NCBI GenBank assembly: GCA_900318465.1
Contig: ONKQ01000027.1
Span: forward strand, 1-56,055
Length of the DNA: 56,055 nt
Source: an uncultured Bacteroidales bacterium
GTDB lineage: Bacteria; Bacteroidota; Bacteroidia; Bacteroidales; F082
Direction: 5' to 3'
Shown: piece after piece, positions 1 to 56,055 of the stretch
How the letters are laid out: the number at the start of each line of letters is the position of its first letter
Numbering within the stretch: position 1 is the first letter of the stretch
Made by a program: the position numbers and the translations under genes
Notes under the pieces: model-generated
The model's database searches: none
What the model was told of the DNA's origin: nothing
What the model saw: only the letters and a program-made list of their open reading frames with translations

Positions 1-396
1 AACAATATATTTGTTAAGTTTGGGATTAATGAGTTGGAATCTTCCTGTACCATCATTTAAATTTTTTACTACCCAGTGACTATAAGTGTTGTCATAAGCC
101 CCGTAACTCACACCGTTTTCATTACATGCTGGAGCCTGTGCATCATAAAAAGTAGTCAGGTATTGCTTTCCTGTTTGTGAATTAGTTGTTACCGAAGGCC
201 ACAGATACCATCTGTCATAGCCACCAGTATTAGGATTGGGAAGATTCCCTGGGTCAGCTGTATTTGTGATGTAATACACGCCATCAGGGACCTGCCCCCT
301 CGTCGTACCGCCGCCGACAAAAATCATCACTGCCATCATCACGGCGCATTGTAAAAGGAATCTTGTGTGGAGAATGGAAGTTTTCTCCCTTTTCAT
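1..396 (-). CDS. N-terminal part of a secreted surface protein (cut by window edge)
   Basis: The reverse strand has an open frame of 132 codons from an ATG at 396 to the window edge, with no stop. The N-terminus has a basic start, then a hydrophobic stretch (CAVMMAVMIFVGG), which looks like a signal peptide. The mature part opens with DGVYYITNT and contains many aromatic and Asn/Gly residues (GGYDRWYLWP, YSHWVVKNL, GRFQLINP). This pattern resembles ricin/beta-trefoil-like modules found near the start of large Bacteroidales adhesins; that assignment is inference. A TAnnTTTG box lies upstream on the same strand at 464-471. The function cannot be settled without the missing C-terminus, where a T9SS sorting domain would be expected. 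Confidence 0.7.
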   Translation of the reverse strand, partial: MKREKTSILHTRFLLQCAVMMAVMIFVGGGTTRGQVPDGVYYITNTADPGNLPNPNTGGYDRWYLWPSVTTNSQTGKQYLTTFYDAQAPACNENGVSYGAYDNTYSHWVVKNLNDGTGRFQLINPKLNKYIV

Positions 397-463
397 TGAA
401 AATCTATACAAATTATTCATTGTCAATGAATTATTTAAATTGAAAAATACGTTGTTGGACTTT

Positions 464-471
464 CAAAAGTA
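464..471 (-). promoter_or_regulatory. Bacteroidota-type -7 box upstream of the partial secreted-protein gene
   Basis: On the minus strand this reads TACTTTTG, matching the Bacteroidota consensus TAnnTTTG. It lies 68 bases upstream of the ATG at 396. A TTTG at 487-490 could be the -33 element, but the 15-base spacing is short. Confidence 0.45.
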
Positions 472-620
472 CAAAAAAAATACACACAAACACGAAGAAT
501 GGAAAAACATTCACAAATTACCAGATGAAAAGACAAGATGGCGGATGAAAAACACAAAAAGGTGACCCGAAGGCCGCCTGTGTCAGTTTCGCGCTGCGCG
601 ACGATGGGGGGCTTCCCTCG

Positions 621-1529
621 TCACTTCGTCAGCTTCTGGAACGCCTCCTCAATGCTCATGTCCTCTTTCTGCAAAGTCTTGATGATGAGGCCTTTCATCA
701 CCGACCACTTCATTAAGTTGGCGCGAATGTCGGTGTCGCCCTGAGGCTCAATGATCCAGTGGTTGTCTCTCACGCGCTGCACCTTGCCGACCATCGGAAT
801 GGTCTTCAGCAGCTCTTCGCCGACCTCGGTCTCAAACTCCACGATGATGACGTTGCTGGCCGCGTTTTCCTGTTTCAGGTTCTCGATCTTGTCGTCGGCC
901 ACCACCACACCTTTATTAATAATGATGGCCCGCTCGCAGATGGCTTCCACCTCCTGCATGATGTGGGTCGAGAGCAGCACGGTCTTTTCCTTGCCGAGGT
1001 TGCTGATGAGGTTGCGGATGTCGATGAGCTGGTTGGGGTCGAGGCCCGAGGTGGGTTCGTCAAGGATGAGCACCTGCGGGTCGTGCATCATGGCTTGGGC
1101 AAGGCCCACGCGCTGGCGGTAGCCCTTCGACAAGGCCCCGATTTTCTTGTGCGCCTCAAGGCCGAGGCCCGTCTCTTCAATCATCTCCTCGATGCGTTTC
1201 GTGGCCGCTTCGCCTTTCAGTTGGTGCACACCGGCCACAAACTCAAGGTATTCGCGGACGTACATGTCCAAATAGAGCGGGTTGTGCTCAGGCAGGTAGC
1301 CCACGATGCGCTTGACGGCCATCGGGTCGTCCATGACGTCGTGCCCTTCCACGCTCACCGTGCCCGAAGTGGGCGGGATGAAGCAGGTAATGATTTTCAT
1401 CAGCGTCGACTTGCCCGCGCCGTTGGGTCCGAGCAGGCCTACGATACCTTTATTAATAGAGAGCGTTACGTCGTTGAGGGCGAGTTGTTCGCCGTATTGC
1501 TTGGTGATATGGTTGATTTCTATGGACAT
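621..1529 (-). CDS. gldA: GldA-like ABC transporter ATP-binding protein
   Basis: A 302-residue ABC ATPase that would power export or membrane complex assembly with an ABC-2 type permease. Walker A is GPNGAGKST at residues 34-42; then come the signature region LSKGYRQRVGLAQA, Walker B VLILDEPTSGLD and the switch His in LLSTH. Length and C-terminal extension (EDMSIEEAFQKLTK at the end) fit the GldA family, named for the gliding-motility ABC transporter of Flavobacteria but also present in non-gliding Bacteroidales. The ATG at 1529 is preferred over a longer frame to 1730, because MSIEINHITKQYG is the normal family start and a TAnnTTTG box lies just upstream. No permease gene (gldF/gldG) is adjacent, so the partner must be elsewhere. 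Confidence 0.85.
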   Translation of the reverse strand: MSIEINHITKQYGEQLALNDVTLSINKGIVGLLGPNGAGKSTLMKIITCFIPPTSGTVSVEGHDVMDDPMAVKRIVGYLPEHNPLYLDMYVREYLEFVAGVHQLKGEAATKRIEEMIEETGLGLEAHKKIGALSKGYRQRVGLAQAMMHDPQVLILDEPTSGLDPNQLIDIRNLISNLGKEKTVLLSTHIMQEVEAICERAIIINKGVVVADDKIENLKQENAASNVIIVEFETEVGEELLKTIPMVGKVQRVRDNHWIIEPQGDTDIRANLMKWSVMKGLIIKTLQKEDMSIEEAFQKLTK

Positions 1530-1548
1530 TTGCTTTTGATTTTGAGTG

Positions 1549-1556
1549 CAAAAATA
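1549..1556 (-). promoter_or_regulatory. -7 promoter box of the gldA-like gene
   Basis: Reads TATTTTTG on the minus strand, 20 bases upstream of the chosen ATG at 1529. It lies inside the longer possible frame, which supports the shorter start. No clear -33 TTG is seen at the usual distance. Confidence 0.5.
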
Positions 1557-1567
1557 GTGTTTTACAT

Positions 1568-2725
1568 TTAAACGAGGTGTAGTAAATCCATCAAATTGCA
1601 AACTTTTACCCCGTTTTTTATTTCGTAAGACGATGTCACAGGTGCCACCACATAGGCTTCGTTTGGTTGGATGTCGTCCAATGATTTCCAAAAGCCTTCG
1701 GTCAGTTGGGGGGCGGTGGAGGCTTTGCACTCAATGGCGATGGTTTTGTTGTCCTTTTCGACAATCAAGTCGATTTCGTTGCCAGTGGCGGTTCTGTAGA
1801 AGGAAAAGGTCGCGTTTCGGATGGAAGCGCATACATTTTCGACGACTAAACCTTCCCACGATGCACCAAACACGGGTTGGCCGAGTAATTCATTGAAGTT
1901 TCTGATGGAAAGCAGTTGGTGAAGAAGCCCTGAATCACGGATGTATACTTTTGGCGACTTCACCAAACGCTTTTTTGTGTTGGCGAAATAGGGCGGCAGA
2001 GTCCTGACGAGGTAAGTCTGTTCGAGAATGTCGATGTGTCGGCGTATAGTTGGATGGGTGATTCCCAAAGATTCGCCCAATTTCGAGGCATTGAGTAACT
2101 GTCCTTGCGAATGGGCCAACATGGTCATCAACCTCAACATTTGCATGGAAGTGATTTGGTAGCCCAATTGCGGAATGTCGCGTTCCACGTATGTCCTAAT
2201 GAAATTCTCGCGCCATAATCTGCTGCTTTCATCCGATGCCGCGTTGTAACTATCGGGATAACCGCCGCGCCACCAGTAACGCTTCAGGTCGAAATCATCC
2301 AAAGCCTCAACTTCTTTGATGAGGAAAGGCGTAAGGTCGATGATGCCAATTCGGCCCGCCAGCGTTTCAGACGAGTTCTTGACCAAAGATTGCGAAGCCG
2401 AACCTAAAAGAAGGAATCGTCCAGGACGACGGTCTCTGTCTATTTCGCTTCTCAGCACCGAGAACAATTCAGGTCGGAGTTGGATCTCGTCAAGGCAGAT
2501 GGTTCGGTCTTGGTTGTTTTGAAACAAGAGCGTCGGCTCTTCCAATTTGACCCAGTCATCGCGATTTTGCAAGTCCAAATAAAGGAAATTGCCTAATTGG
2601 TCGGCCATCATTTTGATCAAAGTGCTTTTCCCGCATTGCCTTGACCCTAGGATGACCACTGCTGGAAATATTTCAAGATATTGGTTTACAATGTCTTGAG
2701 ATGCCCTTTTTATTAGTTTTTGCAT
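1568..2725 (-). CDS. AAA ATPase with DUF4143 domain
   Basis: A 385-residue protein of the AAA_14/DUF4143 family, common in gut Bacteroidales and of unclear role. An N-terminal P-loop (GSRQCGKST, residues 27-35) is followed by a Walker B-like CLDEIQ and a sensor-like region LLLGSAS. The middle has a winged-helix-like segment (LGESLGITHPTIRRHIDIL). The C-terminal DUF4143 part carries a PD-(D/E)XK-like pattern (NEIDLIVEKDNKTIAIECKAS). The start at 2725 is chosen because MQKLIKRAS fits the family and a TAnnTTTG box lies 25 bases upstream; a longer frame to 2821 has no support. It is usually a single-gene unit, and its physiological substrate is unknown. Confidence 0.85.
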   Translation of the reverse strand: MQKLIKRASQDIVNQYLEIFPAVVILGSRQCGKSTLIKMMADQLGNFLYLDLQNRDDWVKLEEPTLLFQNNQDRTICLDEIQLRPELFSVLRSEIDRDRRPGRFLLLGSASQSLVKNSSETLAGRIGIIDLTPFLIKEVEALDDFDLKRYWWRGGYPDSYNAASDESSRLWRENFIRTYVERDIPQLGYQITSMQMLRLMTMLAHSQGQLLNASKLGESLGITHPTIRRHIDILEQTYLVRTLPPYFANTKKRLVKSPKVYIRDSGLLHQLLSIRNFNELLGQPVFGASWEGLVVENVCASIRNATFSFYRTATGNEIDLIVEKDNKTIAIECKASTAPQLTEGFWKSLDDIQPNEAYVVAPVTSSYEIKNGVKVCNLMDLLHLV

Positions 2726-2749
2726 TTTGTAAATCCGATTTTCAATTTG

Positions 2750-2757
2750 CAAAGATA
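2750..2757 (-). promoter_or_regulatory. -7 promoter box of the DUF4143 ATPase gene
   Basis: TATCTTTG on the minus strand, with TTG at 2779-2781 as a possible -33 element (21-base spacing). It decides the 2725 start. Confidence 0.55.
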
Positions 2758-2874
2758 GTTGTTTTTCTTTTCCAAGTGCAACAAATGTGATACATATCAC
2801 AAAAAACATCCCCAAGTTCAATGTTCAACCTCAAAAAAAATCAAATAATTCATCATTGATAACCAAAAAAGTTG

Positions 2875-2882
2875 TACTTTTG
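2875..2882 (+). promoter_or_regulatory. Upstream promoter candidate of the ribosomal operon
   Basis: TACTTTTG followed by a GC-rich stretch (CGGCCTCG), about 190 bases before rplM. Together with the box at 2995 it suggests tandem promoters. A TTG at 2856-2858 is 16 bases upstream, shorter than ideal. Confidence 0.45.
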
Positions 2883-3067
2883 CGGCCTCGTTAAGCCAGC
2901 CCATCATCTGTCTTCTGAGCGAGCCAACGCATTGATTTATGGGCGAAAATGAATCGATGCTGAAAAAAAAGTTGGAGCGTAAGGAGGAAAGATGTATTTT
3001 TGCACCCCCAAAAAGGGTACTTGATTGAAGAAATTGTCGAATTGGATAAAAACATACAAACAACAAA
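2883..3067 (+). other. rplM leader region
   Basis: The 342 bases between the divergent genes (2726-3067) hold promoter boxes on both strands and, on the plus strand, about 185 bases of untranslated leader between the first promoter and rplM. A second promoter sits inside it. No strong terminator-like hairpin is seen. In other bacteria such leaders can be autoregulatory ribosomal-protein sites, but I could not identify a specific structure here. Confidence 0.3.
2972..3002 (+). promoter_or_regulatory. Main promoter of the rplM-rpsI operon
   Basis: TTG at 2972-2974 and TATTTTTG at 2995-3002, separated by 20 bases, a good match to the Bacteroidota -33/-7 layout. It would give a leader of about 60 bases before rplM. 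Confidence 0.6.
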
Positions 3068-3532
3068 ATGAACTACTTAAGTTACAAGACAGTAAGCGTC
3101 AACAAAGAGAATGCCAACAAGAAGTGGTATGTGGTTGATGCTGAAGGACAAATCCTCGGCCGTTTGGCAAGCGAGGTTGCCATGATTCTGCGTGGCAAAA
3201 GGAAGGCATGCTACACTCCCCACAGCGATTGTGGCGACAATGTCATCATCATCAATGCAGAAAAGGTCATCCTGACCGGAAACAAGATGTCCCAGAAGTA
3301 CTACGTGCACCACACGGGTTATCCGGGTGGCCAGCGCGTGCGCACCGTCAGCGACATGCTGAACCGCAAGCCTACTTTCGTCCTCGAACATGCCATCAAA
3401 GGTATGCTTCCCAAGACGAAACTGGGTGCCGAGCTCTTCAGAAACCTTTATGTCTACGAAGGTCCTGAGCACAATCAGCAGGGTCAACAGCCCATCGAAC
3501 TGAAAATCAACACTATTAAGAACAAGAAATAA
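3068..3532 (+). CDS. rplM: 50S ribosomal protein L13
   Basis: A 154-residue large-subunit protein. Recognised from the typical L13 motifs: [16 protein letters not shown] near the N-terminus, [31 protein letters not shown], and the family C-terminal part [12 protein letters not shown]. Length is normal. It is followed two bases later by rpsI, the conserved L13-S9 pair, so the two are surely co-transcribed. Two TAnnTTTG boxes lie upstream. The start at 3068 gives the usual Bacteroidales N-terminus ([14 protein letters not shown]). Confidence 0.98.
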
Positions 3533-3534
3533 TC

Positions 3535-3921
3535 ATGGAAGTTATCAACGCTTTAGGTAGAAGAAAGACCGCCGTCGCCCGCATCTACATGAAGGCCGGC
3601 AGTGGCAACATTACGGTGAACAAGCGCGACTACAAGGAGTATTTCCCCACGAGCATCCTTCACTATGTGGTTGAACAGCCTATGATGCTGACCGATACCC
3701 TCGGCCAATACGACATCAAGGTCAACCTCGATGGAGGCGGCATCAACGGCCAGGCCGAGGCCCTTCGTCTCGCCATCAGCCGCGCCCTGTGTGAAATCAA
3801 CCCCGAGTACCGTCCCACCCTCAAGTCCAAAGGCTTGATGCGCCGCGACCCGCGTATGGTCGAGCGTAAGAAACCTGGTCAGCCTGGTGCCCGTAAGAAG
3901 TTCCAATTCAGCAAACGTTAA
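3535..3921 (+). CDS. rpsI: 30S ribosomal protein S9
   Basis: A 128-residue small-subunit protein. The N-terminus MEVINALGRRKTAVARIYMK, the glycine-rich GGGINGQAEALRLAISRAL segment and the basic tail ending in KKFQFSKR are diagnostic; the C-terminal Lys/Arg tail reaches towards the P-site tRNA in known ribosomes. It starts two bases after the rplM stop, so it is translated from the same mRNA. Confidence 0.98.
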   Translation: MEVINALGRRKTAVARIYMKAGSGNITVNKRDYKEYFPTSILHYVVEQPMMLTDTLGQYDIKVNLDGGGINGQAEALRLAISRALCEINPEYRPTLKSKGLMRRDPRMVERKKPGQPGARKKFQFSKR

Positions 3922-3958
3922 GCCCTCAGAAGCCGAGCGATTTTGTTTAGTATCCAAA

Positions 3959-3993
3959 CCGTTGAGATTCTTGCTTTTGAGACTACTCGACGG
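3959..3993 (+). promoter_or_regulatory. Hairpin in the rpsI-rpsB spacer
   Basis: CCGTTGAG at 3959-3966 can pair with CTCGACGG at 3986-3993 (8 pairs, one G-U). It lies in the 109-base spacer before rpsB and could be part of an autoregulatory leader. No T-tract follows, so it is not a classical terminator. Confidence 0.3.
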
Positions 3994-4030
3994 TTGTATT
4001 CAGCGAATGTAAACATTAAAAAGAAAACAC

Positions 4031-4849
4031 ATGACACAAGTAACCTTTGAAGAATTATTAGATGCCGGTTGTCATTTCGGCCATCTGAAGAGAAAATGGA
4101 ATCCGAACATGGCTCCCTATATCTTTATGGAGCGCAATGGCATCCACATCATCGACCTTTATAAAACGCAAGCCAAGATGGACGAGGCTGCCGCTGCTCT
4201 TTGCCAGCTCGCCAAGTCGGGCAAACGCATCCTCTTTGTGGCCACCAAGAAACAGGCTAAGGACGTGGTTGCCGACCTCGCCAAGCGCGTCAACATGCCT
4301 TACGTGACCGAGCGTTGGCCCGGCGGTATGCTCACCAACTTCGCCACCATCCGCAAGGCCGTCAAGAAGATGACGGGCATCGACAAGATGATGACCAGCG
4401 ACGCCTACAAGAGCCTCTCCAAGCGCGAGAAGCTGCAAATCGAGCGTGAGCGCGAGAAGCTTGAGAAGAACCTCGGCTCCATCGCCGACCTGAGCCGTCT
4501 GCCCGCCGCCTTGTTCGTCGTCGACATCATGAAGGAACACATTGCCGTGGCCGAAGCCCGCAAGTTGAACATCCCCACCTTCGCCATCGTCGACACCAAC
4601 ACCAACCCCAACCTCATCGACTTCCCCATCCCTGCCAACGACGACGCTTCGAAGAGCATCGCCCTCATCGTGGGCAAGATGGTCGACGCCATTGAGGAAG
4701 GAGTGACCGAGCGCAAGAACAACAAGGACCTGCTTCCCGAAGATAACGAGGAAGAGATTGAAGAAACAAAAGACGAAGTGATTGAGGATGAGAAGGAAGA
4801 ACGCCGCCCGCGCAACCGCCGTCCCCGTCGCCCCGTTGGAAAGAATTAA
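4031..4849 (+). CDS. rpsB: 30S ribosomal protein S2
   Basis: A 272-residue small-subunit protein with normal S2 motifs: the start MTQVTFEELLDAGCHFGH, RNGIHIIDLYKT, RWPGGMLTNFATI and the late TFAIVDTNTNPNLIDFPIPANDD block (DTNxNP). The last 45 residues form a charged tail: an acidic run (EDNEEEIEETKDE) followed by a basic end (RRPRNRRPRRPVGKN), which is lineage-specific and longer than in E. coli. It is followed by tsf, the conserved rpsB-tsf pair, across a 138-base spacer that carries a repeat element. Confidence 0.97.
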   Translation: MTQVTFEELLDAGCHFGHLKRKWNPNMAPYIFMERNGIHIIDLYKTQAKMDEAAAALCQLAKSGKRILFVATKKQAKDVVADLAKRVNMPYVTERWPGGMLTNFATIRKAVKKMTGIDKMMTSDAYKSLSKREKLQIEREREKLEKNLGSIADLSRLPAALFVVDIMKEHIAVAEARKLNIPTFAIVDTNTNPNLIDFPIPANDDASKSIALIVGKMVDAIEEGVTERKNNKDLLPEDNEEEIEETKDEVIEDEKEERRPRNRRPRRPVGKN

Positions 4850-4866
4850 ATTTGCTTCTGGCTTAT

Positions 4867-4951
4867 GGCCAATGGCAATTAGCCGTTAGCAATTAGCTGT
4901 TAGCATAGTCGTTGCCAAGCTAATAGCTAACGGCTAAAAGCTAAAAGCCAT
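4867..4951. repeat. Palindromic intergenic repeat made of TTAGC/GCTAA words
   Basis: The rpsB-tsf spacer holds TAGCCGTTAGC on the left and its reverse complement GCTAACGGCTA on the right, flanked by further GGCTTA/ATTAGC words and their complements. The arms can form a long imperfect stem. A word-related element occurs at 51258-51336. Such low-complexity palindromes are dispersed in many Bacteroidales genomes; their role is not known to me. Confidence 0.65.
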
Positions 4952-4987
4952 CAAAAATAAATATCAACCTTAAAACAACACACAACA

Positions 4988-5980
4988 ATGAATATTACCG
5001 CTTCTCAAGTTAACGAACTGAGACAAATGACAGGCGCCGGCATGATGGACTGCAAGAAGGCCCTCGTCGAGACCGACGGCGACATCCAGGCCGCTATCGA
5101 CATCCTTCGCAAGAAGGGCATGGCCAAGGCTGCCAAGCGCGCCGACCGCACCGCTTCCGAAGGCTGCGTGCTCTCCAAGGCCACTGAAGACCACAAGTAC
5201 GCCGCCATCATCATGGTGAACTGCGAGACCGACTTCGTGGCCAACAACGCCGACTTCGTGAAGTTCACGAAAGACGTTTTAGACATGGCTGTTGCCAACC
5301 GCGTGAAGGACATCGAAGCCCTGAAAGCCATGATGCTCGACGGCCAGACCGTTGAAGCCCTCGTCGCCAACCAGAGCGCCGTCACGGGTGAGAAGACCGA
5401 ACTTGGTGCTTTCAAAGTCCTCGAAGGTGCATACGTGGCCAACTACAACCACCCTGGCAACCGCCTCGCCACCATCGTCGAAATGAACAAGAGCTTCGAC
5501 GGCGTTGAGGAAGTGAGCCACGAGGTGTGCATGCACGTCGCCGCCATGAACCCGCTGTCGGTGAGCGAAGCCTCCATCCCGCAAGAGGTGAAGGACCGCG
5601 AGCTTTCCGTTGCCATCGACAAGACCAAGGAAGAACAGATTCAGAAGGAAGTGGAGAAAGCCCTCCGCAAGGCTGGCATCAACCCCAACCACGTTGACAG
5701 CGACGACCACATCAACTCGAACATCACCAAGGGTTACATCACCGAGGAACAAGGCGCACAGGCCCGCGAAATCAAGGCCACGGTGCCCGGCACGGTGCAA
5801 CTCAACGAAGGCATGATCCAGAACATCGCAAAGGGTCGTCTGAACAAGTTCTACAAGGAGAGCTGCCTGCTCAACCAAGTCAGCCTCGTCGCCGACCCCA
5901 AGACTGTCGCCGAATACATCCAGGCTGCCGACAAGGAAGCCACGGTGGTGAACTTCGTGCGCATCAAGTTGGGCGAGTAA
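4988..5980 (+). CDS. tsf: Elongation factor Ts
   Basis: A 330-residue guanine-nucleotide exchange factor for EF-Tu. The N-terminal UBA-like domain has the signature LRQMTGAGMMDCKKALVE, followed by IDILRKKGMAKAAKRADRTA; the core has VNCETDFVANN, which inserts into EF-Tu in the E. coli complex. Length fits Bacteroidales EF-Ts, which is longer than the enterobacterial protein because of an extended dimerisation region. It is downstream of rpsB and ends just before a strong terminator at 6027. Confidence 0.97.
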   Translation: MNITASQVNELRQMTGAGMMDCKKALVETDGDIQAAIDILRKKGMAKAAKRADRTASEGCVLSKATEDHKYAAIIMVNCETDFVANNADFVKFTKDVLDMAVANRVKDIEALKAMMLDGQTVEALVANQSAVTGEKTELGAFKVLEGAYVANYNHPGNRLATIVEMNKSFDGVEEVSHEVCMHVAAMNPLSVSEASIPQEVKDRELSVAIDKTKEEQIQKEVEKALRKAGINPNHVDSDDHINSNITKGYITEEQGAQAREIKATVPGTVQLNEGMIQNIAKGRLNKFYKESCLLNQVSLVADPKTVAEYIQAADKEATVVNFVRIKLGE

Positions 5981-6026
5981 TTCCTGATTTGTATGTACAC
6001 ACCGCGTGTGTCTAAAATGCGAATAC

Positions 6027-6063
6027 CAGCGCATCCGAAAATTTCGGGTGCGCTGTTTTTTTG
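6027..6063 (+). terminator. Rho-independent terminator after tsf
   Basis: CAGCGCATCCGAAA pairs with TTTCGGGTGCGCTG, followed by seven T. The same element, 48 of 49 bases identical, occurs at 14069-14117. The end of the T-tract supplies a TTTG that can serve as the -33 element of the next promoter. Confidence 0.85.
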
Positions 6064-6082
6064 TGTATTGGGAAATTATTTG

Positions 6083-6090
6083 TAGTTTTG
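6083..6090 (+). promoter_or_regulatory. -7 promoter box of the MNT/HEPN operon
   Basis: TAGTTTTG, 19 bases after the TTTG at the end of the tsf terminator T-tract, 23 bases before the ATG at 6114. Confidence 0.55.
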
Positions 6091-6113
6091 CGGATTGAAA
6101 ATCAAAATGTGAT

Positions 6114-6428
6114 ATGGAAGACACGTTGATTGGTATTAAACGATTGGCTTCAGAAGTAGTTCCATTGGGGAGCGAGGCATGGCTTTATGGTTCGCGGGCA
6201 CGAGGGACTGCTCACTCCTATTCGGATTGGGATATTCTTCTCATCCTCAATAAGGAAAAGCTGACGCAGGCGGATTATGACAATGTTAGTTATCCTTTTG
6301 TATTGCTTGGTTGCGAGTTGGGAGAGGAAATAAACCCTATTATGTACACGGAAGATGAATGGCAGTCCTATCATGCTACTCCTTTTTATGAAAATGTCCA
6401 AAAAGATGCAGTAAATTTGTTGCAATGA
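6114..6428 (+). CDS. MNT-type minimal nucleotidyltransferase (likely antitoxin)
   Basis: A 104-residue protein with the minimal nucleotidyltransferase signature: GSRARG at residues 26-31 followed by SDWDI with Asp38 and Asp40, the metal-binding pair of the Pol-beta fold. In characterised MNT/HEPN modules (MntA/HepT) the MNT protein neutralises the HEPN toxin by AMPylating it. Its stop overlaps the start of the HEPN gene by four bases (ATGA), showing translational coupling. It is similar in length and motif to the product at 28081-28395, so the window holds two paralogous pairs. The toxin-antitoxin role is inferred from family and layout. Confidence 0.85.
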   Translation: MEDTLIGIKRLASEVVPLGSEAWLYGSRARGTAHSYSDWDILLILNKEKLTQADYDNVSYPFVLLGCELGEEINPIMYTEDEWQSYHATPFYENVQKDAVNLLQ

Positions 6429-6820
6429 CACCAGAAGACAGGAAAATATTGGTTGACATGCAGGTTGAAAGGACGCATCGCTTTTTGAATCAGGCTGATG
6501 AAATGATGGATATGGGTTATTCTGATATGGCCGTAAATCGTTTTTATTATGCTTGTTTTCATGCTGTGCAAGCTCTGTTTATCCAGAGGGAAATTGTCGC
6601 TCATACCCATTCGGGGATGTTGACTCAGTTCAGCAAACATTTTGTGAAGACTGAAATGGTGCAATTGGAAGATGGAAGTTTTCTTGCCCGTTTGTTTCAG
6701 TTGCGGCAGAAAGCTGATTATAATTGTGCATACAACATAACCAAGGAAGAAGCACAAGCCTTGCAAGAACCGACACATCAGTTCGTTGAAAAGATAGAGA
6801 ATCTGATAAGAAAACAATAA
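6425..6820 (+). CDS. HEPN-domain protein (likely toxin of an MNT/HEPN pair)
   Basis: A 131-residue all-helical HEPN protein. The conserved motif is R39-x6-H46 (NRFYYACFHAVQALF), the R/H arrangement expected of HEPN RNases. The region LRQKADYNCAYNITKEEA near residues 92-110 resembles the conserved YN segment of the family. It overlaps the MNT gene by four bases. HEPN partners in such pairs are usually RNases active on tRNA or mRNA; activity here is not shown by the sequence alone. The downstream DNA is not coding until the HTH gene at 7052. Confidence 0.82.
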   Translation: MTPEDRKILVDMQVERTHRFLNQADEMMDMGYSDMAVNRFYYACFHAVQALFIQREIVAHTHSGMLTQFSKHFVKTEMVQLEDGSFLARLFQLRQKADYNCAYNITKEEAQALQEPTHQFVEKIENLIRKQ

Positions 6821-6894
6821 AACTCAATAATTAGTAAAAACACAAGCAGAACAACCAACAATAACATATTAATAAGATAGCGTTTATAGCTATC

Positions 6895-7044
6895 CTTGAA
6901 TCTCAAATTACCACCCGTCCTCTTTACGAGGACAACTCGTCAAGGGTTAGTTATAAAATGCCGTATTTGTTACGGCGTGGAATAACTTGTTAGACGAGTG
7001 GGGTGTGGTAACCCTGAGATTCAAGCAAGAAACAAATTCCACGC
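6895..7044 (+). ncRNA. Highly folded leader or element overlapping the start region of the small HTH gene
   Basis: Nested complementary arms are visible. P1 is CTTGAATCTCA 6895-6905 with 7015-7025 (11 pairs). P2 is TTACCAC 6908-6914 with 7005-7011. P3 is a hairpin, GTCCTC 6917-6922 with 6928-6933. P4 is CTCGTC 6936-6941 with 6993-6998. P5 is GTTAT 6950-6954 with 6982-6986. P6 is GCCGTA 6960-6965 with 6971-6976. In addition GCGTGGAA 6975-6982 is complementary to TTCCACGC 7037-7044, only 7 bases before the ATG at 7052, so a pseudoknot or an alternative pairing could hide the translation start. It could be a regulatory leader; the alternative is a miniature element with 11-bp terminal inverted repeats. 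No match to a known riboswitch was recognised. Confidence 0.5.
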
Positions 7045-7051
7045 TTTTATT

Positions 7052-7267
7052 ATGTCGAAGGTCAAAGAGGTACATATTGGGAACAGGATTAAGGCCGTGC
7101 TGAAGCAGCAGGGCAGAACCACGGTTTGGCTCGCCCGCCAGATTCCTTGCACACCCAACCATTTGTATAAGGTGTATGCCAACGCCTCCATCAACACCGA
7201 CCTGCTGAAACGCATTTCCGAGATTTTGGATTACAACTTTTTTGGGGAGTTTATCCAAAATGGATAG
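7052..7267 (+). CDS. Small HTH (XRE-like) DNA-binding protein
   Basis: A 71-residue protein that is essentially one helix-turn-helix: HIGNRIKAVLKQQGRTTVWL, then the recognition part IPCTPNHLYKVYANASINTD, then LLKRISEILDYNFF. It resembles a family of tiny Bacteroidales regulators of unknown target. The ATG at 7052 is preferred over a frame opening at 6998, because the longer version would translate part of the folded upstream element and family members start just before the HIG motif. It lies between the folded region 6895-7044 and a long hairpin at 7277-7333, so it probably forms its own unit. It may regulate itself or the giant surface gene downstream; this is inference. Confidence 0.75.
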   Translation: MSKVKEVHIGNRIKAVLKQQGRTTVWLARQIPCTPNHLYKVYANASINTDLLKRISEILDYNFFGEFIQNG

Positions 7268-7276
7268 GGATTACTA

Positions 7277-7333
7277 TTGGAAACAAATATGGTTTTCTAT
7301 CTTTTAATGATAGTATAAAACATTGGTTTCCAA
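7277..7333. terminator. Long hairpin between the HTH gene and the BspA-like gene
   Basis: TTGGAAAC 7277-7284 pairs with GTTTCCAA 7326-7333; inside, GTTTT/AAAAC and CTATC 7297-7301 with GATAG 7309-7313 extend the stem. No long T-tract follows, so it may be an attenuator, processing site or bidirectional terminator rather than a textbook one. Confidence 0.4.
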
Positions 7334-7392
7334 AGAAAAAGGATTTTACTTTGTGTTTTGATTATTTAAGTTAAATTCTAAAATCTAATGTT

Positions 7393-10300
7393 ATGAGTAT
7401 TAAATTCTTACCTTTGAAAAGGGCGGTTCATACTGCCCTGCTTGTCCTACTGATGAGTGTGGTGGGACTGACAAATGCAATGGCCCAGAGTTTCACTGTG
7501 GGCAACCTGAACTATTCCGTCAATAGCGACGGTGTTTCCGTGACTTTGACAGGCCATGTGGACGGCACATCAGCCACAGGCCCGTTAGTGATTCCAGAAT
7601 CTGTGACCTATAATGGCACGGCTTATTCTGTAACAATGATAGGCTATATGGCATTCCGTAATAATACTGGGCTTACTGGTAACCTTGTCATTCCTAATTC
7701 TGTGACAAATATTGGTACTAGAGCCTTCCAAAGTTGTATAGGCTTCACAGGTGTATTAACCATAGGCACTTCTTTGACTACAACGGGAAGTGAGGTTTTT
7801 GAGTATTGTAGTGGTCTAACAGAGATACACTACAATGCTATTAATTGTGAGGATTCTTATTCTGTTTTGAGTTATTGTGACGGTTTGCATACACTTGTGA
7901 TTGGAGATAATGTAGAGAGAATCCCGGGCGGTTGGTTCAGTGGCAGAGCCTTCACGGGCAGCTTGACCATCCCCAATTCCGTGACTTCGATAGGAGAGAG
8001 TGCTTTTCAAGGTTGCAGCGGTTTCACAGGCAGCCTGACTATCCCCAATTCCGTGACTTCAATTGGACAATATGCTTTCTCCGGTTGTAGCGGTTTCACA
8101 GGTAGTCTAACCATAGGCAATTCCGTGACAGAAATAAGCTATGCTGCTTTTTCAGGTTGCAGTGGTTTCACAGGTAGTCTAACCATAGGCAATTCCGTGA
8201 CTATAATAAACGCCTATGCTTTTTCAGGTTGCAGTGGTTTTACTGGTATCCTGACCATACCCAACTCGGTGACCAAGATTTATAATAGAGCTTTTCAGAA
8301 TTGTACTGGCTTTACGGGCAGCCTTGTTATCCCCAATTCGGTAACTTGGTTATCTGGATTTAATGGCTGTACTGGTTTCACAGGCAGTTTGGTTATCCCT
8401 AATTCCGTGGACACGATAGGCGGTTATGCTTTTCAGGGTTGCACTGGATTTACTGGAAGTTTGACTCTTGGCAATTCAGTAAATAGGATAGGCTTATATG
8501 CTTTTCAGGATTGCACTGGCTTTCTGGGAGTTTTGAACATTCCCAATTCCGTGACTTCAATTGGACAACATGCTTTCGAAGGATGTAGCGGTTTCATGGG
8601 TAGCCTAACCATCCCCAATTCCGTGACCTTAATAGAAGAAGAAGCTTTTTCATATTGCCGCGGTTTCACAGGCAGCCTAACCATCGGCAATTCTGTGACC
8701 ACGATAGGAAGTTCTGCTTTCAATTATTGCAGTTTCACAGGCAGCCTAACCATAGGCAATTCCGTGACTACGATAGGAGGTTCTGCTTTCTCTCGTTGCT
8801 ATGGCTTCAAAGGCAGCCTCACCATCCCCAATTCCGTGACTACAATTGGACAATATGCTTTCTCCGGTTGTAGCGGTTTCACAGGTAGTCTAACCATAGG
8901 CAATTCCGTGACCACGATAGGTGGTGCTGCTTTTGAAGGATGCAGCGGTTTTACAGGCAGCTTGACCATCCCCAATTCCGTGACCACGATAGGAGGTTCT
9001 GCTTTCTCTGGTTGCGGGGGGTTCACTGGTAGCCTAGTCATTCCAAACTCGGTATTAACAATAGATGAATATGCTTTCTCCGGTTGCAGCGGTATCACGG
9101 GCAATCTGACCATCCCCAATTCCATAACCACAATTAAGAAAGGAACTTTCAGCGGTTGTAGTGGCTTCACTGGCAACCTTGTGATTCCTAACTCGGTGGT
9201 CACGATTGGACAGAATGGAGATGTTTCTTATGAACAGGATGGTGCTTTCTACAATTGCAGCGGCTTCACTGGCCTGACCATTCCGAATTCCGTAATGGTG
9301 ATAGGTGGTGCTGCTTTCTATGGCTGTAGTGGTTTTACAGGCAGCCTGACCATCCCCAATTCCGTGACCACGATAGGTAGTGCTGCTTTCTATGGTTGCA
9401 GTGGTTTTACTGGCAGTCTGACCATTCCCAATTCCGTGACCACGATTGGTAGTTATGCTTTCTCTGGTTGCAGTGGTTTTACAGGCGATTTGGTTATCCC
9501 TAATTCAGTGTTCACTATTAAAAAATATGCTTTTAATAATTGCTCTGGTTTGACAAGCCTAACTATTGGTAATTCCGTGGTAACTATTGAAGAAGGCGCT
9601 TTTGCCTATTGCAGTGGATTCACTGGTGCATTGGTGATTCCTAATTCTGTATTCAGTATTGGAAGAACTGATAATTACGTATCTGGGGCATTTCAGAATT
9701 GCAGTGGTTTCACGAGTTTGGTATTGGGTGAATCTTTAATGACAATTGCTGGAAATGATTTTAGGAATTGCACTGGTTTCACCGAAATCTATTCAAACAA
9801 TGCCACGCCACCTATGATTATTATGAATAATACATTTTCGAACTTTTCCGTTCCTGTTTATGTTCCTTGCGGATCGGAAACGGACTATCAGGCAGCCACG
9901 GGTTGGAACAATTTCACCGAAATAAAGGGTCTTTGTGCTGGAACAGTCACAGTTGAGGCAAATCCTGCTGAAGGTGGCACAGTTGCAGGCGGAGGCTATT
10001 ACGAAAGCGGAACGCAATGCACTGTTACGGCGGTTGCCAATGAGGGCTTTGCTTTCGCCAATTGGACCAAAAACGGAGTGGTAGCCTCCACAAACGCTAC
10101 ATACACTTTCCCTGTGGCGGGTGATATGACTTTGGTGGCCAACTTTTTGCAAGATGGCAACATTGTCTTTGCAGATGCCAATGTAAAGGCCATTTGTGTG
10201 GAGCATTGGGACACCAATGGCGATGGCGAATTGAGTTATGTCGAGGCCGCATCGGTGTCGAGTTTGGAATACTATTTTGAATATAATGAAGAAATCACAT

Positions 10301-13300
10301 CGTTTGACGAACTGCAATACTTTATTGGATTGAATTCCATCGGGGATTATGCTTTTTATTATTGTTCTGGCCTCACTTCCATAGTGTTGCCCAGTTCTAT
10401 AACAACCATTGGGTATTACGCATTTTATTACTCTGACCTTCAATCAATCATTACATTGGCTTTAACTCCTCCTGTCATTAGTGGTTATTATACTTTCTCT
10501 GGACTTTACGACATATTACTTTTCGTGCCCTGTGGTGCGCTTGAGGCTTACCAGAATGCTAATTATTGGTCGAATTTTACCAATATTCTGCCAGGAACGT
10601 CCAATTATATTATCCAAGACGGCCTGCGTTATGAAATCACCAGTTCGAATCCGCCCCAAGCGAAGTTGATGGGATTTGCCGAAGGCACAATAGCGGCTGA
10701 AAATTTGGTAATTCCTGCTGCTATCAATAGTGAATGTCCTGAATTGAACTATGCCGTGACGGCAATTGCCGACAGTGCTTTCTACAACTGCAATAGCTTG
10801 ACAGGAACGCTTACGCTTCCTGAATCCATGACCACCATTGGAAACCGTACTTTCTTTAATTCAGGATTAACAGGCGACTTGGTAATCCCTGAAAACATAG
10901 TGATTATTGGCCCACAAACTTTTGCCTATTGTGGCTTTTCATCTCTTCATTTTAACGCCACCGATTGCGTAAGCATTGGACTGAACGATGAAGGTACATG
11001 GAATTTCGCCTTCTGGAACTGCACCCAATTGGAGGAAATCGTTATTGGCGACAACGTGACACAAATTCCGATTTATGCCTTTGCCAACACGAATGCCCAA
11101 AATTGCCGTGTGGATTTGGGAACAGGTGTTGCAACAATCAACAACTATGCATTTTATAATGGAACAAGCAATCCCACCTACAGCATCAAGGGGGCTTTGG
11201 TAATTCCTGCTTCGGTTGGCACGATAGGTTATTGTGCATTCTATGGATGTTCGGGCTTAACCGAGATTTGGAGCAAACGTCCGAGTGCACCCTACATCCA
11301 ATTCAACACCTTCACTGATGTTGACAATTCCATCCCAGTTCATGTGCCTTGCGGATCTACAAGCAGTTATCAATATTCTAACTACTGGTCGGCATTCACC
11401 AACTATGTTGAGAATCCCGCTGTGCTTATTGCGAGGTCGAATAATGAACTTTTGGGTATGGCTACGGTGACGAAGTATGGCGATTGCAACGACAATGTGA
11501 GCATTGTTCAGGCTATGCCTTACATGGGCGCGTTTGCCAGTTGGACCACTCCTGATGGCACTGTGGTTTCGACGAATGCCACCTATACTTTCGCACTTAC
11601 TCAAGATACGATTTTGACAGCCAACTTTGAACCTATGCCTAATGTGAATGCATTTGTTGGAGGCGGCTCCACCAATCATTGGGACGACCCCAACAACTGG
11701 TTGACAAACGAACTTCCGACAGCAATCTCCACGGTGAGCATTTTGGCTGATGTCGAGGTGAACGTGGATGCTTGTGTGCAAGGATTGACAGTTTACGGTA
11801 ACAATGTAGTCACCATTGCCCCCGATGCCCAATTGACAGTTGCTGGGACACTTGAATCGTCTTCGGCATCATCCATCGTTGTGGAAGATGGCGGTCAACT
11901 TGTACATACCAATGATGGAGTGTTGGCGACAGTAAAACGTATCGTTATGCCTTATACTATTGGCGAGCATGACGGTTGGCATTTGATTGCTTCCCCGTTG
12001 ACTGATGAGGTATTGGCCACAGAAGTGCAAAATATGACGGCAGAAGAATACGACTTGTATTATTACGATGAGCCTACCGTTTATTGGATTAATAATAAGG
12101 ATGCCGATAATAATTTCAACACACTTGGGAACGGTATAGGTTATCTATATGGCAACAAGTGCCTTGCACCTGATGAAGCACAGGTGGGTAATGAAGATAA
12201 CACCACGAACGAATATTTTCCATTCTATACTTTGTATGAAAATGGCATAAGTGAAAGCCTGTTCCTTGCCGATGAACTTGAAAATGCTGGATTGGGAACC
12301 ACTTCAATGACCAGCATAAGTTGGTACGCTACCACTAGTACGGGTTATTTGCAAAGTAACATCAGCATTTGGATGGCCAATGTGAATGAAAGTGGTTTGA
12401 CATCCACATCTCACAATATTAGTGGTATGACACTTGTTTATACGGGTGCCATGACACCAGAAATCGGTTGGAATGAGTTTGTTTTCAATGAAGATGGTTT
12501 CGCTTGGGATGGTGTAAGCAATGTTCTTATTTGTGTCCAACGGAACAATGGTGCTTGGCAACAAAATCCCATCAACTGGCAAAGTCATTATTGTGGTTTT
12601 TATGGTACGACATATAGCTATAGGGATTATACTCCTTATGATATGGCGACTGAAACATACGGAATGACAACTTCCACTTCTCGTGCCAACACTATTTTCA
12701 AAGGGCTTGGTGGACAGAATGAATCCATTACGATTTCTTTCATTGGTGAGCTCAAAAACGGCACCGCCGAAGTTAATGTGCCTTTGTCGTATACGACAGG
12801 CCACGCCCTGCAAGGCTTCAACCTTGTGGGCAACCCGTTTGCGCACAATGTCACCTCGTATGCTTCCGTCAATGTGGCCAATGGTTGCTATGTGATGAAC
12901 GAGGCAAAGGACGACCTTATTGTGAGTGAGATTTCTGAAGAGAATCCGCTGAAACCCGCCGAGGGCTTCTTCGTGAAAGCCACGGCTGCTGGCGCTTCCA
13001 TCACTTTCAACCCGGGTCGTGGGTCAACGGCAACACAAAGCGGCACCATCCGTGTGGAGTTGATGGAGAATGACAAACTCGTCGACCGCCTTCTTGTGAA
13101 GACTGCCGAGGGTCAGCCTTTGGAGAAGTTCTCCCTCAATGAGAGAAGGACAAGACTTTTCGCACAATGCGAGCGTCAGGAATTAGCCATCGTGCCTTGC
13201 GAGGGCAATGAGCAGGCTGTCAATTTCAAAGCCGCCAAGAACGGCCAATACACCATCTCCGTAAATGCTGACGGTCTGGATTTCAGCTATCTGCATCTCA

Positions 13301-13641
13301 TCGACAACCTCACGGGTGCGGATGTTGACCTGTTGGCTGAAACAAGCTATACCTTTGAGGCCAAAACGAGCGATTTTGCTTCGAGGTTCTTGTTGCGGTT
13401 TATTCCGAAAGACGGCTCTTCGACAAGCTCAGAGACCTTCGCTTTCATCAGCAACGGGAGTATTATCATCACTGCTACGGATACTAATTCCACGTTGCAG
13501 ATTGTTGATGTGATGGGCCGCGTGGTCGTTAATACAGACGTTACACGCAATGTCTCTACCAGCGGAATTTCGGCGGGTGTGTATGTTTTGCGTCTTATCA
13601 GCGGCAACGATGTTAGGACACAGAAAATTGTAGTGGAATAA
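7393..13641 (+). CDS. Giant BspA-like leucine-rich repeat surface protein with T9SS sorting domain
   Basis: A 2082-residue secreted protein. Residues 1-32 form a signal peptide ending AMAQ. Residues about 60-820 hold roughly 26 LRR_5 (TpLRR/BspA) units of about 23 residues built on SLTIPNSVTTIG...AFSGCSGFTG. Then come an InlB-B-like module (about 850-915, EGGTVAGGGYYESGTQ), an EF-hand-like DTNGDGELSY (about 940), further diverged LRR units (about 960-1300), a second InlB-B-like piece (about 1355-1415) and a beta-rich region. The last 75 residues are a type A T9SS sorting domain (LQIVDVMGRVVV...GVYVLRLISGND...KIVVE). BspA-type LRR proteins in oral and gut Bacteroidales bind fibronectin and other cells, so an adhesin role is likely. 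The start follows a short A/T-rich leader. An antisense reading of the repeats is only a shadow. Confidence 0.93.
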   Translation: MSIKFLPLKRAVHTALLVLLMSVVGLTNAMAQSFTVGNLNYSVNSDGVSVTLTGHVDGTSATGPLVIPESVTYNGTAYSVTMIGYMAFRNNTGLTGNLVIPNSVTNIGTRAFQSCIGFTGVLTIGTSLTTTGSEVFEYCSGLTEIHYNAINCEDSYSVLSYCDGLHTLVIGDNVERIPGGWFSGRAFTGSLTIPNSVTSIGESAFQGCSGFTGSLTIPNSVTSIGQYAFSGCSGFTGSLTIGNSVTEISYAAFSGCSGFTGSLTIGNSVTIINAYAFSGCSGFTGILTIPNSVTKIYNRAFQNCTGFTGSLVIPNSVTWLSGFNGCTGFTGSLVIPNSVDTIGGYAFQGCTGFTGSLTLGNSVNRIGLYAFQDCTGFLGVLNIPNSVTSIGQHAFEGCSGFMGSLTIPNSVTLIEEEAFSYCRGFTGSLTIGNSVTTIGSSAFNYCSFTGSLTIGNSVTTIGGSAFSRCYGFKGSLTIPNSVTTIGQYAFSGCSGFTGSLTIGNSVTTIGGAAFEGCSGFTGSLTIPNSVTTIGGSAFSGCGGFTGSLVIPNSVLTIDEYAFSGCSGITGNLTIPNSITTIKKGTFSGCSGFTGNLVIPNSVVTIGQNGDVSYEQDGAFYNCSGFTGLTIPNSVMVIGGAAFYGCSGFTGSLTIPNSVTTIGSAAFYGCSGFTGSLTIPNSVTTIGSYAFSGCSGFTGDLVIPNSVFTIKKYAFNNCSGLTSLTIGNSVVTIEEGAFAYCSGFTGALVIPNSVFSIGRTDNYVSGAFQNCSGFTSLVLGESLMTIAGNDFRNCTGFTEIYSNNATPPMIIMNNTFSNFSVPVYVPCGSETDYQAATGWNNFTEIKGLCAGTVTVEANPAEGGTVAGGGYYESGTQCTVTAVANEGFAFANWTKNGVVASTNATYTFPVAGDMTLVANFLQDGNIVFADANVKAICVEHWDTNGDGELSYVEAASVSSLEYYFEYNEEITSFDELQYFIGLNSIGDYAFYYCSGLTSIVLPSSITTIGYYAFYYSDLQSIITLALTPPVISGYYTFSGLYDILLFVPCGALEAYQNANYWSNFTNILPGTSNYIIQDGLRYEITSSNPPQAKLMGFAEGTIAAENLVIPAAINSECPELNYAVTAIADSAFYNCNSLTGTLTLPESMTTIGNRTFFNSGLTGDLVIPENIVIIGPQTFAYCGFSSLHFNATDCVSIGLNDEGTWNFAFWNCTQLEEIVIGDNVTQIPIYAFANTNAQNCRVDLGTGVATINNYAFYNGTSNPTYSIKGALVIPASVGTIGYCAFYGCSGLTEIWSKRPSAPYIQFNTFTDVDNSIPVHVPCGSTSSYQYSNYWSAFTNYVENPAVLIARSNNELLGMATVTKYGDCNDNVSIVQAMPYMGAFASWTTPDGTVVSTNATYTFALTQDTILTANFEPMPNVNAFVGGGSTNHWDDPNNWLTNELPTAISTVSILADVEVNVDACVQGLTVYGNNVVTIAPDAQLTVAGTLESSSASSIVVEDGGQLVHTNDGVLATVKRIVMPYTIGEHDGWHLIASPLTDEVLATEVQNMTAEEYDLYYYDEPTVYWINNKDADNNFNTLGNGIGYLYGNKCLAPDEAQVGNEDNTTNEYFPFYTLYENGISESLFLADELENAGLGTTSMTSISWYATTSTGYLQSNISIWMANVNESGLTSTSHNISGMTLVYTGAMTPEIGWNEFVFNEDGFAWDGVSNVLICVQRNNGAWQQNPINWQSHYCGFYGTTYSYRDYTPYDMATETYGMTTSTSRANTIFKGLGGQNESITISFIGELKNGTAEVNVPLSYTTGHALQGFNLVGNPFAHNVTSYASVNVANGCYVMNEAKDDLIVSEISEENPLKPAEGFFVKATAAGASITFNPGRGSTATQSGTIRVELMENDKLVDRLLVKTAEGQPLEKFSLNERRTRLFAQCERQELAIVPCEGNEQAVNFKAAKNGQYTISVNADGLDFSYLHLIDNLTGADVDLLAETSYTFEAKTSDFASRFLLRFIPKDGSSTSSETFAFISNGSIIITATDTNSTLQIVDVMGRVVVNTDVTRNVSTSGISAGVYVLRLISGNDVRTQKIVVE
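7660..9780 (+). repeat. Tandem LRR coding repeats (about 69-bp period)
   Basis: About 26 near-identical units within the BspA-like gene, each including variants of ATCCCCAATTCCGTGAC and GGTTGCAGCGGTTTCACAGG. High DNA identity between units suggests recent expansion or homogenisation, so copy number may vary between strains. Confidence 0.9.
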
Positions 13642-13652
13642 TCGATGGTGTT

Positions 13653-13731
13653 TGTAGGGCTGTCGTATTACGGTAGCCGCACCCAATCAATCGGTTATAT
13701 GATGCGGCTGCCACGGTGTGACAGCCCTACA
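13653..13731. repeat. Intergenic inverted repeat after the BspA-like gene
   Basis: TGTAGGGCTGTC 13653-13664 pairs with GACAGCCCTACA 13720-13731, and AGCCGCA 13675-13681 pairs with TGCGGCT 13703-13709. The 79-bp element lies 11 bases after the stop. It may act as a terminator, but there is no T-tract; it looks like a dispersed Bacteroidales repeat. Confidence 0.7.
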
Positions 13732-13786
13732 AGGCCAAACGAACCCTTTTGAATCTTTAAAATTTGAATTTTAAATCAATAGAAAT

Positions 13787-14047
13787 ATGAAAAAACTATC
13801 AATAACAATCGCTCTCCTTCTCGGAATGAGTATTACAACCTTTGCCTCCCCCGATGGCGGTGGATTGTTCCAACGCGGAATGGTTCCCGATGAGGAATAT
13901 TTTGGCTCTCGCATTAATGAAAGGCCAATAATGCCATATCACGAACTGAATACCAACCAACCAGCCTGCACTCCCTTGGGCAGCGGCATTGCCGTTCTAT
14001 TAGGTCTTGGAGCGGCTTATCTCGTTGGCAAGAAAAGCAAGGAATAA
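13787..14047 (+). CDS. Small exported protein with C-terminal membrane anchor, unknown function
   Basis: An 86-residue protein I do not recognise by name. Residues 1-20 are a signal peptide (KKLSITIALLLGMSITTFAS). A hydrophilic middle follows (GGLFQRGMVPDEEYFGSR). The C-terminus is tripartite: a short PLGSG motif, a hydrophobic helix (IAVLLGLGAAYLVG) and a basic end (KKSKE). This layout recalls sorting tags of the PEP-CTERM or GlyGly-CTERM kind, although the motif differs; it may simply be a membrane anchor. It lies between a T9SS cargo gene and a hexosaminidase gene and ends just before a strong terminator, so it probably belongs with the upstream transcript or has its own. Confidence 0.75.
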   Translation: MKKLSITIALLLGMSITTFASPDGGGLFQRGMVPDEEYFGSRINERPIMPYHELNTNQPACTPLGSGIAVLLGLGAAYLVGKKSKE

Positions 14048-14068
14048 TGGATTTGGGTTAATACAAAA

Positions 14069-14105
14069 CAGCGCATCCGAAAATTTCGGGCGCGCTGTTT
14101 TTTTG
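14069..14105 (+). terminator. Rho-independent terminator, second copy of the tsf terminator
   Basis: Same stem as at 6027 with a single C/T change, followed by seven T and by GTGTATTGGGAAA. It ends the transcript of the small exported protein. Confidence 0.85.
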
Positions 14106-14122
14106 TGTATTGGGAAAATCAA

Positions 14123-14130
14123 TATCTTTG
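14123..14130 (+). promoter_or_regulatory. -7 promoter box of the GH20 gene
   Basis: TATCTTTG, 17 bases after the TTTG at the end of the terminator T-tract and 21 bases before the ATG at 14152. It supports the 14152 start over one at 14110. Confidence 0.55.
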
Positions 14131-14151
14131 CCCCAAATTAATTCCATTCCT

Positions 14152-16302
14152 ATGAAAAAAATATTCCTGTTCTGCATCGCGGCGCTAATCCTTTCCGCCT
14201 GCACAAAACAGCAACTTCCCGTTGCCAATTACGACATCATCCCGCAACCCAAAGAGGTGCAACTGAACGACAACGGTGCTTTCGTATTGAGCCCCAAGAC
14301 CGTTGTCTATTATGAAGCCGACCTGCACCGTGAGGCACAGTTTCTTAGCGAGTATGTCAACGACATCCTTGGCTTTGGTCTGAAACTCAAGGAAATGCAA
14401 GGTGAGAAAGCTGACGGTATCGTGCTGAAATTAGCTCCCGTCGATTTCGGTCAGGCTGAGTCATACGAAATCAGCGTTACGCCAAAGCAAGTTGTCATTA
14501 AAGGTGCTGACGCGGCGGGCGTGTTCTACGGCATCCAAACCCTTCGCAAGAGTTTGCCAATTCCTCTGAAGAATTCAACTGACAACTCTCAACTCTCAAC
14601 TGTCAACTGTCAACTCCCCTGCGGCACAATCAAAGACTACCCCAATTTCGCCTATCGTGGTATGCACTTAGACCCTTGCCGCCACTTCATCCCTTTGGAC
14701 TCGGTGAAGGTTTATTTGGATATGATGGCCATGCACAACATGAACCAGTTCCATTTCCACCTTTCCGAAGACCAAGGCTGGCGCATCGAAATCAAGAAAT
14801 ATCCCGAATTGACGGAAATTGGCGCGTATCGTAAGGGCACGGTCATCGGGCATAATGGGAATTTGTACGACACCATCCGTCACGGCGGCTACTACACCCA
14901 AGACGAACTCCGCGACCTCATCCAGTATGCCGCCGAGCGTCACATCAACATCATCCCCGAAATCGACCTGCCGGGCCACATGCAGGCGGCTTTGGCCTGT
15001 TATCCCAACATGGGCTGCACGGGCGGCCCTTACGAGGTTTGGAAGCGTTGGGGCGTTTCGGAAGACGTGCTTTGTGCTGGCAACGAGGAAGCTATGCAAT
15101 TCGCCGAGGATGTGCTCAATGAAGTGATGGATTTGTTCCCCTCGCCCTATATCCACATCGGCGGCGACGAGTGCCCCAAGGTGCGTTGGGAAAAGTGCCC
15201 AAAATGCCAAGCCAAAATCAAGGAGTTAGGTATCAAGAAAGATGACAAGTTCTCCGCCGAGGACTATCTGCAAAGCTATGTGATGAACCGCATGGCGAAG
15301 GTGGTGGAGGCGCGTGGCCGCCGTGTCATCGGTTGGGACGAGATTCTGGAAGGCAACGTTTCCGAGACGGCCATCATCATGAGTTGGCGCGGTACGGAAG
15401 GCGGTATCGAGGCGGCACGCAATGGCCATGATGTGATTATGGCGCCCTCGTCGCATCTCTATTTCGACTATTACCAAAGCGAGGACATTGCCAGCGAACC
15501 CATGTGCATCGGTGGCTACTTGCCCGTGGAGCGCGTGTACGAGTTCCAGCCGCTGCCTGAGGTACTAACGCCTGAAGAGCAAAAGCACATCATTGGTGTG
15601 CAGGCCAACATTTGGACGGAATACATCGCCCATTTCTGGCATGTGCAATACATGGCCTTGCCGCGTATGGAAGCCTTGACAGAAATACAGTGGAACAATC
15701 CAAAAGAGCGTGACTTTGAATCGTTTGTGGAGCGTTGCAAGAAAATGAGGCAGTTTTACGAACTTTATCATTACACCTACGCCGACCATATCTTCAACCC
15801 GAAAGCATGGGCCGACACGGTTGCACCGAATCTGGCCACGCGCAAGCCGATTTCTTTGCGCCAGCAGCCTGCCGAAAAATACACATACGGTGGTGCCAAG
15901 GTGTTGAGTGATGGCAATTTGGGTCGGGGAGCATACAATTCAGGGCGTTGGTTGGGTTTCTGTGGCTATCCTTTGGATGCTGTCATCGACTTGGAGCAAT
16001 CCGCTGAAATGCACCATGTGCGTTTTCATGCCTTGGTCAATAAAGGTGCTTGGATTTACAATCCGCGTCAGGTTAAGGTGTTGGTTTCGGATGATGGTGA
16101 GCGGTTTGCGGAGGTGGCCGTCAAAGCCTTCCCGATTTCCACATGGGAGGACAAGGATGGCATTTTTGTCTATGAGTTGGAGTTTGAGCCGATAACCGCA
16201 CGTTATGTCGAGGTTGTGATTGAAGGCTTCGACTTGCCGGCGGATCACGATGGCTACGGTAATCCAGCGTGGTTGTTCGTGGATGAGATTGAGATAGAAT
16301 GA
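14152..16302 (+). CDS. Beta-N-acetylhexosaminidase, GH20 lipoprotein
   Basis: A 716-residue enzyme that removes terminal GlcNAc/GalNAc from glycans. A lipoprotein signal ends at Cys17 (LILSAC), so it is probably anchored in the outer membrane. Residues about 25-140 are the GH20b domain; the catalytic barrel follows with MHLDPCRHF, HFHLSEDQGWRIE, DLPGHMQAA and the acid/base pair Asp339-Glu340 in HIGGDECPK. The last 130 residues form a discoidin/F5-8C-like beta domain (LGFCGYPLDAVIDL...). Residues 141-155 (NSTDNSQLSTVNCQL) are encoded by six tandem heptamers and lie in the linker between GH20b and barrel, an unusual in-frame repeat insertion. Convergent with the gingipain gene across a shared terminator. 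Confidence 0.95.
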   Translation: MKKIFLFCIAALILSACTKQQLPVANYDIIPQPKEVQLNDNGAFVLSPKTVVYYEADLHREAQFLSEYVNDILGFGLKLKEMQGEKADGIVLKLAPVDFGQAESYEISVTPKQVVIKGADAAGVFYGIQTLRKSLPIPLKNSTDNSQLSTVNCQLPCGTIKDYPNFAYRGMHLDPCRHFIPLDSVKVYLDMMAMHNMNQFHFHLSEDQGWRIEIKKYPELTEIGAYRKGTVIGHNGNLYDTIRHGGYYTQDELRDLIQYAAERHINIIPEIDLPGHMQAALACYPNMGCTGGPYEVWKRWGVSEDVLCAGNEEAMQFAEDVLNEVMDLFPSPYIHIGGDECPKVRWEKCPKCQAKIKELGIKKDDKFSAEDYLQSYVMNRMAKVVEARGRRVIGWDEILEGNVSETAIIMSWRGTEGGIEAARNGHDVIMAPSSHLYFDYYQSEDIASEPMCIGGYLPVERVYEFQPLPEVLTPEEQKHIIGVQANIWTEYIAHFWHVQYMALPRMEALTEIQWNNPKERDFESFVERCKKMRQFYELYHYTYADHIFNPKAWADTVAPNLATRKPISLRQQPAEKYTYGGAKVLSDGNLGRGAYNSGRWLGFCGYPLDAVIDLEQSAEMHHVRFHALVNKGAWIYNPRQVKVLVSDDGERFAEVAVKAFPISTWEDKDGIFVYELEFEPITARYVEVVIEGFDLPADHDGYGNPAWLFVDEIEIE
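14575..14616 (+). repeat. Six tandem heptamers (TCAACTG type) inside the GH20 gene
   Basis: TCAACTG, ACAACTC, TCAACTC, TCAACTG, TCAACTG, TCAACTC in a row: 42 bases, so the reading frame is kept and 14 codons are added. Such CAACT-word arrays are usually intergenic in Bacteroidales. Confidence 0.9.
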
Positions 16303-16331
16303 AAAAAGGACGCCAAACGGCGTCCTTTTTT
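16302..16331. terminator. Bidirectional terminator between GH20 and the Rgp-like gingipain gene
   Basis: A6 then GGACGCC, loop AAAC, GGCGTCC then T6. With the A-tract on one side and the T-tract on the other it can end both convergent transcripts. Confidence 0.9.
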
Positions 16332-16349
16332 CATATAGACAGGTCATTC

Positions 16350-19300
16350 TTATTCCACCACGACCTTTTCGATGCGCACTTGAGTGCCAGAAGTGAGGCG
16401 GAGGAAGTAGATGCCCTTTTCCAGACCGTTGACGTTGATCTGGCTGTTGCCTTGGGCGTTGCCCTTAGCCACCGTCTGTCCCATGCCGTTGTAGAGCATG
16501 TAGCTGAACTCGGCATTGCCTCCATTGATGTGCAAGGTGTTGTTGACGGGGTTAGGATAGACGCTGAACTCGGTCTCGTTCTCGTCCAAACCATCCACAA
16601 ACTCAATGAGGATGCACGCAGGAGCGGAGAAGCTGCCATCCATTTCGGCCACCACGCAGTAGGTGTAGACCATCTCGATATGCACCTCGTCAGAGTAGGT
16701 GTTCTCAGTGGTTTGGCCGATTTCGATGCCGTTGCGGTAGATGTGGTAGATGACATCATCGCGGAACGAGGTGTTCCAATGCAGGATGATGTTGAAGCCT
16801 TCCACTTCACCAGTCAGGTCGTTGACAGGCTCCACGATGATAGGTGTGCTGCCGCCAGAGCAGTTGGCGTCGAATGAGAAGGGCAAGCAGCTTCCAACGC
16901 TGGAGCAGTTGAGAATCGCGGTGCCGTCTTCATAGTGGATGACGAAGGAGCATTCGCTGTCCCATTGGCTGCCGCTGTGCCACGTAAGGCTGACGTTGAC
17001 GCCGTTGCCGACCTCGATGGTGTAGGATGCACTTGAACCAGTGCTGATGGTGAGGTTCTGTGAAGGTGTACCGTCACTGAAACTTACGGTCATGTAAGAA
17101 TTGTTCCAACCATCGCCATAGCCGTCGGTGAGGTCGAAGATGATGTTGCAGCTGTTCTTCAGGGTGATGTTGCCCTCAGCAGTCAAACCGCCATCGGCTT
17201 GCATGGCGAAGGCCACAGGAATCTGTTCGGTTTCGGGGCAGTTGGTGTCAACCACGATGTTGAACACACAGGAGGCGATGCCTTCAGGATCGATGGTGCC
17301 AATCTCGACGTTTTCGTTGAGGATGGTCACAAACGGGTTGTCGCAGCTGATGGTGGCGATGGCGTTGGTGGCCATATAGTGACCCACATTCTGGAAGTTG
17401 GCCACGAGGGTCAAGGTCTCGCCGGGGACATAGCTGCCAGCCCAGCCGGTGCCGGCGTAGTCGAGGATGGCTTGTCCTGCCGTGATGAAGGCTTTGCCCG
17501 ACCACGATTTGGTGCCGCAGTTCATCTGAACTTCGATTTGGAATCTCTCGCCGTCTTCCACGCCTTCGGCAACGATGAAGCTGAATGCGTTGGTCAGGGT
17601 GATGGTTTCTTCAGCGGGCAACACGTCAAATTCGGCAGTGGCATTGATGAAAGTGAAACGCTCATCTGCGCAATTCAGAGTTACGGTAGTGGTGCCATCG
17701 GTCGGGTCGACACCGACGTTCTTGAAGCTCATGGTGAGGTCGGTCTCTTGGTTGACGGCAGCGAAGTTGGGCTCATAGCCGCTCACTGTGACGTAAGGTC
17801 CTTCAGCCGGCAACACTTCAATCGTCATGACTTCGGTCACTTTGTTGTAGCCAAGCACAGTCAGGGTGGCGTTGCCAACGTTGCTCATCGGGGCAAAGTT
17901 GAGGGTGCAGGTGCCGTCTTCAATGAAGCCAGTGCTGACCACTTCACCGTCCATCATCAAAGTGGCGATGCCGTATGGGGTGTTTTCAGCACTGATTTCC
18001 AACTCGCTCATGCCAAGCATCAGAACGGCGGGGCTGCAAGTGATGTTCATGCTGACGGGATTGTCGGTGCGAACCATCAGGCTCGGGTCACCAAAGAGAA
18101 TCCACGTGTTGTGGGTTGAGCCGTTGTCGCTGGGGTGCATGTCAAGGATGTACATGTTGCCGTTCAAAGAAGCACCGCCAAAGGTGTGGTTGAATTGGTC
18201 GGTGTATTTCCATTCGGTAAGGATGTCGACCATCTCGTCTTGACCAGTCATAGGCGGAGTCCAAGGTTGCGAAATCCAGCTGAACATGCCACCGATGGCG
18301 CCAGTAGGAGCACCGGTGGAGTTGTTGGTGGCACGGAGCCAGGCCTCGCCGAAGCAGGTGCCGTCGAATTGTCCGTTGTTGCAGGCCACTGACCAGATGT
18401 AGGGCCACATGTAGTCGTTCACCAAAGCGTTGACGTGGCTATTGCTGTAGTTGGCCACAGCCCAGCTGGTTTGTGAACCGTGGTTGCAGTAGTTGCAGAT
18501 GCTCTTGCCAGCGTTGAAGTCGGCACTGATGGCGTTGGCGTTAGTGCCGCTGCCCACGCCGCTGTATTGTTGGGTGACGTTTTCGTAGGTGTAATGCAGA
18601 AGGGTGTCGCGGATGTAGTTCATGTGCACATAGTCGGCTTCACCGCCCATGTGGCCTTGACCGGCACCTTCGTTGGCACCGATGCCGATGCCTTGGTTGA
18701 GCCAAGTGAGGCCTTCCGGCATGTCGCGCTCATAGTAAAGCACCTTTTCAACATGGGTGTTCACGTCGTTGACGCTTTGCACCGAGAAACGGCCCGTGAA
18801 AGCTTCAATGTAGTAGTCGGAGCCTTCCAATTGGCCAAACCAGTTGTCGCTGCGGCCACCGCTCATCGAGTGGGGGGTGATGTCGGAATAGTCGCCAACG
18901 AGCAGGATGAACTCGAGGTTGTGGTCGGGGTCGTTGTAGATGTTGGAAATGTAGTTCTTGATTTGGTTGTCGTTGTTGCCACCGGCATCAGTCACGCTGA
19001 CCATCGTTGTGGGACGGCCCGACTGGTTCTTCCAGTCCACGTAAGGCTGCATGGCTTCCATATACTGCTGAGGGCAGATGATGAGCATTTCGCCAAAGTC
19101 TTCGATAAAGGTGTACTTGGCAGCGGTTTCCTTATAATTAATGAAACGATGCTCGTAGGCGGCCTTCATCTCTTTCGACATCTTGGAGGCGGCTCTGCGG
19201 GCAACCTTTTGGTTCACGCCGTTGTCGCTCACCTTGTTCATCGTGAGCGTCAGGTGATGATAGACACGGAGGGTCTTCGTCACGGGGTTGTAGGCGAAGG

Positions 19301-19814
19301 GGCGCACCATAATGTCCTGACCACGGAAGTCGCGGATGATATAAGGTGCTTCAAGATAAGCCTGTGCAGCCGGATAGAAAGCGTTTTGGCTGTACATGGC
19401 GCCATAGGTATAAGGCACGTCGTCAGGGTTGATTTGACGGCTGAAGTTGCCTTTCGAAGGGGCAATCTCAACATTTTCAAAATCGGTGTAGTCGCTCTTC
19501 GTCACGCTCACCTGCATCTCGGCCATGTCACCGATGATGGCGGGAACGGGGAAGTGGGGAAGGTCGGGTGCACCAGCTTCAAGCATCGAGGCCATCTTGG
19601 GAACGCTGACGACCTGTTGGATGCCGTTGGGTGTGTTCACTCGGGTCAGGTTGAATCCGCCCAGCGTGAAGTCGACCACGACTTGCTGTTCGCTACTCGA
19701 AACTAAAGTTACCTCTGGACCGACGGGGCTGCTCTTGCCGAGGTTGGTCCATTGTTGGGCAAATGTCATTGCCGACAAAGCCACTAACACAAGGGTTAAA
19801 AAGACTTTTTTCAT
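16350..19814 (-). CDS. Gingipain R-like C25 cysteine peptidase with T9SS sorting domain
   Basis: An 1154-residue secreted protease. Signal peptide 1-19 (ALSAMTFAQ); pro-domain to about 225; C25 catalytic domain about 235-585; Ig-like domain after it (LTVLGYNKVTEV). By alignment from memory with RgpB, the catalytic His445 is in NYCNHGSQTSW, Cys478 in SVACNNG (33 residues apart, as in gingipains) and Glu382 in GANEGAG. Asp394 in GGEADYVHMN lies where RgpB has its Arg-binding Asp163, so Arg specificity is predicted. Further matches are MTGQDEMVDIL and ILFGDPSLMVRT. The C-terminal part has beta-rich modules, a fibronectin-like segment and a type A sorting domain ending RIEKVVVE. Its last 270 codons are nearly identical to those of the second gingipain. 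Confidence 0.93.
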   Translation of the reverse strand: MKKVFLTLVLVALSAMTFAQQWTNLGKSSPVGPEVTLVSSSEQQVVVDFTLGGFNLTRVNTPNGIQQVVSVPKMASMLEAGAPDLPHFPVPAIIGDMAEMQVSVTKSDYTDFENVEIAPSKGNFSRQINPDDVPYTYGAMYSQNAFYPAAQAYLEAPYIIRDFRGQDIMVRPFAYNPVTKTLRVYHHLTLTMNKVSDNGVNQKVARRAASKMSKEMKAAYEHRFINYKETAAKYTFIEDFGEMLIICPQQYMEAMQPYVDWKNQSGRPTTMVSVTDAGGNNDNQIKNYISNIYNDPDHNLEFILLVGDYSDITPHSMSGGRSDNWFGQLEGSDYYIEAFTGRFSVQSVNDVNTHVEKVLYYERDMPEGLTWLNQGIGIGANEGAGQGHMGGEADYVHMNYIRDTLLHYTYENVTQQYSGVGSGTNANAISADFNAGKSICNYCNHGSQTSWAVANYSNSHVNALVNDYMWPYIWSVACNNGQFDGTCFGEAWLRATNNSTGAPTGAIGGMFSWISQPWTPPMTGQDEMVDILTEWKYTDQFNHTFGGASLNGNMYILDMHPSDNGSTHNTWILFGDPSLMVRTDNPVSMNITCSPAVLMLGMSELEISAENTPYGIATLMMDGEVVSTGFIEDGTCTLNFAPMSNVGNATLTVLGYNKVTEVMTIEVLPAEGPYVTVSGYEPNFAAVNQETDLTMSFKNVGVDPTDGTTTVTLNCADERFTFINATAEFDVLPAEETITLTNAFSFIVAEGVEDGERFQIEVQMNCGTKSWSGKAFITAGQAILDYAGTGWAGSYVPGETLTLVANFQNVGHYMATNAIATISCDNPFVTILNENVEIGTIDPEGIASCVFNIVVDTNCPETEQIPVAFAMQADGGLTAEGNITLKNSCNIIFDLTDGYGDGWNNSYMTVSFSDGTPSQNLTISTGSSASYTIEVGNGVNVSLTWHSGSQWDSECSFVIHYEDGTAILNCSSVGSCLPFSFDANCSGGSTPIIVEPVNDLTGEVEGFNIILHWNTSFRDDVIYHIYRNGIEIGQTTENTYSDEVHIEMVYTYCVVAEMDGSFSAPACILIEFVDGLDENETEFSVYPNPVNNTLHINGGNAEFSYMLYNGMGQTVAKGNAQGNSQINVNGLEKGIYFLRLTSGTQVRIEKVVVE

Positions 19815-19866
19815 TTGTGATTGATTGTTAGATGATTAATGAAATGAATGGTCTGAATTAAGGAGG

Positions 19867-19874
19867 CAAAAGTA
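19867..19874 (-). promoter_or_regulatory. -7 promoter box of the Rgp-like gingipain gene
   Basis: TACTTTTG on the minus strand, 52 bases upstream of the ATG at 19814. Confidence 0.5.
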
Positions 19875-19944
19875 CGAAATCTTTTCGGACAACTTACGAA
19901 TGTGGAAAGATTTTCTTTGGAAGTACTGAGAAATTTATTTCCCT

Positions 19945-20040
19945 TAACCTCCTCAAAGGGGGAATTTGTTTACTTTTGCGCCCTGATTGCTGTGTGCAGC
20001 GAAATTTAATTCTCCCAACCCCCTATCAAAAGGGGAAAAT
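19945..20040. repeat. C-run/G-run dispersed repeat pieces around the TerB-J gene promoter
   Basis: AACCTCCTCAAAGGGGGAA near 19946-19964 and CCAACCCCCTATCAAAAGGGG near 20018-20037 are short inverted C-run/G-run motifs typical of dispersed repeats in Bacteroidota. They flank the promoter box at 19971. Confidence 0.45.
19971..19978 (+). promoter_or_regulatory. -7 promoter box of the TerB/J-domain gene
   Basis: TACTTTTG followed by CGCCCTG, about 100 bases before the ATG at 20077. Confidence 0.5.
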
Positions 20041-20076
20041 GACAGTTCAATACGCTTACAAACAAAATTCAATGCT

Positions 20077-20808
20077 ATGGGATTCTTTTTGAGATTGATA
20101 TTGGTGGGCTTAGGTTGGTCTTTTGGAGGCCCTTTGGGTGCTATCATCGGCTATGCCATCGGTAGCCTGTTTTCGGGCAGTGGTATTCAACAGATTCGCT
20201 CCGAAGTGAATGACACCTTCGGCAATACCGAGGAAAAACGCGACTTCAACGTAACGCTTTTGGTGCTTTCCGCCGCTGTGATGAAAGCTGACGGCAACGT
20301 GAGAAAGTCAGAGCTGGACTATGTGAAGCGTTTCTTTTTGCAAAACTTCGGCCAGGAACGCGCCGAGAGCTACATCAAGATGCTGCGCGAAATCTTGGAG
20401 AAGGATTACAACCTGTATGATGTCAGCCAGCAGGTGGGGCGTTACATGGACTATGCTTCGCGTCTGCAACTGCTTCATTATCTGTTTGGTATCGCCAATT
20501 CGGACGGACGTATTTCGCAAGAGGAATTGGGTGTCATCAACACGATTTCAGACTATATGGGTATCTCCAACAGCGACTTCCAGTCGGTGAAGGCCATGTT
20601 CATCAAGGAGACGGACAGTGCTTACAAGATTCTGGGTATCGAGCCTTCGGCCACCGATGAGGAAGTGAAGAAAGCCTACCGCGAGATGGCCAAAAAGAAC
20701 CATCCCGACTTGGTGAGCAACCTCGGCGAAGAGGTGAGGGAGGCAGCCGAGAAGAAGTTCCAAGAAATCAATGCAGCTTACGAAGCGATTAAGAAGCAGC
20801 GGGGGATT
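20077..20808 (+). CDS. TerB-like / J-domain protein (DjlA type)
   Basis: A 244-residue DjlA-like co-chaperone. A glycine-rich hydrophobic N-terminus (residues 5-32) probably sits in the membrane. A TerB-like helical domain follows (about 55-170, with [10 protein letters not shown] and [10 protein letters not shown] motifs). The C-terminal J domain (about 180-244) carries the HPD triad at 209-211, which stimulates DnaK. The ATG at 20077 is chosen because [18 protein letters not shown] fits the family; a frame opening at 19987 would run through repeat sequence. The stop codon is at 20809-20811, so the gene overlaps the convergent AAA/nuclease gene by four bases. It sits between the two gingipain genes but has no evident link to them. 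Confidence 0.88.
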
Positions 20809-22376
20809 TAAACTTTCTCGATACAACACTGGTGTTGCTTGGTGTCGCGCTCGTATGTGATGCCCACCAGCAACAAATTGTCGGCATATTGCGCAACCTT
20901 GGCGGGATATTGCCTACGCTTGATTTGCTCAATGGCGGTGTCAACTGCCTTGTCGTATTTCAATTCTATGACGATGGCGGGCGAATCAACGTTCTTGCGC
21001 GGAATGAGCACCAAATCAGCGAAACCCTTGCCCGTGGCCAACTCGCGATGGATGATGTAGTCGTTGGAGGCATAATAGTAGGCAATGCTCAAGACGCAGG
21101 CCAAAGAGTTCTCGTCGTTGTAACTCAAAATACTGGTGTTTTCGTCATGGGCAACATCCACGCCTCGGGCCACAGCGTCTCCGTCGCCGCGAAGCGTGGC
21201 TTGCAGGAGTTGCTCCGAGGTTTCCAAGGCGTTCATCACATGAGTCCAATTGTTGGCTTCCACGGCATTGACCATCTCGCCAGCCACTTCCTTGTTGGGG
21301 ATATAGCACTCATTCTTTTGCCAGTCATAGGAAAGGTAGCCCAAATGAATAAGCACGGTGAACACATCGTCTTTGCTGCGGATGATTGACATGTCGTTCT
21401 GGAATTTGGTAGGGTTGACTTTGCAACGCTCTTCAGCGAGCATCTTAATCACATCATCTTTCAATCCTTCGTAATTCATTGAGATATAGTGCGCCACGGC
21501 ATCATAGGCACCAGTAGTAGCCCAAAAACTGCGACAGCGACCCACATCAATGGCTTGCATTACAGAATTTGGGTTGAAAATGGATTGCTCGTCGCCAATC
21601 TGGTAGCCGTCATACCATTTCTCCAATTCATCGAAGTCCATGCCGTGCTTTTTGGCCAAAGATTTCACTTCGTCTTTGGTGAATCCAAAATAGGAGGCCA
21701 TGCGTCTTGGTTCAACCATCGAATATTCAATGAAATTGTTCAATGCCGACTCGGTCTTGTATTTCTTGATGGGCAAGATTCCAGTCATATATACGCCGGC
21801 AAAGACTTGCGGGGAATTGCTTCCCTTGAACATCCGGCGCAGCCAGTTGACATAATCGTCCATAGCATGAGTGCCAGGCTTAAACTCGCGGCAGATGGCA
21901 TCCCATTCGTCGATGATAAAGATGAATGGCTGTTTTGTGGATTCGGTAACTCGAATGAGGTAAGCCATCAAATCGTCATCGGCCATGATGGGAATGTCAG
22001 GAAACGCCTTGTGAACATCGGCCAACAGTTCCTTTTGCACATGCTCAATGATGCTGTCATCCTTGAAGCGTGTGGTGAAATTGGTCAGGTCGAGGAAAAT
22101 GACAGGATACTTGTTCAAGTGCTTTTCAAACGAGGGGTCTGAGGCAATTTCAAGGTCGGCGAATAGTTCCCGGGAGTCGCATGAGTGGTCGTAGTAAGCA
22201 CACAACATTTTGGCTGCCACCGACTTGCCGAAACGACGACTACGCGACACACAACTACAACTGCGCTCTGTAAAAAGTGTGCTGTTAATAATGGCAATCA
22301 AACCCGACTTGTCGACATATTCATTGTTTCTAACCCTTTGAAACCCAATATTGCCTAAATTGATGTATGTGCCCAT
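20808..22376 (-). CDS. AAA-ATPase-like protein with C-terminal PD-(D/E)XK nuclease domain
   Basis: A 522-residue protein of the large Bacteroidales family joining an AAA-ATPase-like domain to a PDDEXK_9-type nuclease. The start [13 protein letters not shown] is typical. A P-loop-like SRSRRFGKS is at residues 44-52, a Walker B-like [11 protein letters not shown] follows, and the nuclease core reads FADLVLIPR...[11 protein letters not shown]. Members are multicopy and often linked to mobile DNA or conflict, but the biological role is not established. The start at 22376 is preferred over 22418 because of the promoter box at 22395. It ends four bases inside the convergent J-domain gene. Confidence 0.88.
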
Positions 22377-22394
22377 GACCGATTGATTTTGGTG

Positions 22395-22402
22395 CAAAAA
22401 TA
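22395..22402 (-). promoter_or_regulatory. -7 promoter box of the AAA/nuclease gene
   Basis: TATTTTTG on the minus strand, 18 bases upstream of the ATG at 22376, directly beside the gingipain terminator. Confidence 0.5.
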
Positions 22403-22434
22403 AAAAAAAGGCAGCCATGCGACTGCCTTTTTTT
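22402..22434 (-). terminator. Terminator of the Kgp-like gingipain gene
   Basis: A8-GGCAG, an 8-base loop, CTGCC-T7. The symmetric A and T tracts allow function on both strands. Confidence 0.85.
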
Positions 22435-22451
22435 CAAATAGAACTAATTTT

Positions 22452-25400
22452 TTATTCCACCACAACTTTCTCGACGCGCACTTGCGTGCCAGTGGTGATG
22501 TGGAGGAAGTAGACGCCCTTGGCCATGCTGCTGACGTTGATTTGCTGGTTGCCACGGACGGTTTCCTTAGCCACCACCTGACCCATGCCGTTGTACATCA
22601 TGTAGCTGTATTCGCTGTTGTAACCGCTGATATACAGGGTGTTGTTGACGGGGTTAGGATAGATGCTGATTTGCTCGACGCTCTCTTCCACGGCATCGGT
22701 GAATTCCACTTGGATGCAGGAAGGAGCCGAGAAGTTGCCGTTGAGTTCGGCCACCACGCAGTAGGTGTAAACCATCTCGACAAAGACTTCGTCAGTGTAG
22801 GTATTTTCGGTGGTCTGGCCAATCTCGATACCGTTGCGATAGACGTGGAAGACGATATCGTCGCGGAACGAGGTGTTCCAGTGCAGGATGACGTTGAAGC
22901 CTTCAACCTCGCTGGTCAGGTCGTTGACGGGTTCAAGAGTAGTAGGAGTGCTGCCGCTGGCGCAGTTGCAGTCGAATGAGAAGGGCAAGCAGCTTCCGAC
23001 GCTGGAGCAGTTGAGAATTACGGTGCCGTCTTCATAATGGATGGAGAAGGAGCATTCGCTGTCCCATTGGCTGCCGCTGTGCCAAGTGAGGCTGACGTTA
23101 ACGCCGTTGCCAACCTCAATCGAATAGCTGGCGGAGTTACCGTTGCTGATGGTGAGGTTCTGCGAAGGCGTACCATCGCTGAAACTGACCGTCATATAGG
23201 AGTTATTCCAACCGTCACCATAGCTGTCGCTGAGGTCGAAGATGACATTGCAGCTGTTCTTCAGAACGCCAGAGCCTTCAGCAACGAGGCCGCCGTCGGC
23301 GTTAAGGACGAAGTCCATCGGGATGGCTTCGGTTTCGGGGCAGTTGGCAGCGATATTGACATTGAAGACGCAGATTGCCTCGCCATTCGGGTCGATGGTG
23401 CCAGCCTCGAAGGTGGTGTTCTCGAAGGTGACGTATGGGCTCGTCGAGCTGATGTTAGCAATGGCATTGGTAGCTCTGTAATGGCCTGAGTTCTTGAAAT
23501 TGGCCATGATTGTGACGGTCTCGCCAGGGACGAAGCCACCAGGAGTGGTGCAGCTGACGAATTGCATCACGGCTTCACCAGCAGTGATGACGGCCTTGCC
23601 TTCCCATGTGTTGCTGCCGCAAACGGCGTTGGTGCGGATGGTGAAACGGGTACCGTCGGCCACGCCTTCAGCAATGCGATAGCTGAAACCGTTCACGGTG
23701 ACAGTGGTTTCGGGCGTGAGGTTGTCGAACGAAGCGGTGCCGTTGAGGATGGTCAGGTTCTCGTCGTCGCAGCTCAAGGTGACGGTGGTCGTGCCGCCCG
23801 TGTTTTGCGTACCGACGTTCTTGAAGGTGATGCTCATTTCGGTTTCATCGCCGACATGCACGTTGGCAGGTGTGAAGCTGTCCACGCTGACGTATGGGCC
23901 TTCCAAGGCAGCGGCGGGAATGACTGCGATGTACGGAATCTTGTCGAGGCCAGTCACGCAGATGACGACATCACCGCCAGAGGTAACAGGCTCAACCTCA
24001 ACTTCGATGGTGCCGCTTTCATCAACCAAACCGACGCCGTGAAGCACGCCGTCCTTGCTGATGGCAACGTACGAACCTGGGTCAGCGCTTACTTCGTATG
24101 TGGACATGCCGATGGGGAAGATGGCCATGTGGCTGACGTCGTTGTCGGTGGGTTGCACACGGAAAGGCATGACGGAACCGTCGCCTAAGGCATGATAGGA
24201 CTGCCAATAGTATTTGTCGGAAACGCTACCTTGGTAACCGTTGGCGTGGGCATAGCACACAGCGAGGTTGCCGATGACAGGGATGGCGGAGACGCAGTTG
24301 TATTCATCATTGTTCCAAATGGCATCGTAGCATCCGTAGGCGGTTTGTTCGTATGTGGGCATTTGGTTCGTTACGTTGGTGGCACCCACGCCGAAATAAT
24401 AGTCTTCCCACCAGTAGGTGCTCGGGCAGGAACCGATGTAGGCGAAGGCGGCTTTTGTGTTGGCGCGAATCATGGCTTCGCCGAAGCTGGTGCCACTGAT
24501 GCCCCAGTCGGCGGCCTCGCAGCAGTTACCCATAGCCAAGAAAGGCATGTTCTCGTTGGTGAGGTTGTTCACTTGGCTGACGGTCAGGCTCGGATCAGCC
24601 CAGCCATCGTGTGAGCCGTGGGCAGTGTAGTTCACAAAACCGACACCTGTGTTCAGGCTGGCGTAAGGCTGGTTGTAAGGCTGTTGCAGGAAATAGTTGA
24701 TTTCAGTGAAACCATGCTCGGTGTTGTAATAGTATTCCATAGCATATTGGATGGTGGGCTTACCGACGCGGGGGTTCCACGTGCCGTCCCAACCGGCAAT
24801 CAGCAATACCTTGCTGAGATAGTCGATGTTGCGGCTTGGGGTTTCAAACTGAATTTTTTCGTACCAAAGGGTCTTGGTGATGATGTTCTGCATCTGTTGG
24901 ACGTTTTCTGCGCACATACGGCTGTGGTAGATGTCCGGGAAATCGTCGTTGTCGACGCTCATGTATTGCAAGTCGGTGACACAGTGCGACTCGCTACCCG
25001 TGGCACTGGCGGCCACTTGGTTCTTGTCGCCAAAAATGATGACGAAGGTGGGAGCGTCCTCGGCATATTTGCCTTGGATGAAGCTGCGGATAGCTGAGGC
25101 ACTGGTGCCAACTTCGTCGGTGTAGTTCACGTCCATATAGAAGCCCTTCATGGTCTTCCATTCAATCCAATCCTGCATGCACTCTTCAAACATGCGGTCG
25201 GCGATGACGAGCATCTTCACAGGGCATTGCCAGAGGTCGGGGTGTTGGTCATACACGTCGTCGCGCCAGTTGAACATGCTCTTGTAGACGGTGGCGAAGT
25301 AGGGGCTGAACGTGCGGGCAAACTCGTTGTAGGCAGCGGCCTTGTCGTAGTTGTCGTAGCGCACTTCAACTTCGATGTTGTTGTAAACCTCGATGCTGTT

Positions 25401-25961
25401 CGTGGCGGGGTTGTAGTTGACGGGGTTGATGGTCAGCGAACCGACTTGGATGCCACGCATGGTGCCTCTCACCTCGATGGTGGCGATGGGGCGTTGGCTC
25501 ATCGACTTTGCGGCGTAGGCCTTCTCGCTGTAGACAAACTTGATGTCCTCAGGCTTTTGGTCCTTGCGAACGGAAGGCTGCTGGGGCATGACGGTCTTGA
25601 TGCCGTAGTCGGCAAGGTTGTAGGTGGTCTTGCTGTAGCTCTTCACTTCCAAAGAGGCAATCTTTGCGCCGTAAGGCACGGCAATCAGTTGGTTGGCGGC
25701 GGGCAGCGAAGGTTCGCCGACATTGCCTGAAGGAATGGTGCCGTCCATGGTGAGGTTGGAGAACACACCTTTTTCGGTGTTCATTTCATTGGCTTGGATG
25801 CCGCTGAAGGAGAAAGTGGCGGTGAAGCCATCCTCGGTCACGTTGGCGCACTGTTGCGCCGAATTGGTGCGGAAGTCGATGCGACCTTGGGCCATCGCTT
25901 GCGTACCAAACAACATTCCCATCAGAAGGAACATTGCGGTGATAATGTTTAATTTCTTCAT
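22452..25961 (-). CDS. Gingipain K-like C25 cysteine peptidase with T9SS sorting domain
   Basis: An 1169-residue secreted protease. Signal peptide 1-25 (ending QAMAQ), pro-domain to about 230, C25 catalytic domain about 240-605. Compared from memory with Kgp of Porphyromonas gingivalis, key residues align at a constant offset of four: Asp392 (GWDGTW), Thr446 and His448 (NYTAHGS), Cys481 (GNCC) and Asp520 (YWWEDYY). They correspond to Kgp D388, T442, H444, C477 and D516, that is, the catalytic residues plus the Thr and Asp that select lysine. YWQSYHALGDGSVMPFR is also Kgp-like. Ig-like and beta modules follow, then a fibronectin-like part and a type A sorting domain (VEKVVVE). Lysine specificity is a prediction. 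Its 3' 800 bases match the Rgp-like gene closely. Confidence 0.93.
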   Translation of the reverse strand: MKKLNIITAMFLLMGMLFGTQAMAQGRIDFRTNSAQQCANVTEDGFTATFSFSGIQANEMNTEKGVFSNLTMDGTIPSGNVGEPSLPAANQLIAVPYGAKIASLEVKSYSKTTYNLADYGIKTVMPQQPSVRKDQKPEDIKFVYSEKAYAAKSMSQRPIATIEVRGTMRGIQVGSLTINPVNYNPATNSIEVYNNIEVEVRYDNYDKAAAYNEFARTFSPYFATVYKSMFNWRDDVYDQHPDLWQCPVKMLVIADRMFEECMQDWIEWKTMKGFYMDVNYTDEVGTSASAIRSFIQGKYAEDAPTFVIIFGDKNQVAASATGSESHCVTDLQYMSVDNDDFPDIYHSRMCAENVQQMQNIITKTLWYEKIQFETPSRNIDYLSKVLLIAGWDGTWNPRVGKPTIQYAMEYYYNTEHGFTEINYFLQQPYNQPYASLNTGVGFVNYTAHGSHDGWADPSLTVSQVNNLTNENMPFLAMGNCCEAADWGISGTSFGEAMIRANTKAAFAYIGSCPSTYWWEDYYFGVGATNVTNQMPTYEQTAYGCYDAIWNNDEYNCVSAIPVIGNLAVCYAHANGYQGSVSDKYYWQSYHALGDGSVMPFRVQPTDNDVSHMAIFPIGMSTYEVSADPGSYVAISKDGVLHGVGLVDESGTIEVEVEPVTSGGDVVICVTGLDKIPYIAVIPAAALEGPYVSVDSFTPANVHVGDETEMSITFKNVGTQNTGGTTTVTLSCDDENLTILNGTASFDNLTPETTVTVNGFSYRIAEGVADGTRFTIRTNAVCGSNTWEGKAVITAGEAVMQFVSCTTPGGFVPGETVTIMANFKNSGHYRATNAIANISSTSPYVTFENTTFEAGTIDPNGEAICVFNVNIAANCPETEAIPMDFVLNADGGLVAEGSGVLKNSCNVIFDLSDSYGDGWNNSYMTVSFSDGTPSQNLTISNGNSASYSIEVGNGVNVSLTWHSGSQWDSECSFSIHYEDGTVILNCSSVGSCLPFSFDCNCASGSTPTTLEPVNDLTSEVEGFNVILHWNTSFRDDIVFHVYRNGIEIGQTTENTYTDEVFVEMVYTYCVVAELNGNFSAPSCIQVEFTDAVEESVEQISIYPNPVNNTLYISGYNSEYSYMMYNGMGQVVAKETVRGNQQINVSSMAKGVYFLHITTGTQVRVEKVVVE

Positions 25962-26019
25962 TTGTAAATAATTAGTTGTTTATTAGTTATTGATGTGCGA
26001 ATCCGAAAATTACAATCGG

Positions 26020-26027
26020 CAAAAATA
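26020..26027 (-). promoter_or_regulatory. -7 promoter box of the Kgp-like gingipain gene
   Basis: TATTTTTG on the minus strand, 58 bases upstream of the ATG at 25961. Confidence 0.5.
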
Positions 26028-26066
26028 ACAAATTTTTCCGTTGGGAGGATTTAATCTTGCGGAAAA

Positions 26067-27674
26067 CTATTTCCCTTTCAGGATTTTTTTGTATTGCTTC
26101 TCATTTTCAAGCACTTCCAACGCCTTCTGGATGCCAGGGTCGGCGGAGGCCATCACTTGGTAATACTGCTGCGTTTCCCAAACGTTGCGGGCAATCAAAG
26201 CTTTCACTTGCAGAAGCAAAAACTCCTCGGAATGGACAAACTGCTCGTCGTTCCATTCCACTTTGGCTTCTTCGGCGGCTTTCTTCAATCCGTCAACGAG
26301 GTCTTTCCCGACGGTAAACTCTTTGTTGAAACGCTCAAAATCACCATATTGCGCCTTGATTTCCTCGCGATGCTTGAGTCCATAGTCGGTGGTGAAACGG
26401 TTCAAGGCACCCTTACGGACGAGGTTGGTGTAGAGTTTGCTGTTGTATGCAGTATCCACAGGGATGAAAATGTCGGGCATGATGCCGCCACCGCCGTACA
26501 CGGTGCGTCCGCCATCGGTCTTAAACTTCAGTGAATCAGGGAAGTGGATACTGTCGGCGTGGAAATACTCGCCGTGTTCCAAACGCTTGGTCATTTCCTT
26601 GGCGTATTCTTCAACACCACCTTCGTAAGGCCGTTGGATGCAACGTCCCGAAGGCGTATGGTAGCGCGAGGTGGTGAGGCGGATTTGTGCGCCATCAGGC
26701 AGGTTGAAAGGTCTCTGAACCAAGCCCTTGCCAAATGAACGCCGCCCCATGACAATGCCACGGTCGTGGTCTTGAACGGCACCCGAAAGAATCTCGCTGG
26801 CCGAAGCCGAGCCTTCGTCAATCAGGACAACCAGCTTTCCGGTGGTGTAAAGTCCTTCCTTGGTGCTGCCCCATTCCTGGCGGGGCGAGTGGATGCCTTC
26901 GGTGAAGACGATGAGTTTGTCCTCTTCAATGAACTGGTCTACGAGTTCGATGGCGGTGTTGAGGTAGCCGCCTGTGTTGCCGCGCAAGTCGAAGATGAGC
27001 GACTCCATGCCTTGGGCTTGCAGCTTGGCGAATGCTTCCTTGAATTCTTGTGTCGACTCCTGCGCGAAGCGGTCAAGTTTAATATAGCCGACATGTTTGT
27101 CGAGCATGTAGGCCGCGTTGATGCTGTTCAATGGAATCTTGTCGCGGACAATCTCAAAATCAAGGAGTTCTGGGTCGTCGCCACGTTTCACGCTCACTGT
27201 GACCTTGGTTCCTTTCTTGCCGCGCAGACGCTTCTGCACGAAGTCGTTGTCGATTTTTTTGCCGAAGGCATTCTCTCCTGCAATCTTGATGATTTGGTCG
27301 CCGGCCATGATGCCCACCTTCTCGGACGGACCGCCTGCCGTGGGACTGATGACGGTGATGGTATCGCGAATGAGTTGGTAGGTCACGCCGATGCCTTCGA
27401 AACTACCCACAAGGGGTTCGTTGGCTTTCTCCACATCTTTTTTCGAGATGTAGGCCGAGTGTGGGTCGAGCTCCTTCAGCGCGGCAATGATGGCGTCTTC
27501 CGTCACTTTGTCCATGTTGGCGGTATCGACGTAGAAGTTTTCGATGAGGTAAAGCGTTGTGCCCAGTTTCTGGGCGTTCATCTGCGCTTTCGATTGGAGG
27601 TGGTTTTGTTGGGCATGAATGTTGAATGAAATGTTGCAAATGATTGCTAAAACAAAAACTCTTAAAAATTTCAT
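26067..27674 (-). CDS. C-terminal processing peptidase (S41 family, CtpA/Prc type)
   Basis: A 535-residue periplasmic serine protease. A signal peptide (residues 1-22, ending NIHAQQ) is followed by an N-terminal helical part, a PDZ domain (about 85-165, GIGVTYQL and AGDQIIKI) and the S41 core. By the spacing of 25 seen in Prc, the nucleophile is Ser291 in GSASASE and the base Lys316 in RRSFGKG. The C-terminal 160 residues are an extra helical region found in Bacteroidales members. CtpA proteases trim exported proteins or peptidoglycan enzymes. Its ATG overlaps the stop of the upstream HEPN gene (ATGA at 27671-27674), so it is translated as the third gene of an MNT-HEPN-protease operon, which is unusual. 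Confidence 0.92.
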   Translation of the reverse strand: MKFLRVFVLAIICNISFNIHAQQNHLQSKAQMNAQKLGTTLYLIENFYVDTANMDKVTEDAIIAALKELDPHSAYISKKDVEKANEPLVGSFEGIGVTYQLIRDTITVISPTAGGPSEKVGIMAGDQIIKIAGENAFGKKIDNDFVQKRLRGKKGTKVTVSVKRGDDPELLDFEIVRDKIPLNSINAAYMLDKHVGYIKLDRFAQESTQEFKEAFAKLQAQGMESLIFDLRGNTGGYLNTAIELVDQFIEEDKLIVFTEGIHSPRQEWGSTKEGLYTTGKLVVLIDEGSASASEILSGAVQDHDRGIVMGRRSFGKGLVQRPFNLPDGAQIRLTTSRYHTPSGRCIQRPYEGGVEEYAKEMTKRLEHGEYFHADSIHFPDSLKFKTDGGRTVYGGGGIMPDIFIPVDTAYNSKLYTNLVRKGALNRFTTDYGLKHREEIKAQYGDFERFNKEFTVGKDLVDGLKKAAEEAKVEWNDEQFVHSEEFLLLQVKALIARNVWETQQYYQVMASADPGIQKALEVLENEKQYKKILKGK

Positions 27675-28084
27675 GGTAATAAATATTGTTCCTTAATCAC
27701 TCCTATAACTCTATCAATAAACGCTGCTGTTTCAGTAATACGAGGCGTTGTGTCTTCTTCAGTGGCATAATAGGTACAGTTGTAATCTGCTTTTTCACGT
27801 AAAGTTTGCATCTGTGAATAGAATGCGCCATCGCTTTTGGGAAGGATTCCCGTCTTAATGAAATGTTGATGAAACTGGATTACGGTGCCTTGATGTGAGC
27901 CTGCTGGATAGCCTTCGCTAATTAATAAGGCAGTAACAGCATGAAAAGCCGTGTAAAACAACCGAGTGGCAATGTTGTTCCACAAGCCAGCCTGTCGCAA
28001 GATCTCAACCTCCGCAAAAGTCCTTCTTGATTTCTCAATTTCCATGCCGACGATGGTTCTTCTTTCTTCTTCGTTCAGGCTCAT
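27671..28084 (-). CDS. HEPN-domain protein (second MNT/HEPN pair)
   Basis: A 137-residue HEPN protein with R41-x6-H48 in the helix TRLFYTAFHAV, the HEPN RNase-type motif, and the conserved REKADYNCTYYATEED segment later on. It overlaps the MNT gene upstream (28081-28084) and the S41 protease gene downstream (27671-27674), each by four bases. It is related to the HEPN protein at 6425-6820 but clearly diverged. A toxin role is inferred from the family. Confidence 0.85.
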   Translation of the reverse strand: MSLNEEERRTIVGMEIEKSRRTFAEVEILRQAGLWNNIATRLFYTAFHAVTALLISEGYPAGSHQGTVIQFHQHFIKTGILPKSDGAFYSQMQTLREKADYNCTYYATEEDTTPRITETAAFIDRVIGVIKEQYLLP

Positions 28085-28395
28085 ATCAAAACGATTTTGT
28101 CGTGTTCCACATTCTTATAATAAGGAAGGAAAGTCATAGCATCCCATTCCTCTTGAGAATAGGTTTGGACGCTGAAATATTCTCCCAAATCAAAACCAAG
28201 TTCCATGATTGGGTAGGCAATATTTTGGAAATCAGAGGCTTCTTGAGGACGGTTTAGCAAAATGAGTAAGTCCCAATCGGAGCCTTCGTGATAATCGCCT
28301 CTGGCTCGTGAACCGTATAACAGCAAGTGTGCATCTTCAGGAAGCACATGCCTGCCGATTTGTTGAATTTGGTGAAGAATGTCAGCGTGGCTCAT
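28081..28395 (-). CDS. MNT-type minimal nucleotidyltransferase (second pair)
   Basis: A 104-residue nucleotidyltransferase: GSRARG at residues 28-33 followed by GSDWDLL with Asp40 and Asp42. The start at 28395 (MSHADILHQI) gives the same length as the paralogue at 6114-6428, and the promoter box at 28415 lies 20 bases upstream; a start at 28425 would precede the promoter. It overlaps the HEPN gene by four bases. The predicted role is to inactivate the HEPN partner by AMPylation, as in MntA/HepT. Confidence 0.85.
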   Translation of the reverse strand: MSHADILHQIQQIGRHVLPEDAHLLLYGSRARGDYHEGSDWDLLILLNRPQEASDFQNIAYPIMELGFDLGEYFSVQTYSQEEWDAMTFLPYYKNVEHDKIVLI

Positions 28396-28414
28396 AGCGT
28401 TGGGATATTTGCCG

Positions 28415-28422
28415 CAAAGATA
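28415..28422 (-). promoter_or_regulatory. -7 promoter box of the MNT-HEPN-protease operon
   Basis: TATCTTTG on the minus strand followed by CGGCAAA. It decides the 28395 start and is the only clear promoter before the S41 gene. Confidence 0.55.
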
Positions 28423-28435
28423 CACATTTTTCCCG

Positions 28436-29008
28436 TTACTGCCTCAATATTTCAAAAGTGTTGTCCTCATTGAGTTTGATGATGGTCGAACTTTTGGGCT
28501 TGCAGAAATTGTCGTGGTAGAGCTGCACCACATAATCCACCGAGTTTTTGATTTCATCGCATATATCGTTGTAAATCATTGATGAAGGTTGACCAGTCAG
28601 GTTGGCCGATGTCGAGGTGATGGGCTTGCCGAGACGCCGGATGACTTCCTTGCAGAACTCATTGTCGACCACGCGGATGCAGATGCTCTTGTCATCGGAA
28701 ACGGCCTTGGCCAAGTTCTTGCTTTCGGGATAGATGATGCTGAGCGGACTTTTGGCGCCTTTGATGAGGTCGTAGGCGATGGCTGGCACGCTAACCACAT
28801 AATCCTGAAGCCTTTCCGCCGAATCGACGAGGATGATGAGGCTCTTGTTGAGCGGCCTCTGCTTGACGGCGTAAACCCTCAGGCAGGCCTTGTTGTTGGT
28901 GGCGTCGCAGCCCACACCCCAAATGGTGTCGGTGGGGTAGAGGATGGTCTTTCCGGCTTTCAGCGCCGCCACGGTGCGTTCCACTTCTTGTTCAAATGTT
29001 TCTTCCAT
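28436..29008 (-). CDS. tsaC: L-threonylcarbamoyladenylate synthase (TsaC/YrdC family)
   Basis: A 190-residue enzyme making threonylcarbamoyl-AMP from Thr, bicarbonate and ATP, the first step of the t6A37 modification of ANN-decoding tRNAs. The YrdC fold is seen in TILYPTDTIWGVGCDA near the N-terminus, the KQRPLNKSLIILV basic motif, and TSTSANLTGQPS. It is the short form, lacking the extra C-terminal Sua5 domain. It lies 54 bases downstream of a glycosyltransferase gene on the same strand and may share its transcript. Confidence 0.92.
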   Translation of the reverse strand: MEETFEQEVERTVAALKAGKTILYPTDTIWGVGCDATNNKACLRVYAVKQRPLNKSLIILVDSAERLQDYVVSVPAIAYDLIKGAKSPLSIIYPESKNLAKAVSDDKSICIRVVDNEFCKEVIRRLGKPITSTSANLTGQPSSMIYNDICDEIKNSVDYVVQLYHDNFCKPKSSTIIKLNEDNTFEILRQ

Positions 29009-29062
29009 AAGGCTTATGTTTTGACTACGAGACTTCGAGACGCGAACTCGCCGTCACGCAGT

Positions 29063-29824
29063 CTATATTCCTTGTTTTACTCTCTTTCGTAATAAGTTGT
29101 ATTTATGTCTATTGGCCTGCGTCATCATGCGGCAGATGCTGAAGCCCGTCTTGCCGTAGAGGAAACCACCTTTTATAATATAGGTGCGGATGAAATTGAT
29201 GCTCGGGCTGAAAAGATAGGGCAGGAGGCCCGTCTTTTTTCCGCGCTCGTAGTAAGATTGTGCGCCCAATTCCGCAAAGTGGAACTGCTGCTTGCGGAAG
29301 GCTTCGGGAGTGTCCCAAGAATAATGTAACAGGTCGCCTTGCAGCAAGGTTTTCTTCGGCGTTTCCTTAAAGTTCAGCCACTCGTGGATGAGCCCTTCCC
29401 ATTGGGCAAAGCCGCGCCGCCAGATGCGGATTTTGGTCTCCGGGTAAAGCCCGCAGCCTTTCACCCACCGACCACAATAGTTGTTGAGGCGGTTCATGGC
29501 GAAGACCTCGTTTTCGGCGATTTCCTTGTCTTTCAGTGTTTTGATGGACTGCTTCAGCTCGTCAGAGAGGGTTTCGTCGGCATCAATGCTGAAGATGAGG
29601 TCGCAGGTGGCGAGGTCGTCGGCGAGGTTCTTTTGGTCGGAGTAGCCGAGCCAGTCTTGCGAGAAGAATTTCACGACGTAGCGGTCGCAGATGGCCTCGG
29701 TCGCATCGGTGGAATGTGAGTCCACAACGATAATCTCGTCGGCAATATTTTGAACAGAGTCAAGGCATTGCGCGATTTTCTCTTCCTCGTTGAAAGTGAT
29801 GATGACGACCGAAAGGGTGTTCAT
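29063..29824 (-). CDS. Family 2 glycosyltransferase (lipopolysaccharide core type)
   Basis: A 253-residue GT2 enzyme with the GT-A fold: LSVVIITFNEEEKIAQCLDS at the start, EIIVVDSHSTDAT, and the metal-binding SIDADE near residue 82. The later KIRIWRRGFAQWEG and LLHYSWDT segments resemble the WaaE/KdtX group that adds sugars to the lipopolysaccharide core. It is cytoplasmic, acting at the inner membrane. Donor and acceptor are not predictable here. Confidence 0.88.
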   Translation of the reverse strand: MNTLSVVIITFNEEEKIAQCLDSVQNIADEIIVVDSHSTDATEAICDRYVVKFFSQDWLGYSDQKNLADDLATCDLIFSIDADETLSDELKQSIKTLKDKEIAENEVFAMNRLNNYCGRWVKGCGLYPETKIRIWRRGFAQWEGLIHEWLNFKETPKKTLLQGDLLHYSWDTPEAFRKQQFHFAELGAQSYYERGKKTGLLPYLFSPSINFIRTYIIKGGFLYGKTGFSICRMMTQANRHKYNLLRKRVKQGI

Positions 29825-29846
29825 GGCTTAACTGTGATTATACTAT

Positions 29847-30845
29847 TTATTTTACGAATTTCACAATACAGTCGATGCAGATGGGCTTTGCACTAATATC
29901 GTCAATAAAGACATTTGCAGGGTGCATGTCTTCTAAGGCAATGCGGTCTGAAATGTAATTGACTCCTTGCCCCGAATGATTATCGCGGAAGCCCTTTGAG
30001 AATGCCAGTTCGTCAATTTCTTCTTTGTAAGCAAGTCGGAGGCATTGGATATAGTTCTGTGTGAGAATGATTCGGAAAAGGCCGTCGGAGTCGCGAGTGA
30101 AGCCTATTACATGCATTGCTGTTTCAGGAAACAAGTAGTTGTGAAGGGCAATGGCTTCCAGTGCTTTTTGTGTGGTGGAATAAATAGACGCACGTTCTTT
30201 GGCTACGGAAGTGTCGCCTTCCCTGTAATAAACCTTGGCTTCGGCTCCTTGGGCTATCATCGGGCCGAGGGCGCTTGTCAAGATTTCATCAGTTTTTTCG
30301 ATCCACAGATGTGCTGCTTTTGCCCACTGTTCAATGAGCTTCTCTTGCAACTCGTCTATTTCCCAATGGCTTGGGCTTCTTTTGCCGCTTTCAGCATCTC
30401 CACTTGTTTCAAGGCTTGTTCTCGCGTAGCTCGCGACGACGGACGCCCCAATAAGAGCCGAACCTCCCTTGCAGAATCCTGCATGCTCTGGAATAGTGTA
30501 TCGAGGAAAGTTTGTCGATCCATTTTGTATGTCATTTATGTAATTGTCAATCAGTTGGAGTGTATGCTTCGAAAAAGCATTGTATTTTATTGATGTGTTG
30601 ATTTGGTCTTGTTGAGTTGGCCAATAATCGTCTAAATTCAATCGCTCTTTTGTGTCCCAATCAGGCTCGGGCACAATGGCGACGTTGCAAATCTCAATAA
30701 TCTCATCTTCAGTCAATCCAAGGCCAGACCTTTCCAATTCTTCCCGCACATCAATCGTCCATCGGGAGTCGATAAGTTCCGACCAACCTCTGTCGTCCAA
30801 ATATCGGAGACCGTTAGATATTGCAGATGGATTTGAGAAAGGCAT
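29847..30845 (-). CDS. Polyvalent-protein-type kinase-like protein
   Basis: A protein of about 332 residues. The C-terminal half resembles the Ser/Thr/Tyr kinase-like domain found in phage and mobile-element polyvalent proteins: GAEAKVYYREGDTSVAKER could be the ATP-binding lobe, then a catalytic-loop-like EDMHPANVFID and a metal-site-like ICIDCIVKF. The N-terminal half has no recognised domain. I prefer the start at 30845 (MPFSNPSAISNG), because a TAnnTTTG box lies 18 bases upstream; starts at 30926 or 30968 are possible and would place that box inside the gene. It stands alone with no other phage genes, so its target and role are unknown. Confidence 0.7.
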   Translation of the reverse strand: MPFSNPSAISNGLRYLDDRGWSELIDSRWTIDVREELERSGLGLTEDEIIEICNVAIVPEPDWDTKERLNLDDYWPTQQDQINTSIKYNAFSKHTLQLIDNYINDIQNGSTNFPRYTIPEHAGFCKGGSALIGASVVASYARTSLETSGDAESGKRSPSHWEIDELQEKLIEQWAKAAHLWIEKTDEILTSALGPMIAQGAEAKVYYREGDTSVAKERASIYSTTQKALEAIALHNYLFPETAMHVIGFTRDSDGLFRIILTQNYIQCLRLAYKEEIDELAFSKGFRDNHSGQGVNYISDRIALEDMHPANVFIDDISAKPICIDCIVKFVK

Positions 30846-30862
30846 ATTCAATATATTTGTGG

Positions 30863-30870
30863 CAAAATTA
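30863..30870 (-). promoter_or_regulatory. -7 promoter box of the polyvalent-type kinase gene
   Basis: TAATTTTG on the minus strand, 18 bases before the preferred ATG. No clear -33 motif was found. Confidence 0.4.
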
Positions 30871-30960
30871 CAAATTCTTTGTTTATTGGGATTTGCTTTG
30901 CGAAGAATTATTGAATAATTCGCCATCCGAAATCTTCTTAAATTGATGGTTTTAGTGCGT

Positions 30961-31073
30961 AGTTTCAACCAAATCTACCCAAATACACATAGATTTGGTT
31001 GGAAGTAATGCAAAAATCGCGTTAGTTTCAACCAAATCTCATCAAAAAAGGGTGGATTTGGTTGGAAGTAATG
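30961..31073. promoter_or_regulatory. Two tandem inverted repeats, probable operators of the DUF234 ATPase gene
   Basis: Two 50-bp copies at 30961-31010 and 31024-31073 with a 63-bp period. Each has AGTTTCAACCAAATCT on the left, a different 14-16-base centre, and (AG)ATTTGGTTGGAAGTAATG on the right; the arms are inverted complements. The right arm of the second copy contains the TTG (31062-31064) that would be the -33 element of the next promoter, so a protein bound there could block transcription. Confidence 0.75.
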
Positions 31074-31082
31074 ATTTTTTTG

Positions 31083-31090
31083 TACTTTTG
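31083..31090 (+). promoter_or_regulatory. -7 promoter box of the DUF234 ATPase gene
   Basis: TACTTTTG, 18 bases after the TTG inside the palindrome and 25 bases before the ATG at 31115. Confidence 0.6.
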
Positions 31091-31114
31091 CCGTCGGATT
31101 AAAGCGTTATTGTT

Positions 31115-32536
31115 ATGCTTATCGGAAGAAATGAAGAACAACGGCTTTTGCTGTCGTTGCTTGAATCGGACAAGTCGGAATTTGTGGCGGTTTACGGTCG
31201 TCGCCGCGTGGGGAAAACCTATTTGGTGCGCGAGGCGTTCAACTATAACTTCGCCTTTCAACACGCTGGTATTCAGGATGCCACGATGAAGGAACAGTTG
31301 GAAGAATTCCATCATTCGCTCCTATTGGCAGGCGTGAAAGGAAGCAAGAAGCCGCGCAATTGGTCGCAGGCCTTTTTCATGCTGGGTCAGCATCTGGCCG
31401 CGTTGCCTGAAGGGAAAAAAGTGGTCTTCATTGACGAATTGCCGTGGTTAGACACCCCTTGCTCCAAATTCGTGACCGCTTTGGACCATTTTTGGAACGG
31501 CTGGGCTTCGGCGCGGAAAGACATCGTTTTGGTGGTTTGCGGGAGTGCCACCTCATGGATTATCGACAACATAGTCATGAACTACGGCGGGTTGCACAAT
31601 CGGCTGACGCGCCAGATTTACATAGAGCCTTTCACCTTGCATGAGTGCGAGTTGTACGCACAATCGAAGCGGTTGGGCATGAATCGACGCAACATCCTCG
31701 AAACCTACATGGTGATGGGCGGCATCCCTTTTTATTGGGATTTTCTGCAAAAGGAATTGTCGTGGGCGCAGAACATTGACCGTATGTTTTTCCACAAGAA
31801 CGGTGAGATGCGGCGCGAGTTCAATGCGCTTTATTCCTCGCTGTTTCGCCATCCGCAGGCCTATATCGATGTGGTGACCGCGTTGGGCACCAAAAAAATT
31901 GGCATGACACGGACGGAAATCATTGAGGCGTTGGGCGAAAACAATGGCGGCACTTTAACGAAAATCCTCACCGAACTCGAGGAATGTGATTTCATACGCT
32001 CATACACCGCCATCGGGAAAGCGAAGAAAGAGACTGTCTATCAGCTTATTGACAACTTTACGCTGTTCTATTTCAAGTTTATGGCCGGAAAAGACATCAA
32101 CGACAAAAACTATTGGTCGTCCATCCTGAAACAACCCATCTACAACACTTGGAGCGGATTGGCCTTTGAGCGTGTTTGCTTCCAGCATATCGACCAAATC
32201 AAGAAGGCATTGGGCATTGCGGGCGTGGTCAGCAATGTGCATTCGTGGACTTATCGCCCGAAAAACAAACAAGAAACGGGTGTGCAAATCGACATGCTCA
32301 TCGACCGCGACGACAATGTCATCAACCTGTGCGAGATGAAGTTTGCCAAGGACGAATACGAAATCACCGCTGCCTACGATGCGGAGATGCGCCGCAAAAC
32401 ACGCATCTTTGAAGGCAATACGGGTACGCGCAAAGCCGTCACCATAGTGATGATTACCTCTTACGGATTGGTGCGCAACGAATGGGCCAACGACATTCAA
32501 CGGCAGGTGGTGATGGATGATTTGTTTGAGGCGTAA
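31115..32536 (+). CDS. Archaeal-type AAA ATPase with DUF234 nuclease-like domain
   Basis: A 473-residue protein. The N-terminal ATPase has P-loop GRRRVGKT at residues 28-35 and a Walker B-like VVFIDELPW. A winged-helix-like part follows (IGMTRTEIIEALGENNGGTLTKILTELEE). The C-terminal DUF234 region has a PD-(D/E)XK-like pattern (TGVQIDMLIDR...NLCEMKFAKDEY). The family is common and multicopy in Bacteroidales and archaea; its function is unsettled. The repeated palindromes before it suggest tight control, possibly by itself. The downstream GrpB gene starts 17 bases after its stop. Confidence 0.9.
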   Translation: MLIGRNEEQRLLLSLLESDKSEFVAVYGRRRVGKTYLVREAFNYNFAFQHAGIQDATMKEQLEEFHHSLLLAGVKGSKKPRNWSQAFFMLGQHLAALPEGKKVVFIDELPWLDTPCSKFVTALDHFWNGWASARKDIVLVVCGSATSWIIDNIVMNYGGLHNRLTRQIYIEPFTLHECELYAQSKRLGMNRRNILETYMVMGGIPFYWDFLQKELSWAQNIDRMFFHKNGEMRREFNALYSSLFRHPQAYIDVVTALGTKKIGMTRTEIIEALGENNGGTLTKILTELEECDFIRSYTAIGKAKKETVYQLIDNFTLFYFKFMAGKDINDKNYWSSILKQPIYNTWSGLAFERVCFQHIDQIKKALGIAGVVSNVHSWTYRPKNKQETGVQIDMLIDRDDNVINLCEMKFAKDEYEITAAYDAEMRRKTRIFEGNTGTRKAVTIVMITSYGLVRNEWANDIQRQVVMDDLFEA

Positions 32537-32553
32537 TTTATCAAGAGAGAACT

Positions 32554-33126
32554 ATGGATATAGGAAAAGAACTATCCGAAATGACCTTGGAAGAACTATG
32601 GGAACTGTTCCCCATATTTCTCATTGCGCCTGATGAAAAGTGGGTTGGATATTACGACGAGATAGCGTCTTTTCTACAAAAAGCATTAAAGGACTATTCT
32701 ATTGAGAGGATTAGCCATATCGGTAGCACGGCGATAAAAGGAATATGGGCGAAAGACATTGTTGACGTGCTAATTGAAATACCATATAACCAAGACATTG
32801 AAACAGTGGCCTATACGATGGAACGGAATGGTTTTATCAGAATGTCCACCGGAAAAAGCAGGATTTCATTCAACAAGGGATATACGAAGGACGGGTTTGC
32901 AGATAAAGTGTATCACGCCCATCTCAGGTATGTGGGTGACAATGACGAACTGTATTTTAGGGATTATCTGAACGAGCATCCGCAAATTGCGAAAGAGTAT
33001 GAAATACTGAAGTTGGGATTGTGGAAAAAGTACGAGCATAACAGGAATGCCTATACGGATGCGAAAACAGGCTTTATTTGCAAGTGGACAGCGGAAGCCC
33101 GCAAACTTTATGGTGATAGATACTGA
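32554..33126 (+). CDS. GrpB family protein (nucleotidyltransferase-like, UPF0157)
   Basis: A 190-residue GrpB-family protein, predicted to have a nucleotidyltransferase-like fold and not related to the chaperone GrpE. Visible motifs are the HIGSTAIKGIWAKDIVDVLIE core (GS...D.D) and the conserved late LRDYLNEHP-like FRDYLNEHPQIAKEYEILK. No substrate is known. It begins 17 bases after the DUF234 ATPase gene and is followed by an acetyltransferase gene; families of this set often travel in resistance or accessory clusters. Confidence 0.85.
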   Translation: MDIGKELSEMTLEELWELFPIFLIAPDEKWVGYYDEIASFLQKALKDYSIERISHIGSTAIKGIWAKDIVDVLIEIPYNQDIETVAYTMERNGFIRMSTGKSRISFNKGYTKDGFADKVYHAHLRYVGDNDELYFRDYLNEHPQIAKEYEILKLGLWKKYEHNRNAYTDAKTGFICKWTAEARKLYGDRY

Positions 33127-33178
33127 CAATGAGTATGACAAAGTGAAACTTGGAAGTCAAACAATGCAATGATAAAAA

Positions 33179-33826
33179 ATGAATAGACCCAATCCAAACG
33201 AGGCGTTCCCGAACCCGAAGATTCCGAGCCTCTGCTACATCAAAAATGTGGTGAAAAATCCGCGTATCATCATCGGTGACTACACCTATTACGATGATGC
33301 GGACGGTGCCGACCAGTTTGAGAAACACGTCACCCACTTTTATGATTTCATCGGCGACAGGCTGATTATCGGTAAGTTCTGTGCTATTGCCAAGGGCGTG
33401 GAATTTGTGATGAACGGTGCCAATCACAGGATGGATTGCGCCACCACTTATCCCTTCTACATTATGGGTGAAAACTGGGGCTCGGCAATTGCCCCGGTGA
33501 AAGAAGAGTTGCCCTTGAAAGGCGATACCGTTGTTGGCAATGATGTTTGGATAGGTCAGAACGTGACGGTGATGCTCGGTGTGCATATTGGCGACGGAGC
33601 CATCATCGGGGCCAACTCGGTCGTGGCCAAAGACATTCCACCATATTCGGTTGCTGTTGGTAATCCTTGCCGTGTGGTCAGGAAGCGCTTTGACGATGAT
33701 TTGATAGAATTGTTGCTCAAATTCAAATGGTGGGATAAAAGCATTGAGGAGATTGAGAGCCTAATGCCCATTCTTTCTTGTGGAGATTTGGAAAAAGTCA
33801 AAAAAGAATTGAAGGTTAGACTTTAA
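33179..33826 (+). CDS. Xenobiotic O-acetyltransferase (Vat/CatB-like, left-handed beta-helix)
   Basis: A 215-residue hexapeptide-repeat acetyltransferase of the Vat (streptogramin A) and CatB (chloramphenicol) family. Signatures are [11 protein letters not shown], the conserved [15 protein letters not shown] with the catalytic His, and [35 protein letters not shown], ending in the family [12 protein letters not shown]. Length fits the family (about 210). The real acceptor is uncertain: many such genes in gut bacteria do not give resistance. Confidence 0.9.
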
Positions 33827-33863
33827 ATACGCCCAATGTTTTTCAATATTTATAAATGGTACT

Positions 33864-34676
33864 ATGATATTCAACACATTTGGAAATAAAGAAAACCAAA
33901 GCCTGCTGTTGATACCAGGGCTGGGCGTGTCGCACGAGATATTCCTGCCGCTGATGGAACTTTTGAAAGACGAATTCTACATTGTCGCAGTTGGCATTGA
34001 CGGATTTCTGCTCGGTCAGGAGTCTCGGTTTACCTCTGTCGATGATCAGGCTGTTCAGGCGAGTCGATACATTCGGAAAAACCTGAATGGGCATTTGGAT
34101 GTTGCCTACGGCCTTTCTTTGGGTGGAAAGATACTGTCCCGAATGTTGGAACGGAACGAAATCGTGATAGACCACGCCATTATGGATGCGGCGCCCTTGC
34201 TGCCCCTGCCCAAGTGGAGCGTGGACCCGCTTCGATATTACCAAAGTTTGAACGTGTGGACTTGCTATCACTGGACGGGTTTCTGGAAATTCGTGTTCCA
34301 TTCCCACTATTTCGATGTGCTGTTGGATGAATGTAAGAAAGTGTGGCCATACGGGAAGGGGAAGGCAGTGCGAGACGGCTACAAGGATGTCTATACCAAC
34401 AAGTTGGAATCCATCCACGGGGCTGACATTCATTATTGGTATGGCACCAAGGAGGCTTTCGTGGCCAAGCCGCAAGCCAAGCATCTGCTTCAACTATGCC
34501 CTGATGCCCACGTGGAGGTCTTCTCCAAAATGAATCACGGGCAATTGCTTGTGGATTATCCGGAAGAGGTGGCTGAAAGGATTCAAAGAATGGGACAAAG
34601 TCAGAAAGAGGACGTTCCCTATCTTGACACACCCTCTTCTTCTCGACTTATCTTTGCTTCGCATTGGGAATGCTGA
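33864..34676 (+). CDS. Alpha/beta hydrolase
   Basis: A 270-residue alpha/beta hydrolase. The oxyanion region LLLIPGLGVSHEIF is followed by the nucleophile elbow GLSLGG with Ser85, a late Asp candidate, and the catalytic His in SKMNHGQLLVDYPEEV. The lid is rich in Trp and aromatics (WTCYHWTGFWKF). The substrate is unknown. The final 30 residues (after RIQRMGQ) look unlike the family and may be an unnatural tail. It lies 37 bases after the acetyltransferase gene on the same strand. Confidence 0.8.
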   Translation: MIFNTFGNKENQSLLLIPGLGVSHEIFLPLMELLKDEFYIVAVGIDGFLLGQESRFTSVDDQAVQASRYIRKNLNGHLDVAYGLSLGGKILSRMLERNEIVIDHAIMDAAPLLPLPKWSVDPLRYYQSLNVWTCYHWTGFWKFVFHSHYFDVLLDECKKVWPYGKGKAVRDGYKDVYTNKLESIHGADIHYWYGTKEAFVAKPQAKHLLQLCPDAHVEVFSKMNHGQLLVDYPEEVAERIQRMGQSQKEDVPYLDTPSSSRLIFASHWEC

Positions 34677-34705
34677 TATGCAAGTGTTTTAGATTGTGCA
34701 ATTGG

Positions 34706-35653
34706 TTAGTATTTGAATCTCCAGATATTGTAGTCTTTGGCCTTTTCTCCTCGGTCAGAAACGAAGTAAATGTATCCATCAGTTGACCAGTAGGGTTGAG
34801 TATCACTTGAATTGTTTACTGTTAACCTTGTGAGATTACCACCCTCCACCGAAATGACATATAAGTCCATATTACCATCTTTTTTGTCTGAGGAATCAAA
34901 TATGATATATTTCCCATCAGGGCTGAAACGTGGACGCTGTGCACTCTTCAGGGTGTTGTTGTCTGTGATTTTGCTCTGGTTATCACCATCAATATCCATC
35001 ATCCAAATTGAACAATCTGAATTTTCAACCTTGCAGTATACAATTTTTTTACCGTCAGGAGAAAAAGAAGGCATATGACCATTGCCAATAAGCATATTCT
35101 CTCCAGTCTGCAAATTCTTAATCCATATTTCAGATTTATCTGTATAGTAATAGTATGAGCCGTTATTAAGTGTCCGTAAAATGCGATCGTACACAATTAA
35201 ATTACCATCAGGGCTAAAACAAGGGTGGTCTTCTTTACAGTCATTTGTACTCGTGATTTGTGTCAATGCTTTGCCTTTCGAAGCAGGCATGGTGTAAATG
35301 TCGTTGTTCATCCTAAATGCAATCTTGTCAACGGCCTTACTATATGCTGGAAACATTACCAAATCCACACTTGTCATCTGTGTCATTGAATTCGACAGAG
35401 GCTTATCCTTTTTATAGATATTAGTCTGGCCTTTGCCATCAGCCTGATAAACGAAAAAAAGAGGACCATCATTGTCGCCTCCAAAGGGGCAAACAGCATC
35501 GTTGTTCTCCGTGATTTTAGTCAATGAGGTAAACATTTCTCCTTCTGATTGCATTTCATAATAAACAATAGGAGCATGGGCTCGGCATCCTGCTAACGCC
35601 AAAACTCCTATCATAAACATCAATAATGACATTATCCATTTTTTGTTTTTCAT
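34706..35653 (-). CDS. TolB-like beta-propeller lipoprotein
   Basis: A 315-residue lipoprotein: signal with lipobox ending Cys23 (ALAGCR), then WD40-like/PD40 repeats, for example PCFSPDGNLIVYDR, MPSFSPDGKKIVYCK, PRFSPDGKYIIFDS and PYWSTDGYIYFVSD. These resemble the beta-propeller of TolB. The ATG at 35653 is chosen over 35683 because it begins the signal peptide (MKNKKWIMSLL). It is a stand-alone gene with no tol/pal neighbours, so a Tol role is not implied; a surface or periplasmic binding role is more likely. Confidence 0.85.
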   Translation of the reverse strand: MKNKKWIMSLLMFMIGVLALAGCRAHAPIVYYEMQSEGEMFTSLTKITENNDAVCPFGGDNDGPLFFVYQADGKGQTNIYKKDKPLSNSMTQMTSVDLVMFPAYSKAVDKIAFRMNNDIYTMPASKGKALTQITSTNDCKEDHPCFSPDGNLIVYDRILRTLNNGSYYYYTDKSEIWIKNLQTGENMLIGNGHMPSFSPDGKKIVYCKVENSDCSIWMMDIDGDNQSKITDNNTLKSAQRPRFSPDGKYIIFDSSDKKDGNMDLYVISVEGGNLTRLTVNNSSDTQPYWSTDGYIYFVSDRGEKAKDYNIWRFKY

Positions 35654-35730
35654 AAGATTTCCCTTAATATGTGTCGGGCGCAACCTTTAATTTTCCTTTC
35701 CAGTACCTCAAAGGATAATTCAATACATAA

Positions 35731-35889
35731 GAAGCGTGGCACTGATATACCACATCTTTGTCCGTAGGTCGTGAGAATTACCTTTGCTGGAAGTTGCAAC
35801 TATAACAGTCCACGCACACGCGCGAACCACTATACTCCCTTGCCAGCAAATTTCTCACGTTTACGGACACAAGACGAGCATAACGCTTC
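35731..35889. repeat. 159-bp imperfect inverted-repeat element
   Basis: Four nested arms pair: GAAGCGT 35731-35737 with 35883-35889; TGTCCGTA 35759-35766 with 35862-35869; CGTGAGAA 35770-35777 with 35852-35859; TTTGCTGG 35783-35790 with 35843-35850. The centre contains AGTTGCAACT. It lies in the 369-base gap between divergent genes, upstream of the DUF4062 promoter, so it is not in that mRNA leader. It could be a miniature transposable element, a small RNA, or part of the leader of the minus-strand lipoprotein gene. Confidence 0.65.
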
Positions 35890-35970
35890 GTGTTCTATTA
35901 TGTCGGCGGCACAAAATCCGCCATAAGAACCGCTGCAAATTTACAAAGATTTTGGAAACGCAAGGCGGAT

Positions 35971-35996
35971 TTGCGGTTTTTTTCTTACTTTTGCGG
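35971..35996 (+). repeat. Left copy of a 25-bp direct repeat flanking the DUF4062 gene
   Basis: TTGCGG, a T-run with one C, then ACTTTTGCG. A copy with the C shifted by one base is at 37458-37482. Both contain a TACTTTTG promoter box, so part of the similarity may be functional. Confidence 0.5.
35986..35993 (+). promoter_or_regulatory. -7 promoter box of the DUF4062 gene
   Basis: TACTTTTG followed by CGGCAAT, 29 bases before the ATG at 36023. Confidence 0.55.
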
Positions 35997-36022
35997 CAAT
36001 TACCATCTGTTGAAAGAAAGAT

Positions 36023-37801
36023 ATGCCTAACATCAAGGTCTTCATAAGTAGTGTACAGCGTGAGTTTGCGGAGGAACGCCAGCTTCTTTGCAATTACATC
36101 AGGGAAGATGCCCTGTTGGGCCGTTTCTTTGAACCGTTTATCTTTGAAGAACTTCCCGCCATCAATCTTTCGGCACAACAAGCCTACCTGAACGAAGCTG
36201 CTCAATGCAACATCTATTTGGGTTTGTTCGGCGAACTATATGGTTATGAGGACGCTTCTGGCATTTCGCCCACCGAGCGAGAATACGACACTGCTACCAG
36301 CAATCACCGCCACCGCTTGATTTTCATCAAACAAGCCGATTCGCGCCATGCGAAAGAGAAAGCCCTCATTGCCAAAGCCGAGCAAGACGTGGTCAGGAAG
36401 TCGTTCTCCAATTATGAGGAGCTGCGAAGCGCTGTTTATGCTTCATTGGTCAGGTATCTTGAGGAGAAAGAGTATCTCCGCCTGCTGCCTTTCGACACCA
36501 CCCTCAACCGCCACGCCACAATGGACGACATAGCTCCCGAAAAAGTAAGGTTCTTCGTCAATCTGGCCAAGGCGAAACGCAACTTTCCCATCCCTTACAT
36601 GCCCGAAAACATTCCCCAAATACTGACCCATCTCAACTTGACCTCGGAATCGGGCGAACTCACCAATGCGGCATTGTTGTTGTTCGCCAAAGACCCTCAA
36701 AGGTTTTTCATCACTTCCGAAGTGAAATGCGCCGTGTTTCCCACCAATGAAATGACCAAACCCATTCTTTCGTATCAAGTCTTTCACGGGAGCGTTTTCG
36801 AGATGATAGACCAAGCCGTGGGGTTTGTCATGTCTCATATCGATGCCCATGTCGCGCCCCGACATACTTCTGCTGCTACTGAAGTGAATTATGAAATTCC
36901 CATCGAAGCTGTCACCGAGGCCATCGTCAATGCCGTGACACACCGCGACTATGCAAGCAATGGCAGTGTTCAGGTCATGCTTTTCCGTGACCGACTTGAA
37001 GTTTGGAATCCCGGTTCGTTGCCTTTTGGTTTGTCGCCAGCAAAACTGAAGCAACTTCATTCCTCCTTGCCTCCTAATCCCGTCCTTGCCAACCCGATTT
37101 ATCTCGCCGGTTACATTGAGCGGATGGGGACGGGAACCACCGACTTGGTTTCTGCGTGTGAAAAGGCAGGTCTAAAGTCGCCGGAATTTATTCAGGATGA
37201 AGATTTTAGAGTTGTCATTTATCGGAAAAATGTCACCCAAAATGTCACCCAAAATGTCACCCAAAATGTCACCCAAAATGTCACCCAAAATGTCACCCAA
37301 AATGTCACCCAAAACAAGGGCGAGAAAAAGGTGCCGAGAATCCTGAAAGTGCTTCAATTGATGTTCGCCAATATCCATATCAGTGCCGAGGAGATGGCCG
37401 TAAAACTGAAAGTGACGGAGCGCACCATCCGCCGTGACATTGACAAGAGACTGACGATTGCGGTTTTTTTTCTACTTTTGCGCCTCTTAACAACTCAAAA
37501 TGCCCATCGGAATCCCAATATGGATGTTAGCCTTATCGCTGCTAGCAGGTCTGGCGGCGGCCACGGTGTTGTATTTCCGAAACAAGAAACAGCACTATGG
37601 CAAAGCCTTGACAATCATTTTGTTTGCGCTTCGGACGATGATGGTCGGCTTGGTGGTGTTGTTGCTTTTCAACCCGCTCATTCGGCAGAAATTCAGTTCG
37701 GTGGAAACGCCTACGATTATCCTCGCGCACGACAATTCCTCGTCCGTAGTCCTTTGCAAAGATTCGGCGTTTTACAAAAAGGATTATCTGACACAGTTTG
37801 A
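36023..37801 (+). CDS. DUF4062 / GHKL-ATPase-like regulator with truncated or displaced C-terminus
   Basis: Residues 1-110 are a DUF4062 domain (KVFISSVQREFAEERQLL). Residues about 190-400 are an ATP-binding region with EAVTEAIVNAVTHRDY (about 296-310), EVWNPGSLPFGL and ERMGTGTTDL, typical of transcriptional regulators with a HATPase_c_4 domain. Residues 403-430 are seven NVTQ repeats. A winged helix follows (ISAEEMAVKLKVTERTIRRDID, ending near 474). After RDID the frame changes character (KRLTIAVFFLLLRLL) and runs 302 bases into the next gene before a stop. I infer that the true 3' end was lost and about 118 tail residues are not native. DUF4062 proteins are found in defence-related contexts, but the role here is unknown. 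Confidence 0.75.
   Translation: MPNIKVFISSVQREFAEERQLLCNYIREDALLGRFFEPFIFEELPAINLSAQQAYLNEAAQCNIYLGLFGELYGYEDASGISPTEREYDTATSNHRHRLIFIKQADSRHAKEKALIAKAEQDVVRKSFSNYEELRSAVYASLVRYLEEKEYLRLLPFDTTLNRHATMDDIAPEKVRFFVNLAKAKRNFPIPYMPENIPQILTHLNLTSESGELTNAALLLFAKDPQRFFITSEVKCAVFPTNEMTKPILSYQVFHGSVFEMIDQAVGFVMSHIDAHVAPRHTSAATEVNYEIPIEAVTEAIVNAVTHRDYASNGSVQVMLFRDRLEVWNPGSLPFGLSPAKLKQLHSSLPPNPVLANPIYLAGYIERMGTGTTDLVSACEKAGLKSPEFIQDEDFRVVIYRKNVTQNVTQNVTQNVTQNVTQNVTQNVTQNKGEKKVPRILKVLQLMFANIHISAEEMAVKLKVTERTIRRDIDKRLTIAVFFLLLRLLTTQNAHRNPNMDVSLIAASRSGGGHGVVFPKQETALWQSLDNHFVCASDDDGRLGGVVAFQPAHSAEIQFGGNAYDYPRARQFLVRSPLQRFGVLQKGLSDTV
37229..37312 (+). repeat. Seven perfect 12-bp tandem repeats coding NVTQ
   Basis: AATGTCACCCAA repeated seven times in frame. 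The perfect identity makes copy-number change by slippage likely. Each change keeps the frame and only alters the linker between the ATPase domain and the winged helix. Confidence 0.95.
37458..37482 (+). repeat. Right copy of the 25-bp direct repeat flanking the DUF4062 gene
   Basis: Starts about 13 bases after the last native-looking codon of the DUF4062 gene and ends 18 bases before the next start codon. See the copy at 35971-35996. Confidence 0.5.
37473..37480 (+). promoter_or_regulatory. -7 promoter box of the VWA protein gene
   Basis: TACTTTTG, 20 bases before the ATG at 37500, inside the overlapping DUF4062 reading frame. Confidence 0.5.
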
Positions 37802-39575
37802 GCAGTTTAGAAAAGACTTGAACGCTGATTTCCAAGTCGATGAATACCTTTTCGGTGAGGAAGTCCGCGATTTCGAGCAACTCAACTTCTCCGACCAACT
37901 GACGGACCTGTCGTCGCTCATAAAGACCTTGGACAGAAGATATTACAAGCGCAATGTGGGCGCGGTGCTGCTCTTTTCCGACGGCATCTATAACCGTGGC
38001 TTCGAGCCGGAGTTGGTGGCAGAGAATTTCCCGTTCCCCATCCATACCGTCGTTTTGGGCGACACGGTTTCTTATCCTGACCTCGCCATACGCAACGTGC
38101 ATTATAATAATAAGGTGGTGTCGCTCGGCGCAACGTTCCCTGTCCGCGTGACGGTGGCCGCCCGCGACTTGGCAGGCCGCAAAGCCCAACTGACCCTCAA
38201 GGAAAGTGGCCGCGTCATCGAGAAGCGCGACATTGAGATTCCGTCCAACCGCTTCTCCAAGGAAATTGATTTTATGCTTGACGCGACCAAAAAGGGCGTT
38301 TTGCCTATCGACATAGAAATCAGCGGCATAGAAGGGGAGGAGCAACTGCTCAACAATGTGCGGCATATCTATGTCGAGGTGCTTGACCAGAAATATAAGT
38401 TGCTTTGTGTGGCCGCCTCGCCGCATCCCGATTTGGGTGCCTTGCGCAGCGTGCTCAACGACAACTACGAGGTGGATTTTTGTTTCGGAAAGGAACAACT
38501 GCCTGATTTTGAGAAGTATGACCTCGTCGTTTTGCACCAAGTACCGAATGGCAAGATGGACTTCAACGCCTTGAAAACCCAATTAGACAAGAACGCGAAG
38601 ATGCCCGTGCTGTTTGTCATCGGCAACGACACGGACAAGGACTTTATTAATAAGGTGCAGTCGGTGTTCGAGTTTCGCTCTGGCGCGACCAACACGCTTT
38701 TGGACGTGAAGGCGCATCTGAATCCCGCTTTCTCGACCTTTACTTTCGATACCAAGTTCGACCAAATGATTGCAAAATACCCGCCATTGGCTTTGCCGCA
38801 TTTAGAAATCAACGCCTTGAAGTCGCACGACGACCTTCTTCTGCAAGAGGTGATGGGCGTGAAGTCGGGGCTGCCGTTGTTGGGTTTTGCCAACGACAAG
38901 CGTAAGATGGCGTTCCTGTTCGGCACCAACATCTGGCGTTGGCGGCTGTTTGAATATTACCAGTCGAAAAACCACGACGTTTTCGATGAAATGTTCTCCA
39001 AAACGCTGAAATACTTGTTGTTGTCGGCCAACGATGGCTCCGCGATTTACGCCAAGGAGACCTATTACAGCAACGAGCCAGTCATCATCACCGCCGAGTT
39101 GCGCAACCCGAACAACGAATTGGTCACCGACCCCGACATGACGATTCAGATTGAGAACAAATTGACGGGCGAGACCTACGACTACACCTTCTCGAAACGC
39201 GACCACGACTATGAACTGAACGCCGGCCTGCTGCCCGAAGGACTTTATACTTATAAGGTGCAAGGACAGATGGGCGAGCGCAAAATCAGTGTGAGCGGCG
39301 CCTTCAGCGTGGCGGCCATCGGCATTGAGGAACAGCAACTTACCGCCGACATCGATAGGATGCGCACCATCGCCCGCCTGACCAACGGAAATTGTTATAC
39401 CGCCCGCGAGTTGCAGCAACTTTTTGCCGACTTGCACAATGATTCGCGCATCACGAGCGTTGAACACCACGAGAGCCGCTTCGAAGACCTGATTCACTCC
39501 AAGTGGATTTTCTTCGTCCTCATCGGTTTGGCCGCCGTGGAATGGCTCTTGCGGAAAATGTTCGGGTCGTATTAA
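37500..39575 (+). CDS. Membrane protein with von Willebrand factor A-like domain
   Basis: A 691-residue membrane protein. Two N-terminal transmembrane helices (about 7-25 and 36-58) precede a large exported part, and one helix lies near the end (about 671-687, WIFFVLIGLAAVEWLL). The VWA-type metal site is visible: D78-x-S80-x-S82 in ILAHDNSSS, and LLFSDGIYN further on. Beta-sandwich segments follow (PVIITAELRNPNNELV). This layout occurs in Bacteroidota proteins related to the Bat or amidotransferase-like VWA membrane proteins; the exact role is unknown. The start codon lies within the 3' overrun of the DUF4062 frame, but this frame is the clearly conserved one. Confidence 0.88.
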   Translation: MPIGIPIWMLALSLLAGLAAATVLYFRNKKQHYGKALTIILFALRTMMVGLVVLLLFNPLIRQKFSSVETPTIILAHDNSSSVVLCKDSAFYKKDYLTQFEQFRKDLNADFQVDEYLFGEEVRDFEQLNFSDQLTDLSSLIKTLDRRYYKRNVGAVLLFSDGIYNRGFEPELVAENFPFPIHTVVLGDTVSYPDLAIRNVHYNNKVVSLGATFPVRVTVAARDLAGRKAQLTLKESGRVIEKRDIEIPSNRFSKEIDFMLDATKKGVLPIDIEISGIEGEEQLLNNVRHIYVEVLDQKYKLLCVAASPHPDLGALRSVLNDNYEVDFCFGKEQLPDFEKYDLVVLHQVPNGKMDFNALKTQLDKNAKMPVLFVIGNDTDKDFINKVQSVFEFRSGATNTLLDVKAHLNPAFSTFTFDTKFDQMIAKYPPLALPHLEINALKSHDDLLLQEVMGVKSGLPLLGFANDKRKMAFLFGTNIWRWRLFEYYQSKNHDVFDEMFSKTLKYLLLSANDGSAIYAKETYYSNEPVIITAELRNPNNELVTDPDMTIQIENKLTGETYDYTFSKRDHDYELNAGLLPEGLYTYKVQGQMGERKISVSGAFSVAAIGIEEQQLTADIDRMRTIARLTNGNCYTARELQQLFADLHNDSRITSVEHHESRFEDLIHSKWIFFVLIGLAAVEWLLRKMFGSY

Positions 39576-39726
39576 ACTACGGATTATACGGATGAAACGG
39601 ATTGAAATACAGTATTTAATATCATAAATTCAAAGAATATTCGTTAATGATTACAAACAAAGGCAGATATAGGTTTCAACATCAAACTTGTTTTGGACCA
39701 ATCTGTATAATCTGCGAAATCCGTAG
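39574..39726. repeat. Intergenic inverted repeat flanking the VWA-slyD spacer
   Basis: AACTACGGATTATACGGAT just after the VWA stop and ATCTGTATAATCTGCGAAATCCGTAGTT near 39699-39726 are inverted relatives; AACTACGGAT and ATCCGTAGTT are exact complements. This resembles a dispersed Bacteroidales repeat and could act as a weak terminator or processing site. Confidence 0.55.
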
Positions 39727-39770
39727 TTAAAGAAATTGTGTTAATTGTTTAAATATTAAATTGTTACGAA

Positions 39771-40295
39771 ATGAAAATCCAAGATCAAGCTGTCGTCACG
39801 ATGACCTACGTCCTGCGTGAGAACGACGAAAACGGTCCCATCCTTCAGGAGACCACGAAAGAGAACCCCTTTGTCGCCATTTTCGGTATGCACCAGCTGC
39901 TGCCCAAGTTCGAGGAGAACCTGATGGGCAAGGAACCGGGCGACCAGTACGCCTTCCACCTGACGCCCGAAGAGGGCTACGGCGAGCGCGACGAGAACTA
40001 CATTATGGATCTCGACAAGAATATGTTTATGCAGAACAACGTTCTGATGGATATGGTGAAAGTCGGTGCCCAACTGATGATGCAAACCTCCGATGGTCGC
40101 CCGATTGCCGGCATCGTCCGCGAAATCGGCGACAACCACGTGAAGATGGACTTCAACCACGATATGGCGGGCAAGCACCTCCATTTCTCGGGCGAAATCC
40201 TTGATGTGCGCGAATCCACCGACGAGGACTTCGGCGCGGGTGGTTGCGCTGGTTGCGGCGGAAGCTGTGATGGCGGCTGTGAAGGGTGCAAATGA
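39771..40295 (+). CDS. slyD: FKBP-type peptidyl-prolyl isomerase, SlyD-like
   Basis: A 174-residue cytoplasmic prolyl isomerase and chaperone. The FKBP part is split by an insert-in-flap domain as in SlyD: VTMTYVLRENDENG...FGMHQLLPKFEENLMGKEPGD, then the flap region EEGYGERDENYIMDL, and KHLHFSGEILDVRE closing the FKBP fold. The tail is Cys- and Gly-rich (GGCAGCGGSCDGGCEGCK), fitting the metal-binding tail of SlyD, though shorter than in E. coli. In other bacteria SlyD supplies nickel for hydrogenase; that is not shown here. Confidence 0.93.
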   Translation: MKIQDQAVVTMTYVLRENDENGPILQETTKENPFVAIFGMHQLLPKFEENLMGKEPGDQYAFHLTPEEGYGERDENYIMDLDKNMFMQNNVLMDMVKVGAQLMMQTSDGRPIAGIVREIGDNHVKMDFNHDMAGKHLHFSGEILDVRESTDEDFGAGGCAGCGGSCDGGCEGCK

Positions 40296-40343
40296 TGCAC
40301 AAACTATTGGTGTAATATTTAACCAATTTATAGTTAATTTGTT

Positions 40344-41066
40344 ATGGAGAGAATCGCAAAGGCTATAGCAACCATAATGCTGATGACGGCGACGGTTTGT
40401 ACCGTAGGATGTAAAAAGGTTGACGATTCCAATAATGGAAGTGGCAACGGAGGTCATTATGACCACGAATATGTTGACCTTGGCCTGCCGAGCGGTACCT
40501 TGTGGGCGACTTGTAATGTCGGAGCGAATACTTCCGAAGAAATTGGTGACTATTTCGCTTGGGGTGAGACCACGACAAAAACTATCTACAATTGGGCTAC
40601 CTACACTCACTCTAAAGGAAGTTATAAGAAGCTGACAAGGTATTGTAACAAACCTAATTACGGCTATAATGAGTTTACCGACAACATTAAAGTATTACTA
40701 TCAAGTGACGATGCCGCTACAGTGAACTGGGGTGTCAATTGGCAAACCCCTACCAGTAAGCAATGGAAGGAGTTGATAGACAATACTACTGCCGTTATTT
40801 GGTTTTCTCCAAGTGGTGTGAACGGTTGGCTCTTTACTGCGAGCAATGGCCGAAATCTTTTTCTGCCTGCTACAGGTTATCATTGGAGTGACGACCTTGA
40901 GGAAGTAGTCAACGGCTACTACTGGTCGAGTTCTCTTTACACACTCCACCCGGCTGCTGCGTGGTATTTCTTCTTCAATTCAAGCGAATATAGGATGAAA
41001 TACGATCGCGCTCGAGGCAATGGATTCCCTATCCGTCCAGTGGTGCGCCCCATGAGTCAGGATTAA
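40344..41066 (+). CDS. FISUMP-domain lipoprotein
   Basis: A 240-residue lipoprotein with lipobox ending Cys23 (CTVGCKK). The mature protein is a FISUMP/DUF1566-type domain: EYVDLGLPSGTLWATCNVGA, GDYFAWGETTTK, VNWQTPTSKQWKELID, FLPATGYHW, YWSSSLY and the final FPIRPVVRP. These domains are common on Bacteroidales and Fibrobacter surfaces, with unknown ligand. A second FISUMP protein is encoded at 44722-47082. A rho-independent terminator follows at 41091. Confidence 0.9.
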   Translation: MERIAKAIATIMLMTATVCTVGCKKVDDSNNGSGNGGHYDHEYVDLGLPSGTLWATCNVGANTSEEIGDYFAWGETTTKTIYNWATYTHSKGSYKKLTRYCNKPNYGYNEFTDNIKVLLSSDDAATVNWGVNWQTPTSKQWKELIDNTTAVIWFSPSGVNGWLFTASNGRNLFLPATGYHWSDDLEEVVNGYYWSSSLYTLHPAAAWYFFFNSSEYRMKYDRARGNGFPIRPVVRPMSQD

Positions 41067-41090
41067 CCCTTGACTAATCACAAGTATAAT

Positions 41091-41128
41091 AAAACTGGAG
41101 GTCACATTAAGTGGTCTCCAGTTTTAAT
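41091..41128 (+). terminator. Terminator after the FISUMP lipoprotein gene
   Basis: AAAACTGGAG 41091-41100 pairs with CTCCAGTTTT 41116-41125, extended inward by CAC/GTG pairs. It is symmetrical and can also serve the minus strand. Confidence 0.8.
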
Positions 41129-41190
41129 AGTTATTTGATTCAAACATCCCGTTAAGGATGTGCGAAACTTAATCGTTATGGAGTCTTTTT

Positions 41191-42237
41191 TTACGCTTTT
41201 TTCAGCAAAATCACATACACCGGGAAGTGGTCGCTGTAGCCGCCCATCCACACGCCGCTGCCGAAGGTGCGGAAGGGATAGCCGTTGTATTTGCCGCCGT
41301 GCTGCTTCAGAAACTCCTTGTTGTGGACCTTCGCGTTCTTGAACTGATAGGTGTCGTAACCTGTAGGCACAAGAGCAGGGGTGAGGATCATTTGGTCCAA
41401 AACGCCGGGCGCATCGCGGTAGTAATTGGTGCCGTAGCCTTTCTTATGCAGGTCATACATGGGATTGAAGAACTCGCCGTCGCGCAGGTCTTTCATGTCG
41501 CCCGAGGCACGCAGGTAGTTGGTCACGCTTTTGCTGTCAGGGTAGTCGTTGTAGTCGCCCATCATAATGATTTTAGCGTTTTGGTCCTCGCGCATGATGC
41601 TGTCGGCGATGTTGCGGCACAACGTGGCAGCGGCAATACGTCCGGGCATGGAGCGTTTCTCGCCGCCGGCGCGCGAAGGCCAGTGCATGACGATGAAGTG
41701 CATCGGCTCACCGTCGAACAGGCCGCTCACCACAAGTTGGTCGCGGGTGATAAATTCAGGGTCGTTGGGCACAACGGTGCGGTATGATTTGCTGTTGGTT
41801 AGCTTAAAGTATTTCGGATTGTAAATCAATCCCACATCCACGCCACGGCGGTCGGGAGAATCATAGTGTACAATTTGGTAGTTGCGGCTCTTGATTTCGG
41901 GCTGGGCGACCAAATCCTCAAGCACATGGCGGTTTTCCATTTCGCACAAGCCTAAAACAGCCACACCGTCGGGCGTGATGTCGGTGCCGATGGTGGAGAT
42001 GGCGTAGGCCATGTTATGGAGTTTGTTGAGGTACTTTTCAGTGTTCCATTGGTTGCCGCCTTTGGGCAAAAACTCCTCGTCGTTCTTGTTAGGGTTGTCG
42101 ATGGTATCGAACAGGTTCTCCAGGTTATAGAAGCCTACCAAACCGACTTTATAGGCTTGCTGTTCTTGGGCGGAGGCGGGGTTCATTTGAAGGCCAAAAA
42201 CCAAAATGACGAGTGCAAAGATTAGATGCTTATTCAT
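41191..42237 (-). CDS. Exported endonuclease/exonuclease/phosphatase family protein
   Basis: A 348-residue exported enzyme of the EEP superfamily. Signal peptide 1-22 (ending NPASAQ). Motifs in order: VGFYNLENLFDT (Asn/Glu metal site), LGLCEMENRHVL, HYDSPDRRGVDVGLIYN, FIVMHWPSRAGGE, IMMGDYNDYPDS and the final SDHFPVYVIL with the catalytic Asp-His. The start at 42237 begins the signal peptide and follows a TAnnTTTG box at 42271; a start at 42273 would precede it. Whether it cuts nucleic acid or hydrolyses phosphate esters cannot be told. Confidence 0.9.
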   Translation of the reverse strand: MNKHLIFALVILVFGLQMNPASAQEQQAYKVGLVGFYNLENLFDTIDNPNKNDEEFLPKGGNQWNTEKYLNKLHNMAYAISTIGTDITPDGVAVLGLCEMENRHVLEDLVAQPEIKSRNYQIVHYDSPDRRGVDVGLIYNPKYFKLTNSKSYRTVVPNDPEFITRDQLVVSGLFDGEPMHFIVMHWPSRAGGEKRSMPGRIAAATLCRNIADSIMREDQNAKIIMMGDYNDYPDSKSVTNYLRASGDMKDLRDGEFFNPMYDLHKKGYGTNYYRDAPGVLDQMILTPALVPTGYDTYQFKNAKVHNKEFLKQHGGKYNGYPFRTFGSGVWMGGYSDHFPVYVILLKKA

Positions 42238-42270
42238 GATTTGAGTGTTGTTTACATAATGATCAGGCGG

Positions 42271-42278
42271 CAAAGGTA
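42271..42278 (-). promoter_or_regulatory. -7 promoter box of the EEP-family gene
   Basis: TACCTTTG on the minus strand followed by CCGCC, 33 bases before the ATG at 42237. Confidence 0.55.
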
Positions 42279-42343
42279 GAAAAAAATCGGTCTTTTTTCT
42301 TTCTTAGGGTGATTTTTTCGGTCAAGCAGGCTCTTTTACCAAT

Positions 42344-42390
42344 TTTATTTCTCTAAACTACAGAAAAAAATCGAGATTTAGAGAAATAAA
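42344..42390. promoter_or_regulatory. Perfect 14-bp inverted repeat, candidate HipB operator
   Basis: TTTATTTCTCTAAA 42344-42357 and TTTAGAGAAATAAA 42377-42390 are exact complements separated by 19 bases. It lies about 85 bases upstream of the hipBA promoter box. HipB-type antitoxins repress their own operon by binding such palindromes, so autoregulation is plausible. Confidence 0.65.
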
Positions 42391-42475
42391 GATGCTTTAA
42401 TGAAAGAAATGTTTCAACAAACCGAAAAAATATTTTCTTTTACATAAATTTTTCCCAAATAACCGAAAATATGTT

Positions 42476-42483
42476 TATCTTTG
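42476..42483 (+). promoter_or_regulatory. -7 promoter box of hipBA
   Basis: TATCTTTG followed by CAGC. It ends only 4 bases before a possible GTG start at 42488, so transcription probably begins at or after that GTG. Confidence 0.55.
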
Positions 42484-42514
42484 CAGCGTGGAAAAAGAGA
42501 AAGACATATCGCAG

Positions 42515-42808
42515 ATGTACACGCCAGAGATTGTGGCTGTGCTTGGCCGTCGGTTCAAGGACTATCGTATCGGGTGCAACATGACTCAAAAAGAGGTTTC
42601 GGACCATTCGGGAGTTAGCGTCGTTACCATACGCAATTTCGAGAATGGGCGCATGTACAACATTAACTTGGGCACGTTTATCGAGTTGCTTAGGGCGGTG
42701 GGGTTCATGCAGGGGCTTGATGATGTGCTGCCTGAAATCCCCATCTCGCCATACGAATTGGAAAAAATCCAGCAAGGCAAACGAAAAAGAGTGAGACATG
42801 CAAAATAA
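42515..42808 (+). CDS. hipB: HipB-like XRE antitoxin
   Basis: A helix-turn-helix protein of 97 residues if started at the ATG at 42515 (MYTPEIVAVLGRRF); a GTG at 42488 would add nine residues but lies almost on the promoter. The XRE domain reads LGRRFKDYRIGCNMTQKEVSDHSGVSVVTIRNFENGR. The tail is basic (GKRKRVRHAK). It overlaps hipA by 11 bases. As in E. coli HipBA, it should neutralise HipA and repress the operon, possibly at the palindrome 42344-42390. Confidence 0.85.
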   Translation: MYTPEIVAVLGRRFKDYRIGCNMTQKEVSDHSGVSVVTIRNFENGRMYNINLGTFIELLRAVGFMQGLDDVLPEIPISPYELEKIQQGKRKRVRHAK

Positions 42809-44315
42809 TATCGTGAAGGTTGTCATTTGGGGCAAAGAGGTTGGAAGTCTCTTTTGGGACGAGCGCCGCAAACGGTCTGTGTTCAGTTATCACCCTGACT
42901 TCGTGAAGGGCGGTTTGGACATTGCCCCCCTGTCGGCATCCATTCGAAATCCGCGCAACAAGTTGCCTCTTTATGGAATGCCCAACGACGAAATCTATTC
43001 GGGCTTGCCCGCCTTTATTGCTGACTCGCTGCCCGGACGATGGGGCAATGCCGTGTTCAACGCTTGGGCAGCCGAAAACCACGTCAGAACCTCTGAAATC
43101 ACGGCGGTCGACAAGTTGTCGTTTATCGGGAAGCGCGGAATGGGCGCTTTGGAGTTTGAACCAGCGCACGAGTTCGACAAGGGTCGCAATTTCCAATTGG
43201 CTGAATTGTACGCCAAAGCGATGGAGATTCTTCAGGGGCGCGAGGATGTTTCCGTCGTCGGCAAAGACCTTTCGCTCGAAGCACTCTATGAGGTAGGTAC
43301 CTCGGCCGGAGGCAATCATTCCAAGGCTGTGATTGCCATCAACGAGGTGACGGGCGACATCAGGTCGGGACAAATCATGTTGCCTGAAGGCTATAAATAT
43401 TACCTTTTGAAGTTTGCCGAAAGCCGTTATTATCCGCTCACCGAGGTTGAGATGGCATACGCCGACATGGCCCAAGCCGCAGGAATCAATATGATGCCGT
43501 GCAGGTTGGTTAAAGTCGGAGGAGAGCGTCATTTCCTTACCGAAAGATATGACCGAAAAAACCGGCAAAAGATTCATACCCAGTCGTTGGCGGCCATGAT
43601 TCCTGATGCCACATCTTACGAGCAACTGATGGAAGTATGTGTCAATTTGTCGGTGCCATACGAGGAAAGGGAAGAGACCTTCAGGCGTGCCGTGTTCAAC
43701 ATCTTGACCACCAACGTTGATGCCCACATCCGTAATTTCGAGTTCATGATGGAGCAAGGTGGCAGTTGGCACATCACGCCCGCTTTTGATTTGACCTTTT
43801 CGTGCTTCAACCCGAACAATAAACTTGATGAGTACCATTATCTTAGCATGAACGGCAAACGCACGGGCATCACCAATGAAGATATGATTGGTTTTGCCCG
43901 TGTCGCAAAGATTGACCATCCCAATAGAATCATCCGCCAATGTGTGGAGGCTGTGAAATGTTTCCGGGACTTCGCCTGCAAATACGACATTAATGACCAT
44001 TGGCAAGATATTATTGAGGGTCATTTTGCCAAGATGAATCCCGTTTTGCTCTCTGAGTTGCATCTGTATAAACCCTTGACTTTTGATTATGTCATTGAGG
44101 CATACGGAATTAAGGTAGAGAATGCTCATTGGGAAGAAATGGGCAACGGAGCGAAACGGCTGACGGCTATGATGAATGGGGTGGAATACAAGGCAACGAT
44201 TAGCCCGAAATCTCAACGAGGCAAAGAAGTTGCCGCTGACGGCGGAACCAAAATGGATATGGAACATCAAAAGAAATGGGTAGAGGAACTTCTTTTGCCC
44301 AAGTATTTGTCTTGA
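42798..44315 (+). CDS. hipA: HipA-like serine/threonine kinase toxin
   Basis: A 505-residue HipA-family kinase. The N-terminal couple_hipA region (GSLFWDERRKRSVFSYHPDF, SGLPAFIADSLPGRWGN) is followed by the kinase core: TSAGGNHSKAVIAI (ATP-binding region), YLLKFAES with the nucleotide-contacting Lys, NVDAHIRNF with the catalytic Asp308, and FDLTFS with the metal-binding Asp331, positions very close to D309 and D332 of E. coli HipA. HipA of E. coli phosphorylates glutamyl-tRNA synthetase and causes growth arrest; the target here is unknown. The C-terminus is about 65 residues longer than E. coli HipA. Confidence 0.93.
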   Translation: MQNNIVKVVIWGKEVGSLFWDERRKRSVFSYHPDFVKGGLDIAPLSASIRNPRNKLPLYGMPNDEIYSGLPAFIADSLPGRWGNAVFNAWAAENHVRTSEITAVDKLSFIGKRGMGALEFEPAHEFDKGRNFQLAELYAKAMEILQGREDVSVVGKDLSLEALYEVGTSAGGNHSKAVIAINEVTGDIRSGQIMLPEGYKYYLLKFAESRYYPLTEVEMAYADMAQAAGINMMPCRLVKVGGERHFLTERYDRKNRQKIHTQSLAAMIPDATSYEQLMEVCVNLSVPYEEREETFRRAVFNILTTNVDAHIRNFEFMMEQGGSWHITPAFDLTFSCFNPNNKLDEYHYLSMNGKRTGITNEDMIGFARVAKIDHPNRIIRQCVEAVKCFRDFACKYDINDHWQDIIEGHFAKMNPVLLSELHLYKPLTFDYVIEAYGIKVENAHWEEMGNGAKRLTAMMNGVEYKATISPKSQRGKEVAADGGTKMDMEHQKKWVEELLLPKYLS

Positions 44316-44383
44316 AAAACAGCAAAAACCAGTCTTTTTTCTTTTTTTGGATGATTTTTCGGCTGTAACAACCAAATTATTCC

Positions 44384-44655
44384 TAATTTTGCAACGCTGT
44401 TTCCCTGAAAGGAAGCGGCAAAACATAACAGAAAGACGTTGAACTGACGTTTTATCTGCGGCTCGTGTGAATCTCGCAAATTCCAGTCGTCCGCTCGGTA
44501 AAGCAAGGCTTGACGTCCCTTTGTTCGTATACACCTTTTTATGTATATCGAATAGCGGGGGCCTCGGCATGGCTTATCCTCGGGGAAAAGGCAATGCGAT
44601 GGCCTAAACGAGCGGGATAGGCAATAGTTTTGACTCCCGCGCTTTTTCTTTTGTG
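44384..44655 (+). ncRNA. Candidate structured small RNA of about 260 nt, unassigned
   Basis: The 406-base gap between hipA and the next gene has a promoter box (TAATTTTG, 44384-44391), a GC content above the flanking spacers, and a terminator-like end. Predicted helices: GCTGTTTCC 44396-44404 with GGAAGCGGC 44411-44419; TATACA with TGTATA around 44528-44546; GCGGGA 44612-44617 with TCCCGC 44635-44640, followed by a T-rich tract at 44643. AGCGGGG at 44554 could pair with CTCCCGCGCT as an alternative. No credible open frame lies inside. It does not look like tmRNA or RNase P. A 6S-type or lineage-specific RNA is possible, but I could not confirm any family. Confidence 0.5.
44612..44650 (+). terminator. 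Terminator-like hairpin of the candidate small RNA
   Basis: GCGGGA and TCCCGC arms around a 17-base loop, followed by GCGCTTTTTCTTTTGTGTTTT, a T-rich tract. Confidence 0.55.
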
Positions 44656-44721
44656 TTTTAATAGAGGTTAATTTGGTTAGGTGAAGGAGTCCAGCTTACA
44701 AGTGAAAAAAGTACAAACTTT

Positions 44722-47082
44722 ATGAAAAAACCAAGATTACTATTGTTATTGTTGCTGACATCTTTTTTGCCGTTATCAGCCCAAGAGACTGTGAATGTGG
44801 CTTTCACGGCAAGTACAGAAAGTGGGCTATATTGCCCCTTCACTTCGGTAAACGTGACCAATGTGACACGAGGCTGGACCGAAAACCTTGTCTATCCCGA
44901 CACCGTGTTGGTGCTGACCAATACGGTAAACGTCGCAGAACACATCGGCAGGGCTTTTTGTCTGGGTGATGCCTATCCGAATCCCTTCACGGGAGAGACT
45001 CAAGCTTTACTGGAATTGCCTGAGAAGTGTGATGTGCTGCTGCAAGTTGTTCGTCTCGACGGCTCCGAGGTCACCTCTCAGACGCATTGTCTGGATGCCG
45101 GCACCTATCGGCTGAGGGTAAGCCTATCCGTTCCCCAGCTGGCCTTCCTTTCGGTGACGACAGGCTATGGACGCCAAGTGACCAAGCTGGTTCACGCTGG
45201 AGATGGTGCAGCGGATGCCATAAAGGTCGACTATGTGTCAAGCGAGACCAAAAGCTTTGGCAATGACGAACCTGCACGATTGGATGCCACGGGTGAGTTT
45301 GAGCCAGGCGATGTGATGCGTTATGAGGCCCAACTTGAGGATGGTGGCGTGACGGCGTATAGCATTGCGGTGACTCAACCCCAAAACGGTGACGAAGTCA
45401 TCACGCTTCGTTTCGCTCTGGACTGTCCGACGGTGACAACCAGTGAAGCGACCGTCATTACCCATATCTCCGCCATCTGTGGCGGCAACGTGATCGATGC
45501 GGGTGGACTTATGGTGACGGCGCGTGGCGTGTGCTGGAGCACTACGCCAAACCCAACGATGAGCGACAGCCACACCACCAACGGAATGGGTACGGGTGAG
45601 TTCCTCAGTCAACTCTTGGACCTGTCAGTTGAAACGACCTATTATGTGAGGGCTTACGCCACAAACCTCCTTTGCACAAGCTATGGCAATGAGGTTGAAT
45701 TTACCACCTTGCCGATTCCCGACTATAATATTACGGTTACGGCCATTCCGAGCAATGGAGGGACGGTTAGCGGTGGCGGTGTCTACCAGGAAGGCGATAC
45801 GTGTATGGTGTCGGCCAATGCAAATGCTGGGTTTGAGTTTACTTGCTGGATAGAAAAAGGAGAGGTGGTTTCCACCGATGCGAACTACACTTTCACCGTG
45901 ACTGGCAACCGTGATTTGGAGGCGCACTTCTCTCAACAGACCTACATCATAACCGTATATGCCAGCCCGAGCAGCGGTGGCACAGTTGGTGGAGGAGGTA
46001 CTTACACTTATGGACAGTCTTGCACGGTACACGCCAACGCCAATAGCAACTACACCTTCACCAACTGGACTGAGAACGGGAATGTGGTCTCAACCAATGA
46101 AAACTATCCTTTTACGGTGTATGGTAACCGCACTTTGGTTGCCCACTTTGAAGAGATCCCCCAAATACCAGTGGGTGCCATAGACGGCTTGTTTACCATT
46201 GATTCTGTTGGTAACCAAGTGTATTTCTCGCAAGGTAACCTGCAATACAACGCTGCCCAAGGTACACACCAATGTGCAGATGGAACGACGAAGCAAGGCA
46301 CTTGGCGCTTTGCCGAAAACCAATGGGATTTTGTTGGAACGCAAAATCCTTATTCTGGAGAACCAGGAGGAACCGTGCCTGGAAGCGATAATGCGAATAT
46401 TTCACAGGATTACGACGGCTGGATCGACCTCTTCGGCTGGGGCACGAGCGGATGGCACGACAATAGCGACCCTTACAACGTGAACTATCAGCCGTGGTCC
46501 ACTTCGGGTTCAACGGTAAACTATGAATACAACTGCTGGGGTTATGGCCCTTCGACGAATATGCCATCACCCAACCTAACCGGCAGTTCGGCGAATTACG
46601 ACTGGGGTGTTTACAACCCCATCAGCAACGGCGGCAACCAGCCGAACCAGTGGCGTTCGCTGACGGACGAGGAATGGGCTTATGTCTTCTTCAGCCGTAC
46701 AACGAGTTCTGGCATCCGCTATGCCAAGGCCAATGTGAACAACGTGAACGGCGTAATCCTGCTGCCTGATGACTGGAGCACCTCTTATTATACACTGAGC
46801 AACACGAACAGCACAGTTGCCAGCTACAGCAGCAATACAATAACCGCTCAGCAGTGGAGCACCTTGGAACAGCACGGTGCGATCTTCCTGCCGGCTACGG
46901 GCTGGCGCCAATACGGGACTTCGGTCGGCCTTATGGGCGACCACGGCTGCTACTGGTCAGCCTCGTACAGCGATAGCTGCACCGCGCGCTGGGTGTACTT
47001 CTACGTATCCCTCTTCCAAGTCTCCACCCAGGACCGCAATCGCGGTTTTAGTGTTCGTCTCGTGCGCGTTGCCGAGAATTAG
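44722..47082 (+). CDS. Secreted FISUMP surface protein with InlB-like repeats
   Basis: A 786-residue exported protein. Signal peptide 1-20 (LLLLLLLTSFLPLSAQ). Residues about 80-160 (AYPNPFTGETQALLELPEK...VVRLDGSEV...GTYRLRVS) resemble a T9SS type A sorting domain, but at the N-terminus instead of the end. A fibronectin-like segment follows (235-330, ARGVCWSTTPNPTMSD), then two InlB-B-like repeats (about 335-405 and 405-475, GGTVSGGGVYQEGDTC). The C-terminal part (480-786) is a FISUMP-type domain (WRFAENQWDFVG, RSLTDEEWAYVF, FLPATGWR, GCYWSASY, GFSVRLVRV). The role is probably surface binding. The start at 44722 begins the signal peptide. Confidence 0.88.
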   Translation: MKKPRLLLLLLLTSFLPLSAQETVNVAFTASTESGLYCPFTSVNVTNVTRGWTENLVYPDTVLVLTNTVNVAEHIGRAFCLGDAYPNPFTGETQALLELPEKCDVLLQVVRLDGSEVTSQTHCLDAGTYRLRVSLSVPQLAFLSVTTGYGRQVTKLVHAGDGAADAIKVDYVSSETKSFGNDEPARLDATGEFEPGDVMRYEAQLEDGGVTAYSIAVTQPQNGDEVITLRFALDCPTVTTSEATVITHISAICGGNVIDAGGLMVTARGVCWSTTPNPTMSDSHTTNGMGTGEFLSQLLDLSVETTYYVRAYATNLLCTSYGNEVEFTTLPIPDYNITVTAIPSNGGTVSGGGVYQEGDTCMVSANANAGFEFTCWIEKGEVVSTDANYTFTVTGNRDLEAHFSQQTYIITVYASPSSGGTVGGGGTYTYGQSCTVHANANSNYTFTNWTENGNVVSTNENYPFTVYGNRTLVAHFEEIPQIPVGAIDGLFTIDSVGNQVYFSQGNLQYNAAQGTHQCADGTTKQGTWRFAENQWDFVGTQNPYSGEPGGTVPGSDNANISQDYDGWIDLFGWGTSGWHDNSDPYNVNYQPWSTSGSTVNYEYNCWGYGPSTNMPSPNLTGSSANYDWGVYNPISNGGNQPNQWRSLTDEEWAYVFFSRTTSSGIRYAKANVNNVNGVILLPDDWSTSYYTLSNTNSTVASYSSNTITAQQWSTLEQHGAIFLPATGWRQYGTSVGLMGDHGCYWSASYSDSCTARWVYFYVSLFQVSTQDRNRGFSVRLVRVAEN

Positions 47083-47138
47083 TTTCTGGTGCCCCGTTAG
47101 GGCGGATTTGCAATCCGACCTTAGACGAGTATTAGGAT

Positions 47139-47417
47139 TTGCAATCCTTCAAAGATAAATCTTTTATTGCTGACATTCGCTCCATCATCGAACATGGACG
47201 GCAGCAGGCATACGCGGTAGATAGACAAACCGCTATTGCAACATTTTGGAATGTGGGGCGGCGTATAGTTGAAGAAGAGCGGAAAGGAGAGAGTCGGGCT
47301 GCATACGGCACGAGATTAATCCCTATGTTGGCCGATAGACTGAAGGCCGAATACGGCGATGGGTATGGGAAAAGAAATGTTTTCTTTGTATCAAAGCAAT
47401 ACCTCAAAGTTTGCTGA
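47139..47417 (+). pseudogene. Truncated DUF1016 (YhcG-type) nuclease N-terminal fragment
   Basis: A 92-residue frame covering only the N-terminal DUF1016 region: KSFIADIRSIIEHGRQQAYA, then FWNVGRRIVEEERKGESRAAYG and LADRLKAEYGDGYGKRNVFF. Full members run on for more than 300 residues with a C-terminal PD-(D/E)XK nuclease domain. Here the frame stops after QYLKVC, exactly where the 3' end of the convergent Rpn-type gene begins, so the rest has been lost. It is probably a remnant left by insertion or deletion. Confidence 0.8.
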
Positions 47418-48441
47418 TTTCTTCAACCGTTAGTCCTGTCCCTTTTGCGATAACCTCAAAATCCACGCCTATGGCTTTCAACTTGCGGGCAGTTTCGAGA
47501 TTGGCTTCGGCTATACCTTCTGCTCTGCCTTCTGCTCTACCTTCTGCTCTACCTTCTGCTCTGCCTTCTGCTCTACCTTTGGCCATTCCTTCTGCTCTAC
47601 CTTTGGCCATTCCTTCTGCTCTACCTTTGGCCATCCCTTCTGCTCTGCCTTTGGCCATCCCTTCTTCTAATCCAGCCGCCACGCCTTGCGCTTTGCCTTC
47701 TGTCCAGCCATCCAAATGTGCAGCAGCAAAGACGCTGTCTTGGTACATGTAATTCTCCATCTGTCGCTGATAGGCTTTCCGCTCCTCGCTGTCCATTTTC
47801 AGATACTGCAACTTCTTCCGAGCTTCCTGCAATCCTGGTGCCGTGGTGTCTTCCTTGATGTGGGCGTTCTTCAGGTAGTCGAGCCACTCCTCAAGTGGGG
47901 TCTTGGCAACGGCGTTGAACTCGTTCACTCGGATAAGGAAATATTCGGGGAAAATCTCTTCGGGTGTCCTCATTCGCAAGGCGTTCTCGTCTTTGGTCGT
48001 GATTTCCAAGATATCGCCGGTGTGTACTCCTCGGAACGTAGTGGTGCCGTGGTAGAGGTAATCCTTGCCTTTGCCGAGGTCGAAATAGAGGATGTTGATG
48101 GAATAGACTTTCTTCACGTGGTCGTATTCCTTGCCTAATTCGATGTGCTCGGTGATGGTGCGCGCCACGCCATAGAGGATGCGCTCAAGGTAGTACAACT
48201 CGCGCGTCTGCTGTATCTCGACGATGATGATTTCACCCTTGCTGTTCTTGGCTTTGATGTCAACGCGGTTGAACTTGTCCTGCGGGTCGTCTTGGTTGCT
48301 CTCGCTTTCCAATAGTTCCACGATGTGGATAGGCTCGTTGAGGAGCACGGTAACCAAGCCTTCGAGCACGCCGAAGTTGGCCTTGTCGCGCAACATACGC
48401 TTCGCAGCCCAGTCGAATCTGATGAGTCTGTTGTCGTCCAT
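47404..48441 (-). CDS. Rpn family PD-(D/E)XK nuclease (recombination-promoting type)
   Basis: A 345-residue protein of the Rpn/transposase_31-like nuclease family. The N-terminal start IRFDWAAKRMLRDKANFGVLEGLV is diagnostic. The nuclease core has FNRVDIKAKNSKGEIIIVEIQQTRE (D...E-x-Q). Then comes EYFLIRVNEFNAVAKTPLEEWLDYLKN, and the C-terminus holds tandem EGMAKGRA units (repeats 47515-47675) before a short helix (VIAKGTGLTVEEISKL). Rpn proteins of E. coli promote RecA-independent recombination and have been linked to phage defence. A TAnnTTTG box lies upstream at 48469. Its 3' end cuts into the DUF1016 remnant by 14 bases. Confidence 0.88.
   Translation of the reverse strand: MDDNRLIRFDWAAKRMLRDKANFGVLEGLVTVLLNEPIHIVELLESESNQDDPQDKFNRVDIKAKNSKGEIIIVEIQQTRELYYLERILYGVARTITEHIELGKEYDHVKKVYSINILYFDLGKGKDYLYHGTTTFRGVHTGDILEITTKDENALRMRTPEEIFPEYFLIRVNEFNAVAKTPLEEWLDYLKNAHIKEDTTAPGLQEARKKLQYLKMDSEERKAYQRQMENYMYQDSVFAAAHLDGWTEGKAQGVAAGLEEGMAKGRAEGMAKGRAEGMAKGRAEGMAKGRAEGRAEGRAEGRAEGRAEGIAEANLETARKLKAIGVDFEVIAKGTGLTVEEISKL
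47515..47675 (-). repeat. Tandem 12/24-bp repeats at the 3' end of the Rpn gene
   Basis: On the coding strand, units for GMAKGRAE (24 bp, about four copies) pass into GRAE (12 bp, about five copies). The repeats keep the frame and probably form a flexible helical tail whose length can change by slippage. Confidence 0.85.
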
Positions 48442-48468
48442 CTTGGGGTTGTTTTAGGATTGATACGG

Positions 48469-48476
48469 CAAAAATA
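48469..48476 (-). promoter_or_regulatory. -7 promoter box of the Rpn gene
   Basis: TATTTTTG on the minus strand followed by CCGTATC, 27 bases before the ATG at 48441. Confidence 0.5.
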
Positions 48477-48635
48477 CAAAGTTTTTCGTTTTGTCGCCTG
48501 TGTTCTGACATTTTTTGGACTAAATCTTTTACCTGTAAATCATTGTTTGGGCGTGTCTTTGGTTTGAAAAGAAGATTTCTTTCGGCTTTTCCCAAAAATC
48601 CCAACAAAAAATTCCCAACCCATCAAACTTTTTCC

Positions 48636-48643
48636 TACATTTG
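48636..48643 (+). promoter_or_regulatory. -7 promoter box of the TonB receptor-lipoprotein operon
   Basis: TACATTTG followed by CCCGTTAA, 47 bases before the ATG at 48691. Confidence 0.5.
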
Positions 48644-48690
48644 CCCGTTAATTTCACTTTTGTAACGACGAAAATCATAACAAGTTCAAT

Positions 48691-51258
48691 ATGAAGAAAT
48701 TTCTATTTTTAACGGTCGCAGTGTTGCTGGTTGGGCGAATGACGGCTCAGGTCATCGACACGACCGACCTCAATCAGAACGAAGTGCCGACGGTGATCCT
48801 GATGGATTCCGATTTCGAGGAGACATCCACCTCGGTCAACGATGCCTCGACTTTGCTCAACTCGTCGCGCGACGTGTTCAACTCGATTGCGGCCTACAAC
48901 TTCGGCTCGCTGCGCTATCGCGTGCGTGGCAACGACTCGAAGTACAGCGACGTGATGATCAACGGCATCCTGATGAATGACCCTGAGACGGGACGCCCCG
49001 TCTTCTCCAACTGGGGCGGACTGAACGATGCTTTCCGCAACTCGATTCTCGTTGAAGGCCTCGGCAGGACGGGTGCGGGCTTTGGCGGACTCGGTGGCCT
49101 CACGGCCTATTCAACACGCGCCTCGCAGTATCGCAAGCAGGTTTCGCTGAGTTATGCCTTCAGCAACCGTTCCTACAACCACCGCGTCATGGCTTCCATC
49201 GGCACGGGCGAGATGGGCAACGGCTGGTATATGATGGCAGCCGCAAGCGGTCGCTATGCGGGCAAAGGCTATACCGAGGGCACTTTCTATCAGGCTTACA
49301 GTTACTTCCTCTCCGTGGAGAAGAAAATCAACGACAAGCACAGCCTCGACCTCACCGTGTTCGGCGCACCTTCGCAACGTGGCGGTTCGGCTCCCGTGGT
49401 GCAAGAGATTTACGACCTTGTCGGCACGAATTATTATAACCCCAATTGGGGCTATCAGACGGTGGACGCCAACGGCAAGCAGGTCATACGCAACTCGCGC
49501 GTGAGCACCTATCATCAGCCCATGGCGCAACTCACTTGGTATTGGACACCCAACAAACGCACCGAGTTCAACACTTCGTTGTACTACTTCAGCGGTCCGG
49601 GCAGCCAGACTTCGCTCGAATGGGGTGAGGCCAAAGACCCACGTCCCGACTATTACAAGAACCTGCCAAGTTATTATGAAACCAACGCCCACAGCACGGC
49701 GGAAATAGAAAACCAGTTTGCCATTTGGATGAACCGCGACCCGAAGGTCACGCAAATCGACTGGGATCGTCTTTACAATGCTAACCGCAACCACCTCTTC
49801 ACCGTGCAGAACGCCAACGGCCAAGTAGGCAATACGGTTACGGGCAAAGCCTCCAAGTACATCCTTGCCGAGCGTCACTACGACAAGCGCCAAATGGGCA
49901 ACGCCACCTATTTCAAGCATGAGTTCCAGCCCAACTTGATCATGACGGGCGGCTTCTCGGTGAGCGCATCGCGGACGCATTACTACGAAAGCATCAACGA
50001 CCTGCTTGGCGGAGATTACTACTATGATATTAATAAGTATGCTGAAAACCTCGAATCCGACGAGTGCCAAACCAACCTGTTCAATCCCAACCATGTGGCC
50101 AAGGTGGGCGACATCATCGGCTACAACTACTACGCCAACCGCAACTATGGCCGCATTTGGAACCAAATCGACTGGCTCGTCGGCAACTTCGACCTCTATT
50201 TGGGCTTGCAGGCCGAGTTCACCCAGATTTGGCGTGAAGGTCTTTGGAAAAGCGGTTCCTTCGCCGACAATTCCTACGGCAAGGACAAGATGCACAACTT
50301 CTTCGACCCAAGTTTGAAGGCTGGTGTGACTTACGCCATCAACGGACGTAACCACCTTGTGGCCAACATGGCTTTAATGACCCAAGCCCCGCAGTTTAGG
50401 GACATCTACGTTTCGCCGCGCACCCGCCACACCGTTGTGGAAGGTGACCTCAGGAGCGAGCGCATTTTGGCTATGGATTTGAGTTACCTTTATCGCTCGC
50501 CTGAGTTCAAGTTCCGTTTGACGGGTTATCACTATGCTTACAGAAACCTCATCTGGAACCGCAGCTTCTATTGCGAAAACGTGTTCCAGAACACCACCAC
50601 CAGCGCCAACTCTTACACCAGCGAATTCATCAACTTCATCATGACCGACATCAACCAAAAGAGCATCGGCGTGGAAATGGGTGCGGAGTGGAACGTCACC
50701 CCGACCATCACCTTGCAGGCGGCAGCGGCCAACGGCATCCATGCGTATGACAACAACCCGATTTTCTCGGTCTATGACGACAACAACACCACGGCTTACA
50801 TCCAAAACAGCGTGGCTTACCTGAAGGACTACCATGTTTCCGCTGGGCCTGAAACCGTGGCCTCGTTGGGTATCAAGTACAACTCGCCGAAATACTGGTG
50901 GGTGAGTCTCAACGGAAACTATATGGCCAATATGTACTTCGACGTGAACCCCTATAACCACACCGAGGAAGGTATGCTGCACTACGCCCAAGGCGACATC
51001 CGCATTCCTCTTGTACTGGACGAAGCTCCGCTGAAGCCCGCATTCACGCTCGACTTCTACGGCGGCTTCTCGAAACGCTACAAAGGGTATTATTTCCTCT
51101 TCAACTTGAGCGTCAACAACTTGCTCAACAACAAGAACACCATCCTTTATGGTTACGAGCAACTCCGCTTCAACGCCAACAACCCCGACATGTTCCCCGA
51201 CAAGGTTTCCTATATGTTCGGAACGAATTTCTTTGTCAGTATAACGGTTAGGAAATAA
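48691..51258 (+). CDS. TonB-dependent outer membrane receptor
   Basis: An 855-residue outer membrane receptor. Signal peptide 1-19 (ending RMTAQ). A plug domain follows at about 40-150 (LRYRVRGNDSKYSDVMINGILMNDP, then GGLGGLTAYSTRAS), and a beta-barrel makes up the remainder, ending in the aromatic-rich strand NFFVSITVRK. There is no N-terminal carboxypeptidase-like domain of the SusC type. It is followed, across a 112-base repeat-bearing spacer, by a DUF5689 lipoprotein gene, so the two probably form a receptor and surface lipoprotein pair. The substrate is not predictable. Confidence 0.92.
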   Translation: MKKFLFLTVAVLLVGRMTAQVIDTTDLNQNEVPTVILMDSDFEETSTSVNDASTLLNSSRDVFNSIAAYNFGSLRYRVRGNDSKYSDVMINGILMNDPETGRPVFSNWGGLNDAFRNSILVEGLGRTGAGFGGLGGLTAYSTRASQYRKQVSLSYAFSNRSYNHRVMASIGTGEMGNGWYMMAAASGRYAGKGYTEGTFYQAYSYFLSVEKKINDKHSLDLTVFGAPSQRGGSAPVVQEIYDLVGTNYYNPNWGYQTVDANGKQVIRNSRVSTYHQPMAQLTWYWTPNKRTEFNTSLYYFSGPGSQTSLEWGEAKDPRPDYYKNLPSYYETNAHSTAEIENQFAIWMNRDPKVTQIDWDRLYNANRNHLFTVQNANGQVGNTVTGKASKYILAERHYDKRQMGNATYFKHEFQPNLIMTGGFSVSASRTHYYESINDLLGGDYYYDINKYAENLESDECQTNLFNPNHVAKVGDIIGYNYYANRNYGRIWNQIDWLVGNFDLYLGLQAEFTQIWREGLWKSGSFADNSYGKDKMHNFFDPSLKAGVTYAINGRNHLVANMALMTQAPQFRDIYVSPRTRHTVVEGDLRSERILAMDLSYLYRSPEFKFRLTGYHYAYRNLIWNRSFYCENVFQNTTTSANSYTSEFINFIMTDINQKSIGVEMGAEWNVTPTITLQAAAANGIHAYDNNPIFSVYDDNNTTAYIQNSVAYLKDYHVSAGPETVASLGIKYNSPKYWWVSLNGNYMANMYFDVNPYNHTEEGMLHYAQGDIRIPLVLDEAPLKPAFTLDFYGGFSKRYKGYYFLFNLSVNNLLNNKNTILYGYEQLRFNANNPDMFPDKVSYMFGTNFFVSITVRK

Positions 51259-51336
51259 GCCCTAAGCAGTAAGCTTTAAGCCATAAGCCAACCGTTACAG
51301 TTGCTTACAGCTTACGGCTTATAGCTTACAGCCAAA
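51258..51336. repeat. Palindromic intergenic repeat made of TAAGC/GCTTA words
   Basis: GTAAGCTTTAAGCCATAAGCC and, inverted, GGCTTATAGCTTAC with CAGCTTACGG in the centre form an imperfect stem in the spacer between receptor and lipoprotein genes. It is built like the element at 4867-4951. Confidence 0.65.
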
Positions 51337-51370
51337 CAATTCAACGATTAACAATTAAACACACAACGAT

Positions 51371-54043
51371 ATGAAAAACAGAGTATTCAACGCATTTCTG
51401 CTTCTTGCCTTGGTGGGCACAATGTTCACCGCTTGCAAAAAAGAGTATCCTACGCCGCCTATCCAAGACCTGCCGATAGGAAGGGTTTACACGATCAGTG
51501 AAATTCTTGCCTTGGAGCCGGGCACCGTTTTCAATGAAGACGCTTCGGTGTATGGCATCATCACTGCCGACGAGGTGTCGGGCAACCTCTACAAGGCCGC
51601 CTTCATGCAAGACCGCGCCACAGGTGCCGCCATCGAACTTTACTTGAATGCCGTCAGTGGCGTGCGCATCGGCGACTCCGTCCGCATCTATCTGAAGGAT
51701 GTGACTTACGCGATGTACAACAACCTGCCCCAGTTGAGCAACTTCGAGGCCGACGGACACATCGTTATTTTGGCCAACAATAAGCCGATTGAGCCTGCTT
51801 TGGCCACCATCGATGAGATTACCCAAGGCAAATACCTCGCGGGTTTGGTGCGTTTGGAGAATGTGAAGTTCACCGAGCAGAACACCTTTGCCGACCCCAC
51901 CACATACGGCAATCGTACTTTGATTGACCCTATGAACCCTTCAAGCAATGTCATCGTGCGCACGAGCAACTACGCAAACTTTGCCAACGACTCGTTGCCG
52001 CAAGGTATTGGCAATTTGACGGCCATTGCCACGGTTTACAACAGCACTTGGCAACTCATCATCCGCTCGGCCCGCGAGTTGGAGTTTGACGGCTATGTGC
52101 CGGGCGGCGCCAATGACTTGCCGTATTGTGAGTTTTTTGCCTCTTCGTTTGGGTCCTACACGACATACGATGTAAAGGGTGCCCAACATTGGGAGATTGA
52201 CTACAGCACTGCCAAGATGACGGGTTACGAAAACAGCACGAACAATGAAAATGAAGACTGGCTGATTTCCGCTAAGTTCTCTTTGGAGAACGTTTCGAGT
52301 GCCAGTATGACGATGTCCTATATTGCCCGCTATTTCAATAATGTGAATGAAGATGTCACCGTTTGGGTTTCCTCAGACTACACCTCTGGCGACCCGAATT
52401 CGGCCAATTGGGAACAAATTCCTGCTTCATGGGTTGAAGGCTCTAACTGGAACGACTTCGCTACCACCACACTCGACCTCTCCCAATTCCTTGGTAAGAA
52501 GGTTTGTGTGGCCGTGAAATACCACTCCAACGACACGAAGGCTGGCACTATTGAGGTGCAGAGCATCTGTATCCAAGAAGGTAGTGGCCCGACGCCTCCT
52601 CCCGGACCGGGCACGGGCGGTGAGTTGCAAACTATGCCTTACACGCAATCGTTTACGGAGGAATTTGGAACCTATATGACTTACGATGTGTTGGGACCGC
52701 AGTCTTGGATGATTGATTATCATACGGCCAAGATGACGGGCTACGCTGGTGGCTCCAATGCCAATGAAGACTGGCTCATTTCTTCGCCTGTGGCTGTCAC
52801 TAATGTGAGCGAGGCCAAGGTTTCAGTGACCTATTCCGCACAGTATCAGAATGCCGACAATGGCGATGTGTCTTTGCAAGTCTCCACGGATTACGTATAT
52901 GGCAATGACCCGTATTCAGCTACTTGGAAAAATATGCAGACGACTTATCCGAACACAGCGAATTTCAATGATTTCCAAACCATTGAAACGAGTTTGAATG
53001 AATTTATCGGTCAGAATGTGACGGTGGCCATTAAATACACTTCAACCGCTTCACAGTCGAGAACAATTGAAATCCAGAGCATCACGGTTCAAGAAGGGGC
53101 AGGTGTGACACCTCCGACACCGCCCACACCGGGAATAGGCGAAGGCAGTGGCACCTTTGAAGACCCGTATAATGTGGCTGCCGGTATTGGTTTGCAAAGT
53201 GAAAAACCGACGGCTTGGGTGAAAGGTTACATTGTAGGTGCGGTGAAAAGTGGTCCATCAAGTGTTTCATCTAATGACGACATTGATTGGTCGGCTCCTT
53301 TTGGCCGTCCCACTAATGTGTTGATTGCCGACGATCCCAATTGCAATGAAGTTTCAAATTGTATCATTGTGGAACTTGTTCCCAGTGGATCTCCTCTTAG
53401 GACCCAAGTGAACTTGGTGGATCATCCTGAAAACCTTGGCAAGACTCTTGCTGTTCTTGGGAAGTTACGCACCTATTTCGGTCAGGCTGGATTGCGTGAC
53501 AGTGAAGGCACCGTGGCCGACTTTGTCTTGGAAGGTGGTGATACACCACCCACGCCTCCCACTCCGGGGACGGGAATTTTCTCTGAATCATTCGCCAATG
53601 GGCAAGGGGAGTTCACCATTCAGGATGTCGATAATGCAGGCATGAATTACGTTTGGACTTATATGAGCAATTATCATTGCATGAAGGCCAACGGCTATTA
53701 TCAAGGTGCCCATACCACGGAAAGTTGGCTTGTTTCGCCTAAAATTGACTTGGCCAACGTCGGCGCTGCCACGCTGAAATTCGACCATGCAGTCGCTTTT
53801 GCCTCGGCTGAAGGATCGTTCTTCGTCATGGCCTCGACCGATTATTCTGGCGACGTTACGACGGCGACTTGGACGGAACTGAATATAGGCACTTGGCCAG
53901 AACCCAATCCCTCTTGGGTGTTTGAGGGCGCTTCTGCCAACTTGAGCGGTTTCGTCGGCCAAAAAGTGACCATCGCCTTCAAGTATACCAGCACGACAGA
54001 TGTCTGTCCCGCTTGGGAAGTGAAGAATGTTGTCGTGGAATAA
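51371..54043 (+). CDS. DUF5689 / choice-of-anchor-J surface lipoprotein
   Basis: An 890-residue lipoprotein with lipobox ending Cys22 (MFTACKK). Residues about 35-245 are a DUF5689 domain (IGRVYTISEILALEPG, VYGIITADEVSGNLYK, VRLENVKF). Two related choice-of-anchor-J-like modules follow (about 250-415 and 425-580; each has STAKMTGY or HTAKMTGY and NEDWLIS). Then come an OB-fold-like DUF6359-type module (about 590-720, AWVKGYIVGAV), and a third anchor-J-like module (about 735-890, ending AWEVKNVVVE). Pro-rich linkers (TPPTPPTPG) join them. It is the likely partner of the TonB receptor upstream. The final VVVE recalls T9SS tails but no full sorting domain is seen. Confidence 0.88.
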   Translation: MKNRVFNAFLLLALVGTMFTACKKEYPTPPIQDLPIGRVYTISEILALEPGTVFNEDASVYGIITADEVSGNLYKAAFMQDRATGAAIELYLNAVSGVRIGDSVRIYLKDVTYAMYNNLPQLSNFEADGHIVILANNKPIEPALATIDEITQGKYLAGLVRLENVKFTEQNTFADPTTYGNRTLIDPMNPSSNVIVRTSNYANFANDSLPQGIGNLTAIATVYNSTWQLIIRSARELEFDGYVPGGANDLPYCEFFASSFGSYTTYDVKGAQHWEIDYSTAKMTGYENSTNNENEDWLISAKFSLENVSSASMTMSYIARYFNNVNEDVTVWVSSDYTSGDPNSANWEQIPASWVEGSNWNDFATTTLDLSQFLGKKVCVAVKYHSNDTKAGTIEVQSICIQEGSGPTPPPGPGTGGELQTMPYTQSFTEEFGTYMTYDVLGPQSWMIDYHTAKMTGYAGGSNANEDWLISSPVAVTNVSEAKVSVTYSAQYQNADNGDVSLQVSTDYVYGNDPYSATWKNMQTTYPNTANFNDFQTIETSLNEFIGQNVTVAIKYTSTASQSRTIEIQSITVQEGAGVTPPTPPTPGIGEGSGTFEDPYNVAAGIGLQSEKPTAWVKGYIVGAVKSGPSSVSSNDDIDWSAPFGRPTNVLIADDPNCNEVSNCIIVELVPSGSPLRTQVNLVDHPENLGKTLAVLGKLRTYFGQAGLRDSEGTVADFVLEGGDTPPTPPTPGTGIFSESFANGQGEFTIQDVDNAGMNYVWTYMSNYHCMKANGYYQGAHTTESWLVSPKIDLANVGAATLKFDHAVAFASAEGSFFVMASTDYSGDVTTATWTELNIGTWPEPNPSWVFEGASANLSGFVGQKVTIAFKYTSTTDVCPAWEVKNVVVE

Positions 54044-54064
54044 ACGAAGCAACAAACCAAAGCA

Positions 54065-54097
54065 AAAAGCCTGCCTTCGGGTGGGCTTTTTTTTATT
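54065..54097 (+). terminator. Terminator after the DUF5689 lipoprotein gene
   Basis: AAAGCCTGCC, loop TTCG, GGTGGGCTTT, then a run of T. The arms contain one or two mismatches. Confidence 0.75.
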
Positions 54098-54240
54098 TTG
54101 CATTGCGGCAGATGATGGGTCGCATTGCGGAATGGCATGGTTTTACCGAAAAAATTCTGGAGCAAACTGTAACTTTTTCGGCATAAGTCCGTCAAACTAA
54201 AGGTGTTGCAGGATTGAGTGAAAAAAAATCACTTTTTCTC
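54098..54240. other. Spacer with a CCGAAAAA/TTTTTCGG hairpin
   Basis: No gene is seen in the 295 bases between 54044 and 54338. Apart from the terminator and the promoter at 54241, it holds a possible stem, CCGAAAAA near 54147-54154 with TTTTTCGG near 54174-54181. Nothing else is recognised. Confidence 0.35.
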
Positions 54241-54270
54241 TTGACAGTATTTAATTTTGTTGTACTTTTG
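54241..54270 (+). promoter_or_regulatory. Promoter of the second TonB receptor gene
   Basis: TTG at 54241-54243 and TACTTTTG at 54263-54270, 19 bases apart, one of the best -33/-7 matches in the window. It gives a leader of about 65 bases. Confidence 0.65.
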
Positions 54271-54338
54271 CAGTGTCCTAATTAACTAATGCACTAAAAT
54301 ATTATAGAGCAAATGTCAAACATTAAAACTATAGCGTT

Positions 54339-56055
54339 ATGAAAAGATTTTTCGCTTTCGCCTGTTGTATGTCCTTCGTTTGGGGCATTCAGGCACAGAA
54401 TTTCAACGGCAAGGTCGTTGACGAAACCAACCAATCCGTTCCCTACGCCAATGTGGTGCAGATGAGCCAAGACTCGGCTTTTTTAACTGGCTGTGTCACT
54501 GATGAAAATGGGACTTTCCAAATGGAGAAGGCGCAAAACGCGGCCTTGCTGAAAGTGTCGTTTATCGGCTACAGGGACAAATGGCTTCCGCTTTCGGGAA
54601 CGCAAACCAACTTGGGCACCATCCAACTTGAAATGGATGCCGTCAGCCTCAATGAAGTGACGGTCAGTGCGGGTCTGCCCGATGTTTACATTAAAGGTGA
54701 CGCGCAAGTGACCACGGTCGAGAACAGCATCCTTGCCGAGGTGGGCGCGGCTGACGATGTGTTGGGCAAGATTCCGGGCATTGCCAAAAACGACGACAAA
54801 CTGACGGTGTTCGGGAAGGGCGAGCCGCTGGTTTACATCAACGGGCGGCAGGTGCGCGACTTCAGCGAATTGGAGCAACTCAACGCCAAGGACATCCAGC
54901 GCGTGGAGTTGGTCACCAATCCGGGGGCGAAGTATGATGCCACGGTCGGGGCAGTGGTGCGCATCGTCACCAAGAAAAACCCCAATGAGGGCTTGGGCGT
55001 GGATGTGCGCTCATCGGTCTATCAATCGGCGGCCAACACCGACCTGCGCGACATCGTGAGTCTCAACTACCGCAAGAACGGCTGGCAATTGTTGGCCACC
55101 GTCGATTACCGCGATATGAAATCCTTGCAACAATCCAGCATCATCCAAGAGAACAAGGTGGAAAACGACTGGCTCCAGCAAAACACCTTGAAGGAAGACA
55201 CCCGGGACGCCCGCCTTTCCAGCGTGTTTGAGGCCAACTATTCCTTCAATCCCGACCACATCGTTGGCGTGCGCTACAGCCCTACTTTCTGGGCGGTGAT
55301 GAACGATTCCATTCACATCAACAGCGCGGTCAAGATGGACGGAGCCTATTACGACCAACTTGAAAGCCGCCAACTGCTGAAGTACGATTACGATATGGGG
55401 CATCGTGTCAATGCTTTTTATCTCGGCAAGTTGGGAAACACCTCCATCGACTTCAACACCGATTTTCTCAGCAACGGGCACACCGTTTATAATAATGGCA
55501 TTGAGCATAGCAGCGAGTGGGACGACCGTATCATCCAATCGGAAAACCCGGTCAAGAACAGGCTTTTGGCTGGCAAACTGACTTTCAGCACACCTCTTTT
55601 CGGGGGTGAGATTTCGTATGGCGGTCAGGCTTCGTTCACCTCGCGCCGCGACGATTACATCAGTCATTCGGAGTATGCCGAGACTTCGTTCACACAAATC
55701 AAGGACAGAAACCTTGCCGCATTTGTGGAATACAGCCGCATGGTGTCTTTCAGCGAGATGGTGACAGGAATGTTCAGTGTGGGTTGCCGCTACGAACACG
55801 CCGCCTACGACTATTACGAGCAAGACCAGCCCATCGACGGCCAAAGCCGCAAGTTCGATCATGTTTTCCCAAGTGCCTCGTTTTCAATGCAAATCGACAG
55901 GGTTCAACTCATGGCGAGTTATTCCGCGAAGACCAGCCGCCCGTCTTACCGCGACCTGCGCAACGCCGTGGAATACATCAACCGCTTCACGTTGCAGACG
56001 GGCAATCCCTTTCTTGAACCGAGCCTGACGCATGACTACTCGTTGGCTGCGTCAT
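54339..56055 (+). CDS. TonB-dependent receptor, outer membrane beta-barrel family (3' end missing)
   Basis: An open frame of 572 codons from the ATG at 54339 to the window edge without a stop. The signal peptide ends near IQAQ (residue 20). A carboxypeptidase-like regulatory domain follows (NFNGKVVDETNQSVPYANVV, LLKVSFIGYRDKWLPL), then a plug (EVGAADDVLGKIPGIAKNDD, GKGEPLVYINGRQV, IQRVELVTNPGAKYDATVGAV) and the first part of the barrel. The order and motifs fit the OMP_b-brl_3 group (PF14905), common in Bacteroidota and of varied or unknown substrate. A well-formed promoter lies upstream. Confidence 0.9.
   Translation, partial: MKRFFAFACCMSFVWGIQAQNFNGKVVDETNQSVPYANVVQMSQDSAFLTGCVTDENGTFQMEKAQNAALLKVSFIGYRDKWLPLSGTQTNLGTIQLEMDAVSLNEVTVSAGLPDVYIKGDAQVTTVENSILAEVGAADDVLGKIPGIAKNDDKLTVFGKGEPLVYINGRQVRDFSELEQLNAKDIQRVELVTNPGAKYDATVGAVVRIVTKKNPNEGLGVDVRSSVYQSAANTDLRDIVSLNYRKNGWQLLATVDYRDMKSLQQSSIIQENKVENDWLQQNTLKEDTRDARLSSVFEANYSFNPDHIVGVRYSPTFWAVMNDSIHINSAVKMDGAYYDQLESRQLLKYDYDMGHRVNAFYLGKLGNTSIDFNTDFLSNGHTVYNNGIEHSSEWDDRIIQSENPVKNRLLAGKLTFSTPLFGGEISYGGQASFTSRRDDYISHSEYAETSFTQIKDRNLAAFVEYSRMVSFSEMVTGMFSVGCRYEHAAYDYYEQDQPIDGQSRKFDHVFPSASFSMQIDRVQLMASYSAKTSRPSYRDLRNAVEYINRFTLQTGNPFLEPSLTHDYSLAAS

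Follow-up and report, generated by a model that had tools for sequence, protein, structure and literature searches.

The window, i.e., the whole 56,055-nt stretch of Bacteroidales DNA analysed here, carries on its plus strand a folded leader placed between two small genes and a gene for a 71-aa HTH protein. The two genes upstream (6114-6820) encode NTP_transf_2 and HEPN proteins, which we take to be a putative MNT-HEPN toxin-antitoxin pair, and the HTH gene is followed by a gene for a BspA-type surface protein. The features of the locus are as follows:

6083..6090, + strand: candidate promoter box TAGTTTTG, read by eye, before the MNT-HEPN pair
6114..6428, + strand: nucleotidyltransferase gene (NTP_transf_2), first of the putative MNT-HEPN pair
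6425..6820, + strand: HEPN-domain gene, ending 55 nt before the 5' hairpin of the leader
6873..7051, + strand: whole structured RNA element, from the match of covariance model R1 (6873-7057, 197.5 bits) and the fold
7052..7267, + strand: 71-aa HTH gene of the 'HIGxxIK' family (HTH_26 under the Pfam cut-off, E 0.006)
7393..13641, + strand: BspA-type LRR surface protein gene, 3' of the HTH gene (first 536 aa scanned)

The box at 6083-6090 agrees with the Bacteroidales -7 consensus TAnnTTTG, and by eye no TAnnTTTG was found in the 100 nt before the window leader. Since the features share one strand, the gap between the pair and the leader is 55 nt and the box stands only before the pair, a single MNT-HEPN-leader-HTH transcript is likely in the window.

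A reading made from the sequence alone (hereafter, the sequence-only reading) had pointed to unusual folding of the region 6895-7051. This folding is real, with an MFE of -61.1 kcal/mol compared with a mean of -33.7 in dinucleotide shuffles (z -7.27, 0 of 200 as low), and the helices of the MFE fold are close to those it had listed. The region is confirmed, and the conserved unit in the window is longer, beginning with an additional 5' hairpin (6876-6894) and continuing through P1-P4 and the tail to a T-rich run that ends at 7051. The ATG of the HTH gene, at 7052, lies immediately 3' of this run. In the family as a whole, the element has a length of ~165-190 nt. Its parts in the window are:

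6876..6894, + strand: 5' hairpin P0, GATAGC-GTTTATA-GCTATC, with pairs preserved by G-U/A-U changes in the genus alignment A2
6895..6905 / 7015..7025, + strand: helix P1, 11 pairs (MFE fold; compensatory changes)
6908..6916 / 7002..7011, + strand: helix P2, 7+2 pairs with one bulge (MFE fold; covariation)
6917-6922 / 6928-6933, + strand: variable hairpin between P2 and P3, 6 bp (MFE fold; varies in A2)
6935..6944 / 6990..6999, + strand: helix P3, 7+2 pairs (MFE fold; covariation)
6949..6954 / 6982..6987, + strand: helix P3b, 6 pairs (MFE fold)
6958-6965 / 6971-6978, + strand: hairpin P4, 8 pairs, ATGCCGTA/TACGGCGT (MFE fold; covariation)
6975..6983, + strand: switch strand e, GCGTGGAAT, whose partner is the tail (PK1) or, partly, P4
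7036..7044, + strand: tail strand e', ATTCCACGC, complement of switch strand e
6892..6898, + strand: PK2 5' strand ATCCTTG, competing with the ends of P0 and P1
6941..6947, + strand: PK2 3' strand CAAGGGT, partner of 6892-6898
7045..7051, + strand: T-rich run TTTTATT, terminator-like, directly after the tail

The 8-base complement previously proposed between 6975-6982 (GCGTGGAA) and 7037-7044 (TTCCACGC) is exact and grows to 9 bp (6975-6983/7036-7044). A second long-range pairing, PK2 (6892-6898/6941-6947), was absent from the sequence-only reading.

The element is present in many copies, both in its own genome and in related bacteria. The own genome contains 8 clear blastn matches, the window copy included, and 28 matches by covariance models, 27 of them found by R2 (E <=0.01), a model built from 23 distant order copies, and one (C24) by R1. 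Of the 99 genus genomes, 84 had blastn matches at E <=1, the weakest being due to chance, and 74 had the element according to R1. Using R1, the family sample of 173 genomes contained matches in the own genus only (1 of 16 genera), and the order sample in 52 of 393 genomes, representing 34 of 206 genera. With R2, matches were obtained in 103 of 395 genomes (63 of 197 genera) of the class sample and in 31 of 247 genomes of the phylum sample; nine of the latter do not belong to the class, and their best scores are 47-75 bits. For searches of more than 40 genomes, filters were stricter and scoring was confined to the best 6-26 candidates in each genome, so that the copy numbers obtained there are lower bounds. 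The pattern matches listed include Flavobacterium, Chryseobacterium, Mesonia algae, Pedobacter cryophilus, Sunxiuqinia indica, Dysgonomonas, and Tannerella MAGs, and R2 matches most of the 80 loci examined from the scan of named genomes with the pattern. Some pattern matches fell in records named Rhodobacteraceae, Alcaligenaceae, Acetatifactor, Vreelandella, and Eubacteriales (L171, L181, L189, L216, and L236), which could represent contamination by Bacteroidota. In the fragmented assemblies of four genomes (G345, G188, G242, and G513), many of the copies are situated a few hundred bases or less from a contig end, as expected of repeats.

Rfam 15 gave 0 matches over the whole window at the gathering cut-off, and at the gathering score it placed no model on the element in two sets of 14 and 18 copy-bearing loci. 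The best sub-threshold result for the window copy (E <=10) had an E of 2.2, which is at chance level. The Rfam matches near the element, yet outside it, were a group II intron (RF00029, L093:209-284) and Flavo-1 (RF01705, L144:1051-1126).

Compensatory changes, which had been proposed as a check of a regulatory RNA, are abundant in P1-P4. In the genus set (A2), comprising 30 oriented copies picked from the first loci and serving as the seed of R1, double changes were found in 15 of 47 consensus pairs, and in an order alignment built by sequence alone, without structure, 22 of 37 consensus pairs had changed on both sides. The class set (A6), an alignment from 100 chosen loci, contained 105 distinct rows and showed double changes in 32 of 37 pairs, with the five nested helices 96.8% paired and a helix covariation score of 0.641 against 0.192 in shuffles (0 of 500 as good), these helix counts leaning toward the R2 structure because A6 was fitted to R2. 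Three antisense rows of A6 were retained for the helix and PK covariation counts and excluded from the counts of T-runs, G-U/A-C cells, and ORFs. The strand on which the structure is read could also be distinguished. G-U cells greatly outnumbered A-C cells in the helices of both the class set (315 vs. 22) and the genus set (149 vs. 5), and the long-range pairs contained 79 G-U and 25 A-C cells. The excess in the helices indicates that the plus strand functions as RNA and not as a DNA element. The structure is conserved as RNA, with compensatory changes that exceed both the shuffled and the slid controls.

The two long-range pairings were evaluated outside every model. In the class set, PK1 and PK2 together had 93.6% of their cells paired, compared with 89.1% for shuffled and no more than 56.0% for slid versions, and they contained 61 double-change cells against 18.5 in shuffles (0 of 500). 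Versions slid by -3 or -1 columns also had 9 double-change pairs, but 25 and 20 cells. The 61 cells are divided between PK2 (54) and PK1 (7). In the genus set, 267 of 270 PK1 cells were paired (slid versions <=0.54) with zero double changes, and 203 of 210 PK2 cells were paired (slid versions <=0.57). Support for PK1 is thus mostly conservation, and the long-range covariation is mainly that of PK2. Covariation between 6975-6982 and 7037-7044, another of the proposed checks, exists to a small extent, in the 7 class-set cells and in divergent copies, but is lacking in the genus set.

In copies of the order and class, P4 has the form GCUCACGC...GCGUGGGC, and its GCGUGG strand also complements a tail CCACGC located before the T-run; PK2 has the general form UUCUUG/CAAGAA, competing with the ends of P0 and P1. 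At three loci (L143, L144, and L147), the 5' strand of P4, the central strand, and the tail are all off-consensus yet mutually complementary, although the three come from one family and perhaps reflect a single event. Two copies of the own genome (L311 and L316) show a matched change in the three strands that is independent of these loci, and in L121 and L122 matched changes are found in the central strand and the tail. As the central strand covaries with two partners, it can be argued that both pairings are selected. The overlap between P4 and PK1 is full in the order and class copies; in the window and its genus the two share just 4 nt, so exclusion would be partial there. The calculated duplex energy in the window is -13.2 kcal/mol for the 9-base e/e' match and -11.5 kcal/mol for the isolated P4 hairpin. 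Among 103 class-set copies, 97 have a T-run of at least 4 within their last 25 nt. When L093, L102, and L154 are folded as single sequences, their tail and T-run are paired with the 5' strand of P0, a third possible partner.

One strand with two alternative partners, one of them ending on a T-run before a gene, is the arrangement found in attenuators. We consider, with moderate confidence, that the element belongs to a new class of cis-regulatory attenuator 5' leaders of Bacteroidota, present in multiple copies. Its core would consist of the P1-P2-P3-P4 stack with strongly conserved internal loops, together with PK1 and PK2. The central strand (GCGTGGAAT in the window) could be held in P4 or captured by the tail (ATTCCACGC) directly before the T-run. 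Capture by the tail would create a pseudoknotted, terminator-like helix on the T-run, and transcription would stop before the gene, whereas P4 holding the strand would allow RNA polymerase to read through; the trigger might act on the conserved loops. In the window, MNT-HEPN and HTH-BspA probably form one transcription unit with the leader as the divide, such that the HTH-BspA genes could be switched while the MNT-HEPN pair stays on. The suggestion of the sequence-only reading that exclusive pairings operate in a new cis-regulatory RNA is supported by the wealth of compensatory changes in P1-P4. The PK1 helix would enclose 52 nt, which is unusual for an intrinsic terminator, the T-run of the window is no more than TTTTATT, and a simple terminator scan called no terminator at the element. 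Attenuation, with termination as the presumed outcome, is nevertheless the most economical reading.

The sequence-only reading had taken a constant position in front of one HTH family as a mark of such an RNA, and this was not borne out. The 'HIGxxIK' HTH gene is directly downstream in 39 of 112 unique genus/order copies and absent in 73 (the HTH profile, with seeds chosen by the HIG motif, flagged 40, of which L090 was discarded on account of a non-HTH seed within the profile). Many of the remaining downstream genes look, by eye, like genes for secreted, lipoprotein, membrane, or BspA products. Pfam annotation of 94 of 106 genus/order downstream genes gave HTH_26 in 14, a T9SS sorting tail in 8, HTH_3 in 5, a Zn ribbon in 3, and LRR_5 in 2. 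In the class set, SusC-like receptors, the kind of downstream gene noted in Flavobacteria, account for roughly one third of first genes (CarbopepD_reg_2 26, TonB Plug 25, in a tally covering 78 of 84 downstream genes).

The orientation relative to the downstream gene is constrained. Within 150 nt of the element, an ORF of at least 65 aa begins on the same strand in 99 of 106 testable genus and order copies, compared with 19 of 106 in the divergent direction. In the class set, same-strand ORFs prevail when ORFs of at least 200 aa within 700 nt are considered (45/60 vs. 17/60) and in another test (41/77 vs. 16/77), and the short-range test is weak (46/80 vs. 33/80). The copies therefore occupy the position typical of riboswitches, 5' of same-strand coding genes, in the genus and order, and less clearly at short distances in the class set. 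A search of the genus with an HTH profile located the element directly upstream at 28 of the 30 loci returned, a proportion favoured by the profile having been built from element-linked genes; at the other two loci the HTH gene lies, by eye, close behind a -7-like box.

These linkages bear on a different possibility, namely that a ~170-nt RNA ending at the T-run acts in trans as a standalone or dual-function sRNA, the downstream gene being expressed by read-through or being a mere neighbour. Copies of Flavobacterium fit this description, as -7 boxes of their own precede them by ~26 and ~46 nt, and the following gene on the strand begins ~110-620 nt past the RNA at nine loci. At most of the Flavobacterium loci drawn, a divergent gene ends ~91-146 nt upstream, often of the Xre/HTH type. 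An sRNA is, however, disfavoured by the very strong same-strand linkage in the genus and order (99/106 vs. 19/106) and by the presence of the element at 28 of 30 genus HTH loci, and we regard it as improbable in general, if conceivable in Flavobacterium.

The distance to the start codon bears on a translational switch, in which PK1 would occlude the AU-rich initiation region and P4 would free it, with no termination of transcription. The window ATG abuts the T-run, and most HTH copies have a start codon -7 to +23 nt from the end of the element (one at +129). Many other genus/order copies, by contrast, have 40-195 nt between element and start codon, and in these copies, as in those with gaps of ~110-620 nt, the tail and T-run are kept. 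The hiding of the translation start proposed by the sequence-only reading is thus plausible for HTH copies with an ATG touching the T-run, but not for copies with gaps of 40 to ~600 nt. Since the start codon is 40 to ~600 nt away in many copies, a transcriptional switch is the more general explanation, and a purely translational one seems rather unlikely.

The protein-binding leader, in which the small HTH protein or an RNA-binding protein on the loops would set the choice between P4 and PK1, is less probable still, although it is compatible with the attenuator model. The unpaired segments are highly conserved, and HTH genes lie beside the RNA, downstream in Bacteroidales and divergent in Flavobacteria. 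Among 29 class-set upstream genes, HTH_26 was found in 19 and HTH_3 in 18 at E <=0.01, these genes having been picked mostly for being divergent. Against this reading, 73 of 112 genus/order copies lack an HTH gene directly downstream, and HTH proteins of this type usually bind DNA.

Upstream of the element, the gene content is variable. Genes upstream of genus copies (65 of 103 scanned) are often toxin-antitoxin-like, including HEPN (14), nucleotidyltransferase (5), DUF1016 (5), Fic (3), and DUF4160 (3), as raw counts without a control. In a quick tree of 66 genus copies, 22 changes of downstream class were counted compared with 38.6 in shuffles (0 of 200 as low), the gene classes being assigned by simple text rules and 28 of 63 inner branches being unresolved. 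This suggests that the copies tend to travel with their downstream genes. Of 17 loci examined for a Zn-ribbon gene family, 12 have the element by R1, with different upstream genes among loci, and one locus downstream of tsf (L301) has a box and an HTH gene without MNT-HEPN and without the element. The Zn-ribbon and tsf loci indicate that element and downstream gene mostly remain together as the upstream modules vary, and that element-less gene copies exist. A tandem duplication of closely similar element and gene was observed at L120 (1247-1423 and 2373-2548).

A miniature mobile element, as had been proposed, or an attC-like recombination site whose functional form is a folded single strand can hardly be maintained: multiple copies, frequent toxin-antitoxin-like neighbours (raw counts), the exchange of upstream neighbours, and the HTH gene of L301 without element and MNT-HEPN would suit it, but the 315 G-U against 22 A-C cells are those of a plus-strand RNA, the orientation is fixed relative to the downstream gene and the copies follow its class rather than showing a DNA-level function regardless of gene orientation, the window copy had no blastn match among 50,697 phage and 72,556 plasmid records, and one exact element pattern had 1 match in viral contigs. 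An integron-cassette origin, considered because copies lie between toxin-antitoxin-like modules and accessory genes in arrays, was likewise abandoned in view of the strand asymmetry and the tracking of genes.

Promoter-like boxes and very short ORFs are both enriched upstream of the element. TAnnTTTG occurs within 100 nt upstream in 46 of 112 genus/order copies (6.4 in shuffles) and in 69 of 90 class copies (10.1 in shuffles). Micro-ORFs consisting of Met-stop or Met-codon-stop were found at -45 to -8 in 32 of 112 genus/order copies (6.9 expected) and 31 of 90 class copies (7.4 expected); no Met-stop micro-ORF lies upstream of the window copy. Sequences of this kind (ATGTAG, ATGACATAA, and alike) precede L129, L127, L110, L112, L124, L104, L093, and others. 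On a more speculative level, it is conceivable, if somewhat doubtful, that one ancient switch class controls, across the phylum, changeable surface proteins (SusC-type, BspA, T9SS-sorted, and lipoproteins) and small HTH regulators in response to one common intracellular signal received through the double-pseudoknot core; given the micro-ORFs enriched ahead of many copies, this signal could be the state of translation.

Terminator-type riboswitches and attenuators are 5' leaders with conserved loops and alternative helices, the last of which is followed by a T-run, and they precede varied genes. The element resembles them in all of these traits but differs in that its terminator-like helix is a long-range pseudoknot and its downstream genes are surface, secreted, and HTH genes instead of metabolic ones. 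Other RNAs have been described in Bacteroidota, such as FopS, a paralogous sRNA family of Bacteroides of ~65-70 nt that acts by base pairing in trans (PMC11697453). Both FopS and the element are multi-copy RNAs linked to SusC-like transporters, and, as FopS is described in the portion of that article covered here, the element is set apart by its length (~165-190 nt) and its location in cis (PMC11697453). Structured RNAs of Bacteroidota were also found computationally by Weinberg in 2010, e.g., Flavo-1 and Bacteroidales-1, and the element was unmatched by the motifs of that study that have Rfam models, to which this comparison extends (PMC2864571). The RNAs reported for Flavobacterium psychrophilum, a related organism with Rfp RNAs, comprise 85 new ones and, in addition, 64 transcribed 5' regions with structure, a set that may or may not include the element (PMC9723704). 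Thousands of candidate structured RNAs are known from human microbiomes, some of them limited to Bacteroidetes, such as a 106-bp palindrome near TonB, and no 170-nt double-pseudoknot leader is among the candidates described in the portion of the text covered (PMC8040213). The main-text portions covered of PMC9723704, PMC11697453, PMC8040213, PMC2864571, PMC11109978, and PMC8632094 likewise contain no description of the element. The type of mechanism is therefore known and the RNA class appears to be new, although an earlier unnamed entry in supplementary candidate lists is possible.

Bacteroidota are a dominant phylum of gut and environmental communities, in which diet use and the contact with hosts and phages depend on surface proteins and glycan receptors. 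To our knowledge, few regulatory RNA classes are known in this phylum. With up to 28 matches per genome, the element ties otherwise unrelated genes into one possible regulon, and the sensed signal, once found, would open a control circuit common across the phylum. The two-state structure is open to direct mutational testing. The arrangement in the window further suggests a way in which genes lying behind toxin-antitoxin-like modules might be controlled apart from them. An identical GC-rich block, GGCTGCAACTGGCAACGGCAGTG, is located ~100 nt past the element in the Flavobacterium leaders L161, L210, L212, L218, and L221. Finally, the interval from tsf to a hexosaminidase-like gene (window 6000-16300, L096-L098; names assigned partly by eye) is a variable hotspot that contains differing toxin-antitoxin-like modules, one or two units of element and HTH gene, and BspA or other genes.
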